DNA from: a virus | Reading direction: 5' to 3' (one strand) | Length of the DNA: 29,956 nt | IMG/VR virus record: IMGVR_UViG_3300021960_000343 | Span: 1-29,956 of that record | In this document: positions 1-29,956 of the stretch, in pieces | How the letters are laid out: each line of letters opens with the position of its first letter | Numbering within the stretch: position 1 is the stretch's first letter | Position numbers and translations under genes: made by a program | Notes under the pieces: generated by a model | What the model saw: the letters and a program-made list of their open reading frames with translations, nothing else | Told to the model about the DNA's origin: nothing | The model's database searches: none

Positions 1-1
1 C

Positions 2-1495
2 GTTAATACCGTAAAAAACGTGGTCAAATCCGTCGTCAAAGTGGTCAAGAAGGTGGCTCCGATCATCCTTCCTATCGCTTTGTCATTCACGCCTCTCGGT
101 GCAGTTTATGGTGCGGCACTGGGTTCTGGTATTGGTACGCTGATGAAAGGCGGAAATATCAAAGACGCTTTGAAATCGGCATTGATAGCAGGCGCGACCG
201 GCGCGGTCTTCAAAGGCTTTACCGGTCCAGATAGCTTCATGACCAATATTCAAAATGAAATTGCGGCTCCGTTTGATAGATTTGGTCAGACTGTTTCTGG
301 CGCACAAACGTCACTTCAAAACGTGTTTGGCGGGGAAGCGGCAAGGATTGCCAATGCTGGCAAGCAAGGCTTCTTCAGCTCGTATGTTCCGCAGGCAGCT
401 TCTGGAGCAGCCGGTGCCATAGAAAATGCGGCTCAAGCGGCAGGCGACAGCAATGCAGTACGCACCGAGGCGGTTTCCTCGACATCTCCGCAGCAAACCA
501 ATGCAATTGATACGCTCCGCGCTTCGGACACCTCATTTGCTCGCATGAACAACACCGGCGCTCCGGTTGAAGTTACTTTGGCAAACGGTGCGGGTCAGAC
601 TATCCCAGCAGGCGGTCAAATCCCGCCGGGTGCGACGGTCAATCCGACGCTTGCTCCGACAGTCGCGGCCTATGAGCCTCCGAGCTTTATGGAAAGCATC
701 AAAGAGGGCAACTTTAAAGAAGCCTTCTTCCCAACTGGGCCTACGGATGCCCAAGTTCAAATGGCTCGGACTTCTGCGTATAACGACGCTTATAACGCAG
801 TTGCTGCAATGCCCGGAACGACTACTGCACAAGCCGCACAAGCTGGTTTGAATGCAATGAACGCCACCACGGCGTCTTCGATTGGCCCCGGCCTCCTCCG
901 CACTTACGGCCCGATGGCCGCGGTCGGAACAGGCGTGGCAGCGGCTTCTGGCTTCTTCACTCCGCCTAAGCAAGAGCAGCTTGATGTTGCGATGCGCGAC
1001 GAGAACGGCAACGTCGTTACTGGCGAAGACCTCGTTGCAGCCGATCCAAGCCAGTATCTGGTTGGCGATTTGGGCAGCCAAGTGCTTGATCCAAACACCG
1101 GCACTTACGTCCCACAGTCCAGCACCTCGGTTGGTCCTATTGGCGATTTGACGATTCAGGCTCCCACTTATCCAAGCTACCAAGCGCCTACGCAGTACGC
1201 GCTTCGTGGCAATCAGACTTATTTAAGATCAAGCACCCCCGGCGGTCCGTTTGCTCGTCCTTATGTGACGCAAGCGGCTGAAGGTGGCGCTATTTTCCCG
1301 CGCCGCAATGGTGGCATCATGCCCGATGAGGGTATTCAGGGGCACGACAGTGTCCGAGCAATGCTCATGCCGGGCGAGTTTGTCATGACGACAGACGCCG
1401 TTCGTGGAATGGGCAACGGAAACCTTAATAACGGCATCAAGAACATGTACTCAGTCATGCGAAATCTTGAGCGCCGTGGGAGGGCAATGGCGTAA
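2..1495 (+). CDS. Virion structural protein, 5' end cut by the window
   Basis: The reading frame is open to the left edge, reading VNTVKNVVKSVVKVV before the first possible in-window start (a GTG at 20), so the true start lies outside the window. The visible part begins with a lysine/valine-rich stretch, then a hydrophobic glycine/alanine-rich segment (about residues 15-65 from the GTG) that could insert in or cross a membrane. The middle is Ala/Pro/Gly-rich and low in complexity. The C-terminus carries a 'GGAIFPRRNGGIMP' patch and an 'MLMPGEFVMTTDAVRGMGNG' segment of a type I recognise from structural proteins of marine phages. The stop overlaps the next start (TAATG), so the genes are translationally coupled. 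A tail or internal virion protein is likely from family style and neighbours; the exact role is unknown. Confidence 0.8.
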   Translation, partial: VNTVKNVVKSVVKVVKKVAPIILPIALSFTPLGAVYGAALGSGIGTLMKGGNIKDALKSALIAGATGAVFKGFTGPDSFMTNIQNEIAAPFDRFGQTVSGAQTSLQNVFGGEAARIANAGKQGFFSSYVPQAASGAAGAIENAAQAAGDSNAVRTEAVSSTSPQQTNAIDTLRASDTSFARMNNTGAPVEVTLANGAGQTIPAGGQIPPGATVNPTLAPTVAAYEPPSFMESIKEGNFKEAFFPTGPTDAQVQMARTSAYNDAYNAVAAMPGTTTAQAAQAGLNAMNATTASSIGPGLLRTYGPMAAVGTGVAAASGFFTPPKQEQLDVAMRDENGNVVTGEDLVAADPSQYLVGDLGSQVLDPNTGTYVPQSSTSVGPIGDLTIQAPTYPSYQAPTQYALRGNQTYLRSSTPGGPFARPYVTQAAEGGAIFPRRNGGIMPDEGIQGHDSVRAMLMPGEFVMTTDAVRGMGNGNLNNGIKNMYSVMRNLERRGRAMA

Positions 1496-3324
1496 TGGCT
1501 GAAGTTACCGAACAGATAGTCCGCGAAGCACCGAATATTGAGGCCTATAAAATTGGCCTCCTTAAATCCGCTAAAGCTCTAGCAGATCGAGGCATCACGA
1601 TTCCTCCGCAGATGGTTGCGGAGATGTCTGGCCTTCAAGTCAAGGCAACCGAACTGGCCGAGGCCGGTATCGGTGGTTATCAACCGTACCTGCAAGAAGC
1701 TGGCTACACACTTGGCGACGCTCAGACGGCGCTTGGTGGCGTTATGGCCGGTGCAATGCCGTTTCAGGGTGAAGCGGCTGATCTTATGCGGACTGGGGCG
1801 GCTAACGTCCCGGGCCAGATCACAGCAGCGCAGCAGGGCATTTCTGGCGCACTAGATTACGGCGCACAAGGTGTTCAAACCGCTACTGGCGGCCTTGGCA
1901 CAGCGGCTGAAAACGCTCGTTTGATTGCAGCGCAGTCGGCAGCCGATCAGCTTGCCGCCTACGACGCTATTCCCGCGGGTATTGGTGCGGCACGAATGGG
2001 GATGGAAGGAGCCGCATCAGACGCTGCAAACGTTGCGGCGAGCGCAGCCACTGGCGGTATTGGCGCGTATCAAAGCGCCTTGCAGGGCAGCCAACAGGCC
2101 GTAACCGGCGCTCGTGGCATTACTTCTGACGCAGCTCGGGCTTTGCAAGCCGCCGGTGCTTTGGGCACGACTTCGGCGCAGCAAGGTATTGCAGGTCTGG
2201 CAGGCACCACCGGTGCATTTGATCCAGCCTCTGCTGGCGCATTCATGAACCAATACGAAGATGCGGCAGTCCAGCAGGCGCTGGCAGACTTGGCTCGTGC
2301 AGGTCAAATCCAAGCACAACAGCTTGGTGCCCAAGCCGTTGGCGCTGGCGCGTTTGGCGGGTCTCGTCAAGCGGTTGCCGAAGCCGAATTGGCTCGTAAC
2401 GTGATGGAACAGCAAGGCCGTACTGCCGCTCAAATGCGTCAGGCCGGTTTTGAAAGCGCGGCACAACGCGCACAACAAGCATTCGAAGCCCAGCAAGCAC
2501 GTGGCCAGCAAGCCGCACAGCTTACCGGGGCCCTCGGCGCTCAAGGCGCTGGTACTGCTCTTCAAGCAGCTCAAGCAGCAGGTCAATTAGGTCTGTCAGC
2601 AGAGCAACTAGCGGCAGCCCAAGCTGGTCAACTCGGCCAGCTTGGTTTGTCCGCGCAAACTGCGGCGGGTCAGCAACAGTTGGCCGCAGCACAGCTTGCG
2701 GGTCAACTTGCCGGTCAATCCGGTGCTTTGGGCCTTCAGGGCTCACAAGCTCAAGCAAATATTGCAGCGCAGGCCGGTCAAACGGGTCTGTCCGCAGAAC
2801 AACTTGGGGCACAGGCTGCAATGCAGGCTGGTCAGCTTGGTCAGGCGCAAGCCGGACTGGGCGTCCAAGGCGCACAAGCCGCTGGCGCACTCGGCATTCA
2901 GGGTCAAGAACTCATGGGTCGTTTGGGCGAGGGTCTTGGCACTCTGGGTACTCAATACGGTCAGCTCGGGCTTGCACAAGGCGAAGCTCTGGGCACTCTT
3001 GGCCTACGTCAGGCCTCGCTCGGCGAGCTTGGTCAAGCCTTGGGTCAGAAAGAAGCCGGTTTCTTGTTCGATGTCGGCAAACAGCAACAAGCTCAACAGC
3101 AAGCCATTCTGGAAGCCCAGCGGCAGACAGAATTGCAGCAACTTTACGAGCCTTATCAACGTGTGGCGTTCTTGTCAGATATTTATAAAGGCGCTCCGTC
3201 GTCTCAACAAAGTATCACCGCAGTTACAGCGCCGCAGCAATCGCCAGCCCAGTCTATTCTGGGTCTTGGCATAGCAGGACTGTCGGCGGCGGCAGGCGCA
3301 CAGAAAGCGGGGTTATTTGGATGA
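1495..3324 (+). CDS. Ala/Gln/Gly-rich repetitive virion protein
   Basis: This 609-residue protein is almost entirely built of A, Q, G and L. From about residue 340 to 520 it consists of degenerate repeats such as GLSAEQLAAAQAGQLGQ, with recurring LG, AGQ and QLG units of roughly 11 residues, which would form long amphipathic helices. The C-terminal region (QQQAILEAQRQTELQQLYEPYQRVAFL) is more complex and ends in a hydrophobic glycine/alanine tail. It starts at the ATG overlapping the previous stop and its own stop overlaps the following start (TGATGA), so it sits in one operon with the flanking virion genes. Such proteins in podovirus-like phages are usually internal or tail-tube components released during DNA ejection; that role is inferred. 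No enzyme motif is visible. Confidence 0.8.
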   Translation: MAEVTEQIVREAPNIEAYKIGLLKSAKALADRGITIPPQMVAEMSGLQVKATELAEAGIGGYQPYLQEAGYTLGDAQTALGGVMAGAMPFQGEAADLMRTGAANVPGQITAAQQGISGALDYGAQGVQTATGGLGTAAENARLIAAQSAADQLAAYDAIPAGIGAARMGMEGAASDAANVAASAATGGIGAYQSALQGSQQAVTGARGITSDAARALQAAGALGTTSAQQGIAGLAGTTGAFDPASAGAFMNQYEDAAVQQALADLARAGQIQAQQLGAQAVGAGAFGGSRQAVAEAELARNVMEQQGRTAAQMRQAGFESAAQRAQQAFEAQQARGQQAAQLTGALGAQGAGTALQAAQAAGQLGLSAEQLAAAQAGQLGQLGLSAQTAAGQQQLAAAQLAGQLAGQSGALGLQGSQAQANIAAQAGQTGLSAEQLGAQAAMQAGQLGQAQAGLGVQGAQAAGALGIQGQELMGRLGEGLGTLGTQYGQLGLAQGEALGTLGLRQASLGELGQALGQKEAGFLFDVGKQQQAQQQAILEAQRQTELQQLYEPYQRVAFLSDIYKGAPSSQQSITAVTAPQQSPAQSILGLGIAGLSAAAGAQKAGLFG

Positions 3325-5774
3325 TGAATAGAAGCGTGATGGACAGACAAATGTTCCGCAATGGCGGTTACGTGCGTCGTATGCAAGCAGGGGGCGATCC
3401 GATGATGGCTCCTCCGATGGCAGGCCCGGCACCTCAAGGGATGCCCATGGGTCAAGCGGGGATGCCTCCAGCACCCTCCGCGGCAGCTATGCCTGTTCCC
3501 CCGGGAGCAAGCATGGATCAAGCCGCAATGGGGGCAATGCAGCAAGGCATAGACCCCGCGGTCCTCGAATCAATGCTCCAGCAAGCCGCTGGATCGTTTG
3601 GTAACTTGGATGCGGCAGCCGAAACCGAAGATTACGAGCAGATCATCAACACGATCCGCGGCGATCAGGCACCTCTGCAAGAGCGTCGCCAAGAGCTGGC
3701 CGGGTTGGTTGGTGATGCAGATGCGGCACAGACGCCAGACTCGGTTCTGACGCTGGTTCAGCCCATCATGCAGATTGCGGCGGTGGATCAGGGCATCGGA
3801 AGCATGGCTCCCGAAGCAATGAACACCCCTGTTACAGGTGATATGGCTGGCGGCATCATGTCGACGGTCAATATGGGTGCGGAAGAAGCACCAATGCCGG
3901 GTCAAGGAGGCCCAGCTCCTGTAAATTTTAATCGTGGCGGCCCCGTAGCTTACATGCAGGATGGGGGTCAGCCTCCTGTCGGTGGTCGCCAAGGTGAAAT
4001 CTTCAGAGAACAGCAAGCGTTGTACCAATCCATCCTGAACCCCTCGGAGGAACAGGCGGCGCTTGATGAGCAGCGGAAGATGACGCAAGCGCAGATGCTA
4101 TTTGATATAGCACAGGGCGGCCTAATATTCGCTTCTGGTGCCGCTAAACCGGGTGGTTCGCCTGCGGAGCAGCTTGCTGCTTCGTTTGTGCAGCCGCTTG
4201 GCAACATCGGCGCACGAGCTGGCGAGTTCCAGAAGGTCAAAGATGCCCAGCGGGCACAAAAACGCCAGTTGGACCTTGCAGCATTGCAGTCCTCGGGCAG
4301 TTTGTTTGCCGCAGAACGCGCTCAACAATTGAAGTCTGGCGACGAAGGCTTGGACAAGCTTTACAACGTTTACGACCAAGATGGTAACTTGATTGTTGGT
4401 GGACAGCCGCTCACTCGTTCGAGCTGGCTCGCGATCCAAGAACAGAACCCCGGCGCACAACTTCGTGAAGTGCCCGTGGCCAGAGATGCTAGTCCGATTT
4501 CACTATCGGAAGGCTCAGTTCTGGTCGACACCTTTGGTAATGTTTTGGCCCGCAACCAAGGCACTGGACGCACAACCTTGTCCTCGGGTCAGAAAGTGTT
4601 TGACGCTGCCGGCAACGTGATGTTTGAGAACAAAGGCGATCAAGAGATGACCGTTCACAATGTTGACGGCACTCTGGTGGGCTTTGATCCTAAAACGCGT
4701 ACAACGTCTGTTCTGTTCCAAGGCGACAAGAACCAGATCGTTACGGTGGAAGGCCAAATTTACGCGGTCAACCCACGCACTCGTGAAACGAACCTTCTTG
4801 CAAGCGTGGCCAACCAAGAGCCTGACTATCGTGTGCTTCGTGACACCCGCAACGGTCTCACGACGTTTATCGACATCAGCACGGCGGAAGGCGCAGCACG
4901 TATTGCAGAAGCAAATGCGGCAAACGAGCAAGCCGGAACCACTGTCTTTACCATCGGTACGGTCAGCGCGGACTCCACTCCGCAGGCCAAGGCATACCGC
5001 ATCGAAGGCGTTGGCGTCCGTCTCAGCTACGACGGTGGCCGCACCTTTGTTACCGAAGGCGAAAATGGCCCGCAAATCCGCACCATGCCGTCGGATGCAC
5101 AGCCTCTCAGCGATACGATTGCCGCCGACATTGCGTCGCGTCAGCGTATTCAGCTCATGGCTGGCAACCAGCTTGCTCAAATGGACGAGCAGTTGGGTCT
5201 TATTTCTCGTGGTGGCGAGGCAGGCAGCCCCACCGCTCTGTCGAGTGCAGAAGCTGGGTTTGTTCGCGATGCGATGCGAGCAGCACGAGACGGCACCGGT
5301 CCATACGCAGGCTTTGCTGTCTTCCTCGACCGCACGTTTGCTGGTGCTATCCCCGCGGCCCGCGATGCCTTCCAAAATACGCAGGCAAACCGTCAGTTCT
5401 TGCGCGGCCTGACTATTCTAGGTCGCTCGGCTCTCGTGGTTAACCCTCGGTTCCCGGTTGCAGAAATGGAAAAAGTCGGGGCACTATTCCCCGATCCGGA
5501 AGCCTTCTTCACTAACCCTGAGACGGAAGCGAATAAGCTTGTTGAACTCAAAAACTTGGCTTTGGCGCAGCAACGAGCCAACCTGCAAGCATTGCAGACG
5601 GGTATTGAAGATGCGGGAACTCGCCAATCGGTGATGGCAAACAACTTTGAAATTGAACGTCTGCTCGGCTTGCTACAAACCGTGCCCACCGGTGCTATCG
5701 GTCCTCGACTAGACCCGGATGCGGTACAGTCTCTGCAAGACGTGATTAGACAAAGCAGAGGCGGGGAAAACTAA
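3321..5774 (+). CDS. Virion structural protein with glycine-doublet motifs
   Basis: This 817-residue protein opens with MMNRSVMDRQMFRNGGYVRR, then a Met/Pro/Gly-rich linker, and has a second 'NRGGPVAYMQDGGQPP' patch near residue 205. Both patches resemble those in the first and fifth virion genes here. The middle (about 400-600) has beta-rich, polar sequence with alternating short strands, and the last 200 residues look helical. The start overlaps the upstream stop by four bases and the gene ends in a TAATG overlap with the next one. Position and style make it a tail or internal virion protein; I recognise no catalytic motif. Confidence is high that the gene is real and moderate that it is in the particle. 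Confidence 0.8.
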   Translation: MMNRSVMDRQMFRNGGYVRRMQAGGDPMMAPPMAGPAPQGMPMGQAGMPPAPSAAAMPVPPGASMDQAAMGAMQQGIDPAVLESMLQQAAGSFGNLDAAAETEDYEQIINTIRGDQAPLQERRQELAGLVGDADAAQTPDSVLTLVQPIMQIAAVDQGIGSMAPEAMNTPVTGDMAGGIMSTVNMGAEEAPMPGQGGPAPVNFNRGGPVAYMQDGGQPPVGGRQGEIFREQQALYQSILNPSEEQAALDEQRKMTQAQMLFDIAQGGLIFASGAAKPGGSPAEQLAASFVQPLGNIGARAGEFQKVKDAQRAQKRQLDLAALQSSGSLFAAERAQQLKSGDEGLDKLYNVYDQDGNLIVGGQPLTRSSWLAIQEQNPGAQLREVPVARDASPISLSEGSVLVDTFGNVLARNQGTGRTTLSSGQKVFDAAGNVMFENKGDQEMTVHNVDGTLVGFDPKTRTTSVLFQGDKNQIVTVEGQIYAVNPRTRETNLLASVANQEPDYRVLRDTRNGLTTFIDISTAEGAARIAEANAANEQAGTTVFTIGTVSADSTPQAKAYRIEGVGVRLSYDGGRTFVTEGENGPQIRTMPSDAQPLSDTIAADIASRQRIQLMAGNQLAQMDEQLGLISRGGEAGSPTALSSAEAGFVRDAMRAARDGTGPYAGFAVFLDRTFAGAIPAARDAFQNTQANRQFLRGLTILGRSALVVNPRFPVAEMEKVGALFPDPEAFFTNPETEANKLVELKNLALAQQRANLQALQTGIEDAGTRQSVMANNFEIERLLGLLQTVPTGAIGPRLDPDAVQSLQDVIRQSRGGEN

Positions 5775-8700
5775 TGGCAGATGAAAAAGGAACCCCAACT
5801 ACACCGGAACTTCCGCCGCTGAACCCCATCAACCCTGCGGTTTTTGACAAGCCGCAGTTTGATGCCTTTGTTGAGCGGTTTCAGAACAGCCCCGAAGGCG
5901 CGGCGCGAGTGATCGCCCGGACCTTGGCTGGCGAACTGCAACAAGAGAATCCGGATGCTTTCACTTACGAAAGCCTTCGTGACGGCACGGCTCGCTTTTT
6001 TGATTACAGCCCTACCACGCGTAACTTAGCTCCGGCAGAGCGCAGCTTGACGGACGAGCAGATCATTACGCTGTTCGCAACGGACACCGAAGGTAACCCG
6101 ATTGAAAGCGGCACGTTTCTTGCCGGTTTTCAGCGTGAAATTGCTCCTGCTGCGACCAGTGGCGGGGCGTTTGTTGCTGGCGCTCGTGCTGGCGCGAAGT
6201 TGCCTATTCCGCATCCGCTTGGTCGACTAGCGGCTGCCACGGTTACCGGTATCGGCGCTTCTTTGCTTGGATACAAAGGTGGCGAGCTACTGACAGACGC
6301 CGTCTTGGGACCAGAACGTCCGTTGCTGCCGGGTCAAACCGCAGCGTATGAGCAGGGCAAAACGGCGGCCAGTGTTGTGGCCTTCTTGCCTATGCCTTTT
6401 GCCGTGAGCCGAAACGTCAGTCTTGGCACCGCGGAATACCTGACAAACCTCGCGTCCCGCGGCATTGAAACGGCTCCGCGCAGCGTTCGTTTGGTGCAGG
6501 GTGCAGAAAACCTGCTTGGCCGTATGGGTGCCTCCGCACGATCCGCACCTATCTTTACGACTACGGCAGAAATGATAGCCGGAACGGGTCAAGTAGTTGG
6601 CGCGGGCATGGCCGAAGAACGCGCACCCGGCGATCCGCTTACTCGTCTGGCATACGAGACGATTGGTAGCGTGGGCTCTAACATCATCGGTAACCCGACT
6701 GTTGCGCTTCTTTATAACGCAGGCAACATCATGCCTATTTTAAGGAACGTTCGCGACCAATATAGACAAGGCGGCCTTCGCCAAGTTCTGTCGCCCATCA
6801 AAAATGCGCGTCAAAACCAAGCGGTTGGCCGCATCGTAGAAATTCTGGAAGCTGACGAACTCAGCCGGGCCCAAAATGCAGGCGTCGGCGATGCTGCGGT
6901 TGCAGCAGCGCGTGAGCGCGGCGTAACCGATCCGGCAGAATTGAACCGTATCAAGCAGGATGCGGAAACCGAAGCAATGCGTAGCGGCGTCAACAACGTC
7001 ATCGACCGCTTGGCTTCCGACGACCTATCCAACCTGCTGCTTGACGAAAATGGCCGTCCTATTCCGCTTACTGCCGGTGCCAAATCAGGCCATCCGGCGA
7101 TGTTGGCTATTGAAGCCAGCTTGGCGCAGCTCGATGGTGCTTTGGGTAAAGACCGGGTCGCAGGTTCGAAGTCTGCAATCAAAGCCCTGCGTAACGTCAT
7201 CTTGGCCATGGCTCAAACTGGCGACCAAGCCGCATTGCAGCAAGCTGCCGACTTGGCCGAATCAGTCTTCTCGGCGAACTTGAATAACCGCATGACCGAC
7301 GCCACCACACGCGTATTGGATGCGTTTGAGCGCGTGGGCTTTACGGAAGGCACCAACGTCCGGCTTTCTGAGCGCCTGTATGACGTCGTAACAAACCAAA
7401 TGCGCCTTGCTCGCGACAAAGAACGCCAGCTTTGGGGCGCAGTGCCGGACATCACAATCGACACGTTTGTCGATGCGAACGGCAACGCCTCCACGACCCC
7501 GCAGTTTATTCAGCGTTGGCGCGAGCTTTTTGCAAACGCGCCGCAGGAATACCGCGACGAATATGAGCGTTCGATGCCCGCTTTGGCATCGTTCGTCAGC
7601 CGTAAAGCAAACGAGCTTGGTCTGGGCACCATGCTCCAGCCGGATTCGCCACAGCTTCGCTCTGCGCGGTCCGCGGCCCAGACAGCCGCAAACCGTCTTG
7701 TCGGAACCGCTAACGAAGGCGCTGTTGAGACGTTCTTGAATGGTCAACGCAGCCAAAATCTTAGCGACGACGCGATCATCAGCAACTTGCGTAGTGCCGC
7801 AGACAATATTCGCTCTACCCCGACCAGCCAACGCGGCCCACGGGACATTGCGTATGCTGCGGCCTTGGATGCACAAGCCAACTTGATGGCTCTGCAAGCG
7901 CGTGAAGCCCAAGCGGCAGCCGCTTCAGGTGCCTCGCAGATCACTGGCGAGCTGACGTCAAACGACCTGACCAAAATGCGCTCTTTGGCGCTGGAATACG
8001 GTCGTACTGCAATGGCTAACGGCCAAGAAAACCGCGCTCGCATGGCGTTTGATATGGCCGATGCCATGTTGAGCGACTTGTCGAACGTGCCTGCCGGGCC
8101 GGGCCAAGATAACTACCGCGTCGCCTACGATATGGCTCGTGCTTACTCTCGCGCTTTAAACGACACGTTTACCCGTTCGTTTGCAGGCGATGCGATGGCA
8201 ACGACACGCACCGGCGGGGATCGTATTGCACCAGAGCTTCTGGCCAGCCGTTTGCTGCAAGCCGGTAACGATCCAACCTATGTCCGCGTCATGCAGATCA
8301 ACGAAATCGGCAATTTTGCCGCTCGTGAAGGTTTGGAAGGTGCAGAAGAAACGATTGGCACCTTGCGTGGCGTGACAGAGCAAATTCTGCGTAACGCACG
8401 GGCCGCGGCCTTTGACCCAGAAACCGGTCAAATTAACCCGCGGCGGCTCCAGAGCTGGATGCAGCAAAACGAAGACGTTTTGAGCCAATTCCCGGCGCTT
8501 CGTCGCGACTTGATGGACGCGCAAACCGCAAACATCTTGTTGGACGAGACCTCGCAGGCTCGTCGTAAGGCAATTGCTGAAGAGCGGGCTCAAATGAGCT
8601 TCTACAACCTGATGAACCCGGTTGTGGACAGAGAAACAGGCCGTCGCATGTTTGGTACTGAAAGCCCGACCACTGCGATTGCACAAGCTTTGAACCCCGA

Positions 8701-9640
8701 GAACTTCGCTCCAATCCGCAGCTTAAACCGCTTGCTGGCGGTTGTTGAAGGAACGGATGACCCGCAGCTCCGCGAACAAGCTATGACCGGCTTCAAGTCG
8801 GCCCTCTTGGAATGGGCTGCGACCAAAGCTGGCGGCAGCCATTCTGGCAAGTTTAGCCCAAGCACTCTTTATGATGCGATGTTCAGACCTATTCGTGGGT
8901 CTTCTGGCCGTATTCCGCTGATGGATTGGATGCTTGAAAAAGGCATTATCAACCAAGCTGAAGCGACAAACCTCAAAACCTACTTGACCGAGATGGTTAA
9001 GTTTGAGGCTTCCGAGCAGACAGGTGAAATTGGCGAGCTGGTAGAACGCGCAGGTCCAATCCTCGACTTCTACCTCAGCATCACCGGTTCGGCACTGGGT
9101 ACAAAAGCACAAAGCCTTATCACTGGTGGGAAATCTGGCCCCGGCGCTCTTATCGCTGCCGGACGCGGTGCAGAAACCATGCGTCGTATCTTTGCCGACC
9201 TGCCTGCCTCCATGCAGACCGACGTTATGGGCGAGCTAATGCGTAACCCAGAATTGTTGGCGACCATGATGCGTCGTCCGCGTAGCCAGCGCGAAAAAAT
9301 GCGTCTCATGCAACGTGCCGGCCAGATACTTGCCGATTTGGGCTTCCGTCCGGTCGTCGACGTTTACCCAAGTGTCGAGCGCGAATTTATGCGCGAGCGT
9401 GAGGATATTCCTCCTCCGTCACCGAATTTGCCCCCGCCTAACCAGCAAGGGGCACTGGTTCCGCCCGCCCAACTTCCCACTCAGGGCGGCGGGGCTGCAC
9501 CTAGTCCGGTTCAACTGGCGTCTGCGGCCCCACAACGGCCACCCATCCAGTCTTCGGGCCCTGTGGATCGGACTAAGTATGCAGCTTTATTCCCCGAGGA
9601 CCGCGAGCTTCTCGGCATTGGCAGCTTGATGGGGGGTTAA
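5774..9640 (+). CDS. Large internal virion (ejection-type) protein
   Basis: At 1288 residues this is the largest gene in the window. It starts at the ATG in a TAATG overlap. The N-terminal 120 residues are polar; residues about 130-185 include an alanine/glycine-rich hydrophobic stretch (PLGRLAAATVTGIGASLLGY) that could be membrane-active. The remainder is mostly alpha-helical with many 'RLA', 'AAR' and 'LDA' segments. The C-terminus is a proline-rich linker (about 1205-1255) followed by a short conserved-looking tail (GPVDRTKYAALFPEDRELLG). Very large helical proteins just before a transglycosylase virion protein are typical of the internal core or ejection proteins of podoviruses (compare T7 gp15/gp16). 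Assignment rests on size, composition and position, not on a recognised domain. Confidence 0.75.
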   Translation: MADEKGTPTTPELPPLNPINPAVFDKPQFDAFVERFQNSPEGAARVIARTLAGELQQENPDAFTYESLRDGTARFFDYSPTTRNLAPAERSLTDEQIITLFATDTEGNPIESGTFLAGFQREIAPAATSGGAFVAGARAGAKLPIPHPLGRLAAATVTGIGASLLGYKGGELLTDAVLGPERPLLPGQTAAYEQGKTAASVVAFLPMPFAVSRNVSLGTAEYLTNLASRGIETAPRSVRLVQGAENLLGRMGASARSAPIFTTTAEMIAGTGQVVGAGMAEERAPGDPLTRLAYETIGSVGSNIIGNPTVALLYNAGNIMPILRNVRDQYRQGGLRQVLSPIKNARQNQAVGRIVEILEADELSRAQNAGVGDAAVAAARERGVTDPAELNRIKQDAETEAMRSGVNNVIDRLASDDLSNLLLDENGRPIPLTAGAKSGHPAMLAIEASLAQLDGALGKDRVAGSKSAIKALRNVILAMAQTGDQAALQQAADLAESVFSANLNNRMTDATTRVLDAFERVGFTEGTNVRLSERLYDVVTNQMRLARDKERQLWGAVPDITIDTFVDANGNASTTPQFIQRWRELFANAPQEYRDEYERSMPALASFVSRKANELGLGTMLQPDSPQLRSARSAAQTAANRLVGTANEGAVETFLNGQRSQNLSDDAIISNLRSAADNIRSTPTSQRGPRDIAYAAALDAQANLMALQAREAQAAAASGASQITGELTSNDLTKMRSLALEYGRTAMANGQENRARMAFDMADAMLSDLSNVPAGPGQDNYRVAYDMARAYSRALNDTFTRSFAGDAMATTRTGGDRIAPELLASRLLQAGNDPTYVRVMQINEIGNFAAREGLEGAEETIGTLRGVTEQILRNARAAAFDPETGQINPRRLQSWMQQNEDVLSQFPALRRDLMDAQTANILLDETSQARRKAIAEERAQMSFYNLMNPVVDRETGRRMFGTESPTTAIAQALNPENFAPIRSLNRLLAVVEGTDDPQLREQAMTGFKSALLEWAATKAGGSHSGKFSPSTLYDAMFRPIRGSSGRIPLMDWMLEKGIINQAEATNLKTYLTEMVKFEASEQTGEIGELVERAGPILDFYLSITGSALGTKAQSLITGGKSGPGALIAAGRGAETMRRIFADLPASMQTDVMGELMRNPELLATMMRRPRSQREKMRLMQRAGQILADLGFRPVVDVYPSVEREFMREREDIPPPSPNLPPPNQQGALVPPAQLPTQGGGAAPSPVQLASAAPQRPPIQSSGPVDRTKYAALFPEDRELLGIGSLMGG

Positions 9641-9641
9641 T

Positions 9642-11447
9642 ATGTCGATCCTCCAGTATGCCAGCCCGCAAGCTCGTTACTACCAAGCTGATCGCGACAT
9701 CCTGAACGACTACGACAACAGGATTAACCTCTACAACAAGGCATTGGAGCAGTACCGCACCGATGCAGGGGCGTATCAGACCAAGGTAGATGCGTTCAAC
9801 GAGACGGTGAACAAGTACAACGCCGATCTAAACGCGTGGAAGCAGAAGGCTGAAGCTTATAACAAGAAAATTGCCGACTGGAACGCGACTGACCGCACAA
9901 CGCCGTATAACCAATGGTCTGGCACAGTAGCGTCGCCGGGCAAGTGGTTTGGCACCGCTCCGGTGTTCAAAGGCGGTGACGCACCCGTCGCGCCTAACAA
10001 TCCGGGTTTTGGCCAGACAGACGTCGACACGTTCCTGAAGCAGGCCGAAAGCCGCGCTATCCGCCGTGGTAATACCGCAGCGACAGCGCAGCAGGTGATG
10101 ACATCGCCGGGTCAGTATTATGTAGCCGGTCGGGAAAACTTCGGGTCGACCCCAGAAGTAAGTTTAGCGGGCATGTCGGGATTCGGCTCGTCTGCCATGG
10201 GATTTCAGGAGGGTGGCATGGTTCCCGGATTAGCATTTCATAACTCTATAAAACCACAAACTACGGGTGCTTCTCTTTCCCAAGCCCTTGGCGAAGAAGC
10301 TCAAGCCCCTGTCCCAGCTTCTGAAGGGCCGCCTGCTCTTGGGCAAATGCAAGGTATTGGTGGCTTGTTCCAGCAAATGAACCAGAATTTCCATAATCAA
10401 ATGGGCATGATGCAATCTCAGCCCTTAAACGTTTATAGAAATTACTTAGCCCAAACTTACGTTGGCCCGCAGGTTCAGAAAGAAACCCAAAAAGTAGATC
10501 ACTTTGTTGATCTTGTGGATCAGGCTGAACGCGCTCACTTTGGCGTAGAGGAAAGCTTTGGTTTCGGCGGCGGCCCAATGTCGCAGCAGTTCCAAACTCA
10601 ATTCCAGCAAGGTCTTCCGCAGCCATACCAACAGCAGCAGCTACAACAACAGCAGCTACAGGCACAGCTTTTTAGCCAAGGCGGCGCAGTAGACGCGATT
10701 ACGGAAGAGGCTTTGGCGGAAATGCGCCAGAAGGTGATGAACGACTACGGGTTTGACCCGGTCGATGTCGCCATGGAAGAAAGCGTCGATCCAGAGCTAT
10801 ATTTACGCGTGATGTACACCGAAAATAAAGGCCGCCAAGGCCCCAGAAGTGAATCTGGCGCGATTGGTTTGATGCAACTCATGCCTGCCACGGCCCGTGA
10901 GATGGGCGTTGATCCAAACAACCCCCTCGACAATGCTCGTGGCGGGGCGCGTTACCTGCGTCGCATGATGAACGAGTTTGGCACTGTGCCCTTGGCCCTC
11001 GCTGCTTACAACGCGGGCCCCGGTAATGTCCGCAAATATGGCGGTCTTCCTCCGTTTGAAGAGACCCGCAACTACGTCGCACAAATCCATGGCGTGGATC
11101 GCGGCGAAATCCTTCCGTCTCCAGCAAGGTCTTCCGCAGAAGCTACAACAACAGCAGCTACAGGCATGGGCCAGTTTTTCCAAAGAACGCCCGGGGCTGA
11201 TCCATCCCCGCGTCCAAGACGTAGACCTGATGACCTCGGCACGGTGTCTTACACTCCGCCAGACATAGATTTCCGGGCAAACAGCGAATATCTGATGGCA
11301 GGCATCGGGAACATCTTTGCCCAACCTATGGAAGAAGAGGCCGTTACACGCCCGTATATACCAAATATCATGCAGCAACAGCCGAAAGGTCCGAAAGCGC
11401 AGCGCGGGATTGACTTCTACCGGCAGTACGCGCCGTTCGCGAAATAG
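9642..11447 (+). CDS. Virion-associated lytic transglycosylase
   Basis: The first 80 residues form a coiled-coil-like helix. A low-complexity Gln-rich linker follows (about 235-345). A soluble lytic transglycosylase (SLT, goose-lysozyme-like) domain occupies about residues 365-485. In that domain the catalytic glutamate is E394 in MYTENKG, followed by SGAIGLMQLMPATA (404-417) and AAYNAGPGNV (454-463), all hallmark SLT motifs. The family cleaves the beta-1,4 glycosidic bond of peptidoglycan to form 1,6-anhydromuramic acid; in a virion it would open a local hole in the cell wall for DNA entry. GG motifs (QEGGMVPG at 189-196, SQGGAV at 345-350) match the other virion genes. A 46-bp sequence occurs twice in the gene in different reading frames. 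The start follows the previous stop by one base. Confidence 0.9.
   Translation: MSILQYASPQARYYQADRDILNDYDNRINLYNKALEQYRTDAGAYQTKVDAFNETVNKYNADLNAWKQKAEAYNKKIADWNATDRTTPYNQWSGTVASPGKWFGTAPVFKGGDAPVAPNNPGFGQTDVDTFLKQAESRAIRRGNTAATAQQVMTSPGQYYVAGRENFGSTPEVSLAGMSGFGSSAMGFQEGGMVPGLAFHNSIKPQTTGASLSQALGEEAQAPVPASEGPPALGQMQGIGGLFQQMNQNFHNQMGMMQSQPLNVYRNYLAQTYVGPQVQKETQKVDHFVDLVDQAERAHFGVEESFGFGGGPMSQQFQTQFQQGLPQPYQQQQLQQQQLQAQLFSQGGAVDAITEEALAEMRQKVMNDYGFDPVDVAMEESVDPELYLRVMYTENKGRQGPRSESGAIGLMQLMPATAREMGVDPNNPLDNARGGARYLRRMMNEFGTVPLALAAYNAGPGNVRKYGGLPPFEETRNYVAQIHGVDRGEILPSPARSSAEATTTAATGMGQFFQRTPGADPSPRPRRRPDDLGTVSYTPPDIDFRANSEYLMAGIGNIFAQPMEEEAVTRPYIPNIMQQQPKGPKAQRGIDFYRQYAPFAK
10603..10664 (+). 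repeat. Direct repeat inside transglycosylase gene, copy 1
   Basis: Bases 10603-10622 and 10639-10664 recur exactly at 11120-11139 and 11141-11166. Here the repeat is read as QQGLPQ and then LQQQQLQA, in the Gln-rich linker before the SLT domain. The two matching blocks are separated by 16 bases in this copy. Confidence 0.85.
11120..11166 (+). repeat. Direct repeat inside transglycosylase gene, copy 2
   Basis: This is the second copy of the 20-base and 26-base blocks seen at 10603-10664, separated here by a single base instead of 16. It is shifted by one frame and read as PARSSAEATTTAATG, just after the SLT domain. The same DNA therefore encodes two unrelated peptides in one protein. Confidence 0.85.
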
Positions 11448-11475
11448 AAAGGCTAATGGAGTTTACCCTCGTGCT

Positions 11476-11835
11476 ATGGCAAAAATAAGCGAAAACACAG
11501 ACCTGACCATTCCGCTGAAAAACTTGCTGGCGATGATCTTTGTTACAGCGGCAGCGACGATGGCGTATTTTACAGTCGAATCGCGGCTCACGACACTTGA
11601 ACACAATATAGAAATGCAGGCGGTTGAAGTAAACGCAAACACAGAATTTCGTATCAAATGGCCTCGGGGGGAACTTGGCTCGTTACCCGCAGATGCTCGA
11701 CAAGACATTTTGCTTGAGGCAGCAGACAGAAACATACAAGAATTGCGACGGATACAAGACCGCGTACATGAGTTAACTATTCGGCTAGGAACGCTTGAGG
11801 CGTTGTACGAACAAAGCAAGGATGAAACACCATAA
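11476..11835 (+). CDS. Small membrane-anchored coiled-coil protein (possible holin or spanin)
   Basis: I chose the ATG at 11476, giving 119 residues; a GGAG lies 14 bases upstream, which is rather far. Residues 14-33 (PLKNLLAMIFVTAAATMAYF) form one transmembrane helix. The rest is a polar domain with 'NTEFRIKWPRGELGSLPADA' (55-74) and a predicted coiled coil (about 77-113). A single N-terminal membrane anchor plus periplasmic coiled coil just after a transglycosylase gene fits a lysis protein such as an i-spanin or a type of holin, but the sequence does not prove this. It ends in a TAATG overlap with the next gene. Confidence 0.75.
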   Translation: MAKISENTDLTIPLKNLLAMIFVTAAATMAYFTVESRLTTLEHNIEMQAVEVNANTEFRIKWPRGELGSLPADARQDILLEAADRNIQELRRIQDRVHELTIRLGTLEALYEQSKDETP

Positions 11836-12167
11836 TGGACCCTATCCTAGAACACCATTACCGCAACCTTGCAGAGGGTAAAGCCGTCCAGAATGAAGAT
11901 GGCTCTGTCTCAACCGTGTATACGGCGCAAATTGACGTAGACGGGACACCGACCTTGATCCCAACGGTTTGGGATGGACAAATCCTAGACGTAGAAGAAG
12001 CCGCGCAACGCGCACAGCAAAGCGGGATCAAATGGCCCACGGCCCCTTCGCACCAAGAACTGCGGTCCTATGACGAAAAGCTGCATGAAGAGATGCGCCC
12101 CATGTCGCAAGAGGAAGCCCAGCGGTTCCTAGAGGTCATCCGGGCGGGTAAGCGGGACGCTTACTAA
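11835..12167 (+). CDS. Small conserved phage protein, function unknown
   Basis: This 110-residue acidic, soluble protein has no membrane segment. It starts at the ATG overlapping the preceding stop. It contains 'TLIPTVWDGQILDVEEAAQRA' and 'SGIKWPTAPSHQELRSYDEKLHEEMRP', a pattern I associate with small proteins of marine and other podovirus-like phages; no function is known to me. It is the last gene of the rightward virion operon and overlaps the end of the leftward helicase gene by four bases. No terminator separates the two convergent genes. Confidence 0.75.
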   Translation: MDPILEHHYRNLAEGKAVQNEDGSVSTVYTAQIDVDGTPTLIPTVWDGQILDVEEAAQRAQQSGIKWPTAPSHQELRSYDEKLHEEMRPMSQEEAQRFLEVIRAGKRDAY

Positions 12168-13609
12168 CGCAGCCAATCTTTGGCGTCTTCGCCAAGCACT
12201 TCCCCGGCAATATCAATCTTGCTCCGCAGCGCGGTGAGGATTTTCTCGTCGATGGTGTTAGGCGAGACCAGATCAATGTAGGTGACCTTGTTTGTCTGGC
12301 CGATACGGTGCGCCCGGTCTTCCGATTGCAGGCGTATCTCCAAGTCATAGCTGTTTGAGTAGTAGATGACCGTGTTGGCCGCCGTCAGGGTGATGCCGTA
12401 ACCGCCTGTCTTGGGCTGACCCACAAAGAACCGCAGCGGGTCACGCTTGTCTTGGAAACGGTTCACAATGTCCTGCCGGTCGTCTTGCTGAGTGCCGCCG
12501 TAGTAACACGCCACGCTGTCCTCGCCAAACCGCTCCCTGATCGTGGCCACTATGTTCAGGATGTCGTGCGTATAGGTGGCCCAAATGATGGCCTTACCGT
12601 TGACCTCTTCGATCAAATCCATCAACTCGCTCATGCGGTTGTTTTTCAGGGTTTTGATGTCTTCATCGTCGGGCTGGAAGTGGCCACAGCAGATTTGCTG
12701 CAAGCGCATGATCTGCGTCAGCACACTGGCCGTCGTCGCTAACTCTCCAGTCTCCAGCTTGGCCAGCGCCAGCTTTTTCATCTGGTTGTAGACACGTTCT
12801 TGCTCGGGCGTCAGATCAACAAACCGCTTGATGTAGACCTTCTCTGGCAGGTCCAAGCAGTCTTCTTTCAGCGTCCGGTTACTAATCTTGTCCAGCTTCT
12901 CAGACAGCTCGTCCAGCCTACGGTAGCCGACAATTTGCTGGAAGCTCCGGTAGCCCATGGTGCGCTTCTGGACGTTCGCGTACCTGCTTTGATACGCAAA
13001 GTAGCTGTTAAACCCGAGGCACTTTTCTTTTAACAGCTCGCATTGGCTGAACAGGTCCATTGGGCTCTTGGTGATTGGCGAACCAGTCAGAATGCGACGG
13101 TATTTGGCCAAATCGCGCAGCTTTATCAGGTTGGCAGTGCGCTGCGCTTTGCGGTTCTTGATGGTCGTGCTTTCGTCCACGACGATCATGTTGTTCGGGT
13201 TCTGGTACAAGAACGCCTGCGCTGCCTCAAAGCCGCGCTCCGACGAAAACGCCTCGACGTTCATGACGAAAATCTTGAGCTTCTGGTCTTTGTCGACGAT
13301 GAAGTCCTTTAGCTCGTTCTCGTACTTCTGCGTCTTCACGGGGCTCCACCGCATGACGTGGCGCACGATCCTGTCCGGAAGATGCGCGGGTATCTCCCCG
13401 CGGACCCAGTTGTCGTACACTCCTTTTGGAGCGACTATCAATGCCGCTGTGATCTTCCCGGCTTCGTATAAGATGGCTATGTTGTCGACAACCACCTTCG
13501 ACTTCCCCGTGCCCATCTCCATGAAGAGCGCGTAATACTCCGCGGACCACGAGTCTTTGAGCGCCTTGCGCTGGTGGTCGTAGGGCTGTGTTTTGAACTT
13601 GAATCCCAT
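12164..13609 (-). CDS. SNF2-type superfamily 2 DNA helicase/ATPase
   Basis: This 481-residue protein has the full SF2 motif set. The Q-motif region is FKTQPYDHQRKAL, Walker A is EMGTGKSK (31-38), and motif II is DEST within VVDESTTIKN (143-152), the SNF2 style. Motif III is LTGSPITKSPMDL (174-185) and motif VI is QSEDRAHRIGQ (428-438). SNF2-like enzymes use ATP to translocate on duplex DNA or remodel protein-DNA complexes; in phages they usually lie in the replication/recombination block, and a role in replication or fork remodelling is inferred. It lacks the accessory chromatin-type domains of cellular members. It is the only long gene on the minus strand, converging on the virion operon and diverging from the replication operon, whose promoter overlaps its own. 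Confidence 0.92.
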   Translation of the reverse strand: MGFKFKTQPYDHQRKALKDSWSAEYYALFMEMGTGKSKVVVDNIAILYEAGKITAALIVAPKGVYDNWVRGEIPAHLPDRIVRHVMRWSPVKTQKYENELKDFIVDKDQKLKIFVMNVEAFSSERGFEAAQAFLYQNPNNMIVVDESTTIKNRKAQRTANLIKLRDLAKYRRILTGSPITKSPMDLFSQCELLKEKCLGFNSYFAYQSRYANVQKRTMGYRSFQQIVGYRRLDELSEKLDKISNRTLKEDCLDLPEKVYIKRFVDLTPEQERVYNQMKKLALAKLETGELATTASVLTQIMRLQQICCGHFQPDDEDIKTLKNNRMSELMDLIEEVNGKAIIWATYTHDILNIVATIRERFGEDSVACYYGGTQQDDRQDIVNRFQDKRDPLRFFVGQPKTGGYGITLTAANTVIYYSNSYDLEIRLQSEDRAHRIGQTNKVTYIDLVSPNTIDEKILTALRSKIDIAGEVLGEDAKDWLR

Positions 13610-13636
13610 TTTGTGTGTCCTGTGAAAAAAAACCGC

Positions 13637-13677
13637 TTGACAGATTTATGATATAAGATATTATCTGTTTTTGTCAA
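13637..13677. promoter_or_regulatory. Overlapping opposed sigma70 promoters (helicase leftward / replication operon rightward)
   Basis: Rightward: TTGACA at 13637-13642, 16-bp spacer, TATTAT at 13659-13664. Leftward: TTGACA on the minus strand (TGTCAA at 13672-13677), 16-bp spacer, TATATC (or, with 18 bp, TATCAT) around 13648-13655. Each -35 box lies beyond the other promoter's -10 box, so both occupy the same 41 bp. RNA polymerase should be able to sit on only one at a time. Confidence 0.75.
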
Positions 13678-13716
13678 GGCCCAACCGGTGCCTTTAACCA
13701 CGACAGGAGAAACACG

Positions 13717-14298
13717 ATGAGTGATGACTTGACGAAATTGATGGAGCAAGACTTCGAGGAGACCCTAGCTTCGTCTGTAGAAAAAGTAGACCAACAGGGG
13801 CTTACTTCTGTAGCCGCGTTGGCCCGCCAAATCCGAGACAAAGAAGAACGGATTCAAAACCTTGAGGAAAAACTCAAGGACGAGAAGAAGTCCCTTCTGA
13901 AGCTCACGGATGAAGAAATGCCAGCAATGCTTGCTGAAATCGGCATCTCTTCGTTTAGCCTTGATGACGGCTCGACCGTCGAGGTTAAGCAAACCTATGG
14001 GGCTTCAATCCTCATGGACAACCGTCCCGCCGCTTACGAGTGGCTACGCGACAACGGGTACGACGACATTATCAAAAATACTGTCTTGTGCCAGTTTGGA
14101 CGTGGAGAAGACGATCAAGCAAGTGCGTTCGCTGCGTTCGCGCAGCAACAAGGCTATGTTCCCGAGCAAAAGACCGAAATCCATCCGCAGACGCTACGCG
14201 CTTTCGTAAAAGAACGCGTGGAAGAAGGGGATGCGTTTCCTATGGAGCTTTTTGGAGCATGGGTTGGCCAACGTGCAGTTATCAAGAGAGGTAAATAA
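13717..14298 (+). CDS. Conserved phage protein with N-terminal coiled coil, replication block
   Basis: This 193-residue protein starts at an ATG with a good AGGAGA site 7 bases upstream. Residues about 25-70 form a charged coiled coil (DKEERIQNLEEKLKDEKKSL). A globular part follows with 'ISSFSLDDGSTVEVK', 'WLRDNGYDDIIKNTVLCQFGRG' and 'FPMELFGAWVGQRAVIKR'. I recognise this as a widespread family of small phage proteins found beside single-strand binding and recombination genes, but know no assigned activity. It is first in the rightward replication operon, two bases ahead of the next gene, and driven by the promoter at 13637. Confidence 0.8.
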   Translation: MSDDLTKLMEQDFEETLASSVEKVDQQGLTSVAALARQIRDKEERIQNLEEKLKDEKKSLLKLTDEEMPAMLAEIGISSFSLDDGSTVEVKQTYGASILMDNRPAAYEWLRDNGYDDIIKNTVLCQFGRGEDDQASAFAAFAQQQGYVPEQKTEIHPQTLRAFVKERVEEGDAFPMELFGAWVGQRAVIKRGK

Positions 14299-14300
14299 TC

Positions 14301-15071
14301 ATGACTAGCAAATCAGTAGCAACGAAGCAAAACTCCGCAATCATGGAGTTCGATCCATCAATGTTTGAAGCCGATGCAGGCCGTGGCATGGAGAACATGG
14401 GACAGGAAGACCTCGCGCTTCCCTTCCTTAAAGTTCTGTCAGGCAATGACTCTGTGTTGGACGAGAACGAAAATGCTCGTAAGGGCGATATTTACAACAC
14501 CGTCACTGGTGCAATCTACAAAGGTAAGGACGGCATCCGCGTGATCCCCTGTGCTTACCAGCGTCGCTTCATCCAGTGGTCTCCGCGTGGCAGCGGAACC
14601 GGTGCGCCCGTGGCAATTTACGAGCCCGGTGACAACCGTCCCGAAACTCAACGTTCCGCAGACGACAACAAAGACTACGTTGTCAGCGGCAATGGCGAGT
14701 ACATCGAAGAGACCCATCAGCACTTCGTCGTTCTTCTGAACGAAGACGGTGGCGCTGAGACCGCTCTTATTGCCATGAAATCTACGCAGCTCAAAAAGTC
14801 GCGTAAGTGGAACAGCATGATGGCTTCGCGCCAGATGCAGGGCAAGAACGGTCCCTTCACCCCACCGCGTTTCTCGCACATCTACCACCTGAAAACGATC
14901 CAAGAGGAAAACTCCAAAGGCTCGTGGCACGGCTGGGAAATGTCGGTAGACGGCCCGATCACTGATGCAGGTTTGTACGGTCGAGCCAAAGCGTTTGCTG
15001 ACAGCATCACTGCGGGTGATGTTGTTGTTAAACATACGGAAGATCAAACAGGCGGCGACACACCGTTTTAA
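14301..15071 (+). CDS. Probable single-stranded DNA-binding protein
   Basis: This 256-residue protein has a core (about 30-215) with 'ALPFLKVLSGNDSVLDE', 'GDIYNTVTGAIYKGKDGIRVIPCAYQ', 'WSPRGSGTG' and 'LIAMKSTQLKKSRKWN', a beta-rich pattern with conserved aromatic and basic residues seen in a phage family often placed beside polymerases and primases. The last residues, GGDTPF, resemble the acidic, Phe-ended tail of bacterial SSB (DDIPF) that recruits partner proteins. Coating of single-stranded DNA during replication or recombination is inferred from the family style, the tail and the neighbours. A factor-independent terminator follows 10 bases after the stop, so this and the preceding gene may be made in excess over the primase. 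Confidence 0.65.
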   Translation: MTSKSVATKQNSAIMEFDPSMFEADAGRGMENMGQEDLALPFLKVLSGNDSVLDENENARKGDIYNTVTGAIYKGKDGIRVIPCAYQRRFIQWSPRGSGTGAPVAIYEPGDNRPETQRSADDNKDYVVSGNGEYIEETHQHFVVLLNEDGGAETALIAMKSTQLKKSRKWNSMMASRQMQGKNGPFTPPRFSHIYHLKTIQEENSKGSWHGWEMSVDGPITDAGLYGRAKAFADSITAGDVVVKHTEDQTGGDTPF

Positions 15072-15081
15072 GTCATCGTTG

Positions 15082-15112
15082 CGGCGGGGCTTCGGCTCCG
15101 CCGTATTTTTTC
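15082..15112 (+). terminator. Factor-independent terminator / attenuator
   Basis: A 9-bp stem (15082-15090 with 15095-15103, one G-U pair) closes a TTCG loop and is followed by TATTTTTTCC. It lies between the SSB-like gene and the primase with no visible promoter after it, so the primase probably depends on readthrough. Confidence 0.85.
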
Positions 15113-15126
15113 CGTAGGGGGCAACA

Positions 15127-16665
15127 ATGTCAGCAGAAAAGTTTGCGGCCATTTTTGATGGCCTGAAGGAAGCTTATGGCTACTTCAAGATAGAAAAAAC
15201 AGGGACCGGCGCTAAAACCAAAGGTAAGGCTGGCGTCATCCGACAACCACGGCCCGAGAAGCTTTGGGAAAACCACCTGTCCGGCAAAGGCGCTGGACTG
15301 GGCATTATCCCTATCAACGAAGACAACATGTGCAAATGGGGCTGCATCGACGTCGATCAGTACCCGCTGGACCACAAGCTTTTGGTTGAAAAAATTCGGC
15401 GCTTAAAATTGCCGCTGGTCGTCTGCCGCTCCAAGTCGGGCGGGGCGCACTGTTACCTGTTTTCGTCCGAGTGGGTCGAAGCAAAAGACATGCAGAAGGC
15501 TCTGCAACATATGTCCGCGGCCCTCGGCTATGGCGAGAGTGAGATATTCCCAAAGCAAATTAAGTTACATTTGGATCGCGGAGACGTAGGTAACTTTCTC
15601 AACCTGCCATATTACGATCACGAAAACGGACTGCGCTACGCATTCCTCGACGATGGCACATCCGCTACGCTAGAAGAGTTTTACGGGCTGTACGATAAAC
15701 ATGTTCAAACGCCCGAAGAAGTCGTTAAGCTGCAAGTCGTAGGCAACGGTGAGACCGAACTGCTTCAAGATGGCCCGCCTTGCTTACAAATACTTTGTAA
15801 AGCCGGTATCAGCGAAGGGGGCAGAAATAATGGTCTATTCAACCTCGGGGTATATCTACGCAAAGCATATCCTGACAGTTGGGAATCCGAGATATTGCGC
15901 TACAACATGGAGTACCTATCTCCGCCATTGCCATTGCCGGAGGTCAACATAGTCGCCAAGCAGGTGCAGCGCAAAGACTACGCCTACAAGTGCAACGACG
16001 CTCCGATAAGCGCACACTGCAATAAAGAGCTGTGCCGCACCCGCAAACACGGCGTAGGAGCCGCTGTATCCGGGGCCACAATCGCTAACCTGCGGAAGTA
16101 CAACTCTACCCCTCCCGTGTGGTTCATGGACGTCAACGGCGAGCCTCTGGAGCTGGATACCGAAGCCCTGATAAACCAGATGACGTTCCAGCGAGCCTGC
16201 ATGGAACAGCTCAACTTCATGCCACGCTCCGTGGCCAAGCAGCAATGGGAAGGCCGCATCAGCACCTTGCTGACTGAGATGCGCGACAACGAAAGCGCAA
16301 TCATCGAAGTGGCACAAGATGCCAGCATCAGCGGCCAGTTCTACGATTACCTCGAAGAGTTCTGCCGCCATCTACAGCAGGCGCAGGACAAAGAAGAAAT
16401 CCTGCTCCGTCGCCCATGGACCGACGAAGAACAAGGCATCACCTATTTCCGCCTGAAAGATTTCGAAGCGTTTCTACGCAAGAACAAGTTCTTTGAATAC
16501 AAGTCGCACAAAATTGCCCAGCGGTTACGCGACATCAATGGCGAAAGCGTTGTCCTGAAGATCAAGGGCCGTGCCGTTCGTGTCTGGCAGATACCGTCGT
16601 TTGATAGCGCAGACATCGACATCAATCCGCCAGAGTTTGGTTCTACGCAGGGGGCACCGTTTTGA
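15127..16665 (+). CDS. Archaeo-eukaryotic-type (AEP) DNA primase
   Basis: This 512-residue protein has an N-terminal AEP primase core. The metal-binding pair is in WGCIDVDQYP (D75 and D77), followed by VVCRSKSGGAHCYLF (98-112; the S-GG-H signature) and EIFPKQ (139-144). This is the fold described for primase-polymerases, including the TOTE-type family. A C-terminal part (about 240-320) has a helical PriCT-like segment ('GGRNNGLFNLGVYLRKA') and a Cys/His cluster (YKCNDAPISAHCNKELCR) likely to bind zinc. It would lay primers for the family A polymerase encoded downstream. No ATPase motif is fused, unlike many phage primase-helicases, so unwinding must come from the SNF2 or UvrD enzyme or from the host. 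The site AGGGGGCAACA before the ATG contains GGGCAA, complementary to the candidate small RNA at 22.2 kb. Confidence 0.88.
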   Translation: MSAEKFAAIFDGLKEAYGYFKIEKTGTGAKTKGKAGVIRQPRPEKLWENHLSGKGAGLGIIPINEDNMCKWGCIDVDQYPLDHKLLVEKIRRLKLPLVVCRSKSGGAHCYLFSSEWVEAKDMQKALQHMSAALGYGESEIFPKQIKLHLDRGDVGNFLNLPYYDHENGLRYAFLDDGTSATLEEFYGLYDKHVQTPEEVVKLQVVGNGETELLQDGPPCLQILCKAGISEGGRNNGLFNLGVYLRKAYPDSWESEILRYNMEYLSPPLPLPEVNIVAKQVQRKDYAYKCNDAPISAHCNKELCRTRKHGVGAAVSGATIANLRKYNSTPPVWFMDVNGEPLELDTEALINQMTFQRACMEQLNFMPRSVAKQQWEGRISTLLTEMRDNESAIIEVAQDASISGQFYDYLEEFCRHLQQAQDKEEILLRRPWTDEEQGITYFRLKDFEAFLRKNKFFEYKSHKIAQRLRDINGESVVLKIKGRAVRVWQIPSFDSADIDINPPEFGSTQGAPF

Positions 16666-16814
16666 CAAAGCAGAAGTACATCAAGCGCAACAAAGAGATT
16701 TACGACCTTTGGAAGTGCAAGCGCATGACCTTTACCGCCATCGGGGTGATCTATGGGTTAACCCGTGAGCGCATCCGCCAAATAGTCAGACAGATAGAGG
16801 AAGAGAATGTTTAG
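16662..16814 (+). CDS. Mini helix-turn-helix protein resembling sigma70 region 4
   Basis: This 50-residue protein is read from a TTG at 16662 (AGGGGG lies 7 bases upstream) that overlaps the primase stop; it ends 8 bases inside the UvrD helicase gene. The C-terminal half, FTAIGVIYGLTRERIRQIVR, matches the turn and recognition helix of sigma70 region 4.2, whose usual form is 'IGxxFGVTRERIRQIE'. The N-terminus is basic (TKQKYIKRNKEIYDLWKCKR). In sigma factors this element contacts the -35 box and the RNA polymerase beta-flap. Here it could be a transcription regulator that imitates or competes with region 4, or simply a small DNA-binding protein. Tight packing between two replication genes supports it being a real gene. 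The TTG start is the weakest point. Confidence 0.65.
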   Translation: MTKQKYIKRNKEIYDLWKCKRMTFTAIGVIYGLTRERIRQIVRQIEEENV

Positions 16815-18321
16815 GATATTCGGGCCTCCCGGCACCGGGAAGACCACCACCTTGCTGAACATGGTGGATGACGCCCTAGAAAGCGGCATTCACCCACACC
16901 GCATAGCCTTCTTAGCGTTTACCCGGAAGGCCGCCAACGAAGCAAAAGAACGCGCTGCCGCACGGTTTGGCTTGGACCCCAAGAAAGACCTGATCTATTT
17001 CCGCACCCTGCACTCGCTGGCGCTAACTTCCACAGATATTAGACCCGAGCAGGTGATGCAGCCGCAGAACTACAAAGAGCTTGGGAACTCAATCGGCGTC
17101 AGTCTAGTTGGCGCAAAACACGACCAGTTCGAAGACGTCCCTTCAATGACCGCGGCCAACGATCCTGTGCTGGGGCTGATTAACCTAGCCCGGCTGCGGA
17201 AGGTTTCTCTGCGCGACCAATACAACATGAGCCACATCGAAGCTAACTGGAACACGGTCAACTACGTCGACAAATGCCTGCGCGAATACAAAGAGAAGAT
17301 GGGTGTTTACGACTTTACCGACATGCTGGAAGAGTTCGTGCGGCAGTCTGACAAGTATTGCCCAGAGTTTGATCTGTGCTTCCTCGACGAAGCGCAGGAC
17401 TTGAGCAACCTGCAATGGGATATCGCCGACATCTTGGATGCTAACTCCAAGCGCATGTATGCCGCAGGCGATGACGATCAGGCAATCTATCGGTGGGCTG
17501 GCGCTAACGTCGACCGGTTCATCAACCTGCCCGGTGGATCAGAGACGCTGTCGCAGTCCTACCGTATCCCCCGGCGTGTGCATGAAGTGGCTGAAAATGT
17601 CGTGCGTCGCATCGCCAGACGATTTCCGAAGCGGTATGAACCTCGTGACGAACTCGGCAATGTGACGCGAATTAACACTATCAACACGCTCGACATGACA
17701 CAAGGCTCGTGGCTCATTTTGTCCCAAGCCGGATACCAGCTACAGCCCGTGGCAAATGATTTAAAATCAAACGGTTACCTGTTCACTTACCGCGGCCACC
17801 GGTCCATCAGCGAAAAAGTTTCTGACGCTGTAAACGGCTGGGAGCAATTGCGGAAAGGAAAGGAAATCTCGGGCGAAGTTGCCCGCAAGATTTACGGCTT
17901 CATGTCCATCGGAACCCGCGTAACACGGGGCTTTAAGAAGCTGCCGGGCATAGAAGATACCGACTTGGTTAACATGCAAGACCTGTCCGTTAACCATGGC
18001 TTGCTGGCCACCAGCAATATGATCTGGTCAGAAGCAATGGACAAGCTGCCCGAGACGGACCGGGCATACATCACGGCTCTGTTACGCCGCGGTGAGAAGT
18101 TCAATGGCATACCCCGCATTACAGCGTCCACGATCCACGGATCAAAAGGTGGTGAAGCAGATAACGTCGTGCTGTTTACGGACCTTAGTCCAGCAGCCGA
18201 CGAAGAAATGAGGATTAACCCAGATGATATGCACCGGGTCTTTTACGTCGGCGTGACCCGGACCAAGCAGAACCTCTACATCGTCGACGCAGAAGACTTA
18301 TCAAGGAGTTATGACCTATGA
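16807..18321 (+). CDS. UvrD/Rep-type superfamily 1 DNA helicase
   Basis: All SF1A motifs are visible in 504 residues. Walker A is GPPGTGKTT (6-14), motif Ia is AFTRKAANEA (37-46), and motif II is DEAQD (194-198). Motif III is GDDDQAIYRWAGA (221-233) and motif IV is LSQSYRIPRRV (248-258). Motif V is around ITASTIHGSKGGEADNVVLF and motif VI is YVGVTRTKQNLYIV near the end. The family translocates 3'-5' on single-stranded DNA using ATP. It is shorter than cellular UvrD (about 720 residues), lacking most of the 2B/C-terminal extensions, as is usual for phage versions. It would unwind DNA for the family A polymerase. The last codons (AEDLSRSYDL) and the embedded AAGGAG ribosome site recur at the end of the pentapeptide gene at 18867. 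Confidence 0.93.
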   Translation: MFRIFGPPGTGKTTTLLNMVDDALESGIHPHRIAFLAFTRKAANEAKERAAARFGLDPKKDLIYFRTLHSLALTSTDIRPEQVMQPQNYKELGNSIGVSLVGAKHDQFEDVPSMTAANDPVLGLINLARLRKVSLRDQYNMSHIEANWNTVNYVDKCLREYKEKMGVYDFTDMLEEFVRQSDKYCPEFDLCFLDEAQDLSNLQWDIADILDANSKRMYAAGDDDQAIYRWAGANVDRFINLPGGSETLSQSYRIPRRVHEVAENVVRRIARRFPKRYEPRDELGNVTRINTINTLDMTQGSWLILSQAGYQLQPVANDLKSNGYLFTYRGHRSISEKVSDAVNGWEQLRKGKEISGEVARKIYGFMSIGTRVTRGFKKLPGIEDTDLVNMQDLSVNHGLLATSNMIWSEAMDKLPETDRAYITALLRRGEKFNGIPRITASTIHGSKGGEADNVVLFTDLSPAADEEMRINPDDMHRVFYVGVTRTKQNLYIVDAEDLSRSYDL

Positions 18322-18323
18322 TC
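18286..18323 (+). repeat. Duplicated gene junction, copy 1 (helicase end)
   Basis: This 38-bp stretch encodes the end of the helicase, an AAGGAG ribosome site, and the overlapping stop/start ATGA. It matches 18832-18869 at 31 of 38 positions, counted by eye. Confidence 0.8.
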
Positions 18324-18560
18324 TTAAAAGAAGGAATTGTTAAACGTATCCATATTAACCAACACAACATCAAGCATAACAACAAGAACCCGGATGATCG
18401 TAAACCGGTAATGACTGTTAAGCATTCAAGAGGAAATGCTAAAGGTGACTTTGTTCAGATTAATGGTCCGAGCTTTGTCATATACAGTCCAGACAAACCA
18501 TTATCGTGTGGTGCAAAGGTATGGATTGAGACAGAAGGCGAAGTGATAATAAGTGATTAA
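18318..18560 (+). CDS. Small conserved phage protein, function unknown
   Basis: This 80-residue protein starts at an ATG overlapping the helicase stop, with AAGGAG about 10 bases upstream. 'IHINQHNIKHNNKN', 'MTVKHSRGNAKG' and 'VIYSPDKPLSCGAKVWIETEGEV' match a family I recognise from cyanophages and other marine phages, with no known role. It looks beta-rich and soluble. It is noticeably richer in A and T than the helicase upstream and the polymerase downstream, and lies within the segment bounded by the two junction copies. Confidence 0.8.
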   Translation: MILKEGIVKRIHINQHNIKHNNKNPDDRKPVMTVKHSRGNAKGDFVQINGPSFVIYSPDKPLSCGAKVWIETEGEVIISD

Positions 18561-18585
18561 TCAATATGATGAAAGGTGATAACAA

Positions 18586-18867
18586 ATGACAAATGAAATT
18601 AAAAATAAAAAAGGCGAAGTGATTTTCACTTATGAGCAAGAACATTTAAATCAGGCTGATTTATCTAAGGCTAACTTATTTAGGGCTGAATTAGTTGAGG
18701 CTTACTTACATGGCTCTAATTTGCGAGGGGCTGACTTGCGAGGGGTTGACTTACATGGTGCTGAATTAGTTGAGGCTTACTTAGTTGGTGCTGAATTAGT
18801 TGAGGCTGACTTAGTTGGTGCTGAATTAGTTGAGGCTGAAGACATCTCAAGGAGTTACGACTTATGA
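18586..18867 (+). CDS. Pentapeptide-repeat protein with a borrowed C-terminal tail
   Basis: This 93-residue protein starts at an ATG preceded by AAAGGTGAT. After a 22-residue lead it consists of about twelve pentapeptide units of the A(D/E)LxxA type (residues about 23-83), for example ADLSKANLFRAELVEAYLHG, which fold as a right-handed square beta-helix. Some family members mimic DNA and inhibit gyrase (Qnr, MfpA), but most have unknown roles. This one is very short and its units are nearly identical. The final ten residues, AEDISRSYDL, do not fit the repeat and match the C-terminus of the UvrD helicase (AEDLSRSYDL), pointing to insertion by duplication of the gene junction. AT-rich relative to neighbours. 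Confidence 0.8.
   Translation: MTNEIKNKKGEVIFTYEQEHLNQADLSKANLFRAELVEAYLHGSNLRGADLRGVDLHGAELVEAYLVGAELVEADLVGAELVEAEDISRSYDL
18763..18840 (+). repeat. 30-bp tandem DNA repeat in the pentapeptide gene
   Basis: GGTGCTGAATTAGTTGAGGC recurs every 30 bp, starting near 18759, 18787 and 18817, with nearly identical intervening bases. Synonymous sites are also conserved, so the copies arose recently or are kept alike by recombination. The exact limits are approximate. Confidence 0.75.
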
Positions 18868-18869
18868 AC
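18832..18869 (+). repeat. Duplicated gene junction, copy 2 (pentapeptide gene end)
   Basis: This copy of 18286-18323 again supplies a C-terminal AED-SRSYDL, an AAGGAG ribosome site and an overlapping start, now for the zinc-ribbon gene at 18864. The region between copies holds two AT-rich genes. Confidence 0.8.
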
Positions 18870-19016
18870 TGTTGGCATTGTAAAACAGAGTTGATCTGGG
18901 GTGGCGATGAAGATTACGACGACAGCATGATTACCAATCTTTCTTGTCCGACATGCAACTCGCTAGTCTTAGTTTATTACCCAAAGGAGATCGAAAATGA
19001 AAAAAATGACATATGA
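18864..19016 (+). CDS. Small zinc-ribbon protein
   Basis: This 50-residue protein has two Cys pairs, CWHC (residues 3-6) and CPTC near residues 34-37, spaced as in a zinc ribbon with an acidic loop (GGDEDYDD) between them. Such mini zinc ribbons bind nucleic acids or proteins; a specific role cannot be given. The start is the ATG in the ATGA overlap with the pentapeptide gene, using its AAGGAG site. The stop lies 20 bases inside the next gene. Before the inferred insertion this gene probably followed the helicase directly. Confidence 0.7.
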   Translation: MNCWHCKTELIWGGDEDYDDSMITNLSCPTCNSLVLVYYPKEIENEKNDI

Positions 19017-19215
19017 CGAATGGAGAGCCCAAGAATTAGCCAAGCGCGAAGAATACAAAAAGATGGGGGTGATCGACTTCGAGACCGTCCGCGTAGAAAA
19101 GATGTGGAACGACCCGAACGTCAAAGACGAAGACATTCCTGCCGTGAAGTTCGAATACGATCCCGAACTTAAAGAGTTCGTTTTCATGGGCTACATCAAT
19201 CAGGTGGAACATTGA
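18997..19215 (+). CDS. Small charged protein, function unknown
   Basis: This 72-residue protein is very rich in Lys, Glu and Asp, with an N-terminal helix (MTYDEWRAQELAKREEYKKMG) and a C-terminal segment 'DIPAVKFEYDPELKEFVFMGY'. I see no recognised domain. AAAGGAG stands 7 bases ahead of the ATG at 18997. It overlaps the zinc-ribbon gene by 20 bases and its stop overlaps the following start (TGATG), so it belongs to the replication operon. Confidence 0.75.
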   Translation: MKKMTYDEWRAQELAKREEYKKMGVIDFETVRVEKMWNDPNVKDEDIPAVKFEYDPELKEFVFMGYINQVEH

Positions 19216-19550
19216 TGAAGCGCGACCACATCCTCAACCAAGCGCGTGACTTGATTAACGGCCCACGGGCCCAAGACTACGGCGATGCCCTGACAAACCA
19301 CAGGCGCATTGCTATCGGCTGGGACGTTATTGCCAAGACCGCAATCAAAAAACACGGTAGAATAACCCCGGCCCACGTCGCCTTGATGATGGATTGGGTC
19401 AAAACAAGCAGGCTTTTGGAAAGCATCGACCACGTCGACTCGTGGATCGACAAGGCAGGCTATACAGGACTGGGCGGCGAATTTGCCCTAAAAGAAAAGG
19501 AACCAGATTTTGGCAGGATTACAGATTGCGATGTTCGCACCCAAAAGTGA
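19215..19550 (+). CDS. DUF6378-like phage protein
   Basis: I take the ATG at 19215 (TGATG overlap) rather than the TTG one codon upstream, giving 111 residues. It contains 'RAQDYGDALTNHRRIAIGWDVIAK', 'ITPAHVALMMDWVKTSRL' and 'HVDSWIDKAGYTGLGG', the pattern of a common phage family (DUF6378) often found near nucleotide-metabolism and replication genes and sometimes fused to MazG-like NTP hydrolases. No catalytic role is established. It lies directly before DNA polymerase and overlaps it by 20 to 41 bases depending on the polymerase start. Confidence 0.78.
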   Translation: MKRDHILNQARDLINGPRAQDYGDALTNHRRIAIGWDVIAKTAIKKHGRITPAHVALMMDWVKTSRLLESIDHVDSWIDKAGYTGLGGEFALKEKEPDFGRITDCDVRTQK

Positions 19551-21405
19551 GTGGGTGCCTCCGCTCGAATTACCTGACATCACGTCGGCATCGAAGATTG
19601 CCATCGACGTGGAAACAAAAGACCCGAACCTAAAACAAAACGGTCCGGGTTGGCCTACGAAGGACGGCTATATCGTCGGGTATGCTATCGCTGTCGACGG
19701 CTGGTCGGGCTATTTACCAGTCCGCCACATGGGCGGTGGCAACCTCGACGAAAAGATCGTCAATCGGTGGCTCAAAAAAGTCTTCGAATGCCCTGCCGAC
19801 AAGATCATGCACAACGCCCAATATGACTTGGGCTGGATCAAAGCGACAGGCTTCGAAGTCAATGGCCGCATCATCGACACCATGGTCGTCGCATCGCTGC
19901 TGGACGAAAACCGTTTCAGCTACAGCCTCAATGCGCTGGCCTACGATCACCTGAACAAAACCAAATCAGAGAAGGCCCTCGTCGAGGCCGCTCGGGAGTT
20001 CGGCATCGACCCAAAAGCTGAAATGTGGAAGATGCCAGCTATGTACGTCGGGCCATACGCGGAAGCTGACGCTGAACTTACCCTCGAACTTTGGAACTAC
20101 TTCTCCGTCCAGCTTGGCAAAGAAGCTTTGTGGCCTATCGCGAACCTCGAACTCGATCTGCTTCCATGTCTCGTCGACATGACCATGCGAGGCGTTCGCG
20201 TTGACCAAGATCGCGTGGAGCGGACCCGCGACATGCTCCTCAAGCGAGAACGGGATGTCCTGAAACAGATTAAGAGCGTGGTTGGCGGTGACGTTGAAAT
20301 CTGGGCTGCCCAGTCTCTTGCCAAAGCGTTCGATAAAGTCGGCATCCATTATCCAAAGACCGAAAAGGGCGCACCCAGCTTCACGAAGCTCTTCCTCCAA
20401 GAAAACCAGCACCCCCTCGCGCAGCTCATCGTTGAGGCGCGGAATCTTAACAAGACATCCGGCACCTTCATCAACACCATCATGAAACACTGCCACAGTG
20501 ATGGCCGTATACATGCTCATATAAATCAAATCCGATCAGACGATGGCGGTACGGTGTCGGGCCGCATCTCCATGTCCAATCCTAATCTTCAACAAATTCC
20601 CGCCCGCGACCCAGAAATTGGTCCAATGATACGTTCGCTTTTCCTCCCCGAAGAGGGCGAACAATGGGCAGCCATAGACTTCTCGCAGCAAGAACCGCGC
20701 ATCTTGGTCCATTATGCCCATGTATACGGGAAGATGCGAGGCATCGAACTGGATGGCGCAGCGGAGTTTGTCGAAGCTTACGTCAACGATCCCAGCACCG
20801 ACTTCCATACCATGGTGGCAGAGATGGCCAGCATCCCGCGTAAGCAGGCAAAGACCATCAACCTCGGCATGATGTATGGCATGGGCGTGAACAAGCTGTC
20901 CGAACAGCTCGACATCAGCGTCGAAGAAGCCAAGGGCATCATCAAGCAATACCATGACCGCGTTCCGTTCGTGAAAGGCCTGATGACGGGCGTGATGAAC
21001 CGGCTAAATGAGAAAACGTCTGGCGGATCGCTGCGCTCTATCCTTGGACGCAAGTGCCGCTTCGACTTGTGGGAGCCCGACACGTTCGAGATGAACAAGG
21101 CGCTGCCATACAAAGAAGCAATCGACACCTACGGCGCTACGACCAGACTGAAGCGAGCCTATACTTACAAGGCTTTGAACCGGTTGATTCAAGCGTCGGC
21201 TGCCGACATGACCAAAAAAGCCATGGTCGATCTATACAAAGCAGGTCACCTGCCCATGATCCAAATCCATGACGAAATCGCTATGTCTGTCAAAAATGTT
21301 GACGAAGCCAACGAAATCGCTAAAATCATGGTAGATGCTGTTCCGCTCGAAGTGCCCAGCAAGTGCGACGTCGAGATTGGTCCGTCGTGGGGCGAAGCGA
21401 AATAA
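19531..21405 (+). CDS. polA: Family A DNA polymerase with 3'-5' exonuclease
   Basis: Residue numbers count from the ATG at 19531 (624 aa); a TTG at 19510 with AAGGAA 7 bases upstream is an alternative start. The DnaQ-like proofreading domain has ExoI AIDVET (D26, E28), ExoII HNAQYD (D99) and ExoIII YAEAD (Y176, D180). The polymerase domain has motif A AIDFSQQEPR (D383), motif B RKQAKTINLGMMYG (437-450) and motif C IHDE (579-582). There is no 5'-3' exonuclease domain. The residue matching E. coli Pol I Phe762 is Leu445. Laboratory changes at this site affect speed and fidelity, and Leu has been proposed to mark slower-replicating, possibly temperate phages. It is the last gene of the replication operon, followed by a terminator. 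Confidence 0.95.
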   Translation: MFAPKSEWVPPLELPDITSASKIAIDVETKDPNLKQNGPGWPTKDGYIVGYAIAVDGWSGYLPVRHMGGGNLDEKIVNRWLKKVFECPADKIMHNAQYDLGWIKATGFEVNGRIIDTMVVASLLDENRFSYSLNALAYDHLNKTKSEKALVEAAREFGIDPKAEMWKMPAMYVGPYAEADAELTLELWNYFSVQLGKEALWPIANLELDLLPCLVDMTMRGVRVDQDRVERTRDMLLKRERDVLKQIKSVVGGDVEIWAAQSLAKAFDKVGIHYPKTEKGAPSFTKLFLQENQHPLAQLIVEARNLNKTSGTFINTIMKHCHSDGRIHAHINQIRSDDGGTVSGRISMSNPNLQQIPARDPEIGPMIRSLFLPEEGEQWAAIDFSQQEPRILVHYAHVYGKMRGIELDGAAEFVEAYVNDPSTDFHTMVAEMASIPRKQAKTINLGMMYGMGVNKLSEQLDISVEEAKGIIKQYHDRVPFVKGLMTGVMNRLNEKTSGGSLRSILGRKCRFDLWEPDTFEMNKALPYKEAIDTYGATTRLKRAYTYKALNRLIQASAADMTKKAMVDLYKAGHLPMIQIHDEIAMSVKNVDEANEIAKIMVDAVPLEVPSKCDVEIGPSWGEAK

Positions 21406-21456
21406 CTTCTCCATATTGCTCGACATGATTAAATTACCTCTGATCCCCTCAACTGA

Positions 21457-21481
21457 CCCCGCTTCGGCGGGGTATTTTTTT
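21457..21481 (+). terminator. Factor-independent terminator of the replication operon
   Basis: CCCCGC TTCG GCGGGG (21457-21472) is followed by TA and a run of T. It abuts the stop codon of the leftward gene at 21480. There is no T run on the minus-strand side, so it acts rightward only. Confidence 0.9.
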
Positions 21482-21704
21482 ACAGCTCGTCGCGAATGGC
21501 CCTACCCAACGCACCATTAACAGTACGATCAAATGCCGCGAACATCGGACCACGGCCAATAATTGTCTTCGGGATCGGCAGACCAACCTTTTTTGCAAGA
21601 TAGAGATTTCGTGCCTTGGTCAGCGTATCCGTCTCCAAATCCCACGTTAAATTGGCCTCTTGGTCGACGAAAACGTCAAAATATTGGCGGACCGAACAAC
21701 ACAT
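21480..21704 (-). CDS. Leftward small gene, function unknown
   Basis: This 74-residue open frame has a GGAGG about 11 bases before the ATG and an in-frame stop just upstream. It contains 'DLETDTLTKARNLYLAKKVGLP' and 'RGPMFAAFDRTVNGALGRAIRDEL', which looks like genuine amphipathic protein; no plus-strand gene competes in this interval. I do not recognise the family. It diverges from the ribbon-helix-helix gene at 21789 and ends exactly against the replication-operon terminator, an arrangement seen for small regulators. It remains uncertain because the ribosome site spacing is long and no clear leftward promoter is visible. Confidence 0.5.
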   Translation of the reverse strand: MCCSVRQYFDVFVDQEANLTWDLETDTLTKARNLYLAKKVGLPIPKTIIGRGPMFAAFDRTVNGALGRAIRDEL

Positions 21705-21727
21705 ACGTCATTTTACCTCCATTTCTC

Positions 21728-21754
21728 TTGCATTTTTGTATATTCTCTTATAAT
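21728..21754 (+). promoter_or_regulatory. sigma70-type promoter for the ribbon-helix-helix gene
   Basis: TTGCAT (21728-21733) and a perfect TATAAT (21749-21754) have a short 15-bp spacer. Start of transcription is expected near 21761, leaving a leader of about 28 nt with GGAGGA before the ATG. Confidence 0.6.
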
Positions 21755-21788
21755 ATCCTACACATATCGGAGTTTCGGAGGAATGTTA

Positions 21789-21980
21789 ATGGATACTACA
21801 CGTTGGAAAAGCGTCCTCGTGCCGAGAGAGGTTTACGAGGAGATAAAAGAGTTGTCGAAAAACGAAGGACGCACCATCGGTGGCCAGCTCCGCGTCGTCT
21901 TCGATTGGTACAAAGAATCGCAAACATTGGGTGAGGTAGTTCATGACCCAGACGAACGACTTGTCGAACGAGCCCGGTGA
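21789..21980 (+). CDS. Ribbon-helix-helix transcription regulator
   Basis: I chose the second of two in-frame ATGs (21789) because GGAGGA stands six bases ahead; the other (21783) directly abuts it. The 63 residues read as one short strand (TTRWKSVLV), helix A (PREVYEEIKELSKNEG) and helix B (RTIGGQLRVVFDWYKESQ), the ribbon-helix-helix layout of small dimeric DNA-binding proteins such as Arc and CopG. It is first in a rightward group of small genes after a sigma70 promoter and diverges from the leftward gene at 21704. It is one candidate to bind the repeated TCGCAT sites found in promoters downstream; that is a guess. Confidence 0.75.
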   Translation: MDTTRWKSVLVPREVYEEIKELSKNEGRTIGGQLRVVFDWYKESQTLGEVVHDPDERLVERAR

Positions 21981-22143
21981 AATACACAAGCGGCTCAAAC
22001 AGAACTTGTGCCCCAAGTGCTGCCAAGAGCTTAAAATTGTTGAAAAAACAGAAGAAATCCTTGTTAGGCGGTGTGGATCATGTCGACTAGACATTCACGA
22101 CAACATGGAAAGTGCAGAATATCCGGATGAAATATGGGATTAG
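21943..22143 (+). CDS. Small zinc-ribbon protein
   Basis: This 66-residue protein carries CPKCC (residues 23-27) and CGSC (44-47), a typical two-knuckle zinc ribbon, with a polar N-terminus and acidic C-terminus. It starts inside the ribbon-helix-helix gene (overlap 38 bases), so the two are likely co-translated. It is not obviously related to the zinc-ribbon protein at 18864 beyond the cysteine layout. Role unknown; nucleic-acid or protein binding is plausible. Confidence 0.7.
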   Translation: MTQTNDLSNEPGEIHKRLKQNLCPKCCQELKIVEKTEEILVRRCGSCRLDIHDNMESAEYPDEIWD

Positions 22144-22161
22144 TAGTTGAATATCCCATAT
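22132..22161. promoter_or_regulatory. Inverted repeat over the small-RNA promoter (possible operator)
   Basis: ATATGGGAT (22132-22140) and its exact complement ATCCCATAT (22153-22161) have centres 21 bp apart, about two helical turns. The right arm overlaps the spacer just after the -35 box. The core TCCCAT is the same variant half-site seen near 22910 and 26200. Confidence 0.5.
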
Positions 22162-22174
22162 GTGGTGGTATAAT
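22147..22174 (+). promoter_or_regulatory. Strong sigma70-type promoter for the small RNA
   Basis: TTGAAT (22147-22152), 16-bp spacer, perfect TATAAT (22169-22174). The expected transcription start is near 22181 and a terminator follows within about 77 nt, before any gene starts. Confidence 0.8.
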
Positions 22175-22180
22175 GGAGCG

Positions 22181-22257
22181 CGTGGTCACGGCCACACTCC
22201 GTAGTGAAAAGACCCGCCCCTAGTTCGGTTGCCCCCGGCTAGGGGCATTTCTTTTTT
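22181..22257 (+). ncRNA. Candidate small RNA with hexaloop TTGCCC
   Basis: The segment runs from the expected start of a TTGAAT/TATAAT promoter to the T run of a terminator and contains no gene. A 5' hairpin GTGG-TCACGG-CCAC (22182-22195) is followed by an unpaired stretch (about 22201-22215). The terminator hairpin has stem GCCCCTAG (22216-22223) with CTAGGGGC (22239-22246), and inside it a second helix CGG (226-228)/CCG (235-237) that closes the six-base loop TTGCCC (22229-22234). That loop is the exact complement of the GGGCAA hexaloops in four leaders downstream. Alternatively it is an attenuated leader of the gene at 22269; the ribosome site of that gene directly follows the terminator. 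Confidence 0.65.
22216..22257 (+). terminator. Terminator of the candidate small RNA
   Basis: An 8-bp stem GCCCCTAG/CTAGGGGC is followed by ATTTCTTTTTT. The enclosed 15 bases, unusually many for a terminator, can fold further into a small helix that presents TTGCCC. Confidence 0.85.
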
Positions 22258-22268
22258 AGGAGAACACT

Positions 22269-22484
22269 ATGGAAAATCAGAAACAATTCGTCGATGGCCT
22301 CATCGCAAAAAAACCACGGGATAACGCTCCCGACTGGGTTAAAGTCAATCTAAGCATCAAGCGCGAAGAACTCGCTACATGGCTCACGAGCCAAGAGGGC
22401 GATTGGATCAACGTGCAGGTTTGCGAAAGCCGCAATGGCAAATGGTACGCAGAGGTGGATACATGGAAGCCAACAACCGCGTAA
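22269..22484 (+). CDS. Small conserved phage protein, function unknown
   Basis: This 71-residue protein starts at an ATG with TTAGGAGA ahead. 'FVDGLIAKKPRDNAPDWVKVNLSIKREELATWL' and 'NGKWYAEVDTWKP' match a small family I recognise in many marine phages and prophages, usually in early or replication regions and of unknown function. It begins right after the small-RNA terminator, so its expression depends on readthrough or on that terminator being controlled. It overlaps the next gene by 22 bases. Confidence 0.8.
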   Translation: MENQKQFVDGLIAKKPRDNAPDWVKVNLSIKREELATWLTSQEGDWINVQVCESRNGKWYAEVDTWKPTTA

Positions 22485-22639
22485 GCGAAATCGACTGGAG
22501 CTGGGCGGTCTCAACGATCAACCGCGTCGTCAATCTACAAATGACCGCGATTGAGAAAGATGATAGTCTGGACAAAGAGACAAAAAAGTTGAAGGTCAAT
22601 GAACTCGAAAAAGCATGGCAACGAATCCTCACCGGATGA
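22463..22639 (+). CDS. Small helical protein, function unknown
   Basis: This 58-residue protein uses the ATG at 22463, with AGAGGTGG about 4-9 bases ahead. It is predicted to be two helices: 'DWSWAVSTINRVVNLQMTAIEKD' and 'ETKKLKVNELEKAWQRIL'. I see no recognised domain. It overlaps the genes on both sides, as expected for a tightly packed early operon. Confidence 0.65.
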   Translation: MEANNRVSEIDWSWAVSTINRVVNLQMTAIEKDDSLDKETKKLKVNELEKAWQRILTG

Positions 22640-22886
22640 ACAAGAGCAGGAAGATTTCTTCCACGCAGTAGACTGCACCGTAGAACTGCTGCAAAAGTTT
22701 GATTCCATGGGTCTCGAAAAAGGCCCCGCTCTTGGCGGGGCGCTTACCCAAATCATTGCACACCTAATCGCCATCTCGCCCGATACAGCATCCGCCATGG
22801 GAATGCTCTCATCGTGCATCTCAAACGCAGCCTTCCACGTCGATAAGTGTGGCGTGACACACAAGGGCAGCGACAATGTTCATTGA
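22599..22886 (+). CDS. Small phage protein, function unknown
   Basis: This 95-residue protein starts at an ATG four bases after GAAGG. It has an acidic N-terminal lead (DEQEQEDFFHAVD), a helical centre with 'LEKGPALGGALTQIIAHLIAISPDTASAMGMLSSCISNAA' and a short His/Cys-containing tail. The central stretch is fairly hydrophobic but broken by polar residues, so a membrane helix is unlikely. A GC-rich hairpin within the gene (CCCCGC TCTT GCGGGG-like, near 22725-22743) is not followed by T residues. No family recognised. Confidence 0.65.
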   Translation: MNSKKHGNESSPDEQEQEDFFHAVDCTVELLQKFDSMGLEKGPALGGALTQIIAHLIAISPDTASAMGMLSSCISNAAFHVDKCGVTHKGSDNVH

Positions 22887-22890
22887 ACGC

Positions 22891-22920
22891 TTGACAACAT
22901 CGCATACTATCCCATACACT
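22891..22920 (+). promoter_or_regulatory. sigma70 promoter with tandem TCGCAT-type operator
   Basis: TTGACA (22891-22896), 18-bp spacer, TACACT (22915-22920). TCGCAT (22900-22905) and the variant TCCCAT (22910-22915) are exactly 10 bp apart within the spacer and the -10 box. Confidence 0.7.
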
Positions 22921-22949
22921 CGAATGGTCATTAACAAAGGAGACGAACC

Positions 22950-23342
22950 ATGAAAGAACTTATTAGCATCGACGAAGTATGCAAAATAGCTAATATCTCT
23001 GTACCAACCGTCTACCGGCGCTTAAAGGTCGGTAACTTCCCAAAACCAAAGAAAGTCCCGTCCAAAGCAGCCCGCGGACGCAAAAAAGTCAACCGCTGGG
23101 AACGCGGCGAAGTCATAAGATGGCTACTCAAGGGCAACGATCCAAAATGGATCAAGCAGCCCATCACACACAAAGAACTGTTCGGTAAAGAAGCCTTGCA
23201 GCTAGATGATGCGGCTAGGTTAGCCGAAGGCGCGACCGATATATACGACTTCGAGCCTGTCGAGGAACCACCCAAGACAAAACTCTATATAGCGTTAATA
23301 GGAGCCTTGTTGGCTGGCATCGCCGTCATGTTGTTTACATGA
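22950..23342 (+). CDS. AlpA/excisionase-like DNA-binding protein with C-terminal membrane anchor
   Basis: This 130-residue protein has AAAGGAGA upstream of its ATG. Residues 4-60 form a winged-helix of the AlpA/HTH_17 excisionase-like type: 'LISIDEVCKIANISVPTVYRRLKVGNFPKP', a basic wing (SKAARGRKKVNRW) and 'ERGEVIRWL'. An acidic linker follows. Residues about 111-129 (LYIALIGALLAGIAVMLFT) form a perfect transmembrane helix at the extreme C-terminus, i.e. a tail anchor. AlpA-like proteins control excision or transcription; membrane tethering of one is unusual. It has its own promoter carrying the tandem operator and is another candidate binder of those sites. It overlaps the next gene by four bases (ATGA). 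Confidence 0.8.
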   Translation: MKELISIDEVCKIANISVPTVYRRLKVGNFPKPKKVPSKAARGRKKVNRWERGEVIRWLLKGNDPKWIKQPITHKELFGKEALQLDDAARLAEGATDIYDFEPVEEPPKTKLYIALIGALLAGIAVMLFT

Positions 23343-23641
23343 AGGAAGACCTCAAAGAAAAATGGTGGGCGTGGCACAAACAAAACCCAGAGTTCTATAA
23401 ACTCTTCGAACGCTTCACCTTCCAAGCTATCGAGGGTGGACACTCTCGCTTTTCCGCTTGGCTAATCGTTAATCGCATCCGGTGGGAGACCATGATCGTC
23501 ACCACCGGCGACGACTACAGAATTTCCAACGACTACATAGCCCTGTATGCGCGGCTCTTCATGCACGAGCATCCGCAATACAAAGGCTTCTTCAGAACGA
23601 AACCGATGAAGCGGGCAAGCTTCAATGGAGAAACATCATGA
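23339..23641 (+). CDS. Conserved phage protein, function unknown
   Basis: This 100-residue protein has many aromatic residues. 'FERFTFQAIEGGHSRFSAWLIVNRIRWET' and 'YRISNDYIALYARLFMHEHPQYKGFFRTK' match a family I recognise from phages and prophages of Proteobacteria, frequently near replication or recombination genes; I know no activity for it. It is translationally coupled (ATGA) to the AlpA-like gene upstream and to the next gene. Confidence 0.78.
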   Translation: MKEDLKEKWWAWHKQNPEFYKLFERFTFQAIEGGHSRFSAWLIVNRIRWETMIVTTGDDYRISNDYIALYARLFMHEHPQYKGFFRTKPMKRASFNGETS

Positions 23642-23931
23642 AAGTCCTAACCGTCAACATGCACTCAGCTACAGGCCAAGCGCAGCCACTCATCTATAAA
23701 GACGTCACCGATTGGACGTGGGATGACAAAGCCCTGAAGATCACGCTCGACGACGACACCATCGTCCAGCTCAACCCCGCATACGTCATTGGCGTAGTCT
23801 GGCGCGAGGAACTCGAACCAGAACAACCCGAACTCTGGGATGACGAAGATGATATCGAGATTGTCGATGGTATTCTAGACGTAGCATCAATACATGGAAC
23901 ATGCGACAACGATGAGGACGACCTACCATGA
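23638..23931 (+). CDS. Small acidic phage protein, function unknown
   Basis: I chose the ATG at 23638, in the ATGA overlap with GGAG seven bases ahead, giving 97 residues; the frame is open further upstream but that part overlaps the previous gene. The N-terminal half is beta-rich (KVLTVNM, ALKITLDDDTIVQL, AYVIGVVW). The C-terminal 40 residues are extremely acidic (EELEPEQPELWDDEDDIEIVDG ... DNDEDDLP). Very acidic small phage proteins are sometimes DNA mimics or inhibitors, but nothing specific supports that here. Confidence 0.7.
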   Translation: MKVLTVNMHSATGQAQPLIYKDVTDWTWDDKALKITLDDDTIVQLNPAYVIGVVWREELEPEQPELWDDEDDIEIVDGILDVASIHGTCDNDEDDLP

Positions 23932-24218
23932 ACGGCATACGACCCAAATTCACAAGAACACCAGACGGCAGCCTCACAGCAAAAGCCTGTATGGACATCT
24001 GCCGGTTCTGGGCCGAAGAGGCAGACTTCGAAGGCAACACCACCGAAGCCAATAAGTGGCATCACCTCTTCAAAGACTTCCGACTGTCCGAAGACCTCGG
24101 TCTCCACGCATGGGTCACCTGCCCATTCATCGAAAACAAACTCGCCGAAGAGGCAGACAAGTGGAAAGACCGATATGTCCCGTGGGAAGATCGACGACTA
24201 CTGGTAGAATTTTCATAG
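23928..24218 (+). CDS. Small phage protein, function unknown
   Basis: This 96-residue protein starts in an ATGA overlap. 'ACMDICRFWAEEADFEGNTTEANKWHHLFKDFRL' suggests paired helices; several Trp and Cys residues are present but no metal-binding spacing is clear. It is the last gene of the operon that begins at 22950 and is followed by a strong terminator. Confidence 0.7.
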   Translation: MNGIRPKFTRTPDGSLTAKACMDICRFWAEEADFEGNTTEANKWHHLFKDFRLSEDLGLHAWVTCPFIENKLAEEADKWKDRYVPWEDRRLLVEFS

Positions 24219-24244
24219 ACCAGCAGTTGCCAGCCACGGTCCTT

Positions 24245-24269
24245 GACCCGCGAACCGCGGGTCTTTTTT
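24245..24269 (+). terminator. Factor-independent terminator
   Basis: The 8-bp stem GACCCGCG/CGCGGGTC (24245-24252 with 24256-24263) is followed by six T. It ends the operon 22950-24218. Confidence 0.9.
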
Positions 24270-24285
24270 GCTCGAAGCTCCGACC

Positions 24286-24311
24286 GACTTAATTTTTTAA
24301 AAAATTAAGTC
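24286..24311. repeat. 26-bp perfect AT-rich palindrome upstream of a promoter
   Basis: GACTTAATTTTTT is followed directly by its exact complement, ending one base before the -35 box of the next promoter. The position matches an UP element; it could also bind a dimeric protein. Similar shorter TTTTTAAAAA palindromes lie near the promoters at 27.8, 29.15 and 29.72 kb. Confidence 0.85.
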
Positions 24312-24340
24312 TTGACATCTATGCGATTTTATGCGATAAT
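24312..24340 (+). promoter_or_regulatory. Near-consensus sigma70 promoter with tandem ATGCGA operator
   Basis: TTGACA (24312-24317), 17-bp spacer, GATAAT (24335-24340). ATGCGA occurs at 24321-24326 and 24331-24336, exactly 10 bp apart, overlapping the -10 box. Start expected near 24347. Confidence 0.85.
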
Positions 24341-24345
24341 GCTTT

Positions 24346-24387
24346 ATCGGTTGGAAAAAGCCAGCCGATTGGGACGGGCAAGTCCCA
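24346..24387 (+). promoter_or_regulatory. Structured 5' leader with GGGCAA hexaloop
   Basis: The leader begins with a 9-bp hairpin (ATCGGTTGG AAAAAG CCAGCCGAT, 24346-24369). Directly next is TGGGAC GGGCAA GTCCCA (24370-24387), a perfect 6-bp stem with loop GGGCAA. The same loop on different stems occurs in three more leaders downstream. Confidence 0.75.
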
Positions 24388-24421
24388 CGCTCTTTGACAA
24401 TTTAAACTACGGAGGTTCACC

Positions 24422-24883
24422 ATGAGTGAAGCTAACCCTACCCCTGTGTTCGTTTACAACGATGGAGGCCGAAAGGCCGCAGGCTACAAAGGCAGCGCAG
24501 ACGACTGCGTTTGTCGAGCCATCGCCATCGCAGCGCAACTCCCCTACCAACAGGTCTATGACCGACTGGCAGAAGGAAACGCCTCGCAGCGTAAATCGAA
24601 ACGCACGGGCAAGCAGTCCCGATCAGCCCGTAACGGTATCTATACCAAGCGTAAATGGTTTAAGGACTACATGCTTGAACTAGGCTTCGTCTGGACCCCT
24701 ACGATGCAGATCGGCAGCGGGTGCCAAGTCCACCTCAAAGCTGATGAGCTACCGGGCGGACGTATCATCTGCTCAGTATCTAAGCATTACGTCGCAGTCA
24801 TCGACGGTGTTATCAACGACACCTACGATTGCTCCAGAGACGATAAGCGATGCGTCTACGGCTACTGGACCATGCCTCAATAA
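24422..24883 (+). CDS. Papain-like-fold cysteine peptidase/amidase-like protein
   Basis: This 153-residue protein has ACGGAGG ahead of its ATG. The sequence shows 'DDCVCRAIAIA' (C29 on the first helix), 'SVSKHYVAVIDGVINDTYD' (H122 followed by D133) and a basic loop in between. A Cys near the start of a helix, followed by a beta-strand His and a later Asp/Asn, is the order of papain-like or C39-like enzymes, and this pattern recurs in a family of phage proteins. Catalysis is inferred; targets could be host proteins early in infection. It is a single-gene cassette with its own promoter, structured leader and terminator. Confidence 0.65.
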   Translation: MSEANPTPVFVYNDGGRKAAGYKGSADDCVCRAIAIAAQLPYQQVYDRLAEGNASQRKSKRTGKQSRSARNGIYTKRKWFKDYMLELGFVWTPTMQIGSGCQVHLKADELPGGRIICSVSKHYVAVIDGVINDTYDCSRDDKRCVYGYWTMPQ

Positions 24884-24889
24884 CCACGG

Positions 24890-24918
24890 CCCCCGGTCCA
24901 CGGATCGGGGGTCTTTTT
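24890..24918 (+). terminator. Factor-independent terminator
   Basis: CCCCCG (24890-24895) pairs with CGGGGG (24906-24911), followed by TCTTTTT. Confidence 0.85.
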
Positions 24919-25242
24919 GCGTCGATCACGGCCCACGGGGTAACAAATTGAACGCGCTTTCCTTATATATAGAGCCAAAATCAAAAAAATATTTTTTAGC
25001 AAAAATGGCCGTAACCGGTGTAACCGTGTAACTTTGGGCAAAAAGTCTTTTATATATATAGACTTAGAAGAAACACAAAGTAGAAATCAAAAATGTAACG
25101 TAACCAAAGTTTGTGTAACCTGTAGAGGGCGAAAGTGCGTTAAGGGGGTCGTGGCAAATTTTTTTTAAAAATATTTTTCTGGCTATATATAAACAAAGCG
25201 GTTAATTTGTGGTAAACTATCGGTAATTAACTGGAGTTTGTC
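24919..25242. other. Gene-free AT-rich region with GTAAC iterons (candidate origin or packaging site)
   Basis: I see no credible gene between 24884 and 25242. The region holds GTAAC or GTAACC on the plus strand at 24940, 25011, 25020, 25028, 25095, 25100 and 25115. It also holds three TATATA-type boxes (near 24964, 25052 and 25184), long A/T runs (for example near 24982-24998 and 25157-25178) and a hairpin AAGTCT/AGACTT (25043-25067). Direct repeats beside AT-rich DNA are typical of replication origins; position just before the small terminase gene also fits a packaging (pac/cos) site. Neither is proven. Confidence 0.55.
25031..25046 (+). promoter_or_regulatory. Weak fifth GGGCAA hexaloop hairpin
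   Basis: ACTTT GGGCAA AAAGT forms a 5-bp, mostly A-U stem with the same loop as the four leaders. It is not linked to a clear promoter or start codon, and the last bases can instead pair in the AAGTCT/AGACTT hairpin, so it may be chance. Confidence 0.35.
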
Positions 25243-25881
25243 ATGGCACGACCAAAGAAGACCGACACTGCAAAATCCACACCTGTCGTGGCCAAGCGTG
25301 GCCCCGGCAGACCGAAGGCAACCCGGACGCAGCAATTGACGCGACGGCAAGAGCTGTTTGTCAAAGAGCTGGTTTCGAAGGATGGCCAGATCACCATGAG
25401 GGAAGCGGCAATCAATGCCGGGTATCCTGTTAGCTCGGCGCATACCCGGGCATACGAATTGACCAATCCGCACATAAGCCCGCATGTTGTGGCAGCGATC
25501 CAAGCTTACCGGGCGGAACTGGACGAAAAGTTTGGCGTGACATACCAGCGGCATTTGCGTGACTTGCAGGTGATCCGTGACATGGCACTCCAGAACGGCG
25601 CATATTCGGCAGCCGTCCAAGCCGAATATCGACGGGGGCAAGCGCAGGGCGACATCTATGTCAGCAAATCAGAAATACGCCACGGCAGCATCGACAGCAT
25701 GAGCAAAGATGAAGTGCTGAAGGCGTTGCAGGAGATTAAACAAAGCTATGCCCCGATCACTATCGACGTTACTCCCGAAGGACAAAACAATCCCCAGAAC
25801 CGCGACAAAGCGCGAGTCCGACTTTTGGCAAATGATGAAGACGGGGATTTCAAAGACATCGCGGAAGCTGAGAACGACTAG
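25243..25881 (+). CDS. terS: Terminase small subunit
   Basis: This 212-residue protein has TGGAG 7 bases before its ATG. The core is a terminase_2-type helix-turn-helix: 'LTRRQELFVKELVSKDGQITMREAAINAGYPVSSAHTRAYELT' (about 28-72), followed by a coiled-coil oligomerisation region ('VVAAIQAYRAELDEKFGVTYQRHLRDLQVIRDMA'). Small terminase subunits form rings that recognise the packaging start site and recruit the large subunit. The N-terminus has basic ARPKK and GPGRPK, AT-hook-like motifs for minor-groove binding, next to a very AT-rich upstream region. The large subunit is not in the window. The 3' end overlaps the nuclease gene by up to 134 bases in another frame. Confidence 0.85.
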   Translation: MARPKKTDTAKSTPVVAKRGPGRPKATRTQQLTRRQELFVKELVSKDGQITMREAAINAGYPVSSAHTRAYELTNPHISPHVVAAIQAYRAELDEKFGVTYQRHLRDLQVIRDMALQNGAYSAAVQAEYRRGQAQGDIYVSKSEIRHGSIDSMSKDEVLKALQEIKQSYAPITIDVTPEGQNNPQNRDKARVRLLANDEDGDFKDIAEAEND

Positions 25882-26227
25882 GCTTGAAACTTGGGCTATG
25901 CCCGGGGTGCCTGACGTTTTAATCTGCGACGAAGAGGGACACTTTCATTTTGTAGAGCTGAAGGTCACGGGGGGCAAAGCCGTCGAGTTGCGTCCCCATC
26001 AAGTGGCTTGGCTTTCAAACCACAGTCATGCCAGCGCGTGGGTTTTGGTCTTGAAGAAAAAGACGAAGACACTGCCGCAGCGCATATGCCTTTACCCTGC
26101 CAGCGCAGCGATGGACCTGAAGCTGGAAGGCTTGGAAGTCGACCCGCTTTACGAAGAAACCGACACGATTTGTTGGGATTTCATTTTGGACTTGATTTGT
26201 CCCATAGGATCGCATAATATCGCATAG
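25748..26227 (+). CDS. VRR-NUC / Holliday-junction-resolvase-like endonuclease
   Basis: The core shows PD-(D/E)xK nuclease residues: 'TRLETWAMPGVPDVLICDEEGHFHFVELKVTGGKAVELRPHQVAWL'. The Asp of GVPDV and the E-x-K of VELK are the metal-binding residues, and the Gln of PHQVAWL is the usual following Gln. An upstream ESDFW segment also looks family-like, which favours the ATG at 25748 despite a 134-base overlap with terS; the ATG at 25832 is the alternative. Such enzymes cut branched or flapped DNA and may resolve replication or packaging intermediates, which suits the place beside terS. A promoter for the next gene lies within its last 40 bases. Confidence 0.75.
   Translation: MPRSLSTLLPKDKTIPRTATKRESDFWQMMKTGISKTSRKLRTTRLETWAMPGVPDVLICDEEGHFHFVELKVTGGKAVELRPHQVAWLSNHSHASAWVLVLKKKTKTLPQRICLYPASAAMDLKLEGLEVDPLYEETDTICWDFILDLICPIGSHNIA
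26192..26225 (+). promoter_or_regulatory. sigma70 promoter with triple TCGCAT-type operator
   Basis: TTGATT (26192-26197), 17-bp spacer, TAATAT (26215-26220), inside the end of the nuclease gene. TCCCAT (26200), TCGCAT (26210) and TCGCAT (26220) are spaced exactly 10 bp apart. Confidence 0.75.
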
Positions 26228-26254
26228 TCTCTTTTAACTTACGGAGGATATGAG

Positions 26255-26446
26255 ATGGAACACAACATTTTGTTTGAAGAAGAGTTACCGTTGAATCACG
26301 AGCCTAGCTTAGATCATTGGGCGCATCTTATTGCTAAAGATGAAATAGATAACGGTGGGAATAACTACGACTATGAGTATGAACAGGCGTGGCATTATTT
26401 GGATGCGGAGTTCAACTACAACTATGAGCACAGGGAGCAAGCGTGA
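26255..26446 (+). CDS. Small acidic protein, function unknown
   Basis: This 63-residue protein is rich in Asp, Glu, Asn, Tyr and His, with ACGGAGG seven bases before the ATG. It includes 'LDHWAHLIAKDEIDNGGNNYDYEYEQAWHYLDAEFNYNYEHRE'. No family recognised. It is first in a four-gene cluster (26255-26967) under the triple-site promoter. The leader shares 'CTTTTAACTTACGGAGG' with other cassette leaders here but lacks the GGGCAA hairpin. Confidence 0.7.
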   Translation: MEHNILFEEELPLNHEPSLDHWAHLIAKDEIDNGGNNYDYEYEQAWHYLDAEFNYNYEHREQA

Positions 26447-26628
26447 TGAAAGATTATGAGATGGAACAGAAATACCTTGAAGCCGCACAGGCAGATTATG
26501 AAGCGCTGTATAAAGACCGCGACATGATCCATTATTTGGCGGAGCTTTACGTCGCACTGCACAAGCTGGACCCGGAAAACTACAACATTGATTCGCACTG
26601 GTCGCTGGCCGAGGAGGTAGACGCATGA
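26446..26628 (+). CDS. Small helical protein, function unknown
   Basis: This 60-residue protein starts at the ATG at 26446 (TGATG overlap with the previous stop; GGGAG 8 bases upstream), not at the GTG one codon earlier. Helical, charged: 'MEQKYLEAAQADYEALYKDRDMIHYLAELYVALHKLDPENY'. No known domain. It overlaps the next gene by four bases. Confidence 0.7.
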   Translation: MKDYEMEQKYLEAAQADYEALYKDRDMIHYLAELYVALHKLDPENYNIDSHWSLAEEVDA

Positions 26629-26852
26629 CGTATGACGAACGACACGGCGGCCCGTTTGATCGTGGGGGCGCAGACTTTTGGTATGGCCGCGGGTTTAATC
26701 CGCATTATTACAAGGGGGCAACCTACTCGACCGACCGGGTTGAGCTTGCCGACATGACACCGGAGGAAATAACCGCTTATACCGTGGGCTATCGGGAAGC
26801 CGAAGAGCGCGGGGATCAAAAAGACTGGGGGGATGATTGTGTTTCTGCTTAA
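26625..26852 (+). CDS. Small conserved phage protein, function unknown
   Basis: This 75-residue protein has GAGGAGG seven bases ahead of an ATGA overlap start. 'YDERHGGPFDRGGADFWYGRGFNPHYYKGATY' and 'MTPEEITAYTVGYREAEERGDQKDW' match a small protein family that I recognise from many marine phages; it may be part of a nucleic-acid-binding or early takeover function, but nothing is established. It contains GGGGGCAACC in its coding sequence without a hairpin. Confidence 0.78.
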   Translation: MTYDERHGGPFDRGGADFWYGRGFNPHYYKGATYSTDRVELADMTPEEITAYTVGYREAEERGDQKDWGDDCVSA

Positions 26853-26967
26853 CTTGTTTGGCCGTTTGTTCTGGGGCAAAGAGCAATGGGAAGAATTTGA
26901 ACGCAAGCAACGGCAGCCCAAACCGATGCGCCGCCAGCCTATAAGGGCCAAGCGCAAGCGACGCTAA
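26833..26967 (+). CDS. 44-residue microprotein with hydrophobic head and basic tail
   Basis: It reads from the ATG at 26833, overlapping the previous gene by 20 bases. The N-terminus MIVFLLNLFGRLFW is hydrophobic enough to insert in a membrane interface, the centre is charged (GKEQWEEFERKQRQ) and the last 17 residues are strongly basic (PMRRQPIRAKRKRR). Gene order and fit up to the terminator support a real gene; the ribosome site (GGGGGG touching the ATG) is poor. A membrane-associated or RNA-binding early peptide is possible but speculative. Confidence 0.5.
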   Translation: MIVFLLNLFGRLFWGKEQWEEFERKQRQPKPMRRQPIRAKRKRR

Positions 26968-26980
26968 TTTTTGAAAAAAT

Positions 26981-27007
26981 AATCCCGCTTGACCGCGGGA
27001 TTTTTAT
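26981..27007 (+). terminator. Terminator with a -35 box in its loop
   Basis: AATCCCGC (26981-26988) pairs with GCGGGATT (26995-27002), followed by TTTATT. The six-base loop is TTGACC, which is also the -35 box of the next promoter. Confidence 0.8.
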
Positions 27008-27023
27008 TCGTTATGATATGCGA
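26989..27023 (+). promoter_or_regulatory. sigma70 promoter overlapping a terminator, with one ATGCGA site
   Basis: TTGACC (26989-26994), 17-bp spacer, TATGAT (27012-27017). A single ATGCGA follows at 27018-27023. The leader is short (about 30 nt), ends in ACGGAGGG and lacks the GGGCAA hairpin. Confidence 0.65.
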
Positions 27024-27053
27024 TAAATCTTATATCACAACGGAGGGTAAACC

Positions 27054-27797
27054 ATGTTAAAGACTATTGAAATTAGCGCCGCCACGAAGACGGCAGGCAT
27101 TGCGGTAACCTACCGCGCAGGCACCGGCGAGAAATACGGAACATGTCCGGCCTCTTGCAAAATGAATTGCAGCGGCAAGGGGGCGGAACAAATCGACGCC
27201 GAATATCTGGACGCATTGCTGGACGCCGTGCCCAGCAAGGGCGTGTCGTTTACTTACTCGCATTTTGGCTGGCACCTTTGGGCCGATAAGCTTGCGCCGG
27301 GTAAAACCGTTATCAACTACAGCACCGAAAGCATGATAAGCGCCGCGGCAGCGTCGCGAGCCGTGCCGACTGTTGTGGTCGTCGCGGAATCCGAATGGGG
27401 GGACGGCAAGACACTGCGGGCACCTTTATTTGGTGGCACCAATAGCCGCGGGCATTTTGTGCAAACGGGATCGGTCCGGGTAGTCCGCTGCCCGGCAGAA
27501 TATCGCGCCGGATTTAGCTGCCGCGATTGTGGCAACGGCGAGCCTTTATGCGCCCGGCTGGATCGGGATTATATCATCGGCTTTACAGCGCACGGGTCCA
27601 GCAAGAAAAAGGCCGCCGACGTGACGACCCGCGGGGGATGTTATGCCGACGCTGGCCATTGCCGCATTTGGTGGAATGAAACCGCAAACGGGCAGCAAGA
27701 TGAAACCGACGCGGAAAAGGTCCGGCGCTTTGCGAAGGGATTGCCGCCGCGGTCGATTATCCGGCACCATGTTGCCGGGGATATTGGGGCCGAATAA
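27054..27797 (+). CDS. Cysteine-rich phage protein (gp88/DUF7227-like)
   Basis: This 247-residue protein has nine Cys in conserved-looking groups: CPASCKMNC (C31, C35, C39), C146, CRDCGNGEPLC (C156, C159, C166) and GGCYADAGHC (C196, C203). The spacing suggests metal or iron-sulfur binding. 'FTYSHFGWHLW' and 'VVVAESEWGDGKT' lie between. The layout recalls phage gp88-type proteins (DUF7227), whose function is not established; the family name is given from memory and is tentative. Codons here favour CGG, CCG and GGG, unlike the virion genes. Single-gene cassette with its own promoter. Confidence 0.75.
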   Translation: MLKTIEISAATKTAGIAVTYRAGTGEKYGTCPASCKMNCSGKGAEQIDAEYLDALLDAVPSKGVSFTYSHFGWHLWADKLAPGKTVINYSTESMISAAAASRAVPTVVVVAESEWGDGKTLRAPLFGGTNSRGHFVQTGSVRVVRCPAEYRAGFSCRDCGNGEPLCARLDRDYIIGFTAHGSSKKKAADVTTRGGCYADAGHCRIWWNETANGQQDETDAEKVRRFAKGLPPRSIIRHHVAGDIGAE

Positions 27798-27814
27798 CTT
27801 TTTAAAAAATAAGC

Positions 27815-27843
27815 TTGCAATCTATGCGAGATTATGCGACATT
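27815..27843 (+). promoter_or_regulatory. sigma70-type promoter with tandem ATGCGA operator
   Basis: TTGCAA (27815-27820), 17-bp spacer, GACATT (27838-27843; weak -10). ATGCGA at 27824-27829 and 27834-27839, again 10 bp apart. The layout is nearly identical to the promoter at 24312. Confidence 0.7.
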
Positions 27844-27845
27844 AT

Positions 27846-27874
27846 AGGGGCCGCTCGGGCAATGGGCGGTCCTT
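27846..27874 (+). promoter_or_regulatory. Leader hairpin with GGGCAA loop
   Basis: GGGCCGCTC (27848-27856) pairs with GGGCGGTCC (27864-27872) with two G-U pairs and can extend by two more pairs; the loop is GGGCAAT. It lies between the promoter and the ribosome site of the DUF932 gene. Confidence 0.75.
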
Positions 27875-27898
27875 TTAACTTTTACGGAGTGTAAAATC

Positions 27899-29089
27899 AT
27901 GACTTATCAAACAAACGCAATCGCGCACGGCATCGGCAATTCGGCAGTATCTTCGCAATGGTACAGCCGCCCAGACGATCAAAAGTTTTTGTCGCTGGAC
28001 GACATGCTGGCCTTTAAGAAAATCGACGCCCAGCGCATGACATCCCGCACGGTCGACACGCACAAAATGCGCATCGTCGGGGAAGTCGACCAGAGCCGTC
28101 CCAGTGTCGGCGAAATATTTGTGGAATATAACGACGACAACGGGCGGGACCATTTAAACACCCCGACCAATTGGAGCTTTGGACAGCTTGCCCAGCTTGC
28201 GGGGGCACCGTCTGGATATTTGAAAGACTTGCCCGCCCCGCTTGCGGCGGATTGTATTCAATGGGGTTTACGCTATAACCGCGGGCGGGAGCTGGTCAAA
28301 GTTTACGGGCACCAAACCGACGGCGGCGAGCTACGGGCCGCAACTGGCCCCGACTATGGCCGGATTTTTGACTGGGAAATTTTGGAACCGATCAAAAACC
28401 TTGTGGACGCGTCCGGCGGTCGCTGGAAAGTGCCCGGCATGATGACCGGCAGCCGCAACGGTTTGGCCGTTTACGATCCAGAAATCCCCGTGAGCATGGA
28501 AACGACGACGCTATTTGCATCGGATCGGGACGTTTTCGTTTTCTTGGTCGACGACCGCAACCCTATCGAGGTCGGCAAGCTTGCGAACGGCGAGCCCGAT
28601 TTGATGTTTCGGGGTTTTTATGCGTGGAACAGTGAGACCGGCAGCAAAACCGCCGGGATCGCTGCAATGTATCTCCGCGGGGTTTGCATGAACCGCAATC
28701 TGTGGGGCGTCGAAAACTTTCAAGAAATTAAAATCCGGCATACTAAATTCGCCCCCGACCGTTTCGCCATGGAAGCCCGCCCAGCTCTGGAAAGCTTCGC
28801 GCATGGGTCGACCACAACATTTGTCGAAGGCGTCGAAGCGGCCAAGGCGGCCAAGGTGGCACGGGACGACGACGACCGGCTGGACTTTTTGACCAAGCGG
28901 GCGGGATTATCTGGACGCATGGCCAAGGCAGCGGCGGCCCGTCACATTGTTGAAGAGGGGCGCCCCGTCGAATCCGTCTGGGATGCAGCGCAAGCGATTA
29001 CCGCAATCGCCCGCGACATTCCCCACCAAGATGCTCGCATTGATATGGAGCGCAAGGCGGGGGCATTGCTGGACAAGGTCGCAGCATAA
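27899..29089 (+). CDS. DUF932-family phage/plasmid-like protein
   Basis: This 396-residue protein starts with the ATG after TTTACGGAGTG. 'WSFGQLAQLAGAPSGYLKDLPAPLAADCIQWGLRY', 'LRAATGPDYGRIFDWEILEPI' and 'GFYAWNSETGSKTAGIAAMYLRGVCMNRNLWGVENFQEIKIRHT' are the characteristic segments of DUF932 (TIGR03299), found on phages and plasmids. The family is often highly expressed or early and is suspected to bind single-stranded DNA, but the role is unproven. Full length for the family. Single-gene cassette: promoter with tandem operator, GGGCAA leader hairpin, then terminator at 29117. Confidence 0.85.
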   Translation: MTYQTNAIAHGIGNSAVSSQWYSRPDDQKFLSLDDMLAFKKIDAQRMTSRTVDTHKMRIVGEVDQSRPSVGEIFVEYNDDNGRDHLNTPTNWSFGQLAQLAGAPSGYLKDLPAPLAADCIQWGLRYNRGRELVKVYGHQTDGGELRAATGPDYGRIFDWEILEPIKNLVDASGGRWKVPGMMTGSRNGLAVYDPEIPVSMETTTLFASDRDVFVFLVDDRNPIEVGKLANGEPDLMFRGFYAWNSETGSKTAGIAAMYLRGVCMNRNLWGVENFQEIKIRHTKFAPDRFAMEARPALESFAHGSTTTFVEGVEAAKAAKVARDDDDRLDFLTKRAGLSGRMAKAAAARHIVEEGRPVESVWDAAQAITAIARDIPHQDARIDMERKAGALLDKVAA

Positions 29090-29093
29090 AACC

Positions 29094-29143
29094 CAGCGCC
29101 GCGACGCTGCAGAACTGGCCGCCTTCGGGCGGCCTTTTTTTTT
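29094..29143 (+). terminator. Hairpin plus factor-independent terminator
   Basis: CAGCG CCGCGA CGCTG (29097-29112) follows the stop codon, then GGCCGCC TTCG GGCGGCC (29117-29134) and nine T. The same two-hairpin layout follows the gene at 29655. Confidence 0.9.
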
Positions 29144-29147
29144 AGCT

Positions 29148-29181
29148 TTACTTTTTAAAAAGTTATCGCATATAATCCCAG
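29148..29181 (+). promoter_or_regulatory. sigma70 promoter with TCGCAT operator
   Basis: TTACTT (29148-29153), 17-bp spacer, perfect TATAAT (29171-29176). TCGCAT (29166-29171) is followed 10 bp later by the degenerate TCCCAG (29176-29181). A palindrome CTTTTTAAAAAG (29151-29162) lies in the spacer. Confidence 0.85.
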
Positions 29182-29184
29182 ATA

Positions 29185-29202
29185 CCAGCCGGGCAAGGCT
29201 GG
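29185..29202 (+). promoter_or_regulatory. Leader hairpin with GGGCAA hexaloop
   Basis: CCAGCC GGGCAA GGCTGG: a perfect 6-bp stem with the shared loop, starting within the first bases of the expected transcript. Confidence 0.8.
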
Positions 29203-29229
29203 CAACCCTTAACCTACGGAGGCCACAAA

Positions 29230-29655
29230 ATGGCAAACATTCACGTTATAAACATTCGCCCCAGCGACTCTATGCTGGACCGTGTCTTAAACCCTGCCGC
29301 GGATCGTCGCATTGGAGCGGCCCGCCCCGCCGACATCATCGAAGCGTGCGGGATCATTCCCGACTTTTTTTATACGGCTTGCATTATGTCGAGCAATAGC
29401 GACGGCGTCACAACGCTGGACGCTATCGCGGACGGCATGGACGCCGAATATCAAATGGGCGGCTTTTGCTATCCCTTCGGCGGATCGGTCGACGTCGACG
29501 GGACATATCACAGCGAATTCGCGGACGATCCAGACATGGCCCCGCTGGCCCGCTTTGGATTTGACGGGCGCTTTTTCTGCTATGTCTATGACTATGGGAT
29601 AACCGCGATCCGCGACGGGCTGGACGGGCCCTTTAAAATCGCCCGTTTTGATTAA
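29230..29655 (+). CDS. Phage cassette protein, function unknown
   Basis: This 141-residue acidic protein has ACGGAGG before its ATG. It has a helical N-terminal half ('SMLDRVLNPAADRRIGAARPADIIEACGIIPDFFYTACIM') and a second half rich in Asp, Phe and Tyr ('GFDGRFFCYVYDYGITAIRDGLDGPF'). I do not recognise it. Like its neighbours it is a one-gene unit with promoter, operator, GGGCAA hairpin, ribosome site and terminator all its own. Confidence 0.75.
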   Translation: MANIHVINIRPSDSMLDRVLNPAADRRIGAARPADIIEACGIIPDFFYTACIMSSNSDGVTTLDAIADGMDAEYQMGGFCYPFGGSVDVDGTYHSEFADDPDMAPLARFGFDGRFFCYVYDYGITAIRDGLDGPFKIARFD

Positions 29656-29658
29656 ACC

Positions 29659-29708
29659 CAGCGCGACCGCTGGACACTGGGCCGCCTTCGGGCGGCCTTT
29701 TCTTTTTT
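29659..29708 (+). terminator. Hairpin plus factor-independent terminator
   Basis: CCAGCG CGAC CGCTGG (29658-29673) is followed by GGCCGCC TTCG GGCGGCC (29680-29697) and TTTTCTTTTTT. It closely resembles the unit at 29094-29143. Confidence 0.9.
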
Positions 29709-29712
29709 AACT

Positions 29713-29746
29713 TTACTTTTTTAAAAGTTATCGCATATAATCGCAT
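29713..29746 (+). promoter_or_regulatory. sigma70 promoter with tandem TCGCAT operator
   Basis: TTACTT (29713-29718), 17-bp spacer, TATAAT (29736-29741). TCGCAT at 29731-29736 and 29741-29746. It is essentially a copy of the promoter at 29148. Confidence 0.85.
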
Positions 29747-29747
29747 T

Positions 29748-29767
29748 CGACGGGGGGCAACCCGTCG
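29748..29767 (+). promoter_or_regulatory. Leader hairpin with GGGCAA hexaloop
   Basis: CGACGGG GGGCAA CCCGTCG: a perfect 7-bp stem with the shared loop. The stem sequence differs from the other three leaders while pairing is kept. Confidence 0.8.
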
Positions 29768-29796
29768 CAACTTTTAACAACTACGGAGACCATACC

Positions 29797-29956
29797 ATGA
29801 TTGAACTTAACACCGACCACGAATTTTTGATTAAACTTTCCGACGACTTGGGAGACAGCGAAACCGCCCGCGACATCCGCATTGCCGCGCAGGACATCAA
29901 AAACCTGACCGACTATATAGAGCGGCTGGAATGGAACATTAACCAAATGTCAAGCG
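29797..29956 (+). CDS. Phage cassette protein, 3' end cut by the window
   Basis: An ATG follows ACGGAGAC at a good distance and the frame is open to the end of the window (53 residues visible). It begins MIELNTDHEFLIKLSDDLGD and continues as charged helix with 'IRIAAQDIKNLTDYIERLEW'. No family recognised. It is the last visible member of the cassette array, with promoter, tandem operator and GGGCAA leader hairpin. Confidence 0.7.
   Translation, partial: MIELNTDHEFLIKLSDDLGDSETARDIRIAAQDIKNLTDYIERLEWNINQMSS

Follow-up and report, generated by a model that had tools for sequence, protein, structure and literature searches.

A candidate phage RNA complementary to the Shine-Dalgarno sequences and leader loops of several phage genes

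Most known antisense RNAs of phages target a single phage gene or genes of the host. In ColE1, a cis-encoded antisense RNA controls replication priming. For S. aureus RNAIII with its targets and for OxyS-fhlA, a loop-loop contact together with pairing to the Shine-Dalgarno (SD) sequence represses translation. In phages P1 and P7, the c4 RNA pairs around the ribosome binding site of the ant mRNA and blocks its translation (PMC12197685). In the Cluster K mycobacteriophages, a conserved extended SD (SAS/ESAS) is repeated before many non-structural genes, and in the K1 phages a single SAS copy has the opposite orientation and is not associated with a gene start (PMC3203893). Within the ESAS lies a promoter that has an inverted repeat (PMC11373665).

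The window analyzed here is a whole IMG/VR virus record of 29,956 bases. The candidate RNA and its surroundings consist of the following features:

22147..22174, + strand, sigma-70-like promoter TTGAAT-16-TATAAT, overlapping the TATGGGAT...ATCCCATA inverted repeat (22133, 22154)
22181..22256, + strand, candidate small RNA of ~76 nt, from its fold energy and its homologues in many viral contigs
22182..22195, + strand, 5' hairpin adjoining the anti-SD, from the fold and the comparison of homologues
22197..22204, + strand, CUCCGUAG, anti-Shine-Dalgarno (anti-SD) segment, unpaired in the fold and complementary to SDs
22216..22256, + strand, G+C-rich intrinsic terminator hairpin and T-run, from a terminator-like call and a 34-sequence alignment
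22269..22484, + strand, small conserved gene that follows the terminator directly, a possible read-through gene without a Pfam or PHROG match

The sequence-only reading of this DNA had proposed a TTGAAT-16-TATAAT promoter and a terminator with no gene between them, and both were recovered at 22147-22174 and 22216-22256. A promoter of its own and an intrinsic terminator around a short non-coding stretch are found in trans-acting base-pairing sRNAs. The sequence from 22181 to 22256 folds with -32 kcal/mol compared to -21.4 kcal/mol (sd 2.9) for its shuffles (z = -3.7). In this fold the apical loop of the terminator, UUGCCC at 22229-22234, is unpaired and closed by a CGG/CCG helix, just as had been described for TTGCCC, and the open stretch between the two hairpins of the 76-nt RNA reads ACUCCGUAG. 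Most of the homologous RNAs also have the promoter and the inverted repeat upstream.

The reverse complement of the anti-SD segment is exactly CUACGGAG, the SD found downstream of GGGCAA hairpins, and two leaders have UUACGGAG at this position. The leaders and SDs of the window are as follows:

24370..24387, + strand, leader hairpin UGGGAC[GGGCAA]GUCCCA of gene 24422, 6 bp, perfect hexaloop
24407..24414, + strand, SD CUACGGAG of gene 24422-24883, from the exact-word count
26239..26246, + strand, SD UUACGGAG of gene 26255, in a leader without a loop hairpin, from the exact-word count
27846..27874, + strand, leader hairpin of gene 27899 (DUF932), loop GGGCAAU (7 nt), from the fold
27882..27889, + strand, SD UUACGGAG of gene 27899-29089, from the exact-word count
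29185..29202, + strand, leader hairpin CCAGCC[GGGCAA]GGCUGG of gene 29230, 6 bp, perfect hexaloop
29214..29221, + strand, SD CUACGGAG of gene 29230-29655, from the exact-word count
29748..29767, + strand, leader hairpin CGACGGG[GGGCAA]CCCGUCG of gene 29797, 7 bp, perfect hexaloop
29781..29788, + strand, SD CUACGGAG of gene 29797, from the exact-word count

TACGGAG occurs six times in the 29,956 bases. Five copies are on the + strand and all of them are SDs (genes 24422, 26255, 27899, 29230, and 29797); the sixth, on the - strand, is the RNA itself. GGGCAA as a bare word shows no enrichment over the window (31 copies vs 23.5 expected), and what stands above chance is its position inside leader hairpins. 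The predicted targets include the DUF932 gene (phrog_1362) and are otherwise cassette genes mostly of unknown function. Four leaders had been read earlier as GGGCAA hexaloops; this holds for those at 24370, 29185, and 29748, while the loop at 27846 is better read as GGGCAAT, with 7 nt. A weaker leader copy had also been claimed at 25031. Its hairpin is not followed by an SD and is absent in relatives such as L221, so it was rejected as a target, and the observation stands except for this copy. A hairpin at 23607-23624, inside a coding end and unlisted earlier, is retained in the nearest relatives only and was set aside.

Some further features of these regions were observed. The hairpin at 27846-27874 is followed by T-rich sequence, scores as terminator-like and might also attenuate transcription. 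The stretch 24900-25200, before the terminase small subunit gene, is conserved and non-coding with GTAAC repeats and an ACTTT[GGGCAA]AAAGT hairpin, and is possibly a packaging or replication site. The RNA (22181-22256) resembles the reverse complement of the leader at 29748-29788. A single pattern scan matches both, so the RNA may derive from an inverted leader copy.

The earlier idea that one trans-acting RNA uses complementary loops to control a group of phage mRNAs is supported here in an amended and stronger form. With CUCCGUAG/CUACGGAG as a second pairing site, the idea becomes one of blocking ribosome binding. A short antisense RNA would be transcribed from its own promoter and would expose the anti-SD and the terminator loop UUGCCC. 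This loop would kiss the GGGCAA loop at the 5' end of a leader as a docking step, and the anti-SD would then zip onto the private SD CUACGGAG, which lies 4-35 nt (usually 7-15 nt) past the loop. Since the order is loop-SD in the mRNA and anti-SD-loop in the RNA, both pairings can be collinear and antiparallel. A covered SD would block 30S binding, which would make the RNA a shared repressor of translation, or a timer, for a phage regulon. On the sequence comparisons given here, the RNA probably pairs in trans with several phage leaders, and repression is the likeliest outcome.

The P1 c4 RNA is the closest described system, and the present RNA would work like c4 without being a member of its family. 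The likeness lies in a phage RNA that pairs with its own phage mRNA around the ribosome binding site and in complementary sequences placed in loops (PMC12197685). In contrast, the target of c4 is the ant mRNA, in heteroimmunity, whereas the present RNA has several predicted targets with a shared SD, a separate promoter, and a single-stranded anti-SD combined with a putative terminator-loop kiss. No Rfam family matched the RNA: all five hits were far below the gathering score, none of them was to a C4 family, and the plasmid ctRNA model (RF00236, gathering score 45) reached 14.8 bits and was not matched. ColE1 RNA I/RNA II, which had been named as the analogue, is not the best one, and a P1 c4-type RNA fits better. 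ColE1 shares the complementary hairpin loops, but the present RNA is trans-encoded at its own locus, and only the loop and SD segments are complementary. RNAIII and OxyS are host-encoded and unrelated in sequence, whereas here a phage RNA is matched to a phage regulon. The kind of system, a phage antisense RNA at ribosome binding sites, is known, and its new aspect is the predicted multi-target, two-site pairing.

To follow this architecture in relatives, about 300 viral-contig loci were gathered by protein searches with genes 24422, 27899, and 22269. Among them 48 clearly distinct homologues of the RNA were found, and the architecture recurs in a family of uncultured marine phages. In the 34-sequence alignment, 95.7% of the cells of the terminator helix are paired and 7 of the 11 pairs have changed on both sides. 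The covariation score was reached by 0 of 500 shuffles, and only the true register is 95.7% paired, as sliding destroys it. The TTGCCC loop is invariant in the 34-sequence set and almost invariant among the homologues overall, on closing stems that vary (CTC/GAG, TGC/GCG, CGG/CCG, and others). More than 30 different stems occur in the 5' hairpin, and nearly all of them end 0-3 nt from the anti-SD. As a sequence feature, the RNA element is real and conserved.

The leaders were examined over the same ~300 loci with a scan that was agnostic to the loop. This gave 49 distinct GGGCAA hairpins, together with readings of the same type as GGCAA (14) and GGGCAAA (7), and any unrelated loop reached 5 at most. 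TA[CT]GGAG follows in 63 of 74 such leader hairpins, most often 7-15 nt on. Over 263 related loci, which include some redundancy, CTACGGAG stands in the SD position in 164 of 167 distinct coding-strand contexts, and CTCCGTAG lies inside the RNA in 40 of 50 contexts. At least four of six near-complete relatives of 54-57 kb have the SD copies on one strand and a single nearby copy, the RNA, on the other. The search of a phage collection returned no similar DNA and no relative carrying the RNA. Of the characterized isolates compared, DSL-LC04 and the HTVC023P stretch examined had neither GGGCAA leaders nor the RNA, and the stretches of Mae-JY30, S-ESS1, and ZS04 showed no convincing SD with a single reverse copy. 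In another lineage (L186 at 2859 and 5171, L187, and L189), GGTCGGC[AACGG]GCTGGCC leader hairpins stand before starts, and no matching RNA was found there.

Co-change of the pairing sites was seen in L216/L218. The RNA of these contigs has the loop UUGCCU, and CUCCGUAG is replaced by ACCUUUAGUUGGUUAGUG. Two L218 leaders have AGGCAA loops, and one of them then has ACUAACUAACUAAAAGG and, a few bases on, AUG. In an energy scan over whole contigs many chance windows scored equal to the true sites, so contiguous pairing and exact-word counts were used instead. By contiguous pairing over the whole L218 contig, several operon SD regions were among the best sites on the + strand. As in trans-acting sRNAs, the complementarity is short, falls on the ribosome binding site regions of mRNAs encoded elsewhere, and co-evolves.

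The specificity of the match was evaluated by swapping RNAs between lineages. The L218 leaders reached a mean of -21.0 kcal/mol with their own RNA compared to -5 to -11 kcal/mol with those of other lineages, in a set of six of which four were picked for complementary-looking SD regions and the two AGGCAA leaders were found independently. The leaders of the window gave -16.5 kcal/mol with their own RNA and -11.3 kcal/mol with the L218 RNA. A third group (L345, L362, and L364) combines SD regions such as ACUAACUAUUUGGAG with RNAs that contain CUCCGUAGUUAGU, and its leaders gave -17.5 kcal/mol with the L345 RNA vs -9.5 to -13.6 kcal/mol with the others. The cognate energy was reached by 0 of 500 shuffled linkers in every case. 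For L219/L192, the own RNA was not the best scorer among several similar RNAs. Smaller changes (CUCUGUAG, CUCUAUAG, and CUUCGUAG; single substitutions in L190/L219, L226, and L034) retain the SD pairing via G-U wobble, or via A-U in L226.

The two pairing sites do not stand equally firm. The sequence-only reading had expected the loops to change together. They do so in L216/L218 (UUGCCU/AGGCAA), one lineage of two contigs that carries the whole of the loop covariation, but not in L221/L364, where the RNA loop is AUGCCC and the leaders do not fully match. AUGCCC is also the RNA loop of L212, L220, L225, and L349. The leader loops of L364, which is 97-99% identical to L221, are GGGCAAU, GGGCAAAA, and GGGCUU; the GGGCAU leaders predicted for this lineage were not found in L364, and pairing is reduced to the GGGC core and one or two further bases. 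Because the RNA loop changed here without a full match in the leaders, the SD pairing is the firmer and better supported site on the sequence comparison. Some SD-matched leaders have no loop hairpin, such as that of 26255 and several in L218. Together with the partial loop pairing in L221/L364, this suggests that the kissing contact is probably an aid to the SD pairing and not a requirement.

The same pairing could also have another outcome, in which the RNA activates or stabilizes the leaders, or the leaders are sponges that titrate an RNA with its main target elsewhere, for example in host mRNAs. In the leader of 27899 the SD is folded into a small hairpin of its own, so that pairing could in principle remodel it. 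However, in the other leaders of the window the SD is largely open, with a weak helix or none, and pairing covers it; moreover, co-evolution with the RNA extends to the SD regions themselves. We regard such an outcome as unlikely.

A second reading takes the element as a 5' leader with an attenuator-like terminator that controls gene 22269 in cis and has no role in trans. The SD and ATG of this gene do lie a few bases past the terminator, and the arrangement is conserved. This leaves the matches of CUCCGUAG and UUGCCC to remote leaders and the co-change in L216/L218 unexplained, and in L099 and L113, where a different gene follows in place of a 22269-type gene, the RNA is kept with both elements. 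It seems quite improbable that cis control is all there is, and the choice between termination and read-through into gene 22269 may contribute an effect in cis beside the role in trans. The protein of gene 22269 has four distant relatives in bacterial MAGs (Ignavibacteria-type and Geobacteraceae). Finally, it is highly improbable that the GGGCAA hairpins are sites of a phage or host RNA-binding protein, with CUACGGAG as the preferred SD of the phage that matches the RNA by coincidence: an invariant loop on variable stems is typical of protein-bound hairpins too, but the 8-mer and the 6-mer both match one RNA in collinear order, that RNA holds 40 of the 50 reverse-complement contexts, and both sites were re-matched in L216/L218.

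No tyrosine integrase was found in eight relatives, none of them rated complete, so a role of the RNA in the timing of lytic growth appears somewhat more likely than one in lysogenic immunity.

The nearest parallel to the leaders themselves is SAS/ESAS, with its repeated extended SD and its single reverse copy in K1 phages. The likeness is one of analogy only, as the 13-bp SAS consensus GGGATAGGAGCCC is not matched here, where the SD is CTACGGAG, and ESAS has a promoter with an inverted repeat instead of a loop hairpin. A partner RNA of SAS/ESAS is not described in the cited literature, though an earlier mention may exist for ZoeJ. In Adephagia (L356), the reverse SAS copy lies at 58,682-58,694 in the gene-free gap between genes 92 and 93, and in Angelica (L357) a single reverse copy lies at 58,634-58,646, also in a gene-free gap. 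In both phages a strong hairpin presents the copy as its 10-nt loop (CCUCCUAUCC). This hairpin may represent a second case of an anti-SD RNA, as a lead from the sequence. The reverse copy of ZoeJ serves as the SD of a gene that runs leftward, and the Pixie and Kratio stretches examined contained no exact reverse copy.

Unrelated phage groups might each use a private SD for their own gene set and one complementary RNA that switches the whole set, with the marine family as one case and K1 Adephagia/Angelica maybe as an independent one. This generalization is doubtful, and the Pixie and Kratio stretches, which lack an exact reverse copy, weaken it. In the marine family, an RNA that governs a whole set of the phage's own messages through a private SD and a loop code would add a new layer of phage gene control. 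Such a system would be conserved in a large set of uncultured marine phages and be recognizable from sequence alone. The start-associated sequences of mycobacteriophages, so far unexplained, would also gain a testable model.

A motif family is common to the promoter of the RNA and those of its predicted targets. TATGCGA occurs 10 times in the window vs 3.3 expected, and all copies are in promoter regions of cassette genes:

22900, 24320, 24330, 26210, 26220, 27017, 27823, 27833, 29166, 29731, TATGCGA copies

The RNA's own promoter has a TATGGGA/TCCCATA version at 22133 and 22154 (TATGGGAT...ATCCCATA). With such motifs at the RNA and at its predicted targets alike, a shared operator is likely, through which one DNA-binding regulator would also govern them.

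Follow-up and report, generated by a model that had tools for sequence, protein, structure and literature searches.

The viral DNA analysed here (29,956 nucleotides, the whole of which we call the window) carries on its + strand, at ~22175–22257, a conserved short RNA element ~2 kb upstream of a set of target hairpins, and we conclude that this element very probably specifies (probability roughly 0.8) a phage small RNA that binds the leaders of the hairpin-bearing genes by a kissing loop together with ribosome-site pairing, probably repressing the gene group together. The conclusion is drawn from the conserved element, its complementarity to the leaders, the order and spacing of the complementary segments and stem covariation; promoter and terminator signals and, in some clades, joint changes are likewise read from the sequence, and from it we infer that the RNA is transcribed as a separate molecule, that it binds and represses, and when it acts.

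From 5′ to 3′, the element has a promoter, a 5′ hairpin, CTCCGTAGT, and finally a terminator hairpin whose six-base loop is TTGCCC (Table 1). As would be expected of a trans-acting small RNA, it has segments complementary to several unlinked mRNAs: TTGCCC matches the GGGCAA loop of the target hairpins, and CTCCGTAG is the exact complement of CTACGGAG, the unusual ribosome site of the same genes. The two segments stand in an order and at a spacing that fit pairing at both places, and when the small RNA was shuffled both motifs appeared in order in only 21 of 200,000 sequences. Among the 81 sources assembled around the DNA polymerase, with the window added, 55 gave the element at E < 1e-5; the DUF932 loci, often short, yielded it in 22 cases out of 80 at E up to 0.001. 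These are counts of related sequences, not of independent events. While the TTGCCC loop is fixed, 7 of the 12 pairs of its stem, among them the closing pair, differ on both strands of the stem among the 26 copies, with a covariation of 0.374 versus 0.154 (0 of 500 shuffles). By eye, the relatives have a similar promoter region, also picked up by a weak consensus scan, and a 5′ hairpin of different sequence at the same place in the element.

Table 1. Positions in the window of the small RNA element and of its candidate target leaders
Feature	Position	Strand	Basis or remark
Small RNA promoter, TTGAAT - 16 - TATAAT	22147–22174	+	10/12 matches
Small RNA 5′ hairpin, GTGGT/GCCAC	22182–22195	+	fold
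CTCCGTAG, antisense to target ribosome site CTACGGAG	22197–22204	+	near invariant in alignment A1
Terminator hairpin with T tract	22216–22257	+	fold, terminator signals, covariation
TTGCCC loop, exact complement of GGGCAA	22229–22234	+	invariant in 26/26 aligned copies
71-aa gene directly 3′ of small RNA	22269–22484	+	no Pfam or PHROG match
Fifth GGGCAA hairpin, TGAAGC(GGGCAA)GCTTCA	23607–23624	+	precedes ATGGAG and gene at 23638
Extra 5′ hairpin of copy 1 leader, stem ATCGGTTGG/CCAGCCGAT	24346–24369	+	loop not conserved
Target hairpin 1, TGGGAC(GGGCAA)GTCCCA	24370–24387, loop 24376–24381	+	sequence
TACGGAG ribosome site of gene 24422	24408–24414	+	sequence
TACGGAG ribosome site of gene 26255; GGGCAA hairpin absent	26240–26246	+	possible site-only target
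Target hairpin 2, GGGCCGCTC(GGGCAAT)GGGCGGTCC	27848–27872, loop 27857–27863	+	sequence
TACGGAG ribosome site of gene 27899 (DUF932)	27883–27889	+	sequence
Target hairpin 3, CCAGCC(GGGCAA)GGCTGG	29185–29202, loop 29191–29196	+	sequence
TACGGAG ribosome site of gene 29230	29215–29221	+	sequence
Target hairpin 4, CGACGGG(GGGCAA)CCCGTCG	29748–29767, loop 29755–29760	+	sequence, relatives' alignment
TACGGAG ribosome site of gene 29797	29782–29788	+	sequence

An earlier, sequence-only reading had described four leader hairpins with pairing but unrelated stems and a GGGCAA loop, each between a promoter and an ACGGAG ribosome site. All four were located on the + strand where it had placed them, the loop of the second being seven bases long (GGGCAAT) or else GGCAA with a closing G-T, and TACGGAG lies downstream of every one. 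The promoter scan listed sigma-70-like promoters for copies 1, 3 and 4 and none for copy 2. The predicted transcription start is close to the 5′ edge of most hairpins. The earlier reading reported no stem at about a dozen other GGGCAA occurrences in coding sequence, and it missed the occurrence at 23613, which does form one (the fifth hairpin in Table 1). Taken alone, the hexamer shows no excess in the window (31 occurrences versus 23.5 expected; 9 of 100 shuffles as high); GGGCAA followed 12–32 nt on by TACGGAG, however, gives 5 matches versus a mean of 0.01 in 100 shuffles, the fifth being a - strand match at 22197–22234 that is the complement of the small RNA element. ACGGAG serves 6 of the 30 window genes, every one within the target region. 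TACGGAG or TATGGAG is found in 45 of 52 orthologues of gene 29230 and 18 of 20 of gene 29797, and TACGGAG in only 3 of 40 orthologues of the gene adjoining the small RNA. The ACGGAG ribosome site is predicted to be part of the same recognition signal as the loop.

In related phage contigs the target loop stays GGGCAA while the stems vary by compensating pairs, bearing out the proposal of selected RNA hairpins with changing stems. Hairpins are commoner upstream of genes than elsewhere, the point on which that proposal was to be judged: a stem of 5 or more pairs encloses GGGCAA as its loop at 66 of the 118 distinct leader sites found among the relatives, versus 37 of 855 sites in other positions. 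For the 59 other permutations of the hexamer the median number of leader sites is 3, and none has more than 2 leader hairpins. The 11 orthologous hairpins of gene 29797 show a covariation of 0.483 versus 0.161 (0 of 500), and the small-RNA model gives a weak match to the reverse strand of target leaders (window 29733–29809, E 0.0036). Invariance of the loop holds in the window and breaks down across the relatives, where GGGCAG, GGGTAA, GGGTAG, GAGCAATT and ATTTCCC occur; the first three can still pair with UUGCCC via G-U. Of the distinct DUF932 leaders, 24 of 51 are without GGGYAR, and the loop in that of L016 is ATTTCCC. Some leaders retain the hairpin with a different loop, and several element-bearing contigs have no GGGCAA leader within the available stretch, many such stretches being short. 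The sequence-only reading was right on the selected hairpins, their fixed loop, changing stems and leader position; what it lacked was the reason for the fixed loop, which is complementary to the invariant TTGCCC loop of the small RNA element.

We propose that the phage transcribes a small RNA of ~80–90 nt from its own promoter, which would fold into the 5′ hairpin, the segment CUCCGUAGU, and a terminator hairpin exposing the hexaloop UUGCCC. This RNA is predicted to recognise at least five phage genes by their leaders, at two contact places at once: the leader hairpin would be kissed at its GGGCAA hexaloop by UUGCCC, while CUCCGUAG would pair with the ribosome site CUACGGAG, which in copies 1–4 lies 18–26 nt downstream. 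With the ribosome site covered by the small RNA, translation should be blocked and the mRNA may be exposed to cleavage, and the gene group would thus be switched off together. The ribosome sites of these genes would then have been shaped by the small RNA, not by the ribosome.

Hairpins bound by proteins likewise combine a constant loop with a freely varying stem (lambda N binds boxB), and a protein such as a phage antiterminator or translational repressor might bind the GGGCAA loop. A boxA-like CTCTTTRACA does follow the hairpin in copy 1 and its relatives, and CGCTCTTTGACAATTTAA after copy 1 resembles the boxA of ribosomal operons. However, whereas a lambda-type nut site would have a boxA next to each hairpin, the boxA-like sequence occurs in the copy 1 class only and is absent at copies 3 and 4. 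Moreover, viral contigs have 109 distinct GGGCAA..CTCTTTRACA sites, of which only 8 show a stem of 4 or more, each of these with the TACGGAG leader of the GGGCAA-hairpin family. Protein binding would leave the fixed ribosome site and the invariant TTGCCC element unexplained, and we hold it to be very improbable. Nor is it any likelier that the hairpins merely protect mRNA 5′ ends from decay, a role suggested by their position near the predicted start and by the leaders that keep a hairpin with another loop: copy 1 already has a 5′-terminal hairpin with a free loop before the second one with GGGCAA, and stability by itself fixes neither the loop nor TACGGAG.

The element could instead be mainly the leader of the 71-aa gene, with the target mRNAs acting on it by titration or changed termination. 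In 35 of the 37 distinct upstream regions the gene follows the element immediately, clade E being the exception, and some copies have a weak terminator tail (17 of 26 reach 6 T or more in 8, some tail windows being incomplete), so the RNA may partly be such a leader. Yet by eye clade E (L264, L281, L295) has separate promoter regions for element and gene, and the predicted pairing would mask the ribosome sites of the target genes, an indication that these genes are what is acted on; we consider a mainly leader role unlikely. It is barely credible that 22197–22234 is just another leader, on the - strand, which would make the complementarity trivial: GGGCAA and TACGGAG do stand there in leader order, but no conserved - strand gene follows, 7 of 21 TACGGAG copies are without a start codon in range, the frames in the remaining copies, from 1 to 87 codons long, are unrelated, and promoter and T tract are both on the + strand. 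Of these rival readings, antitermination by a protein, stabilisation of the mRNA as the sole role and the - strand gene were rejected on the evidence given.

If a small RNA acts on these leaders, its antisense segment and the target ribosome sites might change together, and in divergent clades they do so in some cases, not all. We scored 49 rows for the clade's own versus the common segment. In altered clades the own segment outpairs the common one in four of five loop-defined targets (e.g., −16.8 versus −10.0 and −14.9 versus −8.1 kcal/mol), with small differences in two of the four (1.6 and 0.5 kcal/mol); the order is reversed in clade D (L255), at −10.5 for the own segment versus −13.4 for the common one. 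In common-type clades the common segment is preferred in 29 of 44 rows, the others being four GGGTGA hairpins, which we take for coding sequence, and mostly TATGGAG sites. Over all starts genome-wide, the own segment is best in just 4 of 16 contigs, in a coarse test whose starts include many false ones. Whether this aquatic phage lineage has a private two-part RNA address, with one small RNA, separately transcribed genes in each of which the leader hairpin has the matching loop and the ribosome site is re-spelled, and an address drifting in concert between clades (CTCCGTAG/TACGGAG, CCTCCAT/ATGGAGG, CGTTGTG/CACAACG), seems to us evenly balanced. If it does drift in this way, a phage may be unable to regulate the genes of its relatives. 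The system would be a directly testable case of RNA-RNA coevolution. From sequence alone, a post-transcriptional regulon spanning the phage is predicted, its address being short, readable and swappable, and a conserved intergenic element of an uncultivated phage group gains a predicted function.

Kissing small RNAs are already known. RNAIII is a bacterial regulator whose targets differ in structure, whereas here a short phage RNA would make a perfect hexaloop-hexaloop match with targets sharing one common hairpin loop. RNAIII of Staphylococcus aureus is described as acting on the coa and rot mRNAs by ribosome-site binding plus loop-loop contact, likewise a single RNA for several mRNAs (PMC3861533). 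In the review sections consulted (PMC12197685), c4 of P1/P7 is a phage antisense RNA that pairs round a phage mRNA ribosome site, with loops as probable contacts, much as predicted here, but on a single target, ant, where we predict many unlinked ones. VpdS of vibriophage VP882, an Hfq-binding, trans-acting phage small RNA as ours would be, affects phage and host mRNAs; those sections describe no common target hairpin for it, unlike the fixed two-part address here, and have phage small RNAs mostly targeting one phage gene or host genes (PMC12197685). The literature searched yielded no phage small RNA with its own multi-gene, loop-coded regulon.

At the Rfam gathering score the window has no match, C4 antisense RNA included, and permissive scans of copy 1 and the element gave only matches far under the cut-offs. 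One of these, to ctRNA_pGA1 (RF00236), covers most of the element (22185–22261, +) at 14.8 bits versus a cut-off of 45 (E 0.7); the family resembles the element in kind, comprising plasmid counter-transcribed antisense RNAs, and acts in cis on a replication gene. The 71-aa protein has no family match in Pfam or PHROG and no fold match, Megablast against phages found nothing, and one form of the element, sought in bacterial genomes, had no match there. By DNA polymerase the nearest named phages are DSL-LC04, 023Pt_psg01 and HTVC023P (52–59% identity), in whose searched stretches the small-RNA model has no match. Since TCCTGTATG, which precedes a DSL-LC04 terminator, recurs in only 3 of 9 near relatives, we do not claim an analogous system there; DSL-LC04 does repeat a different ribosome site, ACATACAGGAG.

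Phage genes are present in the 29,956-base IMG/VR virus record, and the four leader hairpins that the sequence-only reading had described, each with an invariant GGGCAA loop, are all found where it had placed them; copy 2 does form a hairpin, but its loop is GGGCAAT, or GGCAA with a closing G-T pair, rather than GGGCAA. A fifth hairpin precedes ATGGAG and another gene. By itself, GGGCAA is not enriched within the window; GGGCAA followed by TACGGAG is, with five matches compared with a mean of 0.01 in shuffled sequences, and one of the five lies on the minus strand, across a predicted phage small RNA.

Positions in the window of the leader hairpins, the predicted small RNA and neighboring features
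Feature	Position	Strand	Remarks
Leader hairpin, copy 1	24370-24387	+	target gene at 24422
Leader hairpin, copy 2	27848-27872	+	target DUF932 gene, 27899-29089
Leader hairpin, copy 3	29185-29202	+	target gene at 29230
Leader hairpin, copy 4	29748-29767	+	target gene at 29797
Fifth hairpin	23607-23624		TGAAGC(GGGCAA)GCTTCA; gene at 23638
Predicted small RNA	~22175-22257	+	promoter TTGAAT-16-TATAAT; small hairpin; CTCCGTAG; terminator
Terminator of small RNA		+	GCCCCTAG TTCGG TTGCCC CCGG CTAGGGGC, then ATTTCTTTTTT
GGGCAA-TACGGAG match	22197-22234	-
71-aa gene	22269-22484
Further hairpin, copy 1 class	24346-24369
CGCTCTTTGACAATTTAA	24388-24405		after hairpin 1
TATGCGA sites	24320-24336, 26210-26226, 27823-27839, 29166-29172, 29731-29737
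Open frame, 1288 aa	5774-9640

TTGCCC, the terminator loop of the small RNA, is complementary to GGGCAA, and its antisense segment CTCCGTAG is complementary to CTACGGAG. The two segments are 24 nt apart, the loop-to-site distance in the leaders is 18–26 nt in copies 1–4 and 5 nt in the fifth hairpin, and the order of the segments is that required by antiparallel pairing. Judged from sequence, the small RNA would most likely kiss the leader hairpin through six base pairs, use eight or more to anchor itself at the ribosome site, and block translation of the target genes. Repression rather than activation is suggested, since the ribosome site falls within the paired stretch and is left exposed by the leader hairpin.

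The element was seen 5′ of the 71-aa gene in 37 distinct upstream regions of related phages, and it abuts that gene in all but two, both from clade E, one of the divergent groups among these contigs. Because terminator tails are weak in some copies, the element could also serve as a leader of the 71-aa gene. In 26 aligned copies (that of contig L238, with TTGCCC outside the terminator loop, was excluded), TTGCCC never varies and CTCCGTAG hardly does; 7/12 terminator-stem pairs are altered on both sides, the loop-closing pair among them; covariation of the element is 0.374 versus 0.154 (0/500 shuffles). A covariance model of this small RNA has matches with E below 1e-5 in 55/81 sources and E up to 0.001 in 22/80 DUF932 loci, its training rows being among the matches by construction, and it weakly matches the reverse strand of target leaders (29733-29809, E 0.0036), as complementarity predicts. 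Neither the hairpin family nor the element matches any Rfam family at cut-off. The 71-aa protein is conserved (17 aligned rows, 49–80% identical to the window copy), and family and fold searches with it gave no match.

In 80 DUF932 loci, taken from 266 relatives found, most leaders carry a hairpin directly 3′ of the promoter, with loops GGGCAA(T), GCAA or others; one (L016:2572) has the loop ATTTCCC, as if inverted. Counting every distinct GGGCAA site family-wide, stem or not, and defining leader sites by NA[CT]GGAG and a start codon 3′, we found that 66/118 leader sites form the loop of a stem with 5 or more pairs, compared with 37/855 elsewhere. Much of the remainder consists of the 7-base DUF932 loop and larger loops of 29230 orthologues, and about 15 of the 118 are, by reading, small RNA copies on the opposite strand. 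For the 59 other permutations of GGGCAA, the median number of leader sites is 3, and none has more than 2 leader hairpins. Among 11 distinct hairpins of 29797 orthologues, selected by orthology and GGGCAA presence and not by pairing, 87% of cells are paired, with covariation of 0.483 versus 0.161 in shuffles (0/500 as high).

The ribosome site would itself be part of the recognition code. ACGGAG is used by 6/30 window genes, every one in the target region, and TACGGAG occurs in 6/8 distinct leaders of 24422 orthologues, 37/51 of 27899, 26/44 of 27054 (14 starts not resolved), 32/52 of 29230 (plus 13 TATGGAG) and 12/20 of 29797 (plus 6 TATGGAG). For the gene beside the small RNA the figure is 3/40, and these three are, by reading, from clade E, in which a separate promoter region precedes the gene. 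Another extended ribosome site, ACATAC[AT]GGAG, is common to four leaders of phage DSL-LC04 (contig L297, 26047-27771), and the core of this site, TACAGGAG, recurs in 9 related contigs; a search for an antisense partner to it gave none convincing.

Between clades, segment and targets change together in part. Clade B (L261, L267) has CCTCCAT within a hairpin loop in place of CTCCGTAG, and its loop-defined targets are CATGGAGG and TATGGAGG; in clade C (L286, G011, G012, L289) the segment is CCTCGTTGTGTAAG, with targets CTTACACAACGGAG in G012, an 11-base complement, and CCACAACGGAG in L289, with a GGGCAAA loop. A contig's own segment pairs better than the common one in 4/5 altered-clade targets (own/common -14.9/-8.1, -12.7/-11.1, -11.0/-10.5 and -16.8/-10.0), whereas clade D (L255) goes the other way (-10.5/-13.4); a coarse test over all starts does not distinguish a contig's own segment from foreign ones (its own scores best in 4/16). 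Clade E (L264, L281, L295) keeps CTCCGTAG with different terminator loops, and its 44 scanned leaders include no GGGYAR hairpin and 15 TACGGAG. Contig G007, possibly incomplete, carries 27899, 29230 and 24422 orthologues whose ribosome sites are different, and gave no match to the small-RNA model or in a motif search for the 71-aa gene.

The mode predicted here resembles that of S. aureus RNAIII on coa and rot, for which ribosome-site binding, loop-loop contact and cleavage are described (PMC3861533). In sections 2 and 7 of a review (PMC12197685), phage sRNAs mostly have one phage target or host targets, and VpdS has phage as well as host targets. Our search of mainly open-access literature for phage-encoded sRNAs that use kissing loops, or whose targets share a hairpin, found no regulon with a common loop address.

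Elsewhere in the window, the 1288-aa open frame has no Pfam or PHROG match. CGCTCTTTGACAATTTAA is kept in relatives of the copy 1 leader and resembles a ribosomal-operon boxA. Leaders of this class have a further hairpin 5′ of the GGGCAA one, changing in stem and loop (L085, L088, L138, L162, L179, L182 and L190), and some have another, of the GGACTTCGGTCC type, 5′ of the ribosome site. TATGCGA or its complement is enriched in the window (10 seen, 3.3 expected, 0/100 shuffles), often as two copies spaced by 10 bp close to the -10 region in target promoters; it probably represents a variant form of promoter or the site of a transcription factor.
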